Source: Xanthobacter autotrophicus Py2
Lineage (GTDB): Bacteria; Pseudomonadota; Alphaproteobacteria; Rhizobiales; Xanthobacteraceae
Direction of reading: 5' to 3'
Assembly: GCA_000017645.1 (NCBI GenBank)
Contig: CP000781.1
Span: forward strand, 62,001-126,000
Length of the DNA stretch: 64,000 nucleotides
The notes below the pieces were generated by a model. The model did no database searches and was not told the DNA's origin. It was given only the letters and a program-made list of their open reading frames with translations. Position 1 is the first letter of the stretch; each line of letters opens with the position of its first letter. Positions 1 to 64,000 of the stretch are shown one piece after another. Both the position numbers and the translations under genes were made by a program.

Positions 1-3000
1 GTCCACCAGGGCCACGTCCGGCATCTTGCGCGTCAGCCGCACCGCCTCCAGGGCGCCGGCGGCGCTCGACGCGGTGATGACCTCGCAGCCCCAGCCCTTC
101 AGCAGCAGTTCCATGCCTTCGAGGATGGCCGGCTCGTTGTCGATGGCGAGGACGGTGAGCCCGTCCAGCTGTGCGCCGCGGCGGGTCGGCGCGGGGACGG
201 CCTGCGGCTCCTCCGGCATGGAGACGGCCACCGGCAGGTCGACGCTGAAGGTGGAGCCCTTGGACGGCTGGGAGGTGACGTCCACCTTGTGCTCCAGCAC
301 CCGGGCGATGCGTTCCACGATGGAGAGGCCGAGTCCGAGCCCGCGCGCCACCTTGGCGCCCTGGTCGAGCCGCTGGAACTCCTGGAACACCACCTTGTAC
401 TTGGAGCGCGGGATGCCCACCCCGGTGTCGTGCACCTCCACCCGCAGCCGGCCCGCGTGGCGGCGGCAGCCCACCAGCACGCGCCCGTGGGGGGTATATT
501 TCACGGCGTTGGAGATCAGGTTCTGCAGGAGCCGGCGCAGCAGCCGCCGGTCCGAGCGCACGGCGAGCGAGCACGGCACGAAGGTGAGTTGGAGATTCTT
601 CTCCCGCGCCAGCGGGGCGAATTCCATCTCCAGCGGCTTCAGGATGTCGGCGATGCGGAACGGCGCGATCTCCGGCCGCATCACGCCCGAGTCGAGGCGG
701 GAGATGTCGAGCAGGGCGGAGAGGATCTCCTCCACCGATTCCAGCGAGGCATCCACGTTGCCGGCGAGGCGCTCCTCCTCCGGTCCCCGCGCCCGCTCCA
801 CCATGGTGGTCACGTAGAGCCGGGCGGCGTTGAGCGGCTGGAGGATGTCGTGGCTCGCGGCGGCGAGGAAGCGCGTCTTGGAGAGGTTGGCTTCCTCCGC
901 CTCGGCCTTGGCCTTCTCCAGCGCTCCGTTGAGGCGCTCCAGCTCCTCGGTGCGCTCGCGGACGCGGCGTTCCAGATTCTCGTTGGCCCGCTCCAGGGCC
1001 AGGGCGGCTTCCACGGAAGCGGTGATGTCGGTGAAGGTGACGGCGATGCCGCTGTCGGGCATGGCATCGGACCGCGCCTCGATCACCGCGCCGCGCTGGT
1101 GCAGGCGCTCGGAGAAGTCGGGGCTGGGATGGGCGTAGCGGGCGATGCGCGCGCCCACCCCCGCAGCGCTCCCCTTGGCCTCGTCGTCGGCGGGGGCGGA
1201 GGCGAGGATGTCGGTCAGCGGCACGCCCACCGCGTAGCATTCGGCCGGCAGGTCCAGCATCTGGCCGAACTGGCGATTCCAGCACACGAGGCGCAGGTCG
1301 CGGTCGAACACGGCGATGCCCTGGCGCACATGGTCGATGGCGCTCTGCAACAGCTCGCGATTGTACTGGATGGCGGCGGAGGCATCGTCGAGCAGCTTCA
1401 AGGCCGCCTTGGTGGAGACGGTGCGCTTGCGCAGCAGCAGTGACAGCACGATGCGCGAGGAGGCCGCCCCCACCGCCGAGGCCAGCAGGTGCTCGGCATA
1501 GCGCACCATGCCGGCGTCCGCCTCCCGGTGCGGATCGAGGATGAAGCCGTGCTGGCGGGCGTAATTCTCGAAGGCGGCGCGGGCCCGCTCGGCGCCGAGA
1601 TAGCGTTCCACCGTCGCCATGACCTCGCCCAGCGTGACCGAGGAGCGCCAGCGCAGGAAGGCCGGGCGCATCTGCCCGCGGTCGCCGCCACCGGCGAACA
1701 GGCGGGCCTGCACCCGCTCGATCTGGCTCGGCTGGGTGAGGAGGGACACCACCACCAGCACCAGCGTGTTGATGCCGAGGCTCCAGGCCACGCCATGGGC
1801 CAGCGGCGTGGCGGAAAGGCCGAGCAGCGCCGTGGGCTTCAGCAGCCATAGCCCGAACGGGCCATTCTGCACCACGGTGGAGGAGATGAGGCCGGCCTCG
1901 GCAAGGCTCGGCAGCAGCAGCGTATAGGCCCACAGCGCGCTGCCGGTGAGGATGGCGGCGATGGCGCCGTTGGCGGTCGCGCGCTGCCACAGGATGCCGG
2001 CGGCAAAGGCCGGTCCCACCTGGGCGATGGCGGCGAACGACAGGAGGCCGATCTGGGCCAGCTGCGCGTCGCCGGTGATGCGGTGGTAGAGATAGGCGGC
2101 CAGCACGATGACGAAGATGGCCACCCGCCGTACCATCAGCAGCACGCTGGTCATGTCGTCGGGCGGGCCGCCGTCGGCCTTGGCGGCGCGGCGGCGCAGC
2201 AGCAGGGGCATCACCAGGTCGTTGGAGACCATGATGGCGATGGCCACCGATTCCACGATCACCATGGCGGTGGCCGCCGAGAGCCCGCCGACGAAGGCGA
2301 GCAGCGCGATGGTGTCGAAGCCGGCGGCCAGCGGCACCGCCAGCACATAGACATCGCTGTCCACCATCTGCAGCGGGAACAGGGTCATGCCGGCGAGGGC
2401 GAGCGGCACCACGAACAGGTTGATGAGCACCAGATAGAGCGGGAACAGCCAGCGCGCCCGGTGGATCTCCTCCTCGCCCTTGTTCTCCACAACCGCCACG
2501 TGGAACTGGCGTGGCAGCAGCATGAAGGCGCCACCGGAGAGCACCATCATGGTCAGCCAGTTGCCGAGCGGGAAGCCGTGCTCGAACGGGGCGGTGACGC
2601 CGGCTTCGCGCGCCGCGTACCACAGCTCCACGGGGCCGTCGAAGATGAGGAAGGTGACGACGATGCCGACGGCAAGGAAGGCCGCGAGCTTCACCAGGGA
2701 TTCGGTGGCGATGGCGAGCATCAGGCCGTCCTGGTGCTCGGTGGCGTCGGTGTGGCGGGTGCCGAACAGGATGGCGAAGGCGGCCATGGCGCAGGCCACG
2801 AACAGCGCAAGGTCGCCCACCACCGTGCCGCGCCCGTGCTCCCCGGCGAAATGGCCGAGCATGGCCACGAGGGAGGCCGAGACCGCCTTGAGCTGCAGCG
2901 AGATGTAGGGAATGGCGCCGACGATGGCCACCAGCGCCACCAGCGCCGCGATGCCCTGGTTCTTGCCGTAGCGCGCCGCGATGAAGTCGGCGATGGAGGT

Positions 3001-3297
3001 GATGTTGTTGGCCTTGGCGAGGCGCACCACCCGCATGAAGACGGGGGCGCCCACAGTCATCAGGATGATGGGGCCAAGATAGATGGTGAGGAAGTCAAAG
3101 CCCTGGGTGGTGGCAAGCCCCACAGAGCCGAAGAATGTCCACGAAGTACAGTATACCGCTAGCGACAGCGAATAGATCATGGGTCGCGGCGCGCGCCGCG
3201 CCGCCTTCGGCCGCAGCCGGTCGCCATAGCTCGCGATGGCGAACAGGAAGCCGATGTAGGCCAGCGCTGCGAAGATGACGACCGAGGCCCGAAGCAT
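1..3297 (-). CDS. SSF-type transporter / hybrid sensor histidine kinase (partial, 3' end off window)
   Basis: The reading frame is open from an ATG at 3297 to base 1 (1099 codons), so the C-terminus is missing. The N-terminal ~500 residues are very hydrophobic with many membrane segments, typical of a sodium:solute symporter domain. A PAS-like region (about 610-730) and a coiled linker follow. The kinase has an H-box with His816 in an ASHDILQPL context, and N- and G-box motifs (QNLISNAVKY, DTGVGI, GLGLGLSI). A receiver domain begins near 1060 (LTVLAIDNEP) and is cut just after its presumed phospho-acceptor Asp. The layout matches CbrA/CrbS-type kinases, whose transporter-like domain links substrate uptake or sensing to a two-component pathway. 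The ligand cannot be read from the sequence. Family call is firm; physiological role is not. Confidence 0.9.
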   Translation of the reverse strand, partial: MLRASVVIFAALAYIGFLFAIASYGDRLRPKAARRAPRPMIYSLSLAVYCTSWTFFGSVGLATTQGFDFLTIYLGPIILMTVGAPVFMRVVRLAKANNITSIADFIAARYGKNQGIAALVALVAIVGAIPYISLQLKAVSASLVAMLGHFAGEHGRGTVVGDLALFVACAMAAFAILFGTRHTDATEHQDGLMLAIATESLVKLAAFLAVGIVVTFLIFDGPVELWYAAREAGVTAPFEHGFPLGNWLTMMVLSGGAFMLLPRQFHVAVVENKGEEEIHRARWLFPLYLVLINLFVVPLALAGMTLFPLQMVDSDVYVLAVPLAAGFDTIALLAFVGGLSAATAMVIVESVAIAIMVSNDLVMPLLLRRRAAKADGGPPDDMTSVLLMVRRVAIFVIVLAAYLYHRITGDAQLAQIGLLSFAAIAQVGPAFAAGILWQRATANGAIAAILTGSALWAYTLLLPSLAEAGLISSTVVQNGPFGLWLLKPTALLGLSATPLAHGVAWSLGINTLVLVVVSLLTQPSQIERVQARLFAGGGDRGQMRPAFLRWRSSVTLGEVMATVERYLGAERARAAFENYARQHGFILDPHREADAGMVRYAEHLLASAVGAASSRIVLSLLLRKRTVSTKAALKLLDDASAAIQYNRELLQSAIDHVRQGIAVFDRDLRLVCWNRQFGQMLDLPAECYAVGVPLTDILASAPADDEAKGSAAGVGARIARYAHPSPDFSERLHQRGAVIEARSDAMPDSGIAVTFTDITASVEAALALERANENLERRVRERTEELERLNGALEKAKAEAEEANLSKTRFLAAASHDILQPLNAARLYVTTMVERARGPEEERLAGNVDASLESVEEILSALLDISRLDSGVMRPEIAPFRIADILKPLEMEFAPLAREKNLQLTFVPCSLAVRSDRRLLRRLLQNLISNAVKYTPHGRVLVGCRRHAGRLRVEVHDTGVGIPRSKYKVVFQEFQRLDQGAKVARGLGLGLSIVERIARVLEHKVDVTSQPSKGSTFSVDLPVAVSMPEEPQAVPAPTRRGAQLDGLTVLAIDNEPAILEGMELLLKGWGCEVITASSAAGALEAVRLTRKMPDVALVD

Positions 3298-3597
3298 GTC
3301 TCCCGTCCGGCGGCCCGATCAAAGGCCTGCCCGTTCGCTTGTTGTCATTGAAGCCAACTCATCACTCGCGGGCGGCCTTGTCCAGCGCCGGATTCCCGGA
3401 GGGTGCGGATGCAGCCAAAGGTCGTAATCGCGGCGCCAAGGCATTGTGCGACTGCGATAAAATACCCGCGCGATGAGGGTTTTTAGGGGGCACTGCAGAA
3501 AAATCTACAATCTCAGGTTTTATGCCATGAGCTATCATGATATTCTGGACAAGTTCCACTCGGAAAAATCGGTATTGGCTCTGTCAGGGGGGTTCCA

Positions 3598-4410
3598 ATG
3601 CATGACCGTGTTTCGCTGTCTAAGTTTGTCGCTGATCGCTTGAGAGTCGAGTTCGACAGAATTAAAAGACAATACGAATCCAGTAGTCCAATCCGAAATT
3701 TTGTGGTGGACGATGTTCTGCCTCCGGATGTCGCTCTTGCGATTTATGGAAAATTCCCGTCCGGAAACAATATGCGGCTCAACAAATCCTTGCGTGAGCT
3801 CAAGTTTATCTCCGCACAGATGAATGAACATGACCGGTTGCTGGAGGAGGCGATCTATGCCTTCCAAGAGCCGGAGATCGTTGAAATCATCAGCGATGTC
3901 GTCGGCAAGCACGATATGGTTCCGGACGACAATCTCTATGCGGGCGGTATCTCGTTAATGGCGCCGGGGCACTTCCTCAATCCCCATCTCGACAATTCAC
4001 ACGACAAGGATCGCCGGTTGTGGCGCAATCTCAACCTGCTGTATTATGTATCGCCGGACTGGCCCGAGGATAAGGGCGGCAATCTCGAGCTTTGGCCTGA
4101 AGGGCCGAAGAAAAAACAGATCACAATCCACTCGAAGTTCAATCGGCTCGCGGTGATGGAAACCCATCACGAGACGTGGCACTCCGTCAGCCCCATCACC
4201 AACACGGCCAGCCGTTGCTGCGTCTCGAATTATTACTTCGGCCCCACGCCGATGCATCCGGAACAGGAGTTCCACGTCACCTCGTTCCGTGGTCGTCCGG
4301 AGCAGCCTGTGCGGGATATCGTGCTGCAGGCCGACATCGCCGCGCGGTCGGCCGTTCGCGCGCTGTTTCCGCAGGGCGTGGTCGAGAACAAGCACAAATA
4401 TATCAAGTAG
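3598..4410 (+). CDS. 2OG-Fe(II) oxygenase family protein
   Basis: 270 aa. It carries the iron-binding triad of 2-oxoglutarate/Fe(II) dioxygenases on a double-stranded beta-helix: His130-x-Asp132 (HLDN) and a distal His195 (WHSV). Arg206 is the likely 2-oxoglutarate contact. The prolyl-4-hydroxylase-like part covers roughly residues 100-215. The start at 3598 follows a GGGGGG-rich ribosome site. The gene stands alone between minus-strand genes. Its codon use and base composition are visibly more A/T-rich than its neighbours, which suggests recent acquisition. Substrate is unknown; protein, peptide or small-molecule hydroxylation are all possible. Confidence 0.8.
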   Translation: MHDRVSLSKFVADRLRVEFDRIKRQYESSSPIRNFVVDDVLPPDVALAIYGKFPSGNNMRLNKSLRELKFISAQMNEHDRLLEEAIYAFQEPEIVEIISDVVGKHDMVPDDNLYAGGISLMAPGHFLNPHLDNSHDKDRRLWRNLNLLYYVSPDWPEDKGGNLELWPEGPKKKQITIHSKFNRLAVMETHHETWHSVSPITNTASRCCVSNYYFGPTPMHPEQEFHVTSFRGRPEQPVRDIVLQADIAARSAVRALFPQGVVENKHKYIK

Positions 4411-4524
4411 GAGGGCGCCGGCGTCTGCGCCTGCGATCCGGTAGACGGGGTTGGCCCCCTGGTGCCGTCCGTTGCGGGCCGGGAGCGCGTGCGTCCGCGC
4501 GCGCTCCCGCGGCTGCGGCGTCCG

Positions 4525-5205
4525 CTATGGCGACAGGAAGAAATCCACCGCCAGCGCCACCACCGGCGGTTGCCAGGCATGGGGGCCGTTATATTCCATG
4601 AAGGTCACATCGTAGCCGGCGTCCTTGAGCAGGGCCGCGTGCACCCGCGCGCTGCGCGCGATGGGGATCTGCTCGTCGTGGACCCCGTGGGAGATGAAAA
4701 CGCGCGGCGCGCCCTGTTGCCGGTGCACCGACATGAAGCCGGCGGACGAGGCGATGACGTGAGTCACGAAATGCCCGTTGGTGAGGCCGAGGGACAGGGC
4801 ATAGCTGCCGCCATCGGAATGGCCAGCGAAGGCGACGCGGCCGGGATCGACGGCAAAGCGCGCGGCCACCGCTGCAAGGGCAATCTCGAGCCGCTCACGA
4901 TCCGGCCCGTTGCCGGCGATCACGATGTCCCAGGTGGGGAAGGTCGATTGCGGCACCAGCAGCAGGAAGCCATGGCGCTGCGCGTGGGCCTCCATCATGG
5001 GCAGGATCTTGGTGGCACTGCCCCCGCCGCCATGGAACAGCACCATCAGCGGCACCGGCGCGTCCGGCGCCAGACCCTCCGGCACCACCAGCAGCGCATC
5101 GCGCTCGGCGGCGATGCCCAGATCATGCCGGCCGGGCGGCAGCGGCGGCAGGACCGGCGGCGTGGGGGTGAAGGCGATATGTCCGACGAGAGTGGAATCG
5201 AGCAT
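4525..5205 (-). CDS. Alpha/beta hydrolase (phospholipase/carboxylesterase-like)
   Basis: 226 aa. A serine-hydrolase triad can be placed: nucleophile Ser130 in GHSDGG, Asp177 in HDEQIP and His209 in GPHAW. The oxyanion strand FHGGGGS lies at about 57-63. There is no signal peptide, so it is probably cytoplasmic. Size and motifs fit the small carboxylesterase/PHB-depolymerase-like group (LpqC/YpfH relatives). It lies downstream of ohrR on the same strand but 90 bp away, and no functional link is evident. Confidence 0.8.
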   Translation of the reverse strand: MLDSTLVGHIAFTPTPPVLPPLPPGRHDLGIAAERDALLVVPEGLAPDAPVPLMVLFHGGGGSATKILPMMEAHAQRHGFLLLVPQSTFPTWDIVIAGNGPDRERLEIALAAVAARFAVDPGRVAFAGHSDGGSYALSLGLTNGHFVTHVIASSAGFMSVHRQQGAPRVFISHGVHDEQIPIARSARVHAALLKDAGYDVTFMEYNGPHAWQPPVVALAVDFFLSP

Positions 5206-5297
5206 GACCAGGCCCTGATGAGCTTCTTATATCTGGTCTACCGTATGCCAGTAGCTGGATGAAGCCCCATCTTCTGGGAATGGTGTGGCGCGGCGGC

Positions 5298-5813
5298 TCA
5301 GAGCTTGCCGGCGGCGGCCTTCTCCAGGGCATCTCGCAGGGCGGTGACTTCCCTTTGGAGCCTTACCGCGTCGTCGAGATCGAGGCCGGTGGCCTTGAGG
5401 ATACACTCGGGGATGGTCCGCGCCTGCGCCCGCAACGCTTCGCCCTGGGCGGAGATGCGCACCCGCACCACCCGCTCGTCTGCGGGATCGCGGCTGCGGG
5501 TGACAAGCCCGAGGGCCTCCAACCGCTTCAGCAACGGTGTCAGGGTGCTGGATTCCAGTCCCAGCTTCTCGCCGATGCCGCCCACCGTCTGGTCGTCCTT
5601 CTCCCACAGCGCCACCATGACCAGATATTGCGGATAGGTCAGGCCGATGGCGTCGAGCAGCGGCTTGTACACGCGGGTGAAGGCGTGGCTTGCCGCATAG
5701 AAGGAAAAGCACAACAGGTCGTCCACGGGCATCAGCGCGGGTGCCGGCACGTTGGCCGGGCCTGGAGTCAAGGGCGGCGTGGCGGTGGTGTGGGGGGTGT
5801 CTTCACGGGGCAT
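5298..5813 (-). CDS. ohrR: MarR-family organic peroxide sensor OhrR
   Basis: 171 aa winged-helix MarR regulator. The lone conserved reactive cysteine, Cys35 in LLCFSFYAASHAF, and the LTYPQYLVM segment are hallmarks of OhrR. In this family oxidation of that cysteine by organic hydroperoxides releases the repressor from DNA. The recognition helix region ESSTLTPLLKRLE lies about 87-99. A proline-rich N-terminal extension of ~28 residues is longer than usual. Transcribed divergently from ohr, with a palindromic operator between them. Confidence 0.93.
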   Translation of the reverse strand: MPREDTPHTTATPPLTPGPANVPAPALMPVDDLLCFSFYAASHAFTRVYKPLLDAIGLTYPQYLVMVALWEKDDQTVGGIGEKLGLESSTLTPLLKRLEALGLVTRSRDPADERVVRVRISAQGEALRAQARTIPECILKATGLDLDDAVRLQREVTALRDALEKAAAGKL

Positions 5814-5872
5814 GGCAACGACCTTAGGTCTCTGGCCTCAATATAATTCGTACGCGATATAATCGCAACCGC

Positions 5873-5923
5873 TTGACAGCGAGGGGTGGTCTGGCTAGAA
5901 ACATCGTACACGAATTAATCGTG
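5873..5923 (+). promoter_or_regulatory. Predicted ohr promoter with OhrR operator
   Basis: A TTGACA -35 box (5873-5878) stands 17 bp before TAGAAA (5896-5901). Just downstream, over the expected start of transcription, is the near-perfect palindrome CACGAATTAATCGTG (5909-5923). A related AT-rich element (ATAATTCGTACGCGATATAAT) lies nearer ohrR. The position fits repression by OhrR blocking RNA polymerase; binding is inferred. Confidence 0.7.
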
Positions 5924-5964
5924 TCGACTAAATATCGCCACGCCATCCGAGAAGGAGCAGTCCC

Positions 5965-6393
5965 ATGCCCGTGAACGTTCTTTACAGCACCTCCGCCCGC
6001 GCCACCGGTGGCCGCGACGGCCATTCCGCCACCCTCGACGGGGCGGTGGACGTGAAACTCTCCACCCCCAAGGAACTGGGCGGCGCCGGCGGCGACGGGG
6101 TCAATCCCGAGCAGCTGTTCGCCACCGGCTATGCGGCGTGCTTCCTCGGCGCCATGAAGTTCGTGGCTTCCCAGGGCGGCAGCGCGAAGGTGCCGGCGGA
6201 CGCCAGCGTCACCTCCACCGTGGGCATCGGCCCGCGTTCGGAAGGCGGCTTCGGACTGGAGATCGCGCTTGAGGTGTCCCTGCCAGGCGTCGATCGCGCG
6301 GCTGGCGAAGAGCTGATCGCCAAGGCGCATCAGGTTTGCCCGTATTCCAACGCCACCCGCAACAATATCGACGTGAAGCTCACCCTCGCGTGA
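5965..6393 (+). CDS. ohr: Organic hydroperoxide resistance peroxidase Ohr
   Basis: 142 aa, the normal length for Ohr/OsmC-fold thiol peroxidases. The two redox cysteines are present: Cys59 (YAACFLGAM) and Cys125 (VCPYSNATR). The enzyme reduces organic and fatty-acid hydroperoxides in the cytoplasm using a lipoyl/thiol reductant. An AGAAGGAGC ribosome site precedes the ATG. Its pairing with divergent ohrR and the operator supports the assignment. Confidence 0.96.
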
Positions 6394-6631
6394 GCCATAC
6401 CGGCCCGCGCCGCATTTTACCGCGCGGGCCGGATACATTGATATTCAACCTTTGCGGGTAAATCTTATTTCAAGAGATGTGGCACTTCGATCGACCGAGC
6501 TTTGCGACCCAAACGACAGCGTGAATAGACATAATATTTTCAGTAAGCGGCGGAAAATTGCGCTGTGGACCTACCGTAGATATGCGTCATATTAGGTTGT
6601 GCAACCTAAGATGGTTTCTATGGGGGGTAAC

Positions 6632-7234
6632 ATGCCGATTGAGCTGGCCAGGATCGACGGTGTCCATGTGGTCCAGGACGACGATGGGCGCGTGCATTGG
6701 GAATCGGGCGGCGCCATCGACGCCGACGGGGCCAACGGGCAGAACGGTGCCAAGTTTGCCTATCGGGAGGACGACAAGGGCCTCGACGCTCTCCAGAACG
6801 CCGGCTATCCGAACGGCGGCTGGCGCAATGTGCTCGTCGAACGGGGCGACGGGGAACCCCTCAGCGACGCGGACGGCAACATCTATTCCAAGACCACCTA
6901 TGCCTGGAAAGGTCGCCCCATCCCCAAGCGCTATGTGGATGCGGCGACGATCCCCTATGTGGTCGTCAACCCTCTGGTGCGCCGGCACGCAGTGGGCGTG
7001 GTGATCGGGTGCCGGGCGCTCATCACCTATCAGCAGAGGAGCGTCGTTGCGGTGGTGGCCGACGTGAGCGGAGCCACGCGCATTGGGGAATTGTCCATCG
7101 CCGCGGCCAAAGCTCTTGGCTTCCGCAGGTCGTCGCCGCGCAACGGTGGTGTCGATTCTGGCGTCCGGTTCGAGATGTGGCCCGGCAGTGCCGCCATCAT
7201 TAACGGGGAGATCTACGAACTCCAGCCCGCGTGA
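6632..7234 (+). CDS. GH75-like (fungal-chitosanase family) protein
   Basis: 200 aa from the ATG at 6632, chosen because of the GGGGGGT ribosome site; an upstream in-frame ATG at 6599 lacks one. The order GAIDADG, a D-x-D/YVVVNP central block (IPYVVVN), VVAVVADV and IGELSIAAAKALG resembles glycoside hydrolase family 75 chitosanases. There the acidic residues in the DADG and VVAD blocks are catalytic candidates. No secretion signal is seen, which is odd for a chitosanase. It may act in the cytosol or have another role. Confidence 0.6.
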   Translation: MPIELARIDGVHVVQDDDGRVHWESGGAIDADGANGQNGAKFAYREDDKGLDALQNAGYPNGGWRNVLVERGDGEPLSDADGNIYSKTTYAWKGRPIPKRYVDAATIPYVVVNPLVRRHAVGVVIGCRALITYQQRSVVAVVADVSGATRIGELSIAAAKALGFRRSSPRNGGVDSGVRFEMWPGSAAIINGEIYELQPA

Positions 7235-7301
7235 GGGCTGCCGCGCGTTGGAGCGGCGCCTATCGACGGACTCTGCATGGGCCGGCTGGGGCCTCTTGGT
7301 C

Positions 7302-8864
7302 TCAGCTGGCCTCGCTGCGCAGGGCCATCTTCTCGCGGCGGCGCTGGACCGAGGAGGGAATGTTCATGCCTTCCCGATACTTCGCCACCGTGCGGCGGGC
7401 GATGTCGATGCCCTCGTCCTTCAGCTTCTGCACCAGGGTGTCGTCGGAGAGCACGTCCTCCGCGCTCTCGGCCTCGATGAGCAGCTTGATGCGGTGGCGT
7501 ACGGCCTCGGCCGAATGGGCCTCGCCGCCGCCCGAGGCGGAAATGGCCGACGAGAAGAAGAACTTCATTTCCACCACGCCGCGCGGGGTGGAGATGTATT
7601 TGTTGGAGGTGACTCGCGAGACGGTGGATTCGTGCATGCCGATGGCGTCGGCCACCGTGCGCAGGTTCAGGGGCCGCAGATAGCGCACACCGTGCAGCAG
7701 GAAGGCGTCCTGCTGGCGCACGATCTCGCTCGCCACCTTCAGGATGGTGCGGGCCCGCTGGTCGAGGGAGCGCGTCAGCCAGCTGGCGCTCTGGAGGCAT
7801 TCGGCCAGGAAGCTCTTGTCCTCGGCCGAGCGCGCTACCTTGGCCACGGTGGCATGATAGGTCTGGTTCACCAGCACCCGTGGCAGGGTCTCGGAATTCA
7901 GCTCCACCAGCCACTCGCCGTCCTTGCCCGCCCGCACATAGACATCCGGCACCAGCGGATGCACCACGCCGGAGCCGAAGGCGAGGCCGGGTTTGGGATC
8001 GAGCCGGCGAATCTCGCCGATCATGTCGGCAAGGTCCTCGTTGTCCACGGCGCAGACCCGCTTGAGGGCGTTGCGGTCGTGCCGGGCCAAAAGCTCCAGG
8101 TTCGCCACCAGCGCCTGCATGGCGGGGTCGAAGCGGTCCCGCTCCCTGAGCTGGATGGCGAGGCATTCGGCGAGGTTGCGCGCGCCCACGCCAGACGGCT
8201 CGAAGGTCTGGATGAGCTTCAGCATGGCTTCCACCTCGGCGCGCGCCACGCCGAGTTGCTCCGCCAGCTGGTCGAGGTCGCCGGTGAAATAGCCGGTCTC
8301 GTCGATGAGGCCGATGACGTTGACGCCGATCAGCCGTCGCGCCGGATCGCTCATCGCCACCGCAAGCTGGGCTTCCAGGTGGTCGGCCAGGGTCATTTCG
8401 GCGGTGAGGAAGGCTTCGGGATTGTAGTCCTCGCCGCGCTCGCCGCCGCCCCATTCGCCGGTGGAGGGGCTCTGGCCGGTGGAGCCGCCGCCGGCGGCAC
8501 CGCGGTCGGCGGGGGCGTCGTCCGGGAAGACGTTGCCGAGATCGGTGTCGAGACGGGTTTCCATGGCCGCCCGGCTGGGCTCCATGTCGCCGGGCATCCA
8601 GTCGCCGGAAACAGCGGCCTCGGGCTCGGGGGCGGGGGCGTCGTCCCGCTGGGCGGTCTCGGAGGGGGTCTCGCCGCCGGCGCTGTCGGCCGGGCCGTCG
8701 CCTTCGGTGATACGCTCCAGGAGCGGATTGCGCTCCAGCTCCGCCTCCACGTAGGCCACCAGCTCCATGTTGGAGAGCTGCAGCAGCTTGATGGCCTGCA
8801 TCAGCTGCGGGGTCATCACCAGGGACTGGCTCTGGCGGAATTCCAGCTTGGGGCTCAACACCAT
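7302..8864 (-). CDS. rpoN: RNA polymerase sigma-54 factor
   Basis: 520 aa. The N-terminal glutamine/leucine-rich region I (QSQSLVMTPQLMQAIKLLQ at ~12-30) binds the activator and core. An acidic proline/glutamate-rich region II follows (about 55-150). The core-binding and DNA-binding regions end with the RpoN box ARRTVAKYRE at 489-498. It directs polymerase to -24/-12 promoters, several of which occur later in this window before nif genes. It sits next to lptB, the usual arrangement in proteobacteria. Confidence 0.97.
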   Translation of the reverse strand: MVLSPKLEFRQSQSLVMTPQLMQAIKLLQLSNMELVAYVEAELERNPLLERITEGDGPADSAGGETPSETAQRDDAPAPEPEAAVSGDWMPGDMEPSRAAMETRLDTDLGNVFPDDAPADRGAAGGGSTGQSPSTGEWGGGERGEDYNPEAFLTAEMTLADHLEAQLAVAMSDPARRLIGVNVIGLIDETGYFTGDLDQLAEQLGVARAEVEAMLKLIQTFEPSGVGARNLAECLAIQLRERDRFDPAMQALVANLELLARHDRNALKRVCAVDNEDLADMIGEIRRLDPKPGLAFGSGVVHPLVPDVYVRAGKDGEWLVELNSETLPRVLVNQTYHATVAKVARSAEDKSFLAECLQSASWLTRSLDQRARTILKVASEIVRQQDAFLLHGVRYLRPLNLRTVADAIGMHESTVSRVTSNKYISTPRGVVEMKFFFSSAISASGGGEAHSAEAVRHRIKLLIEAESAEDVLSDDTLVQKLKDEGIDIARRTVAKYREGMNIPSSVQRRREKMALRSEAS

Positions 8865-8925
8865 GGCGGAAGCCTCCGCTGGCGTGTCACGGGTCGGGCG
8901 AGCGGAAGGCGGGGAGAGGCGGCGC

Positions 8926-9843
8926 TCATAGCCGGAACTCCTCGCCGAGATACAGCCGCCGCACCTCGGGGCTGGAGACGATGGATTCGGGATCGCCCTC
9001 CATCAGCACCGATCCGGAATGGATGATGTAGGCGCGGTCGATGAGGCCAAGCGTCTCGCGCACATTGTGGTCGGTGATGAGCACGCCGATGCCGCGGGAG
9101 GTGAGGTGGCGTACCAGGGCCTGGATGTCGCCCACCGCGATGGGGTCGATACCGGCGAAGGGCTCGTCCAGCAGCATGAAGGAGGGCTGGCTTGCCAGCG
9201 CACGGGCGATCTCAAGGCGCCGCCGCTCGCCGCCCGACAGCGCGATGGAGGGCGACTTGCGCACGTGGGTGATCTTGAATTCCTCGAGGAGGGCTTCGGT
9301 CTCCTCCCGGCGGCGGGCGCGGTTGGGCTCGGTGACCTCGAGCACGCCCATGATGTTGTCCTCCACCGAGAGGCCCCGGAAGATGGAGGCCTCCTGCGGC
9401 AGGTAGCCGACGCCGAGGCGGGCGCGGCGATACATGGGCATGGGGGTGATGTCGTGGCCGTCCAGCTCGATGCGGCCGCGATCGGCCTTCACCAGCCCGG
9501 TCACCATGTAGAAGCAGGTGGTCTTGCCAGCGCCGTTGGGGCCGAGCAGGCCCACCGCCTCGCCGCGGCGGACGTTGAGGCTCACGTCGCGCACTACCTG
9601 CCGGCCGCCATAGGACTTGGCGATGCCAAAGGCCGCCAGCGCGCTGGTGGAATCGAAGGGCTGGGCGTCGCGACCGTCGCCGCGGCCATCAAGGGCGGCG
9701 TAGCGGGTATCGTCCCAGCCGCCGTCGTCATAGTCGGCGGCGTTGTGCGGGTCGTCCTCGTCCCACTCGCGCGTGTCGCGCGGCGTGTCACTTTCGCTCC
9801 GGCGGGTGATGCCGCTGGACCTTGCCTTAGACTTGCCGAACAT
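8926..9843 (-). CDS. lptB: LPS export ABC transporter ATP-binding protein LptB
   Basis: 305 aa from ATG 9843; a longer frame reaches 9948 but is less likely. The ABC ATPase shows Walker A GPNGAGKTT, signature LSGGERRR, Walker B MLLDEPFAGID and an H-loop (ITDHN). LptB powers extraction of lipopolysaccharide from the inner membrane with LptFG, feeding LptC and LptA. An N-terminal acidic, low-complexity extension of ~55 residues (D/R-rich) precedes the ATPase domain, as in other Hyphomicrobiales. rpoN lies just downstream. Confidence 0.93.
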   Translation of the reverse strand: MFGKSKARSSGITRRSESDTPRDTREWDEDDPHNAADYDDGGWDDTRYAALDGRGDGRDAQPFDSTSALAAFGIAKSYGGRQVVRDVSLNVRRGEAVGLLGPNGAGKTTCFYMVTGLVKADRGRIELDGHDITPMPMYRRARLGVGYLPQEASIFRGLSVEDNIMGVLEVTEPNRARRREETEALLEEFKITHVRKSPSIALSGGERRRLEIARALASQPSFMLLDEPFAGIDPIAVGDIQALVRHLTSRGIGVLITDHNVRETLGLIDRAYIIHSGSVLMEGDPESIVSSPEVRRLYLGEEFRL

Positions 9844-10101
9844 GGACAGGACGTTCAACGCGACCTCCGCACCCCCGGCCCCCGGATTGGAAGGTTTAGA
9901 ACGTCCTTGCCGGGGATGCAATGTTTCCATGCAAAATGTGGGCCGCATGGCACTGTGATCCGGCGCACGGCTGGGACAGTCGCGGTGTATCTAGGATAAA
10001 TTATTGATTTGAAAGCGATATTGTGCAAATGGTCATGGCTGTACCTGCAGCCCCGGCTACCGCCGGAAGCGCATTTCAACCGCTGCGCGCGTTCGCTTTC
10101 G

Positions 10102-10794
10102 TCAGCGGCGGGGGGCTTGTCCGCCCTGGTCGGCGGGCTTGGGCAGGGTGTCCTGCTTCAGGCTGCCGGGGACGATCAGGCTTTCCACCCGCCCGCCCTC
10201 GAACTTGGACACGCCGGAGACGAGGTCAACCACCAGCTTCTGGCCACGGATCACGTTGGGGCCCTGGGTGAGGACCACCGGCTTGCCCACGAGGGTGACC
10301 GTGTTGGTCTTCATCTCGAACACGCCGCTGTCGCCGGTGGCGGTCTGTTCCTTGGTCTTCACCACCACGCCGCCCACGGCCTCCAGCTTGCGGATCTGGC
10401 CCTTCTGGGACGGGTCGACGCCGTTTGCCTGCTCCCCGGCGGGCTGGCCGCCGGCCTGCTGGGCCACGGAGCCCTCGTAATAGACCATGAGGTCCTTGGA
10501 GCGCAGCGTGGTGTCGCCCTGGGTCACCAGCACGTTGCCGGAAAACACCGCGACCTTGTCCTTGTCGCGCACCTCAAGGGAATCCGCATTGATGCGCACC
10601 GGCTGGTCGCGGTTCTTGGCAAAGCCCTGAAGAGCGTTGGGCACGTTGGAAGTCTGCGCCACAGCGCTGCTTGACGTTGCAACACCCACAAGGGCGGTGC
10701 CGGGCGCCGCGACGAGCATCGCCGCCGCTGCGGCCTGAGCGAGGCGCCGGGCGCGGAAGGCGAGGCCGGTTCGGTCCTGGGACTGGCGGATCAT
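10102..10794 (-). CDS. lptA: Lipopolysaccharide transport periplasmic protein LptA
   Basis: 230 aa from ATG 10794. A signal peptide ends near the AVAQ cleavage site (about residue 47). The OstA/LptA beta-jellyroll follows, with INADSLEVRDKDKVAVFSGNV, LRSKDLMVYYEG and KLVVDLVSGVSKFEGG. It bridges lipopolysaccharide from LptC at the inner membrane to LptD at the outer membrane. Its start overlaps the end of lptC by 4 bp, implying translational coupling. Confidence 0.9.
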   Translation of the reverse strand: MIRQSQDRTGLAFRARRLAQAAAAAMLVAAPGTALVGVATSSSAVAQTSNVPNALQGFAKNRDQPVRINADSLEVRDKDKVAVFSGNVLVTQGDTTLRSKDLMVYYEGSVAQQAGGQPAGEQANGVDPSQKGQIRKLEAVGGVVVKTKEQTATGDSGVFEMKTNTVTLVGKPVVLTQGPNVIRGQKLVVDLVSGVSKFEGGRVESLIVPGSLKQDTLPKPADQGGQAPRR

Positions 10795-11711
10795 GGGTTG
10801 GACACCGGACGTCGCGGGGGAAGGGGAGTGGGCTGGGCGGCGGGCGTGGCGGGCACAGATCCCACCGCGTCGCCATGGAGTTTGGCGGGTGTTCCGGCAG
10901 GCGCGCCTGCCGGCGGGGTGGCCTCGCCAGACTTCTGGCCGGGCAGGTTGGACATGCGGAAATCCAGCTGCACGTTGCCCTCGAACAGGGCGCGGGTGCC
11001 GCGGTCGCCCACGTGCAGGCGGTCGGCCACCAGCCTGCCGTCCAGATAGGTGAACACCACCGGGTTCTCGGTGGCGATGGTGCCGGCCTTCACGTCCACC
11101 TCGGCATCCTGCAGGCGGCCGCCGTAGCCGCCGTTCATGGCGAGGTCCACGCCGTCGCCCAAGGTGATGAACTGCTTCTTCGTATCGAAGGTGCCCACCT
11201 TGGCGGCGACCTTGGCCCAACCCTTGTCGGTCATCTCCAGCCGGGCCTCGATGTCGGTGAGGTCGATGAGGTCCGGGTGGGTCAGATCCTGGGTGGCGGT
11301 GCGCGCGGTGACGCGGTAGCCGCGATTGTCGTCGGTGAAGCCGGAGAGCTTCGGCAGCTCCATGGTGAGGCGCGAGCCGGACAGGGTGAGGTGCCCGATC
11401 TCGAACGGAAGCTCGATGGAAAGCTTCAGTCGCGACAGGATGGAAACCGCGCCGATGGCCACCACCGCGACGACGATGGAGAGCGGCAGCAGGCGCTTGA
11501 TCCAGCGCACACGCTTGCTGTGGCGCCGGGCGCTGGAAAAGTCCGGGCTCGCGCGCTGATCGAGGGCGGCTTCCTCGTCGGTGTAGTCCCGGAAGGTGGG
11601 AGACGCTTCCAGGCGCGCATCAGGGCGCGCGTCGAGCCGCGCGTCTTGGAGCGCGGCCGCTGGCACGGTCCCTTGCCGGTCGAGATCGTCTGGCGACACG
11701 TGTCGGTTCAT
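10791..11711 (-). CDS. lptC: LPS export system protein LptC
   Basis: 306 aa from ATG 11711; a TTG start at 11735 is possible but weaker. One membrane segment (IKRLLPLSIVVAVVAIGAV, near 71-90) follows a long charged cytoplasmic tail. The periplasmic LptC beta-domain follows. A proline/alanine-rich C-terminal tail of ~35 residues is unusual. It receives lipopolysaccharide from LptBFG and passes it to LptA, whose gene follows with a 4-bp overlap. Confidence 0.88.
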   Translation of the reverse strand: MNRHVSPDDLDRQGTVPAAALQDARLDARPDARLEASPTFRDYTDEEAALDQRASPDFSSARRHSKRVRWIKRLLPLSIVVAVVAIGAVSILSRLKLSIELPFEIGHLTLSGSRLTMELPKLSGFTDDNRGYRVTARTATQDLTHPDLIDLTDIEARLEMTDKGWAKVAAKVGTFDTKKQFITLGDGVDLAMNGGYGGRLQDAEVDVKAGTIATENPVVFTYLDGRLVADRLHVGDRGTRALFEGNVQLDFRMSNLPGQKSGEATPPAGAPAGTPAKLHGDAVGSVPATPAAQPTPLPPRRPVSNP

Positions 11712-11946
11712 GGCCCTGTTCCGGCGGCGGGCCAATCCCGCGTGCGCCTGTCATGGTTGGCAGAGAGACCGTTCGCCGATCAGGTCGCGATACGAGCTGG
11801 TCGGCGCGGGCTCTCACTGGCCTCAAGCCACAGGGCCGGCCGGCGCGTCGCCCCACGCACCCGGCCAAATTGTCCGAAATGGCGAGCCGGTGCAAGGCCC
11901 GGCCGGAAGACCTTGCCAGCGTTTGATTTTTATAAAGGTTGCCGGC

Positions 11947-12567
11947 TCAGGAGTGGGCGAAGATGTCCTCTTCCGCCCAGCCCGAGAGGTCGAGGGCCGC
12001 CCGCGCCGGCAGGAAGGCGAAGCAGGCGGCGGCGAGCCCGGTGCGGTTCTCCCGCGCCAGCATCTCCTCCAGCTTGGCCTTCACCGCATGCAGGTGCAGC
12101 ACGTCGGAAGCGGCATAGGCGAGCTGGGCGTCGGAGAGGTCCTTGGCGCCCCAATCGGAGCTCTGCTGCTGCTTGGAGATGTCCACGTTGATGGTCTCGC
12201 GCAGCAGGTCCTTCAGCCCGTGGCGGTCGGTGTAGGTGCGCACCAGCCGCGAGGCGATCTTGGTGCACCACACCGGCTGCGGCATCACATGGAAGGTGTG
12301 CTGGAGCACCGCGATATCGAACCGTCCGAAATGGAACAGCTTGGTGATGGCGGGATCGGCCAAAAGGCGCGTGAGGTTCGGCGCGGTGGTGGCGTCGGCG
12401 CCCTGCGGGATCTGCACCAGGTCGGCGCTTCCGTCGCCGTTGGACAGCTGGACCAGGCAAAGCCGGTCGCGGAAGGGGTTGAGCCCCATGGTCTCGGTGT
12501 CGATCGCCACCACGGGCGCGGCGACGAAGTCCGCGGGCAGGTCGCCGCGATGCAGGCGGATGGTCAT
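11947..12567 (-). CDS. RNase D-like 3'-5' exonuclease (exonuclease domain only)
   Basis: 206 aa from ATG 12567. The DEDD-superfamily motifs are visible: VAIDTETMGL with Asp23 and Glu25 (ExoI), FHFGRFDIAVL (ExoII) and a later YAASDVLHL (ExoIII, tyrosine subtype). Full-length RNase D is near 380 aa with HRDC domains; those are absent here. The protein therefore belongs to the short alphaproteobacterial exonuclease-only group. It probably trims structured RNA 3' ends. It lies upstream of lptC on the same strand, ~235 bp away. Confidence 0.88.
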   Translation of the reverse strand: MTIRLHRGDLPADFVAAPVVAIDTETMGLNPFRDRLCLVQLSNGDGSADLVQIPQGADATTAPNLTRLLADPAITKLFHFGRFDIAVLQHTFHVMPQPVWCTKIASRLVRTYTDRHGLKDLLRETINVDISKQQQSSDWGAKDLSDAQLAYAASDVLHLHAVKAKLEEMLARENRTGLAAACFAFLPARAALDLSGWAEEDIFAHS

Positions 12568-12723
12568 CGGTGCGTCTTTATCTTTCTGGATCGCCACGGC
12601 TTTTAGCGAAGCACGGCGCCCCTGTCGATGGCCGTGCGGCGGCGGCTCCCATGCGGGACACGACGGCTGTTCGTCTCCTGATTCGCCGTGATAGAAGGGC
12701 GCGCCTTTCCACAGGGGGGAATC

Positions 12724-13209
12724 ATGAAGCGAAATGTCGTCGTCGCCGGCCTGTTCGGCCTGCTGCTGGCGCTGGGCTGGCTGGTCTCGGCCGGCGAAGC
12801 CATGGCCCAGCCGGTACCGGGGGGCAGCTATCTCAACAGCTGCAACAACGTGCAGGTGCGTCGCGGCCGCGACCTCACCGCCTTCTGCGCCACCCGTCGC
12901 GGCAATTGGGTGCAGACCCGGCTCAACGACTTCCCGAGCTGCCGGGGTGACATTTCCAACCAGGACGGCCAGTTGTGGTGTGTCCGTGGCCGGCCCCTGC
13001 CGCCGCCCCCCGCGCCGGGTCCCCAGCCGCTGCCGCCCGGCTCCTACCAGCGCAGCTGCCGCAATGCCTTCGTGGGCCCGGACAACGTCCTGCGGGCGCA
13101 GTGCCGTGCCGGAGGACATGTGTGGATCCCGGCAGCGGTCAACCTGCGCTATTGCTGGGGCGCGCGGGATATCGCCAATTTCAACGGTCAGCTGACCTGC
13201 ACCCGTTGA
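12724..13209 (+). CDS. Secreted two-repeat CVNH (cyanovirin-N-like) protein
   Basis: 161 aa from ATG 12724, preceded by AGGGGGG. A signal peptide ends at AMAQ (about residue 29). Two CVNH repeats follow, each starting PGGSYLNSC or PPGSYQRSC and ending in DGQLWC or NGQLTC. They are joined by a proline-rich linker (about 88-102). Each repeat holds about four cysteines, so disulfides are likely. CVNH domains bind high-mannose glycans in other proteins; the ligand here is unknown. Convergent with ilvD, sharing a terminator. Confidence 0.82.
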   Translation: MKRNVVVAGLFGLLLALGWLVSAGEAMAQPVPGGSYLNSCNNVQVRRGRDLTAFCATRRGNWVQTRLNDFPSCRGDISNQDGQLWCVRGRPLPPPPAPGPQPLPPGSYQRSCRNAFVGPDNVLRAQCRAGGHVWIPAAVNLRYCWGARDIANFNGQLTCTR

Positions 13210-13246
13210 TCGGCACACGCTGATCCGAACCACCTGTACCAAACAA

Positions 13247-13270
13247 AAAGGGGCGCCGCGGCGCCCCTTT
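13247..13270. terminator. Bidirectional hairpin terminator
   Basis: Perfect 11-bp inverted repeat AAAGGGGCGCC / GGCGCCCCTTT around GC, flanked by A- and T-rich tracts on both sides. It separates the convergent CVNH and ilvD genes and can serve both. Confidence 0.85.
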
Positions 13271-13293
13271 CCTTTTGCCGGATCCAGTCTTGA

Positions 13294-15147
13294 TCAGCGC
13301 CGCAGGCGGCTCACGTCGCGCACCGCACCGCGGGCGGCGGAGGTGGTGAGCGCTGCATAGGCCTGCAGCGCCTGGGAGACCACGCGCTTGCGGTCCGCGG
13401 GCTTCCACGCGGCGTCGCCCTTCGCCTCCATGGCGGCGCGGCGCTGGCTGAGCACCTCGTCGGACACCGCCACGCGGATGATGCGGTTCGGGATGTCGAT
13501 CTCGATGGTGTCGCCTTCCTCCACCAGCCCGATGGCCCCGCCCTCCGCCGCTTCCGGCGAGACATGGCCGATGGACAGGCCCGAGGAGCCGCCCGAGAAG
13601 CGCCCGTCGGTGACCAGCGCGCACGCCTTCCCGAGGCCCTTCGACTTCAGGTAGGACGTGGGATAGAGCATCTCCTGCATGCCCGGCCCGCCGCGCGGAC
13701 CCTCGTAGCGGATCAGCACCACGTCGCCCGCCTGGATGCGCCCGGTGGAGAGGATGGCTTCCACCGCCGCGTCCTGGCTCTCGAAGATGCGCGCCTTGCC
13801 GGTGAACTTCAGGATCGATGCGTCCACGCCCGCCGTCTTCACGATGCAGCCGTCCAGCGCGATGTTGCCGTACAGCACGGCGAGGCCGCCGTCCTTGGAA
13901 TAGGCATGGGCCACGTCGCGGATGACGCCGGTCTCGCGGTCGAGATCGAGGTCGTCCCAGCGGCGGGACTGGCTGAACGCCACCTGTGTGGGCACCCCGC
14001 CCGGCGCGGCGCGGAAGAAGGTGGCGACGCTCTCGCTCTTGGTGCGCTTCACGTCCCAGCGGTCCAGCGCGTCGGCCATGGTAGCGGCGTGCACGGTGGG
14101 CAGGTCGGTATGGATGAGGCCGCCGCGATCCAGCTCGCCGAGGATGGCCATGATGCCGCCGGCGCGGTGCACGTCCTCCATGTGGATGTTGGCCACCGCG
14201 GGCGCCACCTTGCACAGCACCGGCACCCGGCGCGACAGCCGGTCGATGTCGGCCATGGTGAAGGGCACCTCGCCCTCGTTGGCGGCGGCGAGCAGGTGCA
14301 GCACCGTGTTGGTGGAGCCGCCCATGGAGATGTCCAGGGTCATGGCGTTCTCGAACGCCTTGAACGAGGCCACGGAGCGCGGCAGGACGCTGGCATCGTC
14401 CTGCTCGTAATAACGGCGGGCGAGGTCGACGATGAGGTGGCCGGCCTCCACGAACAGCCGCTCGCGGTCGGCGTGGGTGGCGAGCGTGGAGCCATTGCCG
14501 GGCAGAGCCAGGCCCAGCGCCTCGGTGAGGCAGTTCATGGAATTGGCGGTGAACATGCCGGAGCACGAGCCGCAGGTGGGGCAGGCGGAGCGCTCCATCA
14601 CCTGCACGTCGGCGTCGGTGACCTTGTCGTCGGCCGCCGCGATCATGGCGTCGATGAGGTCCACCTTCTTCTCGCCGGTGGAGAGCAGCACCTTGCCGGC
14701 CTCCATGGGGCCGCCGGAGACGAACACCGCCGGGATGTTGAGCCGCATGGCGGCCATCAGCATGCCGGGGGTGATCTTGTCGCAGTTGGAGATGCACACC
14801 ATGGCGTCGGCGCAGTGCGCGTTGACCATGTACTCCACGCTGTCGGCGATGATCTCGCGGGACGGCAGGGAATAGAGCATGCCGTCATGGCCCATGGCGA
14901 TGCCGTCATCCACCGCGATGGTGTTGAATTCCTTGGCGACGCCGCCGGCCTTCTCGATCTCGCGGGCCACCAACTGGCCGAGATCCTTCAGGTGCACGTG
15001 GCCGGGCACGAACTGGGTGAAGGAGTTCACCACGGCGATGATGGGCTTGCCGAAATCCCCGTCCTTCATGCCGGTGGCGCGCCACAGGCCGCGGGCGCCG
15101 GCCATGTTGCGACCGTGAGTGGAGGTGCGGGAGCGGTACTGGGGCAT
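13294..15147 (-). CDS. ilvD: Dihydroxy-acid dehydratase
   Basis: 617 aa, full length. The enzyme dehydrates 2,3-dihydroxy-isovalerate/methylvalerate in branched-chain amino-acid synthesis. The Fe-S ligands appear in [11 protein letters not shown] and [19 protein letters not shown]. The C-terminal [18 protein letters not shown] block is diagnostic. It stands alone, ending at the shared terminator. Confidence 0.97.
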
Positions 15148-15387
15148 GTCCTCTCTTGCCTCTTATGTGTTGTGGTGCGCGATGGCTCTCGGCCCGGCGC
15201 GCAATGCTGCCGGCCGTCTTAGAACCATGTGGGCCTGCGTGAAAGGCCTTTGATGCGACACTCTATCACGCCTGCGGGCGTGCCCGTGATCACGAGGGTG
15301 GGCACCGGACTGCGGCGGGACGCCGGTTTTCCAGCACGGCTGAAGTCGGCTATGTCCCGGCCAAACATCGAAAGATAAGGATAACAC

Positions 15388-16812
15388 ATGGACGGGGAGG
15401 CGTTCCGCCACTGGGCGCACAAGGCGGCGGACTGGGCGGCGGACTATCGCGCCGGCCTGCGCGACCGGCCGGTGCGCGCCGGCACCACGCCGGGGGAGAT
15501 CGTGGCCCAGCTGCCGGCTTCCGCTCCGGAAGAGGCCGAGCCCATGGCCGACATCTTCGCGGATTTCGAGCGTATCCTGGTGCCGGGCATGACCCATTGG
15601 CAGCATCCGCGCTTCTTCGCCTACTTCCCGGCCAATGCCAGCCCCGCGAGCGTGATCGGCGAGTTCCTGTCCTCCGCCATGGGCGCCCAGTGCCTGCTGT
15701 GGCAGACCTCCCCTGCCGCCACGGAGCTGGAGATTGTCGCCCTCGACTGGCTGCGCCAGGCGGTGGGCCTGCCGGAAGGGTTTTCCGGCGTGATCCAGGA
15801 TTCGGCGTCCTCGGCGACCTTGTGCGCCTTCCTCACCATGCGCGAGCGGGCGCTGGGCTTCACCGGCAACCGAACCGGGCTTGCGGGCCGGCCGCAGCTG
15901 CGGGTCTACACCTCCAGCGAGGTGCATACCTCCATCGACCGGGCGGCGTGGTTCTGCGGCATCGGCGACGACAATCTGGTGCGCATCCCCACCCAGGGCC
16001 CGCTCAGGAGCATGGTGCCGCAGGCGCTGGAGGCGGCCATTCAGGCCGACAAGGCGGCCGGGTTCGTGCCGGCGGGCGTCGTCGCCTGCGTGGGTGGCAC
16101 CAGCACCGGCGCCATGGATGACGTGGCGGCCGTGGTGGAGGTGGCGCACCGGCATGGCCTGTTCGTCCATGTGGACGCGGCCTGGGCGGGCTCAGCCATG
16201 GTGTGCCCGGAATTCCGGTCCCTGTGGGCGGGGGTGGAACAGGCCGACTCCATCGTGCTGAACCCGCACAAGTGGCTCGGGGTTCAGTTCGACTGCTCCG
16301 CCCATTTCCTCAGGAGCGCCGACGACCATCTGGCGACGCTCGCCATCCAGCCGGAATATCTGAGGACCCACGCCCATGAGGGCGGGGATACCGGCATCGT
16401 CAATTTCAGCGAATGGACCATCCAGCTCGGCCGCCGCTTCCGCGCGCTGAAACTGTGGTTCGTGCTGCGCGCCCATGGCCTGGAAGGCCTCAGGCAGATG
16501 ATCCGCAACCATGTGGCCTGGTCGCAGGCGCTGGCCGCGCGCATCGCCTGCGAGCCGGGCTTCTCGCTGGCCTCGACGCCTGTGCTGTCCCTGTTCTCCT
16601 TCCGCCACGATCCCGGCGACGGCCGCGACGGCGATGCCCACATGCTGGCCCTGCTGCAGGCCATCAATGACGGGGGGCAGCTCTATCTCACCCCGACCCG
16701 GGTGGACGGCCGCCTCGCCATCCGCTTCCAGGCCGGGTCCATGGACGCCACCGCGGACGACGTGGACGCCGCTTTCCACATCATCCGCGACACCGCTCAC
16801 GCCTTGTCCTGA
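15388..16812 (+). CDS. PLP-dependent decarboxylase (aromatic-L-amino-acid decarboxylase family)
   Basis: 474 aa. Group II decarboxylase fold with the PLP lysine Lys295 in NPHKWLG. The substrate loop HWQHPRFFAYFPAN and an aspartate in HVDAAWAGS that contacts the cofactor pyridine are present. The family includes DOPA, tryptophan and phenylacetaldehyde-synthase members, so substrate cannot be fixed. It is transcribed divergently from ilvD, with a 240-bp gap. Confidence 0.9.
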   Translation: MDGEAFRHWAHKAADWAADYRAGLRDRPVRAGTTPGEIVAQLPASAPEEAEPMADIFADFERILVPGMTHWQHPRFFAYFPANASPASVIGEFLSSAMGAQCLLWQTSPAATELEIVALDWLRQAVGLPEGFSGVIQDSASSATLCAFLTMRERALGFTGNRTGLAGRPQLRVYTSSEVHTSIDRAAWFCGIGDDNLVRIPTQGPLRSMVPQALEAAIQADKAAGFVPAGVVACVGGTSTGAMDDVAAVVEVAHRHGLFVHVDAAWAGSAMVCPEFRSLWAGVEQADSIVLNPHKWLGVQFDCSAHFLRSADDHLATLAIQPEYLRTHAHEGGDTGIVNFSEWTIQLGRRFRALKLWFVLRAHGLEGLRQMIRNHVAWSQALAARIACEPGFSLASTPVLSLFSFRHDPGDGRDGDAHMLALLQAINDGGQLYLTPTRVDGRLAIRFQAGSMDATADDVDAAFHIIRDTAHALS

Positions 16813-16817
16813 GGCTC

Positions 16818-17360
16818 TCACCCCTGCGCGGGCGTCTCCGGTGCGGCGTGCCAGCTGCGCACCGGGGCGCGGGCGCGGCCCTGGGTCGATCCGCTGAGGC
16901 CGTAATGGACGGCGAGCCGGTCGAGTGCGAGGCCCAGCACCACCTTGGCGGTGCGTGCCGGCCACAACCGCTCGCGCTCCACCGCCTCCAGCCCCTTCAG
17001 GAAGCAGCACACGTCCAGCAGCACGCCGGACAGTTCCGGTCCCACCGCCGTCATGGCGCGGGCGACGCGCAGCTTGGCGGCCAGCACCATGTCGGTGAAG
17101 GCCTCCGGCGTGCCGGCGCCGGACACCTCGCTCCAGCGGCTGGTGATGCGCGGGGTGAGCTGGGCGCGGGTGAAGTCCGCCCGCAGCCGCTCGCCGGCGA
17201 TAAGCTGGGTCGGGTCCACCAGGGCGCGGCCATCCTTGCCGGTGCGCCGGGCCAGCCAGGCGAGGGGGCTTTCCGCGAGGTTCATCTGCGGCGCGGCGGC
17301 ATCCGCCGGGGCGGCGCGGCGGGGCTGGACCTTGGGGGAGGACGTCTTGCGGGGCGCCAT
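16818..17360 (-). CDS. DUF6456 domain protein
   Basis: 180 aa. Residues ~27-165 match the alphaproteobacterial DUF6456 pattern: ESPLAWLARR, GKDGR, AGERLRADF and LLDVCCFLKGLEAVERER. A basic, proline-rich N-terminus precedes it. The family is found beside a DnaA-domain helix-turn-helix gene, as here (2-bp gap). A role in DNA binding or regulation is inference from that pairing only. Confidence 0.85.
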   Translation of the reverse strand: MAPRKTSSPKVQPRRAAPADAAAPQMNLAESPLAWLARRTGKDGRALVDPTQLIAGERLRADFTRAQLTPRITSRWSEVSGAGTPEAFTDMVLAAKLRVARAMTAVGPELSGVLLDVCCFLKGLEAVERERLWPARTAKVVLGLALDRLAVHYGLSGSTQGRARAPVRSWHAAPETPAQG

Positions 17361-17362
17361 GG

Positions 17363-17755
17363 TCAGCGCTCCGTGGCCCAGCGCAGGCAGGCCTCCATCT
17401 GGGCCACCCGGTGGTCGAAGGCGGGATCGTCCCGCAGGTCCTCGATGCGCCGGCAGGCATAGGCGACGGTGGAGCGGTCGCGCCGGAACGCCTGCGCCAC
17501 CCCCGCCTGCGACAGGCCGAGGCCCACATGGGCGAGGTACATGGCGATCTGCCGCGCTGTCGCCACCGGCGCGGTGGATCGGCGCAGGTCCACCAGGGCA
17601 TCCACATTGAGCCCGGCCATGGCGGCGACGATGGCCGTCGCCAGCCGGCAGGAAGTGGGCCCGGTCGTTCCAGACAAGGCAGGGGTCGCGGCGACCGATG
17701 GGCGGGACGGGGCCTGTGCGCAGGCGGCGTGGGGCTCGACCGGCTGGTAAGACAT
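17363..17755 (-). CDS. DnaA C-terminal-type helix-turn-helix protein
   Basis: 130 aa from ATG 17755, preceded by GAGAGGG. The C-terminal ~80 residues resemble the DnaA domain IV DNA-binding fold: RQIAMYLAHVGLGLSQAGVAQAFRRDRSTVAYACRRIEDL. The AAA+ part of DnaA is missing. Similar short proteins occur widely in Hyphomicrobiales upstream of DUF6456 genes. It probably binds DNA; its target is unknown. Confidence 0.83.
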   Translation of the reverse strand: MSYQPVEPHAACAQAPSRPSVAATPALSGTTGPTSCRLATAIVAAMAGLNVDALVDLRRSTAPVATARQIAMYLAHVGLGLSQAGVAQAFRRDRSTVAYACRRIEDLRDDPAFDHRVAQMEACLRWATER

Positions 17756-17980
17756 TACACCCTCTCGTTGTGGGGAAAAAATTCCTACAACGATCTTCTT
17801 GCGTTTCAAGGGGGTGTGGAGAGATCTTGCAACTTATGTTTGTGGCAAACTGGCACCAAAACCTGTTGTATCAATTGGTTGTATGCGGGATTCAGTGTGC
17901 GTCTGACGTTCCGATCCTAGGAATTTATCCCCCTACCTCCCCGCCGGGCGACCATTCCACCTCACAAGGGAGAATGGATC

Positions 17981-18247
17981 ATGCGGGCAGCAGCCGGGGT
18001 GGGATCGGGGCGGGTTTACGCCTTCACTTGCGAAGATCCGGAAGCGCGGGTCCGGCGTCACATGGCGGGGCTGGCCGTTGCCTATGGCGCGCCGGCGGCC
18101 CTGGCGCGGGCGCTGCGCCTGGCGCGCAAGGCGGCATTCAGGGGCGGGATCGGCTACGATCCGGCGCGCCACGCAGCGCTGGTCCGGCTGGCACGGCGCC
18201 AGCCGGGTTGCTTCCGCGACGGGGCGTGGGAGGACAAGGCCTTATAA
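17981..18247 (+). CDS. Small hypothetical protein
   Basis: 88 aa, arginine/alanine-rich, with AGGGAGAA eight bases before the ATG. No family recognised. Contains GLAVAYGAPAALARALRLARKAA, a likely helix pair. Followed after a few bases by a hairpin, which supports a real short transcript. Its upstream gap (17756-17980) is AT-rich and may hold divergent promoters. Confidence 0.5.
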   Translation: MRAAAGVGSGRVYAFTCEDPEARVRRHMAGLAVAYGAPAALARALRLARKAAFRGGIGYDPARHAALVRLARRQPGCFRDGAWEDKAL

Positions 18248-18252
18248 CAGTT

Positions 18253-18276
18253 GCGCCCCGGCCGGGGCCGGGGCGC
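18253..18276. terminator. GC hairpin between convergent genes
   Basis: Stem GCGCCCCGGCC / GGCCGGGGCGC with a 2-base loop, between the 88-aa gene and cysK. No long T tract follows. Confidence 0.55.
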
Positions 18277-18312
18277 AGGAACGCGAGACTATTTTCAGCC
18301 GCAAGGGCGCTC

Positions 18313-19299
<987 letters not shown>

Positions 19300-19348
19300 G
19301 GGCGATCTCCTTGGGAAATTGGTCGCCGGCACGCGGGGGGCGTACCTC

Positions 19349-19789
19349 TCAAATGGCGAAATCGATCCTCTCGTGCTCCGAACCGTGGCCCTTGCCATCG
19401 GCGCTGCGGCAGAGGTCCTCGAGCGTCACCGCGTCGAGCGCAGTGTCGAACGTATCCTCGGCCGCCGCAACGGCAGGCTGGACCACCTCGGTCACCAGCG
19501 GGGGCAGGATGATTTCCTTCTCCTCCTCGGCCCCCTCGACGACCCGGACGATCTCGGCGACGGAGACGCGCCGGCGCTCGCGCGCCAGCTCGTAGCCGCC
19601 GCGGGGACCGCGCACCCCCTTCAGCACGCCGGCATGGACCAGCGCCTGGAGCACGGGCTCAAGCCGGCGGGGCGGAAGGCCGTGCCGGGCTGCGAGTGCC
19701 TTGGCAGCCACCGGAGCGCCGCGCGCGTGCACGGCCACATCCACGACGGCTGCAATGGCGAGGAGGCTTTTGTCGGATAAACGCGGCAT
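19349..19789 (-). CDS. Rrf2-family transcriptional regulator
   Basis: 146 aa. Rrf2 winged helix: [60 protein letters not shown] (read in overlapping parts, residues 10-70). The three-cysteine Fe-S cluster of IscR is absent; only one Cys, in DLCRS, is seen. With cysK next door it resembles CymR-type cysteine regulators rather than an Fe-S sensor. That role is inferred from context. Confidence 0.85.
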
Positions 19790-19799
19790 CAGGCTGTAG

Positions 19800-20276
19800 C
19801 TACTTCTTCAAAAACGTAGCTCCGAAGCCGGTTGAACCAAAACCACCGGAGCCGCGTGCAGTTTCACTCAGATCTCCGGATTCTTCCAGCATTATTTGGG
19901 TGACCGGGGCAACCACCATCTGGGCGATGCGCATGCCCCGCGTCACGGTGAACGGCTCGGGCCCGTGATTGATGAGCAGGACCATCAGCTCGCCGCGATA
20001 ATCCCAGTCGATGGTGCCGGGCGTATTGAGCACGCTCACCCCGTGCTTGCGGGCAAGGCCCGAGCGGGGACGCACCTGGGCCTCGAAGCCCTCCGGCAAG
20101 GCGATGGCGAAGCCGGTGGGAACGGCGGCGAACGCCCCGGGCAGGAGGATGAGGGGGGTCTCCTCCGGCAGGGCGCTGGAGAGGTCGAGGCCGGCCGCGC
20201 CCTCGGTGGCATAGGCGGGCAGGGGCAGGCCTTCGCCATGGGGCAGGCGCTGGATGCGGACCGAAGGGCGGCTCAT
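19800..20276 (-). CDS. dut: dUTP diphosphatase
   Basis: 158 aa trimeric dUTPase with the five motifs: [39 protein letters not shown] and the C-terminal [10 protein letters not shown] arm. It hydrolyses dUTP to dUMP, keeping uracil out of DNA. Its ATG overlaps the coaBC stop codon (ATGA), so the two are translationally coupled. Confidence 0.97.
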
Positions 20277-21490
20277 CGGGCTTCTCCCGCAAGTTCGGCG
20301 GCCATGCGCGCCACCAGATGGCGGGCGACTTCGGCCTTGGAGGCGGAGGGCCAGTCCTCCACCCCGGCAGCGGTCACAAGATGCACGGTGTTCACATCGC
20401 CTCCCATGATGCCGGTTTCCGGCGACACGTCGTTGGCGACGATCCAGTCGCAGCCCTTGCGCAGGCGCTTGTCGCGGGCATGGGCCACCACCTCCTGGGT
20501 CTCGGCCGCGAACCCCACCACGAGGCGCGGCCGCAGGGTGCCATGGCGGGCGATGGTGGCGAGGATGTCGGGATTCTCCACCAGGGTCAGGGTCGGGGCG
20601 CCGCCGGCGGTCTTCTTGATCTTCTGGTCGGACGCGTCGGCCACGCGCCAGTCGGCCACCGCTGCGGCGAACACGGCGGCATCCACCGGCAGGCTTTCCT
20701 CCACGGCGGCCAGCATCTGTTGCGCCGTCTCAGCATGGATCACCTTGACCCCCTTGGGGTCGGCGACCTCGGCGGGGCCGGACACCAGAATCACCTCCGC
20801 CCCCGCCGCCCGGGCCGCCGCGGCGATGGCGTGGCCCTGCTTGCCGGAGGAACGGTTGGCGATGTAGCGCACCGGGTCGATGGGCTCGTGCGTCGGACCG
20901 GAGGTCACGAGGATGCGCCGCCCCTTGAGCAGGGGGGCCTCGGCGATCCCGAAATGGGCCTCGATGGCGGCGAGGATCTCCATGGGCTCGGCCATGCGGC
21001 CTTCCCCGAACTCGTCGCGTTCTGCCATGGCGCCAGCGTTGGGCCCCACCATGGCGATGCCGTCGGCACGCAGCTGCGCCACGTTGCGCCGCGTGGCGGG
21101 GTGCGCCCACATGCGCGGGTTCATGGCGGGGGCCACCAGCACCGGCTTGTCGGTGGCGAGCAGCGCGGTGGTGGCAAGATCGTCGGCGATGCCGTGTGCC
21201 ATCTTGGCCAGCAGGTCCGCCGTGGCGGGCGCGACCACGACAAGATCCGCCTCCCGCGAAAGGCGGATGTGTCCGATGTCGTGTTCGGCGGTGAGGTCGA
21301 ACAGGTCGGTGAAGACGCGCTCGCCGGTGATCGCGCCCACGGACAGGGGGGTGACGAACTGCCCGGCCGCCCGGGTCATGACCGCCCGCACTTTCGCGCC
21401 GCGTTCCTTCAGGCGGCGGACCAGCTCCAGGCACTTGTAGGCGGCGATTCCGCCACCGATCAGGAGGAGGATGCGTTTATCGTTAAGCAT
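20273..21490 (-). CDS. coaBC: Bifunctional phosphopantothenoylcysteine decarboxylase / phosphopantothenate-cysteine ligase
   Basis: 405 aa from ATG 21490. N-terminal FMN-dependent CoaC domain: GGGIAAYK, with the catalytic His expected in HIRLSREAD, and [10 protein letters not shown]-terminal CoaB domain: [26 protein letters not shown], and the NDVS block. It performs two steps of coenzyme A synthesis. The long minus-strand frame extending to 22888 is an artefact; the start here has a GGGAG ribosome site. First gene of a coaBC-dut-rrf2-cysK run. Confidence 0.95.
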
Positions 21491-21712
21491 CGGCGGCTCC
21501 CGCTCGGCCTGCGGTCCGGCGGTGGCGCCGGGCGCCGCTGCCGACCTTGGATCGTCATGAACGCCATATAGACCGCGCCGCCGCGCGAGGCGAGACGGCG
21601 CGCGATGGCGTGGTTGCACATTTGCGCAACCCAGCCGAGCAGTTTGGGCCGATTGCGAAAACGGCTGGCAGGATTGTGGCGAAAGCGTTTCCAGCGCTCT
21701 AGGATCATCTCC

Positions 21713-22881
21713 ATGAGGGGCACTTCTCGCCAGAACGGACGGTCTGAGCCGAGCGCGAGCGCGAACGATCTGCGACTGACCGCCATCGGCGGTGAGTTCG
21801 CCGATCCGGCGCTGGAGGCGGTATTCCGCGCAAGCCGCCTCGGCGAGGCGCTCCGGCAGGCGCGCGTCCTGTTTGCCGCCTCGGTGATCCTCAACGCGCT
21901 GTTTCTCCTCAGCGACTGGCGCTTTGCGGGAACCGCGCATTTCGCCGTGGCGGTGTCGGCGCGATTCGTGGTGATCCTGGTGTCGCTGCTTTGCCTCGGC
22001 GCGATCTACCTGGCGAACACCCCCCGGCGGGCCGACCTGATCTACGCGTTCTGGCAATGGGGTACGGCGAGCGCGGTGGCGGTGCTGGTGACCTCGCAAA
22101 GCCAGCTGGCGCTGCTGGTGGTCATGATGCTGCCCACCATCTTCTATCTGGCGGTGCCCATCTCCTTCTCCTGGCTGCTGGCCGGCGGCATCGGCAGCAG
22201 TCTCCTGCTGTTCTACGGCTATGCCGACATGTCCATCGGCTGGCAGGTGGGGCTGGGACTGGCGCTTGCCGTGGCCTCCCTGAACATCGCGCTGATGATC
22301 GTGGTGTCGCGCACCAACCGCATGGAGCGGCAGTTCTGGGCCACGGCGGGCGAGGCCCAGAGCGCGAACGAGCGGCTGCGCATCAGCGAGGACACGCTGG
22401 AGAAGACGTTCCAGGCGGTGCCGCTGCCCCTCGTGGTGGCGCGGCTCGACGATGGGCGGCACGTCAAGTCCAACGCGGCGGCCCGGCGCTTCTATGGCGG
22501 CTCGCTGGACGCGCTGACCGGCGGCCTTTGCGGTGGCTGCCTTGAGCCGGAGGCCGCCAGCGTTTTCATGGGCCGCCTGCGCTCCGAGGGCGGGGTGACC
22601 GGTTTCGAGACCACGGTCTCGGTGAGCGGAGGCGAGGAACGGCGCGTGGTGCTGGCGGCCGCCGCCATCCCCATGGAGCCGGCGCCGCACCTGGTGGCGG
22701 CGCTGGTGGACGTGACCGAGCGGCGCGTCGCCGAGGAGCAGGTGCTCTACGCGGCGACCCACGACGGGCTCACCGGCCTGCCCAATCGCGCCGCCTTCCA
22801 GGACCGTCTCGGCGCGGCGCTCGCAGCGCGCCGGCCGGGGCAGGGGGTTTGCCTGCTGCTGATCGATCTGGACGGTCTGAA
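21713..22881 (+). pseudogene. GGDEF-EAL gene, 5' fragment (disrupted by IS1380-family insertion)
   Basis: Encodes about six membrane segments (residues ~40-200), a coiled linker, a PAS domain (~220-340) and the first part of a GGDEF domain (ATHDGLTGLPNRAAF, LLLIDLDGL). The frame is cut at the insertion and runs into IS sequence, stopping at 22921. The truncated product would lack the GGDEF signature and the whole EAL domain. Start taken at ATG 21713; a 21605 start is also open. If the IS and one target copy are removed, the frame joins the 3' fragment exactly. Confidence 0.9.
22877..22881. repeat. Target-site duplication, left copy (CTGAA)
   Basis: CTGAA immediately before the element, repeated at 24553-24557 after it. 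Confidence 0.85.
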
Positions 22882-24552
22882 CCCACATTTCCCAAGTAAG
22901 GCGCTGATTTCGCTGTCCTGACCATTATATTTCCTATATAAAACATGGTGTTGAAGGCTACGAGGGGCGCGTTTCATGGATCACCCAGAGGGTGCGGGCT
23001 TGCAACGGGCAGATCGGGTGGATTTCGACCCTCGCGTGCGGCTGGAATTTCGCGGCACGCAGCTCAGTTCCGACGGCGGCCTTCTGGTGATGCGCGAGCT
23101 TGATGACGCGCTCGGGTTGTCCGATTTGGCGTCAGCGGCGCTGCGCGATACTCGCTCTGGCAAGAACACGGTCCATCGGCTCGACGGCCTGTTCCGGCAA
23201 TCAGTCTTTGGGCGGCTGGCCGGATACGAGGATGTCAACGACGCCAACCGTCTCGCCTGCGATCCGGTCATGCGCCAAGTTGTCGGCGGCAGAGCGGTCG
23301 ATGCACAAGCGGCCTCGGCATCGCAGATGGGACGGTTCGAGACCGAGACGCTGGCTCTGGCCGGGAACCGTGCCGCGCTGGCCGACCTGAACGGGCAATG
23401 GATCGACCGGTTCCATGACCGTAACGGGCTGAAGTACATCGTTCTGGACATGGACAGCTCGGTCAGCCCGACCCATGGCGACCAGGAAGGGTCCGCCTGG
23501 AGTGGCCATTTCGACTGTAGCTGCTATCACCCCAACTTTCTGTTCAACCAGTTCGGGATGCTGGAACGCTGCGCCCTGCGCCATGGCAACGTCCACAGCG
23601 CCGATGGCTGGCGTGATGTTCTCGACCCCGTCATTGCGCGCTACGCGGAGCGCGACCTTGGTGGCAGGTTCTTCCGGGCCGATGCTGCCTACGCGATCCC
23701 GGCGATCTATGAGCGATTGGAAGAAGCGCGGTTCTTCTACGCCATCCGGCTGCCCGCAAACGCGGTCCTCAAGGACAAGATCGCGCATCGGCTAACGCGC
23801 CCTGTCGGGCGGCCGTCACTGACCAAGGTCAAGCGGTTCTTCGAGGAATTCGAGTATCAGGCGGCGTCCTGGGACAAGGAACGCCGGGTGATCGCCAAGA
23901 TCGAATGGCATCCGGGCGAACTGTTCCCGCGTGTCGGCTTCATCGTCACCAACCTGCCGATGGAGCCGGACTGGGTGGTGCGGTTCTACAACCAGCGCGG
24001 CACCGCCGAGCAGCACATCAAAGAGGGCAAATACGCCTTTCGCTGGACGCGGCTGTCGTGCCGGAAGTTCCGCGACAATGAGGTGCGGCTGCAACTGCAC
24101 GCCCTGGCGTACAACCTGGCCACCTTCTTGCGCTGCATCGAGCTGCCCGAGGCCATGGCCGACTGGTCGTTGACCAGCCTGCAACTGAAGCTGATCAAGA
24201 TCGGGGCACGTGTGGTCCGTCACGCCCGCACCATCACCTTCCAGCTGGCCGAGGTCGCTGTCACCGGCACGATGGTACGCGCCATCCTCGCCGCTATCCG
24301 CCGATTGCGAGCGCCACCGCTATGCGCATGATCGCGATCCACGCTCAAACTGAACGAAAGCGGCTGGACAGATCTGTCCGCTGCGCTGAAAAACGCCGCC
24401 CCTGGGCAAGGAAACAGCGGCTTCGCGGTCTGATCCGTCCAGATCCAGCAGTCTGCGCGACCGCAGGTGCCGCTTGCGGCAGAAAATCCTTGTCTAGCGC
24501 TCGGATACAGGCGCTCTTCACCTCAAACGACACGCCACTTGGGGAATGCAGG
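22882..24552 (+). mobile_element. IS1380-family insertion sequence (1671 bp)
   Basis: Bounded by imperfect 16-bp terminal inverted repeats: CCCACATTTCCCAAGT at 22882-22897 and its partner CCTGCATTCCCCAAGT read inward from 24552 (13 of 16 match). It is flanked by the 5-bp direct repeat CTGAA. One transposase gene fills 22976-24331; about 220 bp at the right end are noncoding. Length, single ORF and duplication size fit the IS1380 family. Confidence 0.92.
22976..24331 (+). CDS. IS1380-family transposase
   Basis: 451 aa, apparently intact. The DDE-type fold shows LDMDSSVSPTHGDQEG (first Asp), a second acidic region RFFRADAAYAIP, and YNQRGTAEQHIKEGKYAF holding the catalytic Glu. These motifs, with the N-terminal SSDGGLLVMRELD block, are typical of IS1380 members. 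Because the ORF is full length and both ends are intact, the element may still be mobile. Confidence 0.93.
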   Translation: MDHPEGAGLQRADRVDFDPRVRLEFRGTQLSSDGGLLVMRELDDALGLSDLASAALRDTRSGKNTVHRLDGLFRQSVFGRLAGYEDVNDANRLACDPVMRQVVGGRAVDAQAASASQMGRFETETLALAGNRAALADLNGQWIDRFHDRNGLKYIVLDMDSSVSPTHGDQEGSAWSGHFDCSCYHPNFLFNQFGMLERCALRHGNVHSADGWRDVLDPVIARYAERDLGGRFFRADAAYAIPAIYERLEEARFFYAIRLPANAVLKDKIAHRLTRPVGRPSLTKVKRFFEEFEYQAASWDKERRVIAKIEWHPGELFPRVGFIVTNLPMEPDWVVRFYNQRGTAEQHIKEGKYAFRWTRLSCRKFRDNEVRLQLHALAYNLATFLRCIELPEAMADWSLTSLQLKLIKIGARVVRHARTITFQLAEVAVTGTMVRAILAAIRRLRAPPLCA

Positions 24553-24557
24553 CTGAA
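24553..24557. repeat. Target-site duplication, right copy (CTGAA)
   Basis: Directly follows the right inverted repeat and matches 22877-22881. The codons CTG AAG resume the disrupted GGDEF gene. Confidence 0.85.
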
Positions 24558-25755
24558 GGACGTCAACGACACCCTCGGCCACGATGCCGGCGACGCGGCG
24601 CTGATGGAGACCGCCCACCGGCTGGATGCCCTGCTGGAGCCGGACGGCCTGCTGGCCCGGCTCGGCGGGGACGAGTTCGTGGCGGTGGTGAAGGGGGCGG
24701 CGCCGGTCGCCGCCGGCCAGCGGCTGGCCCACGCCATTCTCGCCGAACTACGCCGGCCGGTGCTGCACGCCGGACGCCATTTCACCACCCGGGCCAGCAT
24801 CGGGCTCGCCGCCTGCCCGGACCACGATTGCTCCTATGGCGAACTGATGAAGGACGCCGACCTCGCCCTTTATGCCGCCAAGCAGCAGGGCCGCAACCGC
24901 GCGGTGGTCTACGCCCCGGCCATGCGGCAGGCGGTGCTGGAGCGGGTGGCGCTCAACCGCGCCATGCGGGCTGCGCTGGCGGAGGACGAGATCATTCCCT
25001 ATTACCAGCCCAAGGTGTCGCTCGTGACTGGGCGCATCGAGGGGCTGGAAGCTCTGGTGCGCTGGCGCCGCTCGCCGCACAGCGTGCTGTCGCCGGGATC
25101 GTTCGAGGCCGCGCTGACCGATCCGGAGCTGGCCGTCCTCATTGGTGAGCGCATGGTGCGGCGGGTGTCGACAGACGTGCGCGGCTGGATCGAGGCGGGC
25201 CATCCGTGCGGGCGAATCGCCATCAACCTGGCGCCTGCCCAGTTCGCGGGTGGCGACCTCGCGGCGACGCTGCTGCGCCAGTTCCACGCCGCGGGGGTGG
25301 AGCCGACCCATTTCGACGTGGAGATCACCGAGACCGTCTTCCTCGGCCGCAGCTCCGACCACGTGGCGCCTATCCTTGATGAGCTCTACCGGGCGGGGGT
25401 GCGCATCGCGCTCGACGATTTCGGCACCGGCTACGCCGGCCTCATCCACCTGAAGCAGCTGCCCATCGACACCATCAAGATCGACCAGAGCTTCGTGAAG
25501 GATATCGAGCGCGACGCCTTCGACACCGCCATCGTCTGCGCCGTGATCGATCTTGGCCGCAACCTCGGCATGCGGGTGGTGGCCGAGGGGCTGGAAACCG
25601 CCGGGCAGGCCCGCTTTCTCAAGGACAAGCGCTGCGAGCTGGCGCAGGGCTTCTTCTTCTTCCGTCCCCTCGACGGGGCGGAGATGACCGAGCTGCTGCG
25701 CAAAGAGGGCGATGAGGCCGCCGCCGCCCGTCTCGCAACGTTTGAGACGAACTGA
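24553..25755 (+). pseudogene. GGDEF-EAL gene, 3' fragment
   Basis: Continues the disrupted gene with KDVNDTLGHDAGD, the intact diguanylate cyclase signature RLGGDEF and an EAL domain. The EAL domain shows EALVRWR, NLAPAQF, the DDFGTGYAG metal site and KIDQSFVKDI. The open frame reaches back to 24322 inside the IS but has no good start. Without the insertion the protein would be a membrane-bound enzyme that could make and break cyclic di-GMP. Confidence 0.9.
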
Positions 25756-26122
25756 CTGCGATCGCGTCGGACATCGGACGGGTGATGCGACCCGGCGAAA
25801 GCATAACCCCCGGGATTGCTTTGGTGCGCTGCAGCGCCGCAGGGTGAGGAAAGTTGCGGCAAATGCGACGCGACGCCTTTCGCAGTGCGAAATCTTTTTG
25901 CCGACACATGCGCTTAATCGTCAATTTTCGAACAATTGTCAGCTCGGGACGGGCCGGATGATGGCATCACTTGGCGCGAAAACGGACACTGATCAAAATG
26001 TGCTCAAAACGGCGGCAACTTTTGCCCTTACCTTGGGCACGACATGAGAATGAAACTAAATCAAAGTGTCGCTAATCATACAAAAAATTGGGATGGGAGC
26101 CTGAGGTGACGGAGACAGCACC
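25756..26122 (+). promoter_or_regulatory. nifA upstream region with one NifA-site-like match
   Basis: 367 bp with no gene; A/T-richer near nifA. It contains TGT-CGCTAATCAT-ACA at 26067-26082, an exact TGT-N10-ACA match only 40 bp before the nifA ATG. No confident -24/-12 element or full FNR/FixK box was found; only a half-site ATCAA at 26060-26064. The NifA-like match may be chance. Confidence 0.35.
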
Positions 26123-27916
26123 ATGGTTCATAACGAAGCGTTGCAAGTCGAGCGCGAGCAGCCCCGGGCTCATGTTCCCCTCGTATCCCTGAGCGATGTG
26201 GCGCTCACCGGGATCTACGAGATCTCGAAGATTTTGACGGCGCCGAACCGGCTTGAAACCACGCTGTCGAGCGTGGTCAGCCTGCTTTCGTCCTTCATGC
26301 AGATGCGCCATGGCGTTATTTCGCTGCTGGAAGACGACGGAATTCCCAACATCACAGTGGGCGCCGGCTGGAACGAGGGCACCGATGCGCGCTACCGCGC
26401 ACGCCTTCCGGAGAAGGCGATCGGCCAGGTGATCGCCACCGCCGTGCCGCTGATCGCGGAGAACGTTGCTTCCCATCCCGCTTTCGCCCCGGCCGATGTG
26501 GCCGCGCTGGGCGCCAGCGAGGAGACCCGCGTCTCCTGGATCGGTGTTCCGCTGCGCGTCGGCGCGCGCGTTATCGGCACCCTCACCATCGACCGGGTGT
26601 GGGACGGGCGCTCCGTGTTCCGCCTCGATTCCGACGTGCGCTTCCTGACCATGGTGGCGAACCTGATTGGCCAGACCGTGCAGCTGCATCGCGTTGTCTC
26701 CCGCGATCGCGAGCGCCTGATGGCCGAGAGCGGGCGCCTGCAGAAGGAATTGTCCGAGCTGAAGCCCCATACGGGCAGCCGCGAGCGCAAGCGCGTCTTT
26801 GTGGACGGCATCATCGGCGAGAGCCGGGAGATCCGCGCGCTGCTCGACAAGATCATGATTGTCGCCAAGTCCCATTCGCCCGTGCTGCTGCGCGGCGAGA
26901 GCGGCACCGGCAAGGAGTTGATCGCCAAGGCGATCCACGAGATGTCGCCGCGGGCCAAGGGCCCCTTCATCAAGCTGAACTGCGCCGCGCTGCCGGAATC
27001 CGTTCTCGAATCCGAACTGTTCGGTCACGAGAAGGGTGCCTTCACCGGCGCCGTGGGGGCCCGCAAGGGTCGCTTCGAACTGGCGGACAAGGGCACGCTC
27101 TTCCTCGACGAGATCGGCGAGATCTCGCCCTCGTTCCAGGCCAAGCTGCTGCGCGTGCTGCAGGAACAGGAGTTCGAGCGGGTCGGTGGTTCCCACACGC
27201 TGAAGGTGAACGTGCGTGTCGTCGCCGCCACCAACCGCAATCTTGAGGAAGCGGTGGCGAAGAACGAGTTCCGCGCCGATCTCTACTACCGCATCAGCGT
27301 CATCCCGGTGATCGTGCCGTCGCTGCGCGATCGCCGCGTGGATATCCCGCTGCTCGCCAACGAGTTCCTCGATCGCTTCAACCGTGAGAACGGTCGCGAT
27401 CTGGCGTTCAATCCCGACGCCATGGAAGTCCTTATGGGCTGCGGTTTCCCCGGCAATGTGCGTGAGCTTGAAAACTGCGTGCAGCGCACCGCCACCCTTG
27501 CCCAGGGCGGCGCCATCGTCAGCGACGACTTCGCCTGCAAGCACAACGAGTGTCTGTCGGCGCTGCTGTGGCGCAGCCCGGCCGAAGCGGCGACGCGCCG
27601 GCCCGTGGAAATCCCCTTGCCGGTGATGCCGTCGGTGGTCGCTCCCATTGGCGGCGAGCCGGCCAATTCCAATACCGTGACCAAGCTCCCGCTGCCCTTG
27701 GTCGCGCCGCAGCCCCTCTTGCCGGCCGCCGCTCCGGCGGTGGCGCCAGCCCGGCCGACCGCGCTGGACGAGGACTTGTCTGAGCGTGAGCGGCTGGTGG
27801 ACGCCATGGAGCGGGCCGGCTGGGTGCAGGCGAAGGCCGCGCGGCTGCTGGGCCTGACCCCGCGCCAGATTGGCTACGCGCTGAAGAAGCACGACATCGA
27901 GATCAAGCGCTTCTGA
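26123..27916 (+). CDS. nifA: Nitrogen fixation transcriptional activator NifA
   Basis: 597 aa. Domains in order: N-terminal GAF (about 35-190); sigma-54 AAA+ domain with Walker A GESGTGKE (Lys264), the sigma-54 contact loop GAFTGA (305-310) and Walker B LFLDEIGE; cysteine-bearing interdomain linker; and a C-terminal helix-turn-helix ([21 protein letters not shown]). The cysteines C440-x11-C452-x19-C472-x4-C477 match the spacing of oxygen-sensitive NifA proteins. No nifL is present. It activates -24/-12 promoters from TGT-N10-ACA sites, found before nifH, iscA, nifB and the ferredoxin gene here. Confidence 0.97.
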
Positions 27917-27966
27917 CGTCTTCCACTCTCGTCCGGATCCGGCCGAGCCTTCGGGTGTTCGGCCTT

Positions 27967-28000
27967 GAACCCGAAGTCGGCTGCGGCCGCCTTCGGGTTC
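27967..28000 (+). terminator. Hairpin after nifA
   Basis: GAACCCGAAG paired with CTTCGGGTTC, with a further GC core. No T tract follows. A second inverted repeat (CCTGTCCC/GGGACAGG, 28058-28080) lies just after it. They may end or slow the nifA transcript. Confidence 0.5.
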
Positions 28001-28161
28001 CGGCGTTATGGGGTCCGTTCGTCGCGCCTCCGCACCCGTCAGGACCGCTTGGCAATCCCTGTCCCGCGGGCGGGGACAGGGCGTCGGAAAATGGTGCGAC
28101 CACGGGCCTTCAGGCCGGGTGCGCCATCGCGCTGTGAGGCTTCGGATACCGACAGGCGGGC

Positions 28162-28177
28162 TGTCGCACTTGCGACA
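28162..28177 (+). promoter_or_regulatory. NifA upstream activator site
   Basis: TGT-CGCACTTGCG-ACA, an exact TGT-N10-ACA match and itself a near palindrome, 75 bp before the -24 element. Confidence 0.8.
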
Positions 28178-28251
28178 CGTTGTAGGGGGAACGACAGCAC
28201 GATGTTCTTTTGCTCAAAAGATTATTTATAATAATTCAATGGGTTAGCCGA

Positions 28252-28267
28252 TGGCACGGTGCTTGAA
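28252..28267 (+). promoter_or_regulatory. Sigma-54 -24/-12 promoter (imperfect -12) for ferredoxin gene
   Basis: TGGCAC-GGTGC-TTGAA. The -24 half is perfect; the -12 half has GA where GC is expected. The upstream NifA site and the downstream gene 43 bp on support it. Confidence 0.65.
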
Positions 28268-28309
28268 AGAGAGCCATGCCTGCCAATCTGCACAGCGCGG
28301 AGCTAGCCC

Positions 28310-28504
28310 ATGGCCTACAAGATTATTACGTCTCAGTGCACCGTCTGCGGCGCTTGCGAGTTCGAGTGCCCGAATGCCGCGATCAGCCTGAAGAACGACA
28401 CCTACGTCATCAACCCCAAGAAGTGCACCGAGTGCGAGGGCAGCTTCGAGACCCCGCAGTGCGCGGTGGTGTGCCCGGTGGAAAACACCTGCGTCCCGGC
28501 CTGA
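28310..28504 (+). CDS. 2[4Fe-4S] ferredoxin (FdxN type)
   Basis: 64 aa bacterial-type ferredoxin. First cluster motif Cys10-x2-Cys13-x2-Cys16-x3-Cys20-Pro. Second motif Cys39-x2-Cys42-x8-Cys51-x3-Cys55-Pro, whose 8-residue insertion is typical of FdxN-like proteins in nif regions. An extra Cys61 lies near the end. Likely a low-potential electron donor to nitrogenase or its assembly. A paralogue lies after nifB (55621). Own NifA/sigma-54 promoter. Confidence 0.92.
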
Positions 28505-28833
28505 CGGACTGGGCGGCGGGTGGCCCGCAAGGCGCCCTCGGGCGTGTCTGCGGGCCGGTCCCCGCGCAGTCGGTTCAGCGGGAAGTGTTCACTGGGACGC
28601 GTTCGGTAATCGCATTCCAGTGGTGAGTGAAGTGAAGGCGGGCGGTGGATCCCAGATCGCCATCCGCAGGGTGCCGAGGCCCGGCGCATCCTGAATGGAT
28701 GCGGGGCCGGCCGGTTTCCGGGCGAAAGCGTTTCAGGCGAAGTCTTTTCAAGGCCCCTGGCGGGCTTCATGTGCGGTGTGCTGCGCCCGGTAACGTGAGC
28801 GCGCCGCCGCTGGCAAGTTGGACGGAGGGACAT
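28505..28833 (+). other. Gap before sufB with hairpin, no promoter recognised
   Basis: 330 bp without a gene. A hairpin GGCCCGC/GCGGGCC (28522-28556) with an inner GC stem follows the ferredoxin stop. No TGT-N10-ACA site or good -24/-12 element was found, so the suf genes either read through from the ferredoxin promoter or use an unrecognised promoter. Confidence 0.4.
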
Positions 28834-30318
<1,485 letters not shown>

Positions 30319-30374
30319 CGCCAAGTCTTCGATCGTCCAAATCGCCCGGCCCCACACATCAAAGGATCTTCACC

Positions 30375-31136
30375 ATGGCTCCCCTTCTGGAAATCAAGGA
30401 CCTCCATGCCGAGATCTCGGGGGGGCGCAAGATCATCGACGGCATGAACCTCACCATCAATCCCGGTGAGGTGCATGCCATCATGGGGCCGAACGGCGCC
30501 GGCAAGTCCACCCTGTCCTATGTGCTCTCGGGCAAGCCGGGCTATGACATCACCGCCGGCGAGGTGATCTTCCGCGGTGTGAACCTGCTGGAACTGTCGC
30601 CCGACGAGCGCGCGGCCCAGGGCCTGTTCCTGTGCTTCCAGTATCCGCTGGAAATCCCCGGCGTCTCCAACATGGCGTTCCTGCACACGGCGGTGAACAG
30701 CCAGCGCCGCAAGCGCGGCGAGACCGAGCTGACCTCGCCGGAGCTGGTGCGCAAGGTACGCGAGCTGGGCCAGACGCTCGGCATCAACGCCGAGATGCTG
30801 AAGCGCCCGGTGAACGTGGGTTTCTCCGGCGGCGAGAAGAAGCGCAACGAGACGCTGCAGATGGCGTTGCTGGAGCCCTATCTGTGTGTGCTCGACGAGG
30901 CGGATTCGGGCCTCGACATCGACGCGCTGAAGGTGGTGTCCAACGGCGTGAACGCGCTGCGCTCGCCCGAGCGCTCCATGCTGGTGATCACCCACTACCA
31001 GCGCCTGCTCGATTATATCGTGCCGGACGTGGTCCACGTCTTCGCCGCCGGTCGCATCGTGCACACGGGCGGCAAGGAACTGGCGCTGGAGCTGGAAGCC
31101 ACCGGCTACGCCCAGTACCAGAACGAGGCGGCGTGA
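30375..31136 (+). CDS. sufC: SUF ABC-type ATPase SufC
   Basis: 253 aa. Walker A GPNGAGKST, signature FSGGEKKRNE, Walker B CVLDEADSGLDID and H-loop VITHYQRL. The SUF-specific ELSPDERAAQGLFLCFQYP block is present. It powers conformational change in the SufBCD complex in the cytosol. 56 bp after sufB. Confidence 0.96.
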   Translation: MAPLLEIKDLHAEISGGRKIIDGMNLTINPGEVHAIMGPNGAGKSTLSYVLSGKPGYDITAGEVIFRGVNLLELSPDERAAQGLFLCFQYPLEIPGVSNMAFLHTAVNSQRRKRGETELTSPELVRKVRELGQTLGINAEMLKRPVNVGFSGGEKKRNETLQMALLEPYLCVLDEADSGLDIDALKVVSNGVNALRSPERSMLVITHYQRLLDYIVPDVVHVFAAGRIVHTGGKELALELEATGYAQYQNEAA

Positions 31137-31140
31137 TCCC

Positions 31141-32481
31141 ATGGCCGCCGCGACCTCTGCCCAGATCCGACCCATGAAGACCAGTGCCGAGCTGGCGCTG
31201 GCCGAGACCTTCGCTGCCGCGCGCACCGCCCTTCCCGGCGGCGCGGACGTGGCGGCCCAGCGCGCCGCCGCCTTCGACACCTTCGCCGATGTGGGCCTGC
31301 CCCATCGCCGCGTGGAGGCCTGGCGCTATACCGACCTGCGCGCCTTGATGCGCGAGGCCCGTCCGCTCGCGGCCCCGCCTGATGCGGAGGCCAAGGCCGC
31401 TGCTGCCACGGCCGGCGCCATGCTGGCAGGCCTCGGCTTCCGCCGCCTGGTTGTCGTCAATGGCGCCTTCGTGCCCGAGCTGTCGGACCTCGCAGGCCTT
31501 GAAGCCGGCCTGTCCATCCGCTCCATGGCGGACGCGCTGACCAATGGCGATGCGCTTACGGGCCAACTGGGGCAGACGGTGGCGTCGTCGGACGCAGTGC
31601 TGGCGCTGAACACCGCGCTCATGGGCGACGGCGTGGTGCTGCACGTGGCTGCCGGCGCGGTCATCGAGCGTCCGGTCGAGCTGGTCTTCGTGACCACGCA
31701 GACGACCCCCGTCTCCATGTTCACCCGCTCCCTCGTGGTGGTGGAGGAGGGGGCATCCCTCACCCTCATCGAGAGCCATGAGGGCCCCGCGGGCGTCGCC
31801 TACCAGGTCAACACCGCGCTGGAACTGGTGGTGGGCGCCGGCGCCAATGTGGAGCGGGTCAAGATCACGGCGGAAGGCTCGGATGCGGTGCATCTCGCCA
31901 CGCTCCTTGCCAAGGTCGACGCCAACGCCACCTTCGCCAACACCTTCTTCACCACCGGCGGCCTGGTGGTGCGCAACCAGCTTCTCGGACACCTCGCCGG
32001 CGAAGCGATCCACGCCCGCATGAATGGCGTGAGCCTGCTGTCAGGCAAGCAGCATGCGGACACCCTGTTGTCGGTGGACCATGCGGCGCCGGCCGGTGAG
32101 AGCCGGGAATCCTTCCGCGCCGTTCTCGATGGCGCGTCGCAGGACATCTTCCAGGGCAAGATCGCCGTGCGCCAGGCGGCGCAGAAGACCGATGCCCGCA
32201 TGCTCAGCCGTGCCCTGCTTTTGACCGAGACGGCGGAGGCCTGCGCCAAGCCGGAGCTGGAGATCTTCGCTGACGACGTGCAGTGCGGCCACGGCTGCAC
32301 CACCGGCACGCTGGACCAGCAGCTGAAATTCTACCTCATGTCCCGCGGCATCGCCGCGAAGGAGGCGGAAGCGTTGCTCATCCAGGCCTTTGTGGGCGAG
32401 GTGCTCGACGCCATCGGCAACGAGGGCGTGCGCGCGGCGCTGACGGATGCGACCCAGGCCTGGCTCCTGGGTCGGGAGTGA
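31141..32481 (+). CDS. sufD: Fe-S cluster assembly protein SufD
   Basis: 446 aa. SufD features: RRVEAWRYTDLRAL near the N-terminus, and the conserved C-terminal stretch containing DDVQCGHGCTTGTLD, YLMSRGI and AEALLIQAF. Partners SufB in the scaffold and helps iron entry. Only 4 bp after sufC; sufS begins directly after its stop codon. Confidence 0.95.
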   Translation: MAAATSAQIRPMKTSAELALAETFAAARTALPGGADVAAQRAAAFDTFADVGLPHRRVEAWRYTDLRALMREARPLAAPPDAEAKAAAATAGAMLAGLGFRRLVVVNGAFVPELSDLAGLEAGLSIRSMADALTNGDALTGQLGQTVASSDAVLALNTALMGDGVVLHVAAGAVIERPVELVFVTTQTTPVSMFTRSLVVVEEGASLTLIESHEGPAGVAYQVNTALELVVGAGANVERVKITAEGSDAVHLATLLAKVDANATFANTFFTTGGLVVRNQLLGHLAGEAIHARMNGVSLLSGKQHADTLLSVDHAAPAGESRESFRAVLDGASQDIFQGKIAVRQAAQKTDARMLSRALLLTETAEACAKPELEIFADDVQCGHGCTTGTLDQQLKFYLMSRGIAAKEAEALLIQAFVGEVLDAIGNEGVRAALTDATQAWLLGRE

Positions 32482-33744
32482 ATGATGCTTCCTCTCCCCG
32501 CTCCGCACCCTGCCGTTTCCAACGGCAGCTATGACGTCCTGCGCGTACGCGAGGACTTTCCCATCCTCGACCTGAAGGTCAACGGCAAGCCGCTGGTCTA
32601 TCTGGATAATGGCGCCTCGGCCCAAAAGCCGCGGCAGGTGCTGGACCGCATCCAGCAGGTTTACACCTCCGAATATGCCAACGTGCATCGCGGCCTGCAC
32701 TACCTCGCCAATGCGGCCACCGAGGCCTATGAGGGCGGGCGCGCCCGCGTCCAGCGCTTCCTCAATGCGGCGCGGCCGGAAGAGATCGTCTTCACCCGCA
32801 GTGCGACGGAGGCGATCAACCTCGTCGCTGCCACCTTCGGGAAAGCCCGCATCAAGCCCGGCGATGAGATCGTGCTCTCCATCATGGAGCATCACGCCAA
32901 TATCGTGCCCTGGCACTTCCTGCGGGAAAGCCTTGGTGCGGTGATCAAGTGGGCGCCGGTGGACGAGGAAGGCAACTTCCTCATGGACGAGTTCGAGGCC
33001 CTGCTCACCGAGCGGACCAAGATGGTGGCCATCACCCAGATGTCCAACGTGCTTGGCACCACCGTTCCGGTGAAGGAGGTGGTGAAGATCGCCCACGCCC
33101 GCGGCATTCCGGTGCTGGTGGACGGATCCCAGGGCGCGGTCCATCTCGACGTGGACGTGCAGGATCTCGACTGCGACTTCTACATCATCACCGGCCACAA
33201 GCTGTATGGGCCCACCGGCATCGGTGCGCTCTACGGCAAGTATGAGCACCTGGAGGCCATGCCGCCCTTCAACGGCGGCGGCGAGATGATCCGCGAAGTG
33301 CGGCAGGACACCGTCACCTATGGCGATCCGCCCCACCGGTTCGAGGCGGGCACGCCGGCCATCGTGCAGGCGGCGGGCCTCGGTGCCGCGCTGGACTATA
33401 TCGAATCCATCGGCAAGGCCCGCATCCGCGCCCATGAAGCGGAACTCACCCGCTATGCGCAGGAGCGGCTCGGGGAGCTGAACTCGGTGCGCATCATCGG
33501 CACGGCCAAGGACAAGGGCGCCATCATCTCGTTCGAGATCAAGGGCGCGCACGCCCACGATTTCGCGACGTTGATCGACAATGACGGCATCGCCGTGCGC
33601 GCCGGCACCCATTGCGCCATGCCGCTGCTGGAGCGCTTCGGCGTTTCCGCCACCTGCCGCGCCTCTTTCGGCCTCTACAACACACGCGAGGAAGTGGACC
33701 GCTTCGTCGCCGCCCTCTCGAAGGCGCAGGAGCTGATCGGCTGA
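32482..33744 (+). CDS. sufS: Group II cysteine desulfurase SufS
   Basis: 420 aa. PLP lysine Lys240 in TGHKLYGPTG. Catalytic Cys378 in RAGTHCAMPL; the short loop is typical of SufS, not IscS/NifS. It releases sulfur from cysteine for the SufBCD scaffold, usually with SufE or SufU, neither of which is seen here. A separate nifS lies at 51138. Confidence 0.95.
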   Translation: MMLPLPAPHPAVSNGSYDVLRVREDFPILDLKVNGKPLVYLDNGASAQKPRQVLDRIQQVYTSEYANVHRGLHYLANAATEAYEGGRARVQRFLNAARPEEIVFTRSATEAINLVAATFGKARIKPGDEIVLSIMEHHANIVPWHFLRESLGAVIKWAPVDEEGNFLMDEFEALLTERTKMVAITQMSNVLGTTVPVKEVVKIAHARGIPVLVDGSQGAVHLDVDVQDLDCDFYIITGHKLYGPTGIGALYGKYEHLEAMPPFNGGGEMIREVRQDTVTYGDPPHRFEAGTPAIVQAAGLGAALDYIESIGKARIRAHEAELTRYAQERLGELNSVRIIGTAKDKGAIISFEIKGAHAHDFATLIDNDGIAVRAGTHCAMPLLERFGVSATCRASFGLYNTREEVDRFVAALSKAQELIG

Positions 33745-33771
33745 AGCTTCAGCGCACAACGTCTTGTCCCG

Positions 33772-33797
33772 GACCGGGCGGTCTTTTCCGCCCGGTC
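33772..33797 (+). terminator. Hairpin after sufS
   Basis: GACCGGGCGG / CCGCCCGGTC around TCTTTT, 10-bp stem. No T tract follows, so termination may be partial. Confidence 0.6.
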
Positions 33798-33816
33798 ACG
33801 CGCTTCCCACCTATGA

Positions 33817-35298
<1,482 letters not shown>

Positions 35299-35311
35299 GG
35301 CTGACGCAGCG

Positions 35312-35339
35312 AGGCCGGCCCCAATTGCGGGGTCGGCCT
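35312..35339 (+). other. Hairpin between nifH and nifD
   Basis: AGGCCGGCCCC / GGGGTCGGCCT, 11 bp with one G-U pair and a 6-base loop. Could act as partial terminator or 3'-end stabiliser, raising nifH over nifDK. Confidence 0.7.
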
Positions 35340-35374
35340 TCATCTGGCACCCAAAACGAGAGCGAGATTGCGAA

Positions 35375-36880
35375 ATGAGCTTGGCCCAACCGCAAAGCGT
35401 TGCTGAAATCAAGGCGCGTAACAAAGAACTCATCGCGGAAGTTCTCAAGGTTTATCCCGAGAAGACCGCGAAGCGCCGCGCGAAGCACCTCAACGTCCAC
35501 GAGTCCGGCAAGTCCGATTGCGGCGTGAAGTCGAACATCAAGTCCATCCCGGGCGTGATGACGATCCGCGGCTGCGCGTATGCCGGTTCCAAGGGCGTGG
35601 TGTGGGGTCCCATCAAGGACATGATCCACATCTCCCACGGCCCGGTGGGCTGCGGCCAGTACAGCTGGGCCGCCCGCCGCAACTACTACATCGGCACGAC
35701 GGGCATCGACACCTTCGTGACCATGCAGTTCACCTCGGACTTCCAGGAAAAGGACATCGTCTTCGGCGGCGACAAGAAGCTCGCCAAGATCATGGACGAA
35801 ATCCAGGACCTGTTCCCGCTGAACAACGGCATCACCGTCCAGTCCGAGTGCCCGATCGGCCTCATCGGCGACGACATCGAGGCCGTGTCCAAGGCGAAGT
35901 CCAAGGAATACGACAACAAGACCATCGTGCCGGTCCGCTGCGAGGGCTTCCGCGGCGTGTCCCAGTCGCTCGGCCATCACATCGCCAACGATGCGATCCG
36001 GGACTGGGTGTTCGACAAGATGGACCCGAATGCGGCCCCCCGCTTCGAGCCGTCCCCGTATGACGTCGCCATCATCGGCGACTACAACATCGGTGGCGAC
36101 GCCTGGTCTTCGCGCATCCTGCTCGAGGAAATGGGCCTGCGCGTGATCGCACAGTGGTCCGGCGACGGCTCGCTTGCCGAGCTCGAGGCGACTCCGAAGG
36201 CGAAGCTGAACGTCCTGCACTGCTACCGGTCCATGAACTACATCTCCCGCCACATGGAAGAGAAGTTCGGTATCCCGTGGTGCGAGTACAACTTCTTCGG
36301 CCCGTCCAAGATCGCCGAGTCGCTGCGTAAGATCGCCGCTTACTTCGACGACAAGATCAAGGAAGGCGCCGAGCGCGTCATCGCCAAGTACCAGCCCCTC
36401 ATGGACGCGGTCATTGCCAAGTACCGTCCGCGGCTCGAGGGCAAGACCGTCATGCTGTACGTGGGCGGCCTGCGTCCCCGTCACGTGATCGGCGCCTACG
36501 AAGACCTCGGCATGGAAGTGGTCGGCACCGGCTACGAGTTCGGCCACAACGACGACTATCAGCGCACCGCCCAGCACTACGTCAAGGATGGCACGATCAT
36601 CTATGACGACGTGACCGGCTATGAGTTCGAGAAGTTCGTCGAGAAGGTCCAGCCCGATCTCGTCGGCTCGGGCATCAAGGAAAAGTACGTGTTCCAGAAG
36701 ATGGGTGTGCCGTTCCGGCAGATGCACTCCTGGGACTATTCCGGCCCGTATCACGGCTATGACGGCTTCGCCATCTTCGCCCGCGACATGGACATGGCCA
36801 TCAACTCCCCCGTCTGGAAGATGACCAAGGCTCCGTGGAAGCAGGCTCCCGCGCAGCCGGGCCTGCTCGCGGCCGAGTGA
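35375..36880 (+). CDS. nifD: Nitrogenase MoFe protein alpha chain NifD
   Basis: 501 aa. P-cluster cysteines lie in the [18 protein letters not shown] and [10 protein letters not shown] contexts. The FeMo-cofactor cysteine is in [10 protein letters not shown] and the histidine ligand near [15 protein letters not shown]. It holds the catalytic FeMo-cofactor and forms the alpha2beta2 MoFe protein with NifK. No frameshift or insertion was seen. Confidence 0.99.
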
Positions 36881-36897
36881 CCGCCTGAGCCCGAAAC

Positions 36898-36922
36898 GCC
36901 CCTCCCCTTTTTGGGGAGGGGC
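36898..36922 (+). other. Hairpin between nifD and nifK
   Basis: Perfect 10-bp stem GCCCCTCCCC / GGGGAGGGGC with a TTTTT loop in the 87-bp gap. Confidence 0.7.
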
Positions 36923-36967
36923 ACCTGGCGGGCTTGATCCGTTTTGACCCACCCATAGGGGTTCGAG

Positions 36968-38527
36968 ATGCCACAGAATGCAGATAACGTGCTCGATCAC
37001 TTCGAGCTGTTCCGCGGTCCCGAGTACCAGCAGATGCTGGCCAACAAGAAGAAGCTGTTCGAGAACCCCCGCGACCCCGCCGAAGTCGAGCGCGTCCGCG
37101 AGTGGGCCAAGACTCCCGAGTACAAGGAAAAGAACTTCGCCCGCGAAGCTCTGACCGTGAACCCGGCCAAGGCCTGCCAGCCGCTCGGCGCCGTCTTCGC
37201 CGCCGTGGGCTTCGAGCAGACCATCCCCTTCGTGCACGGCTCGCAGGGTTGCGTCGCTTACTATCGGTCGCACTTCTCGCGTCACTTCAAGGAGCCCAGC
37301 TCCTGCGTGTCCTCTTCCATGACGGAAGACGCGGCGGTGTTCGGCGGCCTGAACAACATGATCGACGGCCTCGCCAACACCTACTCCATGTACAAGCCGA
37401 AGATGATTTCGGTCTCCACCACCTGCATGGCGGAAGTCATCGGTGACGACCTGAACGCCTTCATCAAGACCGCCAAGGAAAAGGGCTCGGTTCCCCAGGA
37501 ATACGACGTTCCCTTCGCCCACACCCCGGCGTTCGTCGGCAGCCACATCACCGGCTACGACAACGTGCTGAAGGGCATCTTCGAGCACTTCTGGGACGGC
37601 AAGGCCGGCACCGCGCCGAAGCTCGAGCGCGTCCCGAACGAGAAGATCAACTTCATCGGCGGCTTCGACGGCTACACCGTCGGCAACCTGCGTGAAATCA
37701 AGCGCCTGTTCGGCCTGATGGGCGTGGAATACACCATCCTCGCCGACAATTCCGAAGTGTGGGACACCCCCACCGACGGCGAATTCCGCATGTATGACGG
37801 CGGCACGACCCTGGAAGAGGCGGCCGACGCGCTGCACGCCAAGGCCACCATCTCCATGCAGGAGTTCTGCACCGAGAAGACCCTGCCGCTGATCGCGAAC
37901 CACGGCCAGGAAGTGGTTGCCTTCAACCACCCGGTGGGCGTGAAGGGCACCGACGAGTTCCTGATGGCGATCTCCCGCATCTCCGGCAAGGAGATTCCGG
38001 AAGCCCTCGCCAAGGAGCGCGGTCGTCTGGTTGACGCCATCGCCGACTCCAACGCCCACATCCACGGCAAGAAGTTCGCCATCTACGGCGATCCCGACCT
38101 CTGCATGGGCCTGGCGGCCTTCCTGCTCGAGCTCGGTGCCGAGCCGACCCACGTGCTTGCCACCAACGGCAACAAGAAGTGGGCCGACAAGATGCAGGAG
38201 CTGTTCGACTCTTCGCCGTTCGGCCAGAATTGCCAAGTCTATCCCGGCCGTGACCTGTGGCACATGCGTTCGCTGCTCTTCACCGAGCCGGTGGACTTCC
38301 TGATCGGCAACACCTACGGCAAGTATCTCGAGCGCGACACGGGCACCCCGCTGATCCGCATCGGCTTCCCGGTGTTCGACCGTCACCACCATCACCGCCG
38401 TCCGGTGTGGGGTTATCAGGGCGGCATGAACGTGCTGATCACCATCCTCGACAAGATCTTCGACACCATCGATCAGAACACGATCGTCCCGGCGAAGACC
38501 GACTACTCGTTCGACATCATCCGTTGA
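36968..38527 (+). CDS. nifK: Nitrogenase MoFe protein beta chain NifK
   Basis: 519 aa. P-cluster cysteines in [21 protein letters not shown] and [12 protein letters not shown]. The N-terminal extension before the first motif is of the usual long NifK type. Pairs with NifD. The 3' flank carries the longest hairpin of the operon. Confidence 0.99.
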
Positions 38528-38548
38528 TCGCAGAAGTTTGACGATAAT

Positions 38549-38582
38549 CGATCCGGCCCGGGGCCCCGCCCGGGCCGGATCG
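38549..38582 (+). other. Long hairpin between nifK and nifE
   Basis: Perfect 14-bp stem CGATCCGGCCCGGG / CCCGGGCCGGATCG with a 6-base loop. It separates the structural genes from the cofactor-assembly genes and may limit read-through or protect the nifHDK message. Confidence 0.75.
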
Positions 38583-38647
38583 AACAGGAGCCTGCCCTTT
38601 TCGGAAGTTCTGATCTTTACACAGCCCGCTTCTCGAAGGAGAGATCC

Positions 38648-40549
38648 ATGAGCTCGGTTTCCGCTACGATCCAGGAAGTCTTCAACGAGCCAAGCTGCGC
38701 GAAGAACCAGAACAAATCGGAAGCGGAAAAGAAGAAGGGGTGCACCAAGCAGCTCCAGCCCGGCGGTGCCGCCGGCGGCTGCGCCTTCGACGGCGCCAAG
38801 ATCGCCCTCCAGCCCCTGACCGACGTCGCCCATCTCGTGCACGGCCCGATCGCCTGCGAGGGCAACAGCTGGGACAATCGCGGCGCGAAGTCGTCCGGCT
38901 CGCAGATCTGGCGGACGGGCTTCACCACGGACATCAACGAGACCGACGTGGTGTTCGGCGGTGAGAAGCGCCTGTTCAAGTCGATCAAGGAAATCATCGA
39001 GAAGTACAATCCCCCCGCCGTCTTCGTCTACCAGACCTGCGTGCCCGCCATGATCGGCGACGACATCGACGCGGTCTGCAAGGCGGCAAAGGAGAAGTTC
39101 GGCACGCCGGTGATCCCGGTGAACTCGCCCGGCTTCGTGGGTCCGAAGAACCTCGGCAACAAGCTCGCGGGCGAAGCTATCCTCCAGCACGTCATCGGCA
39201 CCGAGGAGCCGGAATACACCACGCCCTACGACCTGAATATCATCGGCGAATACAATCTGTCCGGTGAATTGTGGCAGGTGAAGCCGTTGCTCGACGAGCT
39301 CGGCATCCGCATCATGGCCTGCATCTCCGGCGACGGGCGCTACAAGGATGTGGCCTCCTCGCACCGCGCCAAGGCGGCGATGATGGTGTGTTCCAAGGCC
39401 ATGATCAACGTGGCCCGCAAGATGGAGGAGCGCTACGACATCCCCTTCTTCGAGGGCTCCTTTTACGGCATCCAGGACTCGTCCGACTCGCTCCGCGAGA
39501 TTGCCCGCATGCTCATCGAGCGCGGCGCCGATCCCGAGCTGATGGACCGCACCGAGGCCCTCATCGAGCGCGAGGAGGCGAACGCCTGGGCCGCCATCGC
39601 CAAGTACAAGCCCCGCTTCAAGGACAAGAAGGTGCTGCTGATCACCGGCGGCGTGAAGTCCTGGTCGGTGGTGGCGGCGTTGCAGGAAGCCGGCCTCGAG
39701 CTGGTGGGCACTTCCGTTAAGAAGTCCACCCGCGAGGACAAGGAGCGCATCAAGGAGCTCATGGGGCAGGACGCCCACATGATCGACGACATGACGCCCC
39801 GTGAAATGTACAAGATGCTGAAGGACGCGAAGGCCGACATCATGCTCTCGGGCGGCCGCTCGCAGTTCATCGCACTCAAGGCCGCCATGCCGTGGCTCGA
39901 CATCAACCAGGAGCGCCACCACGCCTACATGGGCTATGTGGGCATGGTGAAGCTGGTCGAGGAGATCGACAAGGCGCTCTACAATCCCATCTGGGAGCAG
40001 GTGCGCAAACCCGCCCCGTGGGACAATCCGGCCAACAACTGGCAGAACCGCGCCATCGCCGAGATGGAGGCGGAAGCCGCCGCGCTCGCCGCCGATCCGG
40101 TGGCCGCCGAGAAGGCGCGCCGGGCCAAGAAGATCTGCAACTGCAAGAGTGTCGACCTCGGTACCATCGAGGACGCCATCGCCGCCCACGGCCTCACCAC
40201 CGTGGAAGGCGTGAAGACCCACACCAATGCCTCCGGCGGCTGCGGCGCATGCGCCGGTCGCATCGAGGAGATCTTCGAGGCCCGTGGCCTGGTGCCGGCG
40301 GAAGAGCCGGAGCTTGATCCGGTCGCGGCGGAGGCCAAGCGGCGCGCCAAGAAGGTGTGCAATTGCATGAGCGTGGATGTAGGCACCATCGAGGATGCCA
40401 TCCACGCCGGCGCTGCCAACCTCGCCGACGTGAAGGCGCAGACCAAGGCCACCGGCGGCTGCGGCGGCTGCGCCGAGCGCATCGAGGAGATGCTGGACGC
40501 GGCTGTTGCGGATGCCGACGTGCCGGTCACCCTCGTGGCAGCGGAATAG
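38648..40549 (+). CDS. nifE: FeMo-cofactor scaffold NifE with two C-terminal BFD-like cysteine domains
   Basis: 633 aa, about 100-150 longer than common NifE. Residues ~1-480 are NifE proper: GGCAFDGAKIAL, HGPIACEGNSWDNRG, QTCVPAMIGDD. The tail holds two repeats of a bacterioferritin-associated-ferredoxin (BFD, NifU-middle) motif: Cys497-x-Cys499-x32-Cys532-x2-Cys535 and Cys571-x-Cys573-x31-Cys605-x2-Cys608. Each could bind one [2Fe-2S] cluster. NifE and NifN form the scaffold on which NifB-cofactor is turned into FeMo-cofactor. The frame is uninterrupted, so the fusion is real. GAAGGAGAG precedes the ATG. Confidence 0.96.
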   Translation: MSSVSATIQEVFNEPSCAKNQNKSEAEKKKGCTKQLQPGGAAGGCAFDGAKIALQPLTDVAHLVHGPIACEGNSWDNRGAKSSGSQIWRTGFTTDINETDVVFGGEKRLFKSIKEIIEKYNPPAVFVYQTCVPAMIGDDIDAVCKAAKEKFGTPVIPVNSPGFVGPKNLGNKLAGEAILQHVIGTEEPEYTTPYDLNIIGEYNLSGELWQVKPLLDELGIRIMACISGDGRYKDVASSHRAKAAMMVCSKAMINVARKMEERYDIPFFEGSFYGIQDSSDSLREIARMLIERGADPELMDRTEALIEREEANAWAAIAKYKPRFKDKKVLLITGGVKSWSVVAALQEAGLELVGTSVKKSTREDKERIKELMGQDAHMIDDMTPREMYKMLKDAKADIMLSGGRSQFIALKAAMPWLDINQERHHAYMGYVGMVKLVEEIDKALYNPIWEQVRKPAPWDNPANNWQNRAIAEMEAEAAALAADPVAAEKARRAKKICNCKSVDLGTIEDAIAAHGLTTVEGVKTHTNASGGCGACAGRIEEIFEARGLVPAEEPELDPVAAEAKRRAKKVCNCMSVDVGTIEDAIHAGAANLADVKAQTKATGGCGGCAERIEEMLDAAVADADVPVTLVAAE

Positions 40550-40558
40550 GAGGCCGGC

Positions 40559-41986
40559 ATGGCGAAATTCGTCACGGGCAAGAAGGCCTGCGCGGTCAAT
40601 CCGCTGAAGATGAGCCAGCCCATCGGCGGCGCGCTCGCCTTCATGGGGCTGCGCGGTGCCATGCCACTGCTGCACGGCTCGCAGGGCTGCACGTCGTTCG
40701 GCCTGGTGCTGTTCGTGCGCCACTTCAAGGAGGCGATCCCGCTCCAGACCACTGCCATGAGTGAGGTCGCGACCGTGCTCGGCGGCCTCGACAATGTGGA
40801 GCAGGCGGTTCTCAACATCTACAACCGGACCAAGCCGGAGATCATCGGCATCTGCTCCACCGGCGTCACCGAGACCAAGGGCGACGACGTGGACGGCTAT
40901 ATCAAGCTGATCCGTGCCAAGTATCCGCAGCTTGCCGACTTCCCGATGGTCTATGTCTCCACGCCCGACTTCAAGGACGCCTTCCAGGACGGCTGGGAGA
41001 AGACGGTCGCGAAGATGGTCGAGGTGCTGGTGAAGACGCCGGAGCCGGAGACCAAGCGCGATCCCAAGCGCATCAATGTGCTGCCGGGTTGCCACCTGCA
41101 GCCCGGCGACCTCGACGAACTGCGCACCATCTTCGAGGATTTCGGCCTGGAGCCATCCTTCCTGCCGGATCTCGCCGGCTCGCTGGACGGGCACATTCCG
41201 GACGACTTTACCCCCACCACCATTGGCGGGATCGGGGTGGAGGAAATCGCCACCATGGGCGATGCCTCCTGGACCATCGCCATCGGCGCGCAGATGCGCC
41301 GGGCGGCCGAGGCCATGGAGAAGAAGACCGGTGTGCCCTATCGGCTGTTCGAGCGGCTGTGCGGGCTCGGTCCGAACGATGAATTCTTCATGTTCCTGAG
41401 CGAGATCTCGGGACGCGAGGTGCCCAAGAAGTATCGCCGGCAGCGGGGCCAGCTGGTGGATGCCATGCTGGACGCCCACTTCCATCTGGGCGGCCGCAAG
41501 CTCGCCATTGGTGCCGAGCCGGACCTCCTGTTCGACGTGGCGTCCATGCTCCACGAGATGGGCACCCATATCACCACAGCGGTCACCACCACCCAGTCGC
41601 CGGTGTTCGAGCAGCTGGAGGCGGATGAGGTGCTGCTCGGCGATCTCGAGGACCTGGAGACGCTGGCGAAGGAACGCGGTTGCGACCTGCTGCTGACCCA
41701 TTCCCATGGCCGGCAGGCGGCGGAGCGGCTGAACATTCCGTTCCACCGCATCGGCATTCCCATGTTTGACCGCATCGGCGCCGGCCACCGCATGATCGTG
41801 GGCTATCGCGGCACGCGCGAGCTGATCTTCACGCTGGCGAACCTGTGCATCGCTGATCACGAGGCGAACCACGACGTAACGCCTGACACCTGGAAAAATC
41901 CGTGGGACGGGGATGGTCACGGCCACGCCCATGCCCCAGCGGTGACGCCCACCCACGGCACCGCCGTGAGCACGTCCCACCACTAA
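40559..41986 (+). CDS. nifN: FeMo-cofactor scaffold NifN
   Basis: 475 aa. NifK-like fold with NPLKMSQPIGGALAFMG and LLHGSQGCTSFG. Partner of NifE; AGGAGG lies between the two genes. The C-terminus ends in a His-rich tail (DGDGHGHAHA and later THG, SHH) of about 25 residues, unusual and possibly metal-binding. Confidence 0.97.
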   Translation: MAKFVTGKKACAVNPLKMSQPIGGALAFMGLRGAMPLLHGSQGCTSFGLVLFVRHFKEAIPLQTTAMSEVATVLGGLDNVEQAVLNIYNRTKPEIIGICSTGVTETKGDDVDGYIKLIRAKYPQLADFPMVYVSTPDFKDAFQDGWEKTVAKMVEVLVKTPEPETKRDPKRINVLPGCHLQPGDLDELRTIFEDFGLEPSFLPDLAGSLDGHIPDDFTPTTIGGIGVEEIATMGDASWTIAIGAQMRRAAEAMEKKTGVPYRLFERLCGLGPNDEFFMFLSEISGREVPKKYRRQRGQLVDAMLDAHFHLGGRKLAIGAEPDLLFDVASMLHEMGTHITTAVTTTQSPVFEQLEADEVLLGDLEDLETLAKERGCDLLLTHSHGRQAAERLNIPFHRIGIPMFDRIGAGHRMIVGYRGTRELIFTLANLCIADHEANHDVTPDTWKNPWDGDGHGHAHAPAVTPTHGTAVSTSHH

Positions 41987-42010
41987 GAACGAGCAGAGGC
42001 GCACCCTCCC

Positions 42011-42406
42011 ATGAAAGTCGCATTTGCAACCCAGGACCTCAAACGGGTCGATGCCCATTTCGGGTGGGCCAAGAACATCGCCATCTACGAGGTGGGTCCG
42101 GAAAGCCATCATTTCGTGGAAGCCATCGAGTTCGACGGCGACCTGAAGGAAGACGGCAACGAGGACAAGCTCGCCCCGAAGATCGAGGCGATCAAGGATT
42201 GCGCGATCCTCTACGTGGCTGCCATTGGCGGTTCGGGCGCGGCGCGGGTGGTGGCCAACAACATCCACCCCATGAAGGTGAACCAGCCCGAGGAGATCGA
42301 AGACCTCATCGAGAAGCTGGCCACGGTGCTGCGCGGCACGCCTCCGCCCTGGCTGCGCAAGGTGATGTCGAAGGGCCAGGAACGTACTTTCGATTTTGAT
42401 GAATGA
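42011..42406 (+). CDS. nifX: Nitrogenase cofactor carrier NifX
   Basis: 131 aa. NifX/NafY-type fold: [21 protein letters not shown], then [14 protein letters not shown]. Binds NifB-cofactor or VK-cluster in transit to NifEN. 24 bp after nifN. Confidence 0.96.
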
Positions 42407-42414
42407 GGATTGAC

Positions 42415-42885
42415 ATGTCCGAAGCAGCGCAAGTGATCGAGCCGGTATCGGCCGAAGACAATCCCTTCATCAAGCAACTCATCAAGGTCTGGCGTGCCCA
42501 GGACACCCATGGTGCTTGGGAAGGCAAGGCGGACCTGGATCTCATCGCCGACTATATCGTCGACAAGGAGGCGCGGCGCGCCCTGCCCATCATCGGTGAT
42601 CCCGATCCCGAGACCATCTGGCGCATGGAGCTGTTCTTCAACGCCGTATGCCTGCTGATCGAGCGGGAGACCAAGGTGATGATCACCCCCATGCTGAAGA
42701 TGAGCCACGAGGGCTTCGGCCGCATGGTGCTTATCGGCGGTCGGCTGATCGTGGTCAACAAGCAGCTGCGCGACGTTCACCGCTATGGTTTCGACAATCT
42801 CGGCAAGCTTGCCGAGGAGGGGACGAAGTTCGTGTCCTCGGGTGTCGAGATGATCCGGAAGTTTCCGGAAGTGGCCAACTACTGA
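42415..42885 (+). CDS. NifX-associated protein (DUF269)
   Basis: 156 aa from ATG 42415, preceded by GAGG; the frame is open to 42403, overlapping nifX. Motifs DTHGAWEGK and [20 protein letters not shown] fit the NifX-associated DUF269 family. Always found after nifX in this gene order. Exact role in cofactor synthesis unknown. Confidence 0.93.
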
Positions 42886-42900
42886 AAATCGGGTGCACCC

Positions 42901-43101
42901 ATGAGCGACGTGGAAGAACTCAAGGCCGAAATCAAGAAGCTGTCCGCCAAGGCGACGCAGGCAAAAATGGACCTCCACGATCTGTCCGAGGAACTCCCCA
43001 TCAGCTGGGAGACGATCATGGATGTCGCCAAGAGGGCGCACAGCGCCTTCGCCGAGCTGGAAAAGAAGCGCGCGGACCTGAAGGCACTTGAGGCCGCCTA
43101 A
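42901..43101 (+). CDS. CCE_0567-family small coiled-coil protein (DUF683)
   Basis: 66 aa, charged helical hairpin (EELKAEIKKLSAKATQAKMDLHDL and AFAELEKKRADLKALEAA read as parts). The conserved LPISWETIMDVA turn identifies the nif-linked DUF683 family. Function unknown; 15 bp after the DUF269 gene. Confidence 0.92.
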   Translation: MSDVEELKAEIKKLSAKATQAKMDLHDLSEELPISWETIMDVAKRAHSAFAELEKKRADLKALEAA

Positions 43102-43119
43102 CCTGAAGGCTTTTTCGAA

Positions 43120-43416
43120 ATGTCCAACGAAACCCGAGATGGTCGAGCCTGGCAGCCAGACTATTTGCTCGATATCGATGCTGACAAGTGCATCGGTTGC
43201 GGGCGCTGCTTCAAGGTCTGCGGCCGGGACGTGATGACGCTGAAGGGCATCAACGAGGACGGCGAAGTCGTCTCCCTCGACGATGACGAGGACGACGAGG
43301 TCGAGAAGAAGGTGATGGTCATGAACGACACGGGCGCCTGCATCGGTTGCGGTGCATGCGCGCGCGTTTGCCCGGCCAACTGCCAGGTTCATGGTCACGA
43401 GCAGGCCGCGGCCTGA
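43120..43416 (+). CDS. fdxB: nif-specific ferredoxin III
   Basis: 98 aa. Two [4Fe-4S] motifs: Cys24-x2-Cys27-x2-Cys30-x3-Cys34 and Cys74-x2-Cys77-x2-Cys80-x3-Cys84-Pro. They are separated by an acidic loop (SLDDDEDDEVE). Standard position after DUF683. Likely donor for nitrogenase assembly. Confidence 0.95.
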   Translation: MSNETRDGRAWQPDYLLDIDADKCIGCGRCFKVCGRDVMTLKGINEDGEVVSLDDDEDDEVEKKVMVMNDTGACIGCGACARVCPANCQVHGHEQAAA

Positions 43417-43559
43417 TTGCTCCCGCCGATAGCGGATTGGTTTTGAAGCGGAAGGGCGATGGGCTTTGCTCATCGGCCTTTCGCGGACCGCACGGCGCTT
43501 GAGGCAAATCCATTCGGCACCGATCTCAGGCCGGTGTCGTTGGTTGAAGGAGTGGGTCC

Positions 43560-44228
43560 ATGGCCGCCGAAGAGGTCTATGACTGGTTGATTGCTTCATC
43601 GACCGCTTCGGCCGGCGATCCTTCGGACGTGCATGTGGCGGCCTCCATCGCCGCCGTCGCCTTTGCCGAGGCGGAAGAGGACGGGCGCCATTGCCTCGAG
43701 GCTCTGGGCCTGGAGAAGGGCGCCTTCCTCGATCTAGCCCGCATCCTGTTTCCCGACGCGGTTGAGGCGCTGGATCGGCGTATCGAGGGGCGTTCGATCT
43801 CGGTCGAGGCGGAAGAGCAGTCGATCCGTGACATTCTGGGCATCTATTCTTCCGATGCCGGGCGGCTGCAGACCCATTTCATCGCCATGATCGCGCGGCG
43901 CTGCCAGTCCCCTCACCACCTGTGGCAGGACCTGGGGCTCAGGGACCGGGCGGAGCTGCGGGAACTCATGACGCGCCGCTTCGCGCCGCTGGCGCAGAAG
44001 AACCGGCAGGACATGAAGTGGAAGAAGTTCCTCTACCGCATGGTCTGCGGGTCGGAGGGCTTCACTTTGTGCGCGGCGCCGGTGTGCTCGGACTGCGACG
44101 AATTCCACGTCTGCTTCGGCGCCGAGGACGGGGAATCGCGCCTCGCCCGGAACCGCAATGCCGCCGCCAATGCCAACGTGCCGCTCGGCCAGTTGGGCGT
44201 CGATGCATTGCCGGACGCTGCCGAATAG
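43560..44228 (+). CDS. nifQ: Molybdenum donor protein NifQ
   Basis: 222 aa, preceded by AAGGAG. The C-terminal cysteine motif Cys-x4-Cys-x2-Cys-x5-Cys (CAAPVCSDCDEFHVC) and the RWQDMKWKKFLYR-like helix (KNRQDMKWKKFLYRMVC) are diagnostic. In this family they bind a Mo-Fe-S cluster delivered to NifEN/NifH. Last gene of the operon; the 240-bp gap to the next gene shows no site. Confidence 0.95.
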   Translation: MAAEEVYDWLIASSTASAGDPSDVHVAASIAAVAFAEAEEDGRHCLEALGLEKGAFLDLARILFPDAVEALDRRIEGRSISVEAEEQSIRDILGIYSSDAGRLQTHFIAMIARRCQSPHHLWQDLGLRDRAELRELMTRRFAPLAQKNRQDMKWKKFLYRMVCGSEGFTLCAAPVCSDCDEFHVCFGAEDGESRLARNRNAAANANVPLGQLGVDALPDAAE

Positions 44229-44467
44229 GGCGGCTGCCGCGCGCGTCTGATCAAGCCCGGCATGCCATCGGGCTGCGGATCTTGTTCCCCTGCAATCTAA
44301 GCTCGGCCGGCCAGGGGGGCGCATGCTGGCCGAGCTGGCGCCAGCGCCTCAGCGAACCCCATCGCGTCCAGGAACGGCGGGCCGTCCTCGCCCGTGAAAA
44401 AGCCCGGCGCCGAGGATCGGGCCGGGCTGTTCTCGGGGCTCGGGAAAGCGAACGGCGTCGCAATCCG

Positions 44468-44785
44468 TCACTCGATGCCTTCGCTGCGGGCGCGCCACAT
44501 CATCGCGATGCGGAAGCGCTCGTTGATGGCGGCAGGGCTGGCGAGGATCTCGGCCTCAGCCTCCTTGAAGGCCTTTTCCACCAGCGCGGCTTCTTCCTTG
44601 GTCAGAGTCACGCGGCCGGCAAGGTGGGTTGCCTCCGGGTGGACCGACCAGATCTTGCGGCAATTGGGATGCAGCTTGATCTCGGTGAGGTCAAAGGATT
44701 CAAGTTGTCCGTCGAGGAGAATGGCGAGGCCCGAAACTTCGAGCTTGCGCCCGTCCGAAGTGGTCTTGATGAGCGTGGTAGCCAT
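44468..44785 (-). CDS. Hypothetical protein of nif region
   Basis: 105 aa from ATG 44785. No family recognised. N-terminal half looks like beta strands (TTLIKTTSDGRKLEVSGLAI, LESFDLTEIKLHP). The C-terminal half is helical with an acidic stretch. One cysteine (HPNCRKIW). Lies 5 bp after an 83-aa gene and a sulfurtransferase gene on the same strand, probably one operon. Confidence 0.65.
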   Translation of the reverse strand: MATTLIKTTSDGRKLEVSGLAILLDGQLESFDLTEIKLHPNCRKIWSVHPEATHLAGRVTLTKEEAALVEKAFKEAEAEILASPAAINERFRIAMMWRARSEGIE

Positions 44786-44790
44786 TTGCG

Positions 44791-45042
44791 TCACCCGTCC
44801 TGAGCTGCGAGCCAACTGTAACCGCCCTGGTCCCAGAGCTGCGCCAGTAATTGATCCGAACTCCAGTCCGGAAATTGAGACTTCACGGTTTCATAGTCAC
44901 CGCGAAAGCGCTCCGCGTCCTCTCCGGAAAGATCCGCAGTGAGGCCGTCCGGCTTGAAGCGGAGCACGAAATGGGTGTTGTCGTCCGAGGCGAGAAGGGT
45001 GAACTCCTCGCCGTCGCTGATGAGGGGCAGAAGATCGGCCAT
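44791..45042 (-). CDS. Hypothetical protein of nif region
   Basis: 83 aa, no family recognised. Acidic, no cysteine. Contains a strand pair (EFTLLASDDNTHFVLRF) and a DWSSDQLLAQLWDQGGYSWL helix. 12 bp downstream of the sulfurtransferase gene, 5 bp before the 105-aa gene, so it is likely co-transcribed. Confidence 0.65.
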   Translation of the reverse strand: MADLLPLISDGEEFTLLASDDNTHFVLRFKPDGLTADLSGEDAERFRGDYETVKSQFPDWSSDQLLAQLWDQGGYSWLAAQDG

Positions 45043-45054
45043 CGGTTGCTCCCG

Positions 45055-45915
45055 TCAGGCCGCGGCGGCCGCCGGAGTGTCTTCGGCAAGGCCCCATTCG
45101 GCCCACGAGCCGTCGTAGAGCGCCGCCGTCTTGTTGCCGAGGATGAACAGCGCGAGCAGCACCACAGCCGAAATGGTGCCGGAAGCGCAGGTCGCCACAA
45201 CCGGCTTGGCGATGTCGATGCCGGCGGCGGAGAAACGAGCCGCCAGCGCGTCGGGCTGGATCAGCTCGCCGCTTTCTTCGACGATCAGGTCGCCCCAGGG
45301 CAGGTTGACCGAGCCGGGGATGTGGCCCTTTTTCTTCACCGGGAACACGTCGTCCTGGGTGCCGGCAAACTTGGCAGGCCCGCGCGCGTCGACGACCTGG
45401 TCGGCCTTGCTGGCGACATTGGCCACCATCTCGCCGAGGTTGCGCACGAGTGCCGGATTGAAGGTCGCTGTGAAGGTCTTGGGCTCCGGCCGCACGGGCG
45501 ACATGTCGGAGGGCTTCTTCTCCTTCACCCATTTGCCGTAGCCGCCGTCCAGCACGGCCACGTCGTCGTAGCCGAAGCTGCGGAACATCCACCACACCCG
45601 GGCCGCGGCCGCACCGCCGCACAGGCGATCATAGACCACGATCTTGTCGCCGTCGGCGATGCCAAGAAGGCCGACCTTCTTGGCGAACTCCGCGGCGGGC
45701 GGAAGCATGTGGGGGAGGGGATTGGTCTTGTCGGCCACATGATCGATGTCGAAATGCACCGAGCCGGGAAGATGACGCCCGCGATACTGGGTCTTCCCGT
45801 CCATATTGCTGCTTTCATGCAGCCAGGTGCAGTCCAGGATCTTCACGTCCGGCGCTTCGAGATGCTCGGCCAGCCATTCGGTGCTTACCAACGGTCCGGG
45901 AAGAACGGTGGACAT
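45055..45915 (-). CDS. 3-Mercaptopyruvate/thiosulfate sulfurtransferase
   Basis: 286 aa from ATG 45915. Two rhodanese domains: an inactive N-terminal one (TEWLAEHLEAPDVKILDCTW, YRGRHLPGSVHFDIDH) and a catalytic C-terminal one with VATCASGT, whose Cys carries the persulfide. HIPGSVNLPW also fits. It transfers sulfur to thiol or cyanide acceptors. In a nif setting it may feed sulfur to Fe-S or cofactor assembly; that is inference. Confidence 0.92.
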   Translation of the reverse strand: MSTVLPGPLVSTEWLAEHLEAPDVKILDCTWLHESSNMDGKTQYRGRHLPGSVHFDIDHVADKTNPLPHMLPPAAEFAKKVGLLGIADGDKIVVYDRLCGGAAAARVWWMFRSFGYDDVAVLDGGYGKWVKEKKPSDMSPVRPEPKTFTATFNPALVRNLGEMVANVASKADQVVDARGPAKFAGTQDDVFPVKKKGHIPGSVNLPWGDLIVEESGELIQPDALAARFSAAGIDIAKPVVATCASGTISAVVLLALFILGNKTAALYDGSWAEWGLAEDTPAAAAA

Positions 45916-46033
45916 GACGCGGGTCTCTCCCTGTCGAGGTTCGGACATCGGGTGCTTGTCAGGCCCGCCGGGCGTGTAGCCCGGCAGACAATCTTGAAAT
46001 GGCGGCCCGCTTTGGCCGCTCCACAAGGCTTGT

Positions 46034-46495
46034 TCAGCGCACCTTGGGCAGGCTGTAGCCGGGGCGCGGGTGGGCGTCGTAGTAGTCGACGCGCTCGGGC
46101 CAGCCGCCTTCGGGGTTGAACTTGAACTTCACCACCTTCACCGGCGCGTTGGCGGAGAAGGAGACTTCCGAGAACTTGATCTCGCGGTCGCCGGGGCCGG
46201 CGGAGAAGTCAGCCACCACCTTGCCGTCGGCGGTCACCGCGCGGGCAAAGCCCGGGGTGCCCACGTCGCTGGCGTTCACCGTCTCGGCGACGAAGCTCGC
46301 CACTTCGGAGCCGTCCTCGGACGGGGTGCCGAAGGCCGGCGTGGCGAACGTGAAGGCGACGAGCTTGCCGCTGCGGTCCACCGCATGGTCGGCGGTCACG
46401 GGGCGGGCCACGGAATAGACGGTGAGGGTGCCGCCCGCCAGCAGCTCCTTGATCTCCTCGAGGGAGCGGCTTGCGAATTCCGACGCGACGATCAT
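46034..46495 (-). CDS. Hypothetical protein of nif region
   Basis: 153 aa from ATG 46495, preceded by GGAGATT. No family recognised, no cysteine, no signal peptide. Predicted beta-rich, with aromatic/proline C-terminus (DYYDAHPRPGYSLPK). 118 bp upstream of the sulfurtransferase gene on the same strand. A weak sigma-54-like element lies ahead of it. Confidence 0.65.
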   Translation of the reverse strand: MIVASEFASRSLEEIKELLAGGTLTVYSVARPVTADHAVDRSGKLVAFTFATPAFGTPSEDGSEVASFVAETVNASDVGTPGFARAVTADGKVVADFSAGPGDREIKFSEVSFSANAPVKVVKFKFNPEGGWPERVDYYDAHPRPGYSLPKVR

Positions 46496-46544
46496 GGCAA
46501 TCTCCACTAGACAATCAGGTGTGACGAACGGTCCCCCTGGTGGA

Positions 46545-46559
46545 TCAATTTTCGTGCCA
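46545..46559 (-). promoter_or_regulatory. Sigma-54-like element, imperfect -12
   Basis: On the minus strand TGGCAC-GAAAA-TTGA, 50 bp before the 153-aa gene. The -24 half is perfect; the -12 half has A for C, as in the element at 28252. No TGT-N10-ACA site found nearby. Confidence 0.4.
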
Positions 46560-46814
46560 GTCGCGACCGTGCCCCCGGACGCCCTTCCTCGCGTACCGAC
46601 CAGATGCCGCAAACCCTTGTCCGCAAGCGCTTCCCAGCCGGCATGTCGGGGCCGGGCCGCCGTGTCGGAGGTCGTCGGCGGCTTGTCGGAAATGCGTCGC
46701 ACATCGCGGGAAATGCGACGCGGACCCTGCCGGGGGCGCCATAAACCGCCCCAATCCAGCTGTGCGCGAATCTTGCAAGGGCTCCAAAAACGCGACACGC
46801 AGGGGATGTAATCC

Positions 46815-48458
46815 ATGCTGGACACGGCGATCATCGGCGGCGGGCTATGCGGCCTCGCCCTGGCGCGGAGCCTCAAGAAGGCCGGCCGCAGCCCGACCCT
46901 GTTCGAGGCGCGCGCCCGTCTCGGCGGACGCATCCTCTCCGCGGTGCCGGCCACCACCGGCGAGGCGCTGGATCTCGGGCCCACCTGGTTCTGGCCCGAT
47001 ACCCAGCCGCTCATTTCCGCCTTCGTGTCGGAACTGGGCCTGTCCAGCTTCGCCCAGCACGACGAGGGGGCGGTGCTCCACCTCACCGAGGCCGACAAGG
47101 GCCCCCAGGGCTTCGAGCAGCAGGTGCATGGCGGCGCGCGGCGCGTGGCCGGCGGCATGGCGCGGCTGGTGGCCACCCTCGCCGATGGCCTAGGGGAAGA
47201 GGACATCCGCCTCGGCCACGTGCTCCACAAGGTGGAGGACAAGGGTGACCATGTGGTGCTCACCTTCCGCGTGGACGACGCCTTCCTCACCATCGAGGCC
47301 CGGCATGCGGTGATCGCGCTGCCGCCGCGCCTGGTGGCGGAAACCGTGCGCTTTGCGCCGGACCTCGACATGGCCACCCGCGACGCCATGGGCGCGGCCC
47401 CCACCTGGATGGCCGCCCAGGCCAAGGTGGTGATGGCTTATTCCTCCCCCTTCTGGCGGGAGGCCGGCCAGTCCGGCAACGCCTTCGTCACTCATGAGCA
47501 GGCGGTGGTGGGCGAGATCTTCGACGCCTGCGACGCCACCGGCACCAAGGCGGCGCTGGGCGGCTTCCTCAGCTTTCCGCCGGACTTGCGGGAGGCCTTC
47601 CTGGTTGGCCTGCCGATGCTCATGGACAGCCAGCTGGTGCAGGTGTTCGGGAGCGCCGCCGAGGGCGGCGAGCAGCTGTACCAGGACTGGGCGTTGGAGC
47701 CTTTCACCTGCTCCGCCCGCGACCGGGCCGAGCCGCAGGGCGAGCACGTGGCCTTTTCCAATCCCCTGCTGCGCCGCCCGCTGTGGGACGGACGACTCTA
47801 TCTCGGCGGCTCCGAGACCGCGACCCAGGGCGCCGGCTATCTGGAGGGCGCGCTCGAGGCGGCCCGGCGCATCGAACGGGCGCTGGCCCGCGCGCGCGCC
47901 GAGGAGGATGAGGTGGTCCTGCCGGAAGGTCTTCCGGTGAATGCGGCGAGCCTCGCACGCTTCGCGACCTGGGTGGCGACGCTGAACGATGCGGCCTTCG
48001 AGGCCTATCGGGTGCGGCTCAACCGGGCACTGGCCGCCCAGCAGCGCGAGCAGCTGACCCAGCGCGCCATGCTCGGCGCCATCGAGGACATCTACGAGCG
48101 CGCTGCGGACATGCTCGACACGCTGCCCTTCGACATGGCGGGCGTGCCGGTGGAGAAGGGCCGCTCGGCGCTGATGAGCGACGTGCAGGCGCCGTTCCGC
48201 GACTTCATTCAGACCCTGCTCGACGACATCATCGCCTTCAACCGCACCTCCTGCGCCCTTTCCAATTTCCCCGGCGAGCACCATTTGTCGAAGGACTATG
48301 TGCAGACCATCCTGCGCGACGTGGCGGCCGCCTGGCGCGACTTCTGCCTTGCCGCCAACCGCCGCCTGCTGGCCAAGGCCGAACGGGCGGCGGCGGGCAA
48401 TGCCCTTCCCCCCGGCGCGGGTCCCCGCAAGGGCCCGATCCTGACGAGTGCATCGTGA
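46815..48458 (+). CDS. FAD-dependent amine oxidase-like protein with extra C-terminal domain
   Basis: 547 aa. N-terminal FAD-binding GGGLCGLALA, and an amine-oxidase-type RLGGRI. The C-terminal FAD block is LYLGGSETATQGAGYLEGALEAARR (residues ~338-362). The last ~170 residues form an additional helical domain not typical of monoamine oxidases. It overlaps or abuts a Rieske protein gene, so the pair may act together. Substrate unknown. A poor sigma-54-like match (GTGCGC-N5-TTGCA, 46762-46777) lies before it. Confidence 0.82.
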   Translation: MLDTAIIGGGLCGLALARSLKKAGRSPTLFEARARLGGRILSAVPATTGEALDLGPTWFWPDTQPLISAFVSELGLSSFAQHDEGAVLHLTEADKGPQGFEQQVHGGARRVAGGMARLVATLADGLGEEDIRLGHVLHKVEDKGDHVVLTFRVDDAFLTIEARHAVIALPPRLVAETVRFAPDLDMATRDAMGAAPTWMAAQAKVVMAYSSPFWREAGQSGNAFVTHEQAVVGEIFDACDATGTKAALGGFLSFPPDLREAFLVGLPMLMDSQLVQVFGSAAEGGEQLYQDWALEPFTCSARDRAEPQGEHVAFSNPLLRRPLWDGRLYLGGSETATQGAGYLEGALEAARRIERALARARAEEDEVVLPEGLPVNAASLARFATWVATLNDAAFEAYRVRLNRALAAQQREQLTQRAMLGAIEDIYERAADMLDTLPFDMAGVPVEKGRSALMSDVQAPFRDFIQTLLDDIIAFNRTSCALSNFPGEHHLSKDYVQTILRDVAAAWRDFCLAANRRLLAKAERAAAGNALPPGAGPRKGPILTSAS

Positions 48459-48469
48459 ACGAGGACAAG

Positions 48470-48931
48470 ATGGAACCCAGCATCGCCGAAGAAAACGGGC
48501 CTGAAGGCGTCGTCGCCTACGTCGTCTGCTCCATGAGCGACATTCCGAGCCAGCGCGCGCGGGGGTTCGAGCTGATGAAGGTGGAGGACGGTGTCGAGAA
48601 GCCGTTCAACCTCATTGTCGTGCGTTGGGGCCGGCAGGTGTTCGGCTATGTCAACCTGTGCCCCCATGACGGCGTGAAGCTGGACTGGGAGCGCAACCAG
48701 TTCCTGGATCCCAACGGCATCCGCCTGATGTGCGGCAAGCACGGCGCCCTGTTCGAGCTGGGCACCGGCGTGTGCATCGAGGGGCCGTGCAAGGGCCGCA
48801 GCCTCACGCCGGTGGCGCTGAGCATCATCGACAACGACATCTGCGTGACCGGGGTGACGCTGGCCGAGGAAGAAGAAGACGAGGATGATGAGGAGATCAC
48901 CTCGTGCTCCGACGAGGGCGGCGGCGTCTGA
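48470..48931 (+). CDS. Rieske [2Fe-2S] protein
   Basis: 153 aa from ATG 48470 (GAGGA upstream); a GTG at 48455 overlapping the previous stop is also possible. Rieske ligands Cys64-x-His66 and Cys88-x2-His91 are present, with 21 residues between the pairs. The C-terminus is a very acidic tail (EEEEDEDDEE). A soluble electron carrier, probably serving the upstream flavoprotein or a nif-related step. Confidence 0.88.
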   Translation: MEPSIAEENGPEGVVAYVVCSMSDIPSQRARGFELMKVEDGVEKPFNLIVVRWGRQVFGYVNLCPHDGVKLDWERNQFLDPNGIRLMCGKHGALFELGTGVCIEGPCKGRSLTPVALSIIDNDICVTGVTLAEEEEDEDDEEITSCSDEGGGV

Positions 48932-49281
48932 AAGCGTTATCCGGCGGCGGCTTCATTGAGGCCGCCGCATCACCAGCGGAGCGGCTGCCCTGCTGAGGGG
49001 CTGCAAGGAGCCTTTGCGCCCGGAAGGGCGCGTCTTCGGCGAGCACGGGCAGGGGACGGGATATCAAAATCCGGCTGCGGTCCTGCGGGACATTGAACGG
49101 CATTCGGACGACACGCCGAACGGCACCAAGCCAAGGCATATGGTGTTGAAACCGCTTGTGGCGCTCGAACCTCGATCGCACCCAAATGTATCTTTTCGGG
49201 CGTCATAGCCCCAAACGTCACGGGCCCTCGCGGCATTGCCGGCGAGGGCCCGGTTCTGGCTCTTTAGTCAGATGGGCTGGA
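48932..49281. terminator. Convergent gap with two hairpins
   Basis: 350 bp, no gene seen. CGGCGGC/GCCGCCG (48945-48967) follows the Rieske gene. CGGGCCCTCGC/GCGAGGGCCCG (49221-49252) follows the minus-strand gene. Both look like transcript ends without clear T tracts. Confidence 0.5.
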
Positions 49282-49869
49282 TCAGACCGGACGGTTCTCG
49301 TTGCGGTTCTTCACCGGCTCCATGAGCGAGACGCCCTTTTCATAGGTGATGGTCTCGTAGTCCTCGTGCCAGCCGAGGGCGGCGTCGAGCACCTTGTCGG
49401 TCTTGCCACCGGTGTCCAGCTTCTTGATGTCGTTCTTGTCGATGCTCAGGAGCTCGGTCATCTCCTTCCACACCGTGGATTCATCGCAAGGCAGGACGTA
49501 GAAGGTCTTGTTGCCGTAGGTGACGCGATACTTCGCGAGCAGGTCGATGTTGTTGCAGAACAGGAAATACTTGCCGTCGGGGGCAAGCGCATCGCCGAGC
49601 ACGTCCGCGACATCGGAGAGGTAGGCGAAGTTCTGCAGGTAGCCGGCCAGCACGGGGATGGTGGGCTTGCCATCCTCGGCGAAGGTGATGACCTGCTCCA
49701 TGGTGTATTCCGGCGGACGCTTCTCGTCGGCCACCTGCTGCTGGAACTTCAGGGCGATGTCGCCGCGGAAGTCAAAACGGCCAGGCTTGGTCGGCTGCTT
49801 AAGCACGGCATTCAGGAGGCGCCCCTCTTTATCCAGCCGGCCCAGGGGGGTGTTCTCGATCGCAGTCAT
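49282..49869 (-). CDS. Hypothetical protein of nif region
   Basis: 195 aa from ATG 49869, preceded by GGAGA. No family recognised. Soluble, mixed alpha/beta; two cysteines (LFCNNIDLL, LPCDEST). Codon use and GC match neighbours. It stands divergent to the iscA-nifS unit, so its promoter lies in the same 477-bp gap, but no sigma-54 element was found facing it. Confidence 0.7.
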   Translation of the reverse strand: MTAIENTPLGRLDKEGRLLNAVLKQPTKPGRFDFRGDIALKFQQQVADEKRPPEYTMEQVITFAEDGKPTIPVLAGYLQNFAYLSDVADVLGDALAPDGKYFLFCNNIDLLAKYRVTYGNKTFYVLPCDESTVWKEMTELLSIDKNDIKKLDTGGKTDKVLDAALGWHEDYETITYEKGVSLMEPVKNRNENRPV

Positions 49870-50213
49870 CAAAAAAGTCTCCGGTTCAGCACACAACTCT
49901 CAGACGGTCTCAGACGGGCGCGAGCAGGGGCGCACCTTCGTGGGCTCGAAGGCGCCGCTCTCCGCCGAACCCCGTTCGGCGTGCCGCCCGCGCAAGGGGG
50001 CAGGCGCGTCCACCATGCAAGCCCTTTGCCGCGCCGCGGCGCGGCGGCCGCAGCGGGGGCGAAGCGCGACAATCAGCCATCCCCGAGGTGGCCGGGAGCC
50101 GGCCCGATGGCGCAAGCAATGGCGCCAAATCAGGGTCCGCAGGGGCATCCGGATGGGGGCGGCGATGGTCCGGACCCGCCGCTCCCGAGCGCGCAGGAAG
50201 CCGCCGCCGACCA

Positions 50214-50229
50214 TGTCCGGAATCGGACA
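50214..50229 (+). promoter_or_regulatory. NifA upstream activator site (iscA-nifS unit)
   Basis: TGT-CCGGAATCGG-ACA, exact consensus, 76 bp upstream of the -24 element. The rest of the gap from 49870 shows no gene. Confidence 0.85.
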
Positions 50230-50289
50230 CGCGTCGCAAAGACAACAGCTGAATTCCGGAAAAATCAGGCAAATCAGTCCGTTGCTATC

Positions 50290-50305
50290 TGGCACGGCGC
50301 TTGCT
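50290..50305 (+). promoter_or_regulatory. Sigma-54 promoter (iscA-nifS unit)
   Basis: TGGCAC-GGCGC-TTGCT, perfect -24/-12 element 42 bp before the iscA-like ATG. Confidence 0.93.
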
Positions 50306-50346
50306 GGATGGAGGGCCGAAGCAACCTCTCAAGCGAAGGTCGAGCG

Positions 50347-50667
50347 ATGATCAATTTGACCGACAGCGCCTTGCATGCGGTCCGGGACGCGATCCTGGGC
50401 GCCGATCAGCCGGTCAGCGGGCTGCGCATCATGGTCGAGACGGGCGGCTGCGCCGGCTACCAGTACAAGATGGGCCTCGTCAGCGACGCCGAGCCCGACG
50501 ATACGGTGGTTGAGCGCGAAGGCGTGAAGGTGTTCGTGGACAACCAGAGCCACGAGCTGCTTGCCGGCACCGTCATCGACTTCGTCGTGGCCCTGGAGGG
50601 CTCCGGCTTCACCTTCGAAAATCCGAACGCCACCTCGAGCTGCTCCTGCGGCAAGTCCTTCGGCTGA
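50347..50667 (+). CDS. A-type Fe-S carrier (NifIscA-like)
   Basis: 106 aa. Three conserved cysteines of A-type carriers: Cys35 (GGCAGYQY) and Cys99-x-Cys101 (SCSCGKSF). They carry or deliver Fe-S clusters to apo-proteins. First gene of a NifA-driven unit with nfu-like, nifS and nifT genes, so it is likely dedicated to nitrogenase. Confidence 0.93.
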   Translation: MINLTDSALHAVRDAILGADQPVSGLRIMVETGGCAGYQYKMGLVSDAEPDDTVVEREGVKVFVDNQSHELLAGTVIDFVVALEGSGFTFENPNATSSCSCGKSFG

Positions 50668-50732
50668 AGTCCTTCAGCCGAAGCTGGAACTGACCGTACG
50701 GGTTGAACTCAATTCAGATAGAGGACGCAGCG

Positions 50733-51098
50733 ATGTTGGCCGAGACCGAAGAGTGCGCGCCGCTCACCCAGCAAGCCAAGCGTGAGGCGATCATCCGCGA
50801 GGTGATCGAAGAGATCCGTCCCAATCTCAAGCGGGATGGCGGCGACTGCGAGCTCGTCGAAATCGACGGCAACAAGGTCATGGTGAAGATGACCGGCGCT
50901 TGCGTCTTCTGCAAGCTGGCGAGCGAGACCATCGAGGGCATCCAGACCAAAATCGTGGAGCGCCTGGGCGAGCTGATCCGGCTCATCCCGGTGGCCGGCG
51001 CGCAGAACAAGCCGCTGGTGAGCCTGAAGAGCATCGCGCCGGCTCCGACCGCCGCGCCGGTGGCTCCGGCCCCCGCCGTCCCCTCGCCGACGCGCTGA
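50733..51098 (+). CDS. NifU C-terminal (Nfu) domain protein
   Basis: 121 aa from ATG 50733. Nfu domain: IRPNLKRDGGDCELVEIDG and the Cys-x2-Cys motif GACVFCKLASETIEGI. The N-terminal IscU-like scaffold and the middle BFD domain of full NifU are absent. A proline/alanine tail ends it. It may hold [4Fe-4S] clusters for transfer to NifH. Confidence 0.92.
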   Translation: MLAETEECAPLTQQAKREAIIREVIEEIRPNLKRDGGDCELVEIDGNKVMVKMTGACVFCKLASETIEGIQTKIVERLGELIRLIPVAGAQNKPLVSLKSIAPAPTAAPVAPAPAVPSPTR

Positions 51099-51137
51099 GG
51101 GACGAGCCAAGGTCTAGACGATCGAAGGGGTGATGCC

Positions 51138-52340
51138 GTGCGGCCCGTCTATCTCGACAACAACGCGACGACACGGACCGACCCCGCTGTGGTCGAGGCC
51201 ATGCTGCCGTTCTTCAGCGAGCATTTCGGCAACGCCTCCTCCACCCACGCCTTCGGTGAGCACGTGGGCGAGGCGCTGAAGAAGGCGCGCAAGCAGCTCC
51301 AGGCGCTGCTTGGCGCCGCCTTTGACCACGAGATCATCTACACCTCCGGCGGAACGGAAGCCGACAATGCGGCCATTCTTTCCGCGCTGGAGACGCAGGA
51401 AGGCCGGGACGAGATCGTCACCACCACGGTGGAGCATCCGGCGATCCTGACCCTGGTCGCGCATCTGGAAAAGACGCGCGGCATCAAAGTGCATCTCATC
51501 GGTGTGGACCGCCATGGGCGGCTCGATCTCGATGCCTACGCCAAGGCATTGTCGCCGAAGACCGCTCTCGTCTCGGTGATGTGGGCCAACAACGAGACAG
51601 GAACCCTCTTCCCCGTGGCTGAGCTGGCAGAGCAGGCGAAGGCCGTCGGCGCCCTGTTCCATACCGACGCGGTGCAGGCGGTGGGTAAGGTGGCCATCGA
51701 CCTGAAATCCACAGCCATCGACATGCTGTCCCTGTCCGGCCACAAGCTGCACGGGCCCAAGGGCATCGGCGCGCTCTATGTGAAGAAGGGGGTGAAGTTC
51801 CGCCCCCTCATCCGCGGCGGCCATCAGGAGCGCGGGCGGCGTGGCGGAACCGAGAATGTGCCCGGTATCATCGGACTCGGCGCTGCTGCGGACCTCGCGC
51901 TCCAGCACATGGAGGAGGAGCGCACCCGCGTGAAGGCGCTGCGCGACCGGCTCGAGCAGGGCATCCTCCAGCGGGTGAGCAACACCCTGCTCAATGGCGA
52001 TGGCGACAACCGCCTCCCCAACACCGCAAATATCGCGTTCGAATATCTCGACGGCGAGGCGGTGCTGCACAATCTCAACAAGGCCGGAGTTGCCGCCTCC
52101 ACCGGCTCGGCCTGCACCTCAGGCTCCACCGAGCCGTCCCATGTGCTGCGGGCCATGAACCTGCCGGCCACTGCGCTCCATGGCGCCCTGCGCCTGTCGC
52201 TTTCCCGCGAGAACACGGGGGAGGACGTGGACCGGGTGCTGGAAGCGCTGCCGGAGATCGTCACCCGCCTGCGCGCCATGTCGCCGGCCTGGCTGGCGCG
52301 GGAGGGTGCGGACGGCGCGGCGGTGGCCAGTCATGTCTAG
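51138..52340 (+). CDS. nifS: Cysteine desulfurase NifS
   Basis: 400 aa with GTG start; an ATG at 51133 is out of frame. PLP lysine Lys203 in SGHKLHGPKG. Catalytic Cys326 in STGSACTSGS, with the long loop of group I (IscS/NifS). Supplies sulfur for nif Fe-S assembly. A second desulfurase, SufS, is in the same window. Confidence 0.95.
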   Translation: MRPVYLDNNATTRTDPAVVEAMLPFFSEHFGNASSTHAFGEHVGEALKKARKQLQALLGAAFDHEIIYTSGGTEADNAAILSALETQEGRDEIVTTTVEHPAILTLVAHLEKTRGIKVHLIGVDRHGRLDLDAYAKALSPKTALVSVMWANNETGTLFPVAELAEQAKAVGALFHTDAVQAVGKVAIDLKSTAIDMLSLSGHKLHGPKGIGALYVKKGVKFRPLIRGGHQERGRRGGTENVPGIIGLGAAADLALQHMEEERTRVKALRDRLEQGILQRVSNTLLNGDGDNRLPNTANIAFEYLDGEAVLHNLNKAGVAASTGSACTSGSTEPSHVLRAMNLPATALHGALRLSLSRENTGEDVDRVLEALPEIVTRLRAMSPAWLAREGADGAAVASHV

Positions 52341-52530
52341 CTTTCATCCGGGGCGCGAGTGCGGCGGACGCACGCCCACCGGCGTCGCCTTCGCGATGGC
52401 AAGCGCGTGCCCGATGCCGGCCGACGTGGCGGCCGCCGGGTCCATCAGAAACGTCCCCGACCGGCATCGCAAGGATGTCGGCGCGGGTCACAGCGGCGAG
52501 TCCAGGCCGATCGAGGAGCCAGTTGTATGA
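52333..52530 (+). CDS. Possible small overlapping ORF between nifS and nifT
   Basis: 65 codons starting 8 bp inside nifS and ending in an ATGA overlap with nifT. No family recognised; arginine/proline/alanine-rich with three cysteines. No strong ribosome site. It may be a coupling ORF or a remnant; without it a 186-bp untranslated gap would separate nifS and nifT. Confidence 0.3.
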   Translation: MSSFHPGRECGGRTPTGVAFAMASACPMPADVAAAGSIRNVPDRHRKDVGAGHSGESRPIEEPVV

Positions 52531-52742
52531 AGATTATGATTCGCCGTTCTCCGGAGATGGGCCTGTCCATCTACGTTCCCAAAAAGGACCTTGAGGAGCC
52601 GATCGTCGAGACCGAGCACGAGACCCTGTGGGGCGGCTGGATCAAGATCGCCAACGGCTGGGTGCTTGATCTGCCGGAGATGGCCGAGGGCACGACCCTC
52701 CCCATCACCGTGAACGCGAAGAAGCGCGGCGAGGAGGAGTGA
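52527..52742 (+). CDS. nifT: NifT/FixU family protein
   Basis: 71 aa. Family motifs MKIMIRRS, LSIYVPKKDLEEPIV, LWGGW and NGWVLDLPEM. Small conserved nif protein of unknown biochemical role, usually near nifZ or nifB. Followed by the SIR2-like gene after 6 bp. Confidence 0.95.
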   Translation: MKIMIRRSPEMGLSIYVPKKDLEEPIVETEHETLWGGWIKIANGWVLDLPEMAEGTTLPITVNAKKRGEEE

Positions 52743-52748
52743 GCTGAC

Positions 52749-53621
52749 ATGAATATTTCCGTCGCCAATATCGAGACGCTGAAGCTCGCCGACGCCGAAG
52801 CCGTCCTGAAGGACGTGGCGGCGGAGCTGGTCGCCGGCAAGGCCGCGCCCTATCTGGGGCCCGGCCTGCTGGAGCTGTCGTCGCCCGCCATTCCGGTAAC
52901 GCCGGAGGGCCTTGCGGCCTTTTTCGGCACCAAGGTGGCACTGCCCAAGCGCGCCAAGGGCAACGCCTGGGCCTCCGCCCAGCACATCGAGAGCATGAAG
53001 CACCGCTCCACCGTGTCGGCCCTCATGGCCGAGGCGTTCGCCCCGCCTGTGCCGCCGCTGCCGTTCCACACCTTCCTCGCCGGCCTGAACCTGCCGCTGA
53101 TCGTGGACACCTGGTACGACGGCGCCATGCGTTCGGCGCTGGAGGGCCGGGAGGGCTGGGGCGAAGCGCAGGGCATCACCCGGGCTGGCATCGGCGAGGA
53201 TCGCTGGTATCGCTTCTATGATGCTGCCGGCAACGAGACCGACCGGGCGGCGGCCGAGACCTGGACGACCGTGCTCTACAAGCCCCACGGCAGCGTCGCG
53301 CCGGCCAAGAACTGGCTGATCTCCGACGCCGACTATGTCGAGGTTCTCACCGAGATCGACATCCAGACGCCGATCCCCGACGTGGTGAAGAACCGCCGCA
53401 CCGAGCGCAGCTTCCTGTTCCTCGGCTGTCGCTTCCACGACCAGATGCTGCGGACCTATGCGCGCCAGGTGACAAAGCGTTCGCGTCTGCCCCACTTCGC
53501 CATCGTGGACGAAGCGGTGCTGACCAAGAACGAGCTGCGCTTTCTGCTGACGCACGCCATCACGCCCATCGCCATGCCACTGCCCAAGGCGCTGGACATC
53601 ATCATGTCGGTCGCCGCCTGA
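52749..53621 (+). CDS. SIR2-like protein with altered active-site motifs
   Basis: 290 aa. It resembles SIR2-family proteins in order and spacing: [10 protein letters not shown] where GAGxS is expected, [11 protein letters not shown] where TxNYDxxxE is expected, LYKPHGSV with the conserved His, and [11 protein letters not shown]. The Gly-Ala-Gly-x-Ser and Asn residues used for NAD hydrolysis or deacylation are replaced (LGPGLL; Trp for Asn). NAD chemistry may therefore be lost or changed. Last gene of the nifS-nifT unit before a strong terminator. Confidence 0.7.
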
Positions 53622-53645
53622 TCCTTCCGGCGATCCAAGCACTTC

Positions 53646-53686
53646 AGAGAGCATGTCCCCGTGGGGACATGCTCTCTTTGCTTTTT
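53646..53686 (+). terminator. Rho-independent terminator
   Basis: Perfect 15-bp stem AGAGAGCATGTCCCC / GGGGACATGCTCTCT with a 2-base loop, then TTGCTTTTT. Ends the iscA-nifS-nifT-SIR2 transcript. Confidence 0.95.
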
Positions 53687-53759
53687 AGACGTCCTTTCCA
53701 AGGCTTCGCGCGCGCATTGATGCAGATCAACATTGCGGACGAAACCCAACGCGAGAGCA

Positions 53760-53775
53760 TGTAACTTTCCCAACA
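53760..53775 (+). promoter_or_regulatory. NifA upstream activator site 1 (nifB)
   Basis: TGT-AACTTTCCCA-ACA, exact consensus, 110 bp upstream of the -24 element. Confidence 0.8.
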
Positions 53776-53796
53776 TGTCGTTCTCCATGTGACGCG

Positions 53797-53812
53797 TGTT
53801 GTTAAGCCGACA
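53797..53812 (+). promoter_or_regulatory. NifA upstream activator site 2 (nifB)
   Basis: TGT-TGTTAAGCCG-ACA, exact consensus, 73 bp before the -24 element. Confidence 0.82.
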
Positions 53813-53869
53813 GCTGGGCGACAATTTATAACTGTTTGAAAATCATTACGTATTTTTCCGTAGCCCTAG

Positions 53870-53885
53870 TGGCACGCCAGTTGCT
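53870..53885 (+). promoter_or_regulatory. Sigma-54 promoter of nifB
   Basis: TGGCAC-GCCAG-TTGCT, perfect -24/-12 element 53 bp before the nifB ATG. Confidence 0.94.
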
Positions 53886-53937
53886 CATCCCTGTCCAAGG
53901 ATTTTTTTGGATCCTGCTGGAAGCGAGGAGCAGTTTC

Positions 53938-55500
53938 ATGCACGCGTCGACACAGCACGAGACGACCGAAGTCGGTGTGGCCGACAAGCTGGCCGAAGTC
54001 ATGCAGGCGAAGGCCGAACACCAGGGTTGCGGCACGTCCGGCGGCTCGGGCAAGGCCAGCTGCGGTTCGTCCGCCGGTCAGGGCGACCTGCCCACCGAGA
54101 TCTGGGAGAAGGTGAAGAACCATCCCTGCTATTCTGAAGAAGCCCACCACCACTATGCGCGTATGCATGTTGCCGTTGCCCCGGCGTGCAACATCCAGTG
54201 CAACTACTGCAATCGCAAGTATGATTGCGCCAACGAATCCCGCCCCGGCGTGGTGTCCGAGAAGCTGACGCCCCAGCAGGCGGCGAAGAAGGTGCTCGCG
54301 GTCGCCTCCACCATCCCGCAGATGACCGTGCTGGGCATCGCCGGCCCCGGCGACCCGCTCGCCAATCCGGAGAAGACCTTCCAGACCTTCGAGCTGATCA
54401 ACCGGACCGCCCCGGACATCAAGCTCTGCCTGTCCACCAACGGCCTGGCGCTGCCCGACCACGTGGACACCATCGCCGGCTTCAACGTCGACCACGTGAC
54501 CATCACCATCAACATGGTGGACCCGGAAGTCGGCGCGAAGATCTATCCGTGGGTGTTCTGGAAGCACAAGCGCTACACTGGCTATGAGGCCGCCAAGCTC
54601 CTCACCGACCGGCAGATGCTGGGCCTCGAGATGCTCACCGAGCGTGGCATCCTCTGCAAGGTCAACTCGGTGATGATCCCCGGCATCAACGACAAGCACC
54701 TTGTCGAAGTGAACCGGGCGGTGAAGTCCCGCGGCGCGTTCCTGCATAACATCATGCCGCTCATCTCGGCGCCCGAGCACGGCACCGTGTTCGGCCTCAA
54801 CGGCCAGCGCGGCCCGACGGCCCAGGAGCTCAAGGCGCTCCAGGATTCGTGCGAAGGCGAGATGAACATGATGCGGCATTGCCGCCAGTGCCGCGCCGAC
54901 GCCGTGGGCCTCCTCGGCGAGGATCGGTCCGCCGAGTTCACCACCGACAAGATCATGGCCATGGAGGTCAACTACGACCTCGACAGCCGCAAGGCATACC
55001 AGGCCCTGGTCGAGGAAGAGCGCGTGGCGAAGGTCGCCGCGAAGCAGGAAGAGATGGAGGCCCTCGCCGGCGAGCAGAGCGACATCAAGCTCCTCGTGGC
55101 CGTGGCCACCAAGGGCTCGGGCCTCATCAACGAGCACTTCGGCCACGCCAAGGAGTTCCAGGTGTGGGAGCTCTCCACCGCGGGCGCCAAGTTCGTCGGC
55201 CATCGCCGCGTCGACCTGTATTGCCAGGGCGGCTACGGCGAGGAGGACAGCCTCGAGACCATCATCCGCGCCATCAACGACTGCCATGCGGTGTTCGTGG
55301 CCAAGATCGGCGGTTGCCCGAAGGCTGACCTCGTCAAGGCCGGCATCGAGCCGGTGGACGGCTTCGCCCACGAGTTCATCGAGAAATCGGCCATCACCTG
55401 GTTCAAGGACTACCTCAACAAGGTGAAGACCGGTGAGATCGTCCATGCGGAGCGCGGCGACGCCGAGATCCGTCAGGGCGCCCTCATCAACGCGGCCTGA
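53938..55500 (+). CDS. nifB: Radical SAM NifB-cofactor synthase
   Basis: 520 aa from ATG 53938, preceded by GAGGAG. Radical SAM ligands Cys84-x3-Cys88-x2-Cys91 (CNIQCNYC). The SAM domain runs to about 360, with cluster-binding cysteines in [15 protein letters not shown]-terminal NifX-like domain (from [25 protein letters not shown], residues ~383 on) follows. It inserts carbide and sulfur to make NifB-co. The N-terminal ~45 residues hold extra cysteines ([14 protein letters not shown]). Opens the third NifA unit. Confidence 0.98.
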
Positions 55501-55517
55501 TCCTGCCCGCACCAACC

Positions 55518-55552
55518 AGATCCGCCCAGGCCGCAATGGCCTGGGCGGATCT
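55518..55552 (+). other. Hairpin between nifB and fdxN
   Basis: Perfect 15-bp stem AGATCCGCCCAGGCC / GGCCTGGGCGGATCT with loop GCAAT in the 120-bp gap. No T tract, so partial termination or 3'-end protection is more likely than full stop. Confidence 0.75.
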
Positions 55553-55620
55553 CCCTGAAGTCCACGCCAACAGACCGTCCGGCCGACCTGATCGCGCGCT
55601 CGGCATCCAAGGAGCATCCC

Positions 55621-55845
55621 ATGACGTTGAAAATCGTGGCGTCGCAGTGCACGAGCTGCTCGGCCTGTGAACCGGAATGTCCCAACGTGGCCATTTCCGA
55701 GAAGAACGGGACGTTCGTGATCGACCCCAAGAAGTGCACCGAGTGCATCGGCCACTTCGACGTGCCCCAGTGCGCCGCGGTCTGCCCGGTCGACGATACC
55801 TGCGTCATCGACAACGCCTATCCGCGCTATCAGCCCACCGCGTGA
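55621..55845 (+). CDS. fdxN: 2[4Fe-4S] ferredoxin FdxN
   Basis: 74 aa. Same spacing as the ferredoxin at 28310: Cys10/13/16/20 and Cys39/42/51/55 with prolines, plus an extra Cys61. The two proteins share long identical stretches (PKKCTEC, PQCA-VCPV). Position directly after nifB is the classic fdxN site; thought to supply electrons for NifB or nitrogenase. Confidence 0.95.
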
Positions 55846-55856
55846 GGAGAGACGCG

Positions 55857-56171
55857 ATGAACTTCACGATGACCCGTTCGGCCCAGCGCTTCATCCGCAT
55901 GATGATCATGGCCGACGGCGGTCCCAGCGCCGGCTTCCGGATGCATGTGACCCCCGGTGGATGCTCCGGGCTCAATGCCGAGATCGCCGTGCTGCAGGAG
56001 CCCTCGCCGGGCGACGCGGTGGTGGAGAAGGACGGCCTGAAGCTGTTCCTGCCGGCGGAAAGTCGCCTGCTGCTCGATGGCGTCACCATCGACTTCACCG
56101 ACACGGCCGCCAAGACGGGCCTGGTGTTCCAGGACCCCAAGGCGACGACCTGCAGCTCGCACGCGCACTGA
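55857..56171 (+). CDS. A-type (IscA/HesB-like) nif protein with altered C-terminus
   Basis: 104 aa. HesB-like fold with Cys36 in TPGGCSGLNAEI and Cys99 in ATTCSSHAH. The usual C-terminal Cys-x-Cys is reduced to one Cys followed by Ser-Ser-His. Histidine may replace the lost ligand, or the protein may not hold a cluster the usual way. 11 bp after fdxN. Confidence 0.85.
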   Translation: MNFTMTRSAQRFIRMMIMADGGPSAGFRMHVTPGGCSGLNAEIAVLQEPSPGDAVVEKDGLKLFLPAESRLLLDGVTIDFTDTAAKTGLVFQDPKATTCSSHAH

Positions 56172-56180
56172 TCTGGAACG

Positions 56181-56210
56181 ATCCGGAGCGGCGCGTCCGC
56201 TCCGGATTTT
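56181..56210 (+). terminator. Hairpin with short T run
   Basis: ATCCGGAGCGG / CCGCTCCGGAT, 11-bp stem with loop CGCGT, followed by TTT. Possible partial terminator before the TPR gene. Confidence 0.65.
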
Positions 56211-56273
56211 GCTCGCTTTCAGGTGCCGTCCGTGAGGATGGCCGCGGGCGGAACGGGAAACGAGGGGACGGGA

Positions 56274-56813
56274 ATGGAAGGCTCGCAGGTTTCAGGCGAA
56301 CCGGATTTCCTCACCCCCGAGGCGCTCCTGGCGAGCGCCGTCATGGGGGGAGGGCTGCCGGAAGACGCACAGCATCATCTGTGGGAAGCCGGCCTCTCCT
56401 ACCAGCAGGATGAAGTTGCGGAAGCCCATCTGCGGCAGGCCGAGGCACTGGCGCCAGGGCATGCCGCAGTGCTGATCGGTCTCTACCGCTTCTATTTCTA
56501 CAAGGGCCGTCTTCGGGAATGCCTGGAGGTGGCCCGGGTGTGCCTGGCCAAGGCGCAGCGGGAGACCAATCTGCCGGCCGACTGGCGGGAGGTGCGCGCG
56601 CAGGATGCCGAATTTTCGCGCTACGACCGCCTGATGCCGCGCTTCTTCCTGTTTACGCTGAAGGGCTACGCCTACCTCAACATGCGCCTCGGCGACCTGG
56701 AGGAGGGGCGGGCCGCGGCGATGAAGCTGCTCGAGCTCGATCCCACCGACAAGATCGGTGCCAAGCTCTTGCTCGACGTGCTGAACAGAGCGGGGCAGGA
56801 CGATGAAGACTGA
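56274..56813 (+). CDS. TPR-like nif-region protein
   Basis: 179 aa from ATG 56274, preceded by GAGGGGACGGG; a GTG at 56223 is also in frame. Tetratricopeptide-like helices: AEAHLRQAEALAPGHAAVLIGLYRFYFYKGRL and LFTLKGYAYLNMRLGDLEEGRAAAMKLLELDPTDK (read in parts, ~50-85 and ~125-165). A paralogue lies at 63030. It overlaps the LRV gene by 11 bp. A scaffold role in assembly is inferred. Confidence 0.8.
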   Translation: MEGSQVSGEPDFLTPEALLASAVMGGGLPEDAQHHLWEAGLSYQQDEVAEAHLRQAEALAPGHAAVLIGLYRFYFYKGRLRECLEVARVCLAKAQRETNLPADWREVRAQDAEFSRYDRLMPRFFLFTLKGYAYLNMRLGDLEEGRAAAMKLLELDPTDKIGAKLLLDVLNRAGQDDED

Positions 56814-57582
56814 AGACGACATCGACGAGGCCAAGACCTGGCTCGGGGAAGACGTCGATTGCTCCTCGTGCGCCCACCAGGATCTCCTGGCGGAGGGAAA
56901 GTGCCATCTGGGGCGGGCCTGCGTGAACGATCGCTACGCCCGGCGCATCGACCGCTTCTTCAACTGGAACCCGTCGCTCGCCAATTCCTATGTGCGGCAC
57001 GACCATTTCGAGGTGCGGGCCATCGCGGCCAAGCACGCCGACGTGTTCGTCCTGCCGCCGCTTCTCAACGACCCGGAGGAGACGGTGCGCTGGAACGCGG
57101 CGCGGCGTTTGCCCAAGACCAAGATCCTGCCGCTGCGCTACGATCCCCACCGGGAGGTGCGCATCCGCATCGTGTCGCTGCTGGAGGACGCCGACCTCTC
57201 TCCCATGATGGCGGACGAGGATTACTACGTGCGCCTGGTGGTGGCACGGCGCATCGCGCCGCCGTTGCTTTCGCGCATGGTGGACGATCCCGAGGCCGAG
57301 GTGCGCCGCGTGGTGGCCCAGCGCCTGCCGTCGGAATGGCTGTTGTGCATGGTCAACGACCGCAGCCCGCAGGTCCGCCTGGAGGTGGCCCAGCGCCTGG
57401 CGCCCGATCTTCTCTCCGCGCTCGTCGCCGATCCGGACTGGCGGGTGCGCTACGAGGTGGCGAGCCGCATTGCTCCCACCCAGGTGTCGCAGTTGATCGA
57501 TGACGACGACGACTTCGTGCGCGAGGTCGCCCGGTCCCGCGCGCAGGCGGGCGGGGAGCTTTTGAGGGAGATGCCGCTATGA
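56803..57582 (+). CDS. 4Fe-4S leucine-rich repeat variant (LRV) protein
   Basis: 259 aa. N-terminal cluster motif Cys20-x2-Cys23-x10-Cys34-x5-Cys40. About eight LRV-type helical repeats follow (for example DPEAEVRRVVAQRL, DRSPQVRLEVAQRL, DPDWRVRYEVASRI). It matches the LRV protein known from Azotobacter nif regions, where the fold and an N-terminal [4Fe-4S] cluster were described. Molecular role unknown. Coupled to nifZ by a 4-bp overlap. Confidence 0.92.
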   Translation: MKTEDDIDEAKTWLGEDVDCSSCAHQDLLAEGKCHLGRACVNDRYARRIDRFFNWNPSLANSYVRHDHFEVRAIAAKHADVFVLPPLLNDPEETVRWNAARRLPKTKILPLRYDPHREVRIRIVSLLEDADLSPMMADEDYYVRLVVARRIAPPLLSRMVDDPEAEVRRVVAQRLPSEWLLCMVNDRSPQVRLEVAQRLAPDLLSALVADPDWRVRYEVASRIAPTQVSQLIDDDDDFVREVARSRAQAGGELLREMPL

Positions 57583-57905
57583 GCAACATTGTCCGTGACA
57601 GTGATGTGGTCGAAGTCTCAGAGCCGCCCTACTTCAATTTCGGCGAGAAGGTGAAGGCCAAGCGCGTCATTCGGAACGACGGCACCTATGCCGGAAAGGA
57701 AATCGGCGAGATCCTCGCGAAGAAGGGCGAGATCGGTTACGTCGTTTCCATCGGAACCTTCCTGCAGCAGTTCTATATCTACGGCGTCGAGTTCACGGAA
57801 AGCGGTAATCGCGTGGGCATGAAGCGCAAGGAACTGGAAAGCGCGATTCCGCGCGACGAAGAAGACATTCCCCTGCCCCCTATGCCCGGAGCACCCAGAG
57901 CATGA
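57579..57905 (+). CDS. nifZ: NifZ family protein (first copy)
   Basis: 108 aa. NifZ motifs PPYFNFGEKVKAKRVIRNDGTYAGKE (~16-41 in parts), GEIGYVV and FLQQFYIYGVEF. NifZ helps P-cluster maturation in the MoFe protein. Overlaps both neighbours by 4 bp. Confidence 0.94.
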   Translation: MSNIVRDSDVVEVSEPPYFNFGEKVKAKRVIRNDGTYAGKEIGEILAKKGEIGYVVSIGTFLQQFYIYGVEFTESGNRVGMKRKELESAIPRDEEDIPLPPMPGAPRA

Positions 57906-58147
57906 TCCTCGAGCCGCGCAACCCCAAGTATCAGTGGGGCCAGAAGGTCAAGACGCTGATCGACCTTTACAATGACGGCTCCTATCCGGATTTCCCGGAC
58001 GAGGCGCTGCTGGTCGGCCTCGGCACCACCGGCGAGATCGTGCAGGTGGGCACCCACACCGACACCAACACGCCGATCTATCTGATCGAGTTCACGGAAC
58101 GCCTGGTGGTGGGGTGCCTCGAGGAAGAGATCTCCCCGCTCGAGTGA
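57902..58147 (+). CDS. NifZ-like protein (second copy)
   Basis: 81 aa. A second, shorter NifZ-type domain: PKYQWGQKVKTLIDLYNDGSYPD, GTTGEIVQVG and IYLIEFTERLVVGCLEEEI. ATGA overlap with the first copy makes them a translationally coupled pair, perhaps a heterodimer. Confidence 0.88.
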   Translation: MILEPRNPKYQWGQKVKTLIDLYNDGSYPDFPDEALLVGLGTTGEIVQVGTHTDTNTPIYLIEFTERLVVGCLEEEISPLE

Positions 58148-58194
58148 ACAGCACGCGAAGCCCGCAGGGCTTGGATCTGGAAAGAGACGAGACG

Positions 58195-58524
58195 ATGAGG
58201 CTGCCCGCTCATCCGAACGATCTCGACAAGAAGCGCATCGAGCGCGCCATCAAGGCACGCAAGCGCTATCGCTATGTCACGCCCCGGGTGCTGGCCACCG
58301 AGGGCGGCTATCGCATCGAGAGCGCGTGCTGCTCGCGCAACGTCGATCCGGAGGGGGGCGTGGTCGACATCGCCCTCCTGCTGTTCGACGCGGAAGAGAG
58401 CGCCTGGCAGCTGTTCCGCAAGAACCATGGCACGCGGCTGTGGGAACTCGACAGCACCCATGACCGGTTGAAGGAGGTCCTGGATCTCCTCAACGACGAT
58501 AGCGAACGCAAATTTTGGCAATGA
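58195..58524 (+). CDS. DUF3024-like nif-region protein
   Basis: 109 aa from ATG 58195; a GTG at 58144 is in frame and also plausible. Motifs KKRIERAIKARKRYRYVTP, CCSRNVDPEGGVVDIALL and WQLFRKNHGTRLWE resemble DUF3024. It has a vicinal Cys-Cys pair. Function unknown. Confidence 0.72.
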   Translation: MRLPAHPNDLDKKRIERAIKARKRYRYVTPRVLATEGGYRIESACCSRNVDPEGGVVDIALLLFDAEESAWQLFRKNHGTRLWELDSTHDRLKEVLDLLNDDSERKFWQ

Positions 58525-58612
58525 TCTAATTTGGCAATGATCCTGCATGGGGCTGTGGGACTGCGACAGACGACGCGGACGTGTCTCATCTTCGGCAAGG
58601 GAGAGTTAGGTT

Positions 58613-58876
58613 ATGGCCCTCAGCGACAGCGACCTCACCGAGATCGAGCAGCTCCTCACGGGCGAGGCCGCGTCCGGCCCGGTCTTTGCCGAGCTGCGCC
58701 GCCGGTTTCCGGCCCTGTCCTGGACCCAGTGCGACGCCTCCGATGTCACGGAAGAGCCATTCCGCACCTATTCGACATACGACATCCACCTGCTCGACAC
58801 CGCCGATCACTGCGCCCACATCACGCTCGATCCCGCGAGCGCGACCGGTGTCATCCTTGCCCGGCGGAGCGTGTGA
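58613..58876 (+). CDS. DUF6129-like nif-region protein
   Basis: 87 aa. A short acidic helix (DLTEIEQLLTGE), then ELRRRFPALSWTQCDASDV and an HLLDTADHCAHITLDP strand. The pattern fits the small nif-linked DUF6129 family. Its stop shares one base with the start of the next gene (TGATG). Confidence 0.72.
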   Translation: MALSDSDLTEIEQLLTGEAASGPVFAELRRRFPALSWTQCDASDVTEEPFRTYSTYDIHLLDTADHCAHITLDPASATGVILARRSV

Positions 58877-60078
58877 TGAGTGACATGGATCTCTTCGACG
58901 ACGCCGACCTGCCCGCCGACGACGCGGGCGAGGAGGGGACTTCGATCCTGTTGTCGGATCCCGACATCACCATGATCGAGCTTCAGGCCGTGGCCGAGGC
59001 CCTGCAGGCGCCGCGCCTGTCCAGCGGCCCGACCGCCGAGGCATTCGAGGCGGCGTTCGCCGATTACCTCGGCCGTAAATATGCGGTGGCCGTGCCGAGT
59101 GGCACCATGGGCCTGCTCTACACCCTCAGGGCCTATGGCATCGGTCCGGGCGACGAGGTGATCTGCTCGCCCCATTCCTTCCGGGAGACGGTCCACGCCG
59201 TGAGCCTGTCGGGCGCGCGGCCGGTGTTCGCGGACATCGATTACTGGGCAGGAACGCTGGTTCCTGAAAAGGCCGCGGCCAAGATCACCGAGAAGACCAA
59301 GGCCATCGTTGCCGGCAATGCCAACGGCCATCCGGCGCCCTGGACCGCCTTCCAGGAGCTGGCGCGCGCGCACAAGCTCGTCCTCATCGAGGATTCCACC
59401 GAGGCCATCGGCTCACGCTACAAGGATGCGCTGGTTGGGTCGTTCGGCGACACATCCGTGTTCGATTTCTCACAGCCCTTCCCGCTGGTGTGTGGCGAGG
59501 GCGGCATGGTGGTGACCGACGACATCGACGTGGCGGTGGGGCTGCGGCGCTTCCGAGCCCACCGGCTCGATGAGCGTTCGTCGGTGGTGGTCTCCATGAG
59601 CGCGCCCTACCAAGGTGCCATGAGCGACGTGACCGCGGCGCTCGGCCTCGCCCAGCTGGGGCGGCTTGAGGAAATTCTCGAGCAGCGGCACACGGTGGAG
59701 CATCTTTACCAGAAGTACGTCCAGTCGTTCGAGGGCATCAAGGATCCCTTCATCGGCCCGGACGTGACGGAGGTGAACTGGTTTCTCTACGTGGTGCACC
59801 TGGGCACCCGCTTCTCCAAGTCGAGCCGCGATGCCATCGTGGACGACCTGAAGGTGGAAAAGGTGGAGTCGGCCGCCTACAGCGCGCCGCTTCATCTGCA
59901 GCGTCATTACTTCGACCTCGGCTATCGCAAGGGCGACTTCCTCGTGACCGAGAAGGTGGCGGACCGGGCAATCGCCCTGCCGTTCCACACGCACCTGTCC
60001 GAGGACGAAATCGAGTTCATCGTCGCAACGATGAAGGATGCCTCGATCAATGTAGGGGCGGGCGCCGCCATCTACTGA
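58876..60078 (+). CDS. DegT/DnrJ/EryC1/StrS-family protein lacking the PLP lysine
   Basis: 400 aa. Fold type I aminotransferase of the DegT group: AVPSGTMGLLYTLRAYGIGPGDEVI, LIEDSTEAIGSRY and GEGGMVVTD. The family's Schiff-base lysine stands five residues before GEGG. Here the segment reads FDFSQPFPLVCGEGG, and Phe202 takes the lysine's place. It is thus unlikely to be a transaminase in the usual way. The N-terminal 25 residues are acidic. Coupled to the DUF6129-like gene; a nif-specific structural or binding role is inferred. Confidence 0.88.
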   Translation: MSDMDLFDDADLPADDAGEEGTSILLSDPDITMIELQAVAEALQAPRLSSGPTAEAFEAAFADYLGRKYAVAVPSGTMGLLYTLRAYGIGPGDEVICSPHSFRETVHAVSLSGARPVFADIDYWAGTLVPEKAAAKITEKTKAIVAGNANGHPAPWTAFQELARAHKLVLIEDSTEAIGSRYKDALVGSFGDTSVFDFSQPFPLVCGEGGMVVTDDIDVAVGLRRFRAHRLDERSSVVVSMSAPYQGAMSDVTAALGLAQLGRLEEILEQRHTVEHLYQKYVQSFEGIKDPFIGPDVTEVNWFLYVVHLGTRFSKSSRDAIVDDLKVEKVESAAYSAPLHLQRHYFDLGYRKGDFLVTEKVADRAIALPFHTHLSEDEIEFIVATMKDASINVGAGAAIY

Positions 60079-60126
60079 AGGCAAACAATATTGCACCCAA
60101 CACAAAAGTTGAAACGACAGGAGCTA

Positions 60127-60444
60127 ATGATGTCCACGGTTACGTTGAAGGTTCTGCCCGCCGGAAAGACCATCGAAGTTGCGGAAGGTACGAACCTGCT
60201 CGAAGCGCTCATCACCGTCGAGCCGGGCCTTGCCGCGCGGCAGGCCTCGGACAAGGACGGCAGCGCGTCCCACGTCTTCGTGCAGGAGGGCCGCAAGGGT
60301 CTTTCGAAGACCTCGCGTGAGGAGAACGAGCTGCTCGACGCGATCGTGGGCGTGGGCTCGAAGTCCCGCCTGGCCAAGTACATCACCGTTCTCGGCACCG
60401 AGAACGTGACGGTGGAGCTCCTCGGCGAGTTCTCTGGCCTCTGA
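60127..60444 (+). CDS. Plant-type ferredoxin-like protein without cysteines
   Basis: 105 aa from ATG 60127 (GGAG upstream). Strand order VTLKVLPAGKTIEVAEGTNLLEAL (residues ~5-28), HVFVQEG, SREENELLD and SRLAKYITVLG matches [2Fe-2S] ferredoxins of the adrenodoxin/Isc type. All four cluster cysteines are missing, and the whole protein has no cysteine. It cannot bind a ferredoxin-type cluster, so it may bind a partner of a true ferredoxin. Confidence 0.78.
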   Translation: MMSTVTLKVLPAGKTIEVAEGTNLLEALITVEPGLAARQASDKDGSASHVFVQEGRKGLSKTSREENELLDAIVGVGSKSRLAKYITVLGTENVTVELLGEFSGL

Positions 60445-60452
60445 TCGGATCT

Positions 60453-60482
60453 GGAGCGCTCCGCCGGGTTGCGGGGCGCTCC
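60453..60482 (+). terminator. Hairpin after ferredoxin-like gene
   Basis: GGAGCGC..CCGC paired with GCGG..GCGCTCC, one mismatch, about 12 bp. No T tract. Confidence 0.55.
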
Positions 60483-60669
60483 CTCTGGGACGTCCTCACG
60501 GCAGGACAAAGAAAATCCGCCCTGCCGCTGGCACGACAGGACGGATGGGAAGATGCCGGACTGGCGCGGACGACCGTGCCCGCCGGTAGACGTTTCTGTT
60601 TTTTAGGGTCGTCGCGAAGAGGGGATGGGGATCTGCCGGTTCGCGACGCGGTCAAAGTGGAGAAGCACG

Positions 60670-60894
60670 ATGGACGCGGAAAAGGTTATCATTCACTCGC
60701 GGTTCGCCCCCAACGGCACGGTCGTGGAGATCAGCGAACGCCCCACGGGCCTCGACCCGCAGGACTGGTTCAACTTCCTGTCCTACCAGGCGGCGGACAG
60801 CTATCAAGCGCTGGCCGGTGGCCGCGGCGTCTTCCGTCTCACGCGCGTCGCGGTGGATGCGCTCAAGACCGAAGCAACCACCAAAGCTGCGTGA
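60670..60894 (+). CDS. Small hypothetical nif-region protein
   Basis: 74 aa from ATG 60670 (GGAGAAG upstream). Begins EKVIIHSRFAPNGTVVEISERP, then PQDWFNFLSYQAADSYQALAGGRGVFRLTR. No cysteine and no recognised family. Placement at the end of the nifB unit suggests co-expression. Confidence 0.65.
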   Translation: MDAEKVIIHSRFAPNGTVVEISERPTGLDPQDWFNFLSYQAADSYQALAGGRGVFRLTRVAVDALKTEATTKAA

Positions 60895-61010
60895 TCAATC
60901 TGTCCGTATTGAAGCCGCCCGAGACGGGTAGCGCAATCCGGGCGATTACGTAGTTGTCCGCTTCAATCGTCCTTTCGAGGGTGAGGCGGAGGCGTGAAGT
61001 GGTGCGATCA

Positions 61011-61053
61011 ATGCTCCGGTGCGGCCTTCGGCTTCGCCGGAGCATCTTTGTTT
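61011..61053 (+). terminator. Terminator of the nifB unit
   Basis: ATGCTCCGG / CCGGAGCAT with a GC-rich inner loop, followed by CTTTGTTT. Confidence 0.75.
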
Positions 61054-61145
61054 ATGGCCCTGTGAATTTCGGCCCTGTGAACTTCAGGTCAGAGCGCGGA
61101 TGGCGGTGAGCGAGGTGTGCTCTCTACCGTAGACAACGGCGCCAA

Positions 61146-61182
61146 AGAAAAAGGCCCGCCGGCAAGAGCGCCGGGGCGGGCC
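61146..61182 (-). terminator. Terminator of grxD
   Basis: On the minus strand GGCCCGCCCCGGC / GCCGGCGGGCC (one bulge) followed by TTTTTCTTT. Confidence 0.88.
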
Positions 61183-61227
61183 GTCATTTTAAAACCCCGG
61201 CTCCCAGTGGGCGCCGGGACAGCTGCA

Positions 61228-61560
61228 TCAAGCCACGGGGGCGGCCACGCCCTTCTCGGCGAGGAGGGCGGTCAGCTCGCCCGCCTGGAACATCTCGCGC
61301 ACGATATCGCAGCCGCCGACGAATTCGCCCTTGATGTAGAGCTGCGGAATGGTCGGCCAGTTGGAAAAGGCCTTGATCCCCTCGCGCACGAAGGGGTCCT
61401 GCAGCACGTCAACCGCGCGATAGGGCACGCCGACCTGGGCCAGCACCTGCACGACGGCGGAGGAAAAGCCGCACTGCGGAGCCGCGGGCACCCCCTTCAT
61501 GAAGAGAACCACGTCGGCGGATGAAATAATGTCCTGGATACGTTCAGCTGAACTGGCCAT
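61228..61560 (-). CDS. grxD: Monothiol glutaredoxin Grx4 type (CGFS)
   Basis: 110 aa. Active-site Cys30-Gly-Phe-Ser (PQCGFSS), with KGVPAAP before it, [19 protein letters not shown] glutathione-binding loop after. Such proteins carry a bridging [2Fe-2S] cluster with glutathione and pair with BolA. bolA lies 72 bp upstream on the same strand. Confidence 0.96.
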
Positions 61561-61632
61561 GGCAACAACTCCGGTGCGAAGAATGGCGTTGAAAGAGAAA
61601 TGCGGGCGTCGGCGCGGCCGAGCCGGGGCGCC

Positions 61633-61866
61633 CTATTTCGGGGAGAGGGTTTCCAGCTTCAGGGCATGGAGCGTGCCGCCCATGTGGCCCTGGAGCGCGG
61701 CATAGACCATCTGGTGCTGCTGCACCCGGCTCTTGCCCCGGAATGCTTCCGAGGTGATCCGGGCGGCGTAGTGGTCCCCGTCGCCAGCGAGATCGATGAT
61801 CACCACCTGCGAGTCAGGAAGCGCCTCCTTCACGAGGCGCTCGATTTCCTCTGCGGCCATAGCCAT
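61633..61866 (-). CDS. bolA: BolA-family protein
   Basis: 77 aa from ATG 61866, preceded by AAAGGAG. BolA fold with ITSEAFRGKSRVQQHQMVYAAL (residues ~37-58) holding the conserved His. Partner of CGFS glutaredoxin in Fe-S trafficking. The two form a usual bolA-grxD operon, here at the edge of the nif region. Confidence 0.94.
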   Translation of the reverse strand: MAMAAEEIERLVKEALPDSQVVIIDLAGDGDHYAARITSEAFRGKSRVQQHQMVYAALQGHMGGTLHALKLETLSPK

Positions 61867-62123
61867 TGCGTTGTCTCCTTTGGTCGCGCGGTGCCATGCA
61901 AGGTCGAAACCAAGTACGCCCCACACTGCGCTGGTTCTCCCGCCGGAGGATCCTGTCGCAAAGGAGACAGGCGCGGCGTCACTTGGTTCAGAACCGGCCG
62001 GAGCGCGTATTTGCGGGTGCGGGCCATGTGGCTTTGGAGGGAATTTCCACCCTCAACCTGCAGGTGTTCCAAGCGGCCCGGCTCTTGCTTTCAATGTGGC
62101 GCCCCGAGGAAACGAGACCGGTC

Positions 62124-62987
62124 ATGAGCGAATTGCAACAGCAGGGCCGAACGCGCGCGCGCCGCGCTTTCGCAACGATTCTGGGGACCAACGAGATCGC
62201 CTCGGCGGTCGCCGTCGAGTTGCATCGGCGTGGCTATCATGTCGTGCTCTCCCATGATCCCATGCCGCCGGTCATTCGTCGCAAGATGGCGTTTCACGAC
62301 GCCTTGTTCGAGGACGACGTGAGCGTGGACGGGGTGAAAGCGGAGCGCGCCGACACCGGCGTCCATATCCGCGCCGGCCTGGCGCGCAATGCCGTCCAGG
62401 TCACCAGCCTCGGCCTGCTCGACCTCATCGTGCTCGGCACCATCGACCTTCTGGTCGACGCCCGTATGAACAAATACCAGGTGACCCCGGATCTGCGGCG
62501 CCTCGCCAAGCTCACCATCGGCCTCGGGCCGGGGTTCAGCGGCGGAACCAATTGCGACCTCGCCATCGAGACGCGTCCCGGCAAGGAAGGCCAGATCATC
62601 CAGCATGGCCCGACCGACGCACCGGACGGGATCGCCCGCCCCCTCGGAGGCGCAGCCGCCGACCGCTTCGTGCGCTCGAAAATGCCGGGCCGCTGGCACA
62701 CTGCCATCGAGATCGGCGCCCGCGCCTTCAAGGATTTCCACATCGGCTATCTGGGCGGTGAATCCATCTGCGCGCCGTTCGACGGCATCGTGCGCGGCGT
62801 GGTGCGGGACGGCACGGAAGTGCCCGCCGGCGTCAAGCTGCTGGAAATCGACCCCCGCGGCCGCGGCGCCGACTGGACCGGGCTCGATGCCCGGGCCCTG
62901 GTCATCGCCCAGGCGGTGAGCCGTGCGCTGACCTTCCGCAATGCCCGGATCGCCGACGCGCCGTCCCATCCCTATCTGGTGAAATGA
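62124..62987 (+). CDS. YqeB-like (selenium-dependent molybdenum hydroxylase accessory) protein
   Basis: 287 aa from ATG 62124; an ATG at 62094 is in frame without a ribosome site. Motifs EIASAVAVELHRRGYHVVLS, PPVIRRKMAFHDALF, LGPGFSGGTNCDLAIET and KLLEIDPRG match YqeB/EF2563-type proteins. Those sit with molybdenum hydroxylase maturation genes. The GAGD-type loop at the N-terminus reads LGTNEIAS. A link to molybdenum handling for nitrogenase is inference. Confidence 0.72.
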   Translation: MSELQQQGRTRARRAFATILGTNEIASAVAVELHRRGYHVVLSHDPMPPVIRRKMAFHDALFEDDVSVDGVKAERADTGVHIRAGLARNAVQVTSLGLLDLIVLGTIDLLVDARMNKYQVTPDLRRLAKLTIGLGPGFSGGTNCDLAIETRPGKEGQIIQHGPTDAPDGIARPLGGAAADRFVRSKMPGRWHTAIEIGARAFKDFHIGYLGGESICAPFDGIVRGVVRDGTEVPAGVKLLEIDPRGRGADWTGLDARALVIAQAVSRALTFRNARIADAPSHPYLVK

Positions 62988-63029
62988 CCCGTTGAAGGCC
63001 TTCACCAGCCCCATCGAAGGGCCGAAGTC

Positions 63030-63509
63030 ATGATCGACCTGCTGCCCAATACGGATGTCATCAATTTCGGCGAGGTGTCGGATGCGGTGAACGCGCTGCT
63101 CCAGCAGGGCGTCATCGCCTATCGCCGGGATCGCCAGCGCGCGGACGAACTGTTCCGCCAAGCGCTGGCGACGGCGCCGGCCGAGCTTCCGGTCTATTTC
63201 TGCCTCTACAAGATCCATACCTACCAGGGCAACCTGGATGAGGCGGAAGCTGCGGCCGAGAGCGGGCTGAAGGAGGCGGCGAGCCAGGCCGGGTGGGACC
63301 TGGATTGGCACAAGTGGGAGCCGCACGACATTCTACCCGAGGGGCCGGGACGATTTGCCCTCTACACACTCAAGGCCCTGGCCTTCATCCATTTGCGCCA
63401 GAGCCGGCCGGATGAGGCGGCAGAGAAGCTTGAGGCCCTCAAGGTCCTCGATCCGACCGGCGCCGTGGGGTGGCCCGTGGTCGCCGCCCTTGCGGAAGGC
63501 CTCGACTGA
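63030..63509 (+). CDS. TPR-like nif-region protein (paralogue)
   Basis: 159 aa. TPR helices: ADELFRQALATAPAELPVYFCLYKIHTYQGNLDEAEAAAESGL (~35-77) and ALYTLKALAFIHLRQSRPDEAAEKLEALKVLDPTG. The second half lines up with the protein at 56274 (LYTLK-A-FIHLR versus LFTLKGYAYLNMR). 42 bp after the YqeB-like gene. Confidence 0.8.
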   Translation: MIDLLPNTDVINFGEVSDAVNALLQQGVIAYRRDRQRADELFRQALATAPAELPVYFCLYKIHTYQGNLDEAEAAAESGLKEAASQAGWDLDWHKWEPHDILPEGPGRFALYTLKALAFIHLRQSRPDEAAEKLEALKVLDPTGAVGWPVVAALAEGLD

Positions 63510-63611
63510 GGCCGGGTGTGGGCGGCCCGATCGCACCGTGGCAATGGGGGTGCCGTTGGCATTGCACTTGCTACTGAATGGTATGACGAGGGGGCAGGAG
63601 GCAATGGGCAA

Positions 63612-64000
63612 ATGACTCAGCCAAGTGATCACGGCATTGCCGCTCCGACCACGATGATCCTCCATGGTGAGGTGCGGAGCATTGACCAGTTCGCGGAAGA
63701 TGAAGCGGCATTGATGGAAGCCATCATCGCCGGCTTGCGCACGGTGACGGATCCTGAAATCCCGGTGAATATTTATGATCTCGGCCTGATCTATCGGATC
63801 GAGCTGAAGGACGATGGCGTGGTGGAGATCGACATGACACTCACTGCGCCGGGCTGCCCGGTCGCTGGGCAGATGCTCGGCTGGGTGCAGCAGGCGGTGG
63901 GCGTGGTTGAGGGGGTTTCGGACGTCAAGATGAAGCTTGTGTTCGATCCGCCGTGGGACAAGTCGCGCATGAGCGACGAGGTCCAGCTGGAACTGGGCCT
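63612..64000 (+). CDS. SufT/MIP18-family (DUF59) protein, partial
   Basis: At least 129 codons, open at the window end. MIP18-like domain: IIAGLRTVTDPEIPVNIYDLGLIYRIEL and MTLTAPGCPVAGQML (conserved Cys), then VKMKLVFDPPWDKSRMSDE. Proteins of this family help target Fe-S clusters and often end suf operons. Here it is 30 kb from sufBCDS. Whether sufA or others follow is outside the window. Confidence 0.9.
   Translation, partial: MTQPSDHGIAAPTTMILHGEVRSIDQFAEDEAALMEAIIAGLRTVTDPEIPVNIYDLGLIYRIELKDDGVVEIDMTLTAPGCPVAGQMLGWVQQAVGVVEGVSDVKMKLVFDPPWDKSRMSDEVQLELG

Follow-up and report, generated by a model that had tools for sequence, protein, structure and literature searches.

A nif-linked DegT-fold protein of Xanthobacter autotrophicus Py2 has lost the PLP lysine and the phosphate serine and is probably a pseudo-aminotransferase of nitrogenase maturation

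The nif cluster in a 64 000-nucleotide stretch of the Xanthobacter autotrophicus Py2 genome (the whole stretch analyzed, hereafter the window) contains a gene for a DegT-fold protein that lacks the lysine to which pyridoxal phosphate (PLP) is normally bound and has an aspartate in place of the serine that holds the PLP phosphate. With a probability of roughly 60%, we consider this protein to be a pseudo-aminotransferase dedicated to nif, with a remodeled PLP pocket and a role in nitrogenase maturation. The gene (58876..60078, + strand) runs from an ATG at 58876 to a stop that ends at 60078 and forms an intact reading frame of 400 residues with no internal stops. An earlier note on this DNA stated that the motifs of the DegT fold are kept, and the match to PF01041 (DegT_DnrJ_EryC1) bears this out: it scores 296.7 bits against a cut-off of 19.8 (E 3.4e-88), extends over 355 residues and covers profile positions 4-359 of 360, which makes the protein a full-length member of the family. 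None of the 17 listed NCBIfam DegT equivalog families (PseC, ArnB, WecE and others) reaches its curated cut-off, with PseC coming closest at 222.8 versus 423.5 bits. The window protein carries the name aminotransferase in databases. As for the residues that mark a DegT enzyme, the aspartate of the pyridine nitrogen is present (Asp173), while the PLP lysine is Phe202 and the phosphate serine is Asp197.

Phe202 (codon 59479..59481, + strand) lies in the motif FDFSQPFPLVCGEGG, which spans residues 196-210 (59461..59505, + strand). It aligns with the lysine of GDP-perosamine synthase 3bn1 (FSFFGNKIITTGEGG) and with that of ArnB 1mdo (FSFHAIKNITCAEGG), confirming the previous reading that phenylalanine replaces the PLP lysine. 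A misalignment that conceals the lysine is ruled out, as the FxF...GEGG stretch aligns with perosamine synthase without a gap. A sequencing error or a pseudogene is ruled out by the intact reading frame, by the protein P0002 of X. oligotrophicus, which is 98% identical and likewise has Phe at 202, and by the complete absence of Lys, Arg and His from this site among 312 aligned clade sequences. These comprise the window protein, 224 proteins and 87 loci, and overlap with two smaller sets: the query with its 120 best database homologues (91 Ser, 14 Phe, 13 Gly and 3 Ala; Lys in 0 of 121) and the window with 80 genome loci (26 Leu, 22 Ser, 18 Gly, 12 Phe and 3 Val; Lys in 0 of 81). In the full alignment, site 202 is occupied by Ser in 166, Gly in 71, Phe in 31, Leu in 30, Ala in 7, Gln in 4 and Val in 3 sequences, and the 115 rows below 86% identity have 64 Ser, 34 Gly, 7 Phe, 6 Ala, 2 Gln and 2 Leu, with no Lys. 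Lysine is found in 33 of the 34 rows in a first set of comparison DegT proteins (the remaining row being a gapped fragment) and in 30/30 rows of a second, the two sets having 15 rows in common.

What is conserved at site 202 is thus the absence of lysine rather than phenylalanine. Phe at this site is local, being found among the 80 loci in six Xanthobacter, one Azorhizobium and four Bradyrhizobium, and the site ranks 327 of 376 columns in conservation. Because it is among the least conserved sites, phenylalanine as such is not selected and lysine seems to be no longer needed; the idea that Phe is in itself a meaningful residue is ruled out by the variability in the 312-row alignment. The earlier note had proposed that a lack of lysine in all nif-linked copies would mean a selected loss. 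Within the clade, to which this comparison was confined, the lysine is absent from every alignable copy (0/312). Selection, on the other hand, is not seen at the freely varying site 202, and is visible instead at Asp197, Asn148, Asp173, Glu176 and the C-terminal tail.

The second change, from serine to Asp197, is stricter than the loss of the lysine and was absent from the earlier note. In the solved DegT aminotransferase Spr1654, as described in PMC5936713, Lys199 is the PLP lysine, Asp170 holds the pyridine nitrogen, His173 holds O3', and Ser194 and Thr59 grip the phosphate with their side chains. Mapped through the ArnB equivalents printed in that text and the ArnB alignment, Lys199, Ser194, Thr59, Asp170 and His173 correspond to window residues 202, 197, 77, 173 and 176. 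Position 197 (codon 59464..59466, + strand) is Asp in all 312 clade members and in 115/115 of the rows below 86% identity; the comparison proteins have Ser in 34/34 rows of the first set and, in the second (n = 30), Ser in 29 and Ala in 1. An acid at the phosphate position argues against ordinary PLP binding, and with the lysine also absent an internal aldimine should not form. With both PLP anchors lost, the sequence indicates that the window protein most likely does not perform transamination through PLP. The proposal that a DegT fold has been re-used in a nif context therefore stands with respect to the fold and the gene cluster and is stronger than originally claimed, as the phosphate serine too is replaced by an invariant residue; the phenylalanine itself is a local feature.

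Most PLP contacts other than the lysine and the serine persist. On the ring side, Asp173 and Glu176 are each found in 312/312 sequences and an aromatic residue (F, W or Y) occupies position 102 in 308/312, whereas the remaining contacts S75, T77, E208 and G209 are kept in 297, 291, 302 and 310 of 312, respectively, with the SGT of the helix mostly retained. On these grounds, PLP or PMP may still be bound non-covalently, so that vitamin B6 might be used as PMP or as an external aldimine of PLP in the kept ring pocket, with some other residue moving the protons. ColD and CDP-6-deoxy-L-threo-D-glycero-4-hexulose-3-dehydrase (E1), both of which match the clade profile, are lysine-less PMP-binding dehydratases of the same fold family, in which a histidine at the lysine site performs the proton transfers in lysine's stead. 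No clade member has His at site 202 (0/312), and a dehydratase of the histidine type is ruled out at this site. In addition, the phosphate group is the main PMP anchor in Spr1654 (PMC5936713), and the serine that grips it is Asp in 312/312. We regard continued use of B6 as rather doubtful.

The clade has also gained features of its own. Positions 103-104 are nearly always a coupled pair, either Arg-Glu or His-Gln. An N-x-N-G-H-P motif is formed around Asn148, Asn150 and His152 (312, 303 and 311 of 312, respectively), positions where the comparison rows mostly have Asp/His, Phe/Tyr and Gln, and Trp156 (311/312) and Pro201 (312/312) are similarly fixed. The last 13 residues (60037..60075, + strand) form a clade-specific C-terminal tail ending in GAGxAIY, with G394, I399 and Y400 conserved in 311, 311 and 310 of 312 sequences; this terminus is present in 46 of 47 rows of a tree alignment, the exception (L157) being truncated where its locus ends. 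Among PDB entries, the clade profile best matches GDP-perosamine synthase (3bn1/3dr4/3dr7; E 8e-72, near full-length), an enzyme of sugar synthesis. It has in common with the window protein the Asp and Glu of EDAAEA and the GEGG loop, but where it has Lys and Ser the window protein has Phe and Asp, and its alignment ends before the GAGxAIY tail. The five best PDB alignments of the clade profile all end at profile position 373 of 386.

Several lysines elsewhere in the protein are well conserved, namely Lys132 (306), Lys289 (311), Lys360 (296) and Lys387 (310 of 312). If one of them, for example Lys289, formed the internal aldimine, the protein would be an unusual but ordinary PLP enzyme. Lys289 is nearly clade-specific, being present in 47/47 clade rows and 3/30 comparison DegT rows, as would suit such a substitute. 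However, both Lys289 and Lys387 are located in the C-terminal part, which we take to be the small domain, at a considerable sequence distance from the PLP loop, and this makes Lys289 an unlikely replacement. Lys132 speaks against the idea in another way, as perosamine synthase has a lysine at the same alignment position, though only 3/30 comparison rows do. Since the phosphate serine is lost as well, a substitute lysine appears very unlikely.

The lysine-less proteins form a single clade. In a first tree with 34 nif-linked and 33 lysine-bearing rows, the two groups are split by one change with 100/100 support and a long stem, and in a second, quick tree with 47 clade and 30 comparison rows, the clade has an SH-aLRT of 100. 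The closest lysine-bearing relative found, L134, comes from another class of the phylum and has 36.5% identity (319.6 bits). It has G-H-P-x-x-W in common with the clade but retains the lysine (YPNKQITTGEGG); a single quick tree places it as sister to the nif clade, with weak support (92, below the star). At its 4.1-kb locus, 0/16 of the other window genes tested have a match, and the neighbors look polysaccharide-like by eye. With such neighbors, the ancestor of the clade was probably a sugar aminotransferase.

The gene is under purifying selection. In pairwise comparisons with seven Xanthobacter loci, its dN/dS ranges over 0.05-0.20, as compared with 0.06-0.16 for NifB and 0.05-0.36 for a neighboring SIR2-domain protein in the same loci; the DegT value lies between the other two in six of the seven, and just below both in the seventh (L003). 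Together with the clade-wide absence of lysine, this shows that Phe202 is not a product of chance or gene decay. A relic, that is, a once-useful transaminase that no longer has a function but is still inherited with the nif operon, would agree with the patchy distribution of the clade, which was recovered from just six of the 41 genomes with nifD, with the stop-broken frame in one of 80 loci, and with the neighboring ferredoxin-like protein of the window that lacks cysteines. It is at odds with the dN/dS values, with 105 alignment columns in which one residue reaches at least 97% across 312 sequences, and with reading frames that are unbroken in 79/80 loci and in 22 shorter loci except the one cut at its end (L157); we find this explanation hardly credible. 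The one split gene is that of Bradyrhizobium pachyrhizi PAC 48 (L052, about 9890-11185), which is interrupted by an in-frame stop.

In every locus examined, nif genes surround the clade gene. In the best 80 of 288 genome loci, some of them cut by contig ends, homologues of nifZ and of a DUF6129-family gene were found in 80, of a DUF3024 gene in 78, of NifT and the SIR2 protein in 71 each, and of NifB in 65. A further 15 loci were taken from elsewhere in the phylum, two of them being refetches (of L088 and L089); in all 15, two or more of NifS, NifT, SIR2 and DUF6129 are encoded within a distance of about 4 kb. We found the clade in 6 of 398 genomes of the phylum, with at most four candidates scored per genome, and nifD above the cut-off in 41 of the 398; all six are among these 41. 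The clade is therefore present in 6/41 genomes with nifD versus 0/357 others (Fisher p 8e-7, the kinship of the genomes being ignored), and its presence in only six of the 41 indicates that nitrogenase does not generally depend on it. Organisms with the clade include Xanthobacter, Azorhizobium, Methylocystis, Bradyrhizobium and Nitrospirillum.

In the window, the DegT gene belongs to a run of genes on the + strand that starts at nifB (53938..55500, +; named by eye, start codon inferred), probably the first gene of the transcript. An exact sigma54-type -24/-12 site (53870..53885, +) precedes nifB, and no other exact site occurs between it and the DegT gene; exact sites in the window are located at 34238, 50290 and 53870. 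Two NifA-type sites of the form TGT-N10-ACA lie upstream of nifB (53760-53775 and 53797-53812, +), a pattern matched 14 times in the window versus 5.1 expected by chance. Another match at 59459 is within the DegT coding sequence and probably due to chance. As a promoter of its own, the DegT gene has only a sigma54-like site with two mismatches at 58532, and this candidate was rejected, the window having 23 sites with two mismatches or fewer and shuffled sequences an expected 30.5. Between nifB and the DegT gene are two nifZ genes (57579..58147, +), with nifZ matches upstream of the DegT gene in 80/80 loci, the DUF3024 gene (58114..58524, +) and the DUF6129-family gene (58613..58876, +), the TGA of which shares a base with the A of the DegT ATG. 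We infer from this arrangement that the DegT gene is cotranscribed with the nifB and nifZ genes.

The DUF6129-family gene has a homologue about 0.5-1.1 kb upstream of the DegT gene (between ORF midpoints) in 80/80 loci. As an obligate partner of the DegT protein it is weakened by Pfam DUF6129 matches in 3 of the 35 genomes that have nifD and in which the clade was not found (G001, G064 and G364), where the match is on the same contig as nifD at a distance of about 3 kb. In the six clade genomes, Pfam DUF6129 matches occur in two, and BLAST adds a DUF6129-like neighbor in three, with none in G114. Homologues of the DUF6129-family protein from 85 loci conserve a CDxSDV motif and the cysteine of a DHC motif, a possible metal site. 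The SIR2_2-domain protein, the gene of which (52749..53621, +) follows nifT, is also encoded near the DegT gene in deeper relatives, and we know of no role for it in nif clusters. An obligate partnership with DegT was rejected here as well, given that the nif cluster of Zymomonas has a SIR2-domain gene and the gene list printed in PMC8594446 names no DegT gene.

Downstream of the DegT gene, a [2Fe-2S]-ferredoxin-like protein is encoded at 60130..60444 (+). Four cysteines are present in 38 of its 65 aligned rows, while the window copy, which has no Pfam match of its own, and ten others (nine from Xanthobacter and one from Bradyrhizobium) have none. The copies without cysteines still conserve GRKGLSK..ENE..GVGSKSRLA..LGTE, and judging by this pattern the protein seems to be a second one that has retained its fold yet lost its cofactor. 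Further downstream, a small protein (60625-60894, +) with the pattern RFAPNGxVxEISERP...GGRGVFRL is conserved and nif-linked, with homologues in 71 loci and no Pfam match up to E 0.05.

Lysine-less proteins of this fold type may also persist as subunits. LCB1/SPTLC1 is a fold-type-I subunit without the lysine that is under selection and is paired with its lysine-bearing paralogue LCB2 in serine palmitoyltransferase. By analogy, the window protein could be the regulatory subunit of a heterodimer with a DegT paralogue or with NifS. There are 12 matches to PF01041 in its own genome, among them the window gene itself and weak ones, and nifS is near the DegT gene in deeper relatives and also within the window cluster. 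However, the remaining proteins in this genome that match the clade profile are distant (30-31% identity), NifS is from another subfamily, and, in contrast to the close partner of LCB1, no second DegT-matching gene is encoded alongside the clade gene, be it in the window, in the 80 genome loci or in the shorter ones screened (n = 22). A heterodimer of this kind is, in our judgment, unlikely, although its partner could be a distant or NifS-type protein.

For the pseudo-aminotransferase that we favor, we propose that a sugar aminotransferase was recruited a single time to a nif module with nifS, nifT, the DUF6129-family gene, degT, the ferredoxin-like gene and the SIR2 gene. It would then have lost both PLP anchors, the aldimine-forming lysine and the phosphate-holding serine, while keeping the ring side of the pocket with Asp173, Glu176 and the aromatic residue at 102. 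Asp197, Arg103-Glu104 (or His-Gln), Asn148 and His152, which are read from the alignment as facing the pocket, may form its new lining. The frozen floor of the pocket suggests that the cavity is probably still important. A DegT-type homodimer would accordingly bind another ligand in place of PLP, or offer a surface that includes the GAGxAIY tail, and might act in the maturation of the nitrogenase cofactor or the P-cluster, presumably expressed from a transcript that also encodes NifB and NifZ. Of these two, NifZ takes part in the maturation of the P-cluster (PMC6484116). As a tentative and more specific suggestion, the carboxylates of Asp173, Glu176 and Asp197, with Asn148, His152 and the 103-104 pair, might form the binding site for a metal ion or for a cofactor precursor, either cationic or organic, which the protein would deliver or condition for NifB-cofactor or P-cluster maturation. 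If so, the protein would be, to our knowledge, the first nitrogenase assembly factor on a PLP-free aminotransferase fold. As two central PLP residues are gone in all aligned clade members while much of the remaining pocket is frozen, it would make a clear test case for the recruitment of an enzyme fold to metallocluster assembly.

In the open-licence literature searched, as far as the accessible text goes, the gene appears only in passing. In the accessible part of PMC3899966, BRADO5411 of Bradyrhizobium ORS278, presumably the counterpart of the window gene to judge by gene order, is a putative DegT-family aminotransferase in a list of nitrogen-fixation genes, with no remark on its lysine or its function. 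A. caulinodans has the nif-related operon near it (BRADO5414, 5416, 5418 and 5424) in conserved form and up-regulates it in stem-nodule bacteroids (PMC3899966). In the available text of the A. caulinodans genome paper (PMC2443382), the word 'aminotransferase' is absent and the nif table does not name the window gene. Nothing on the loss of the lysine in nif-linked DegT proteins, and no data on mutants of the gene, were found in the open-licence literature searched. The clade represents an unstudied accessory gene added to the nif clusters of the five genera named above, with relevance to the transfer of nif gene sets to new hosts, where unrecognized accessory factors may count. One genome of the phylum survey (G964) has two copies of the lysine-less DegT gene, located on two contigs.
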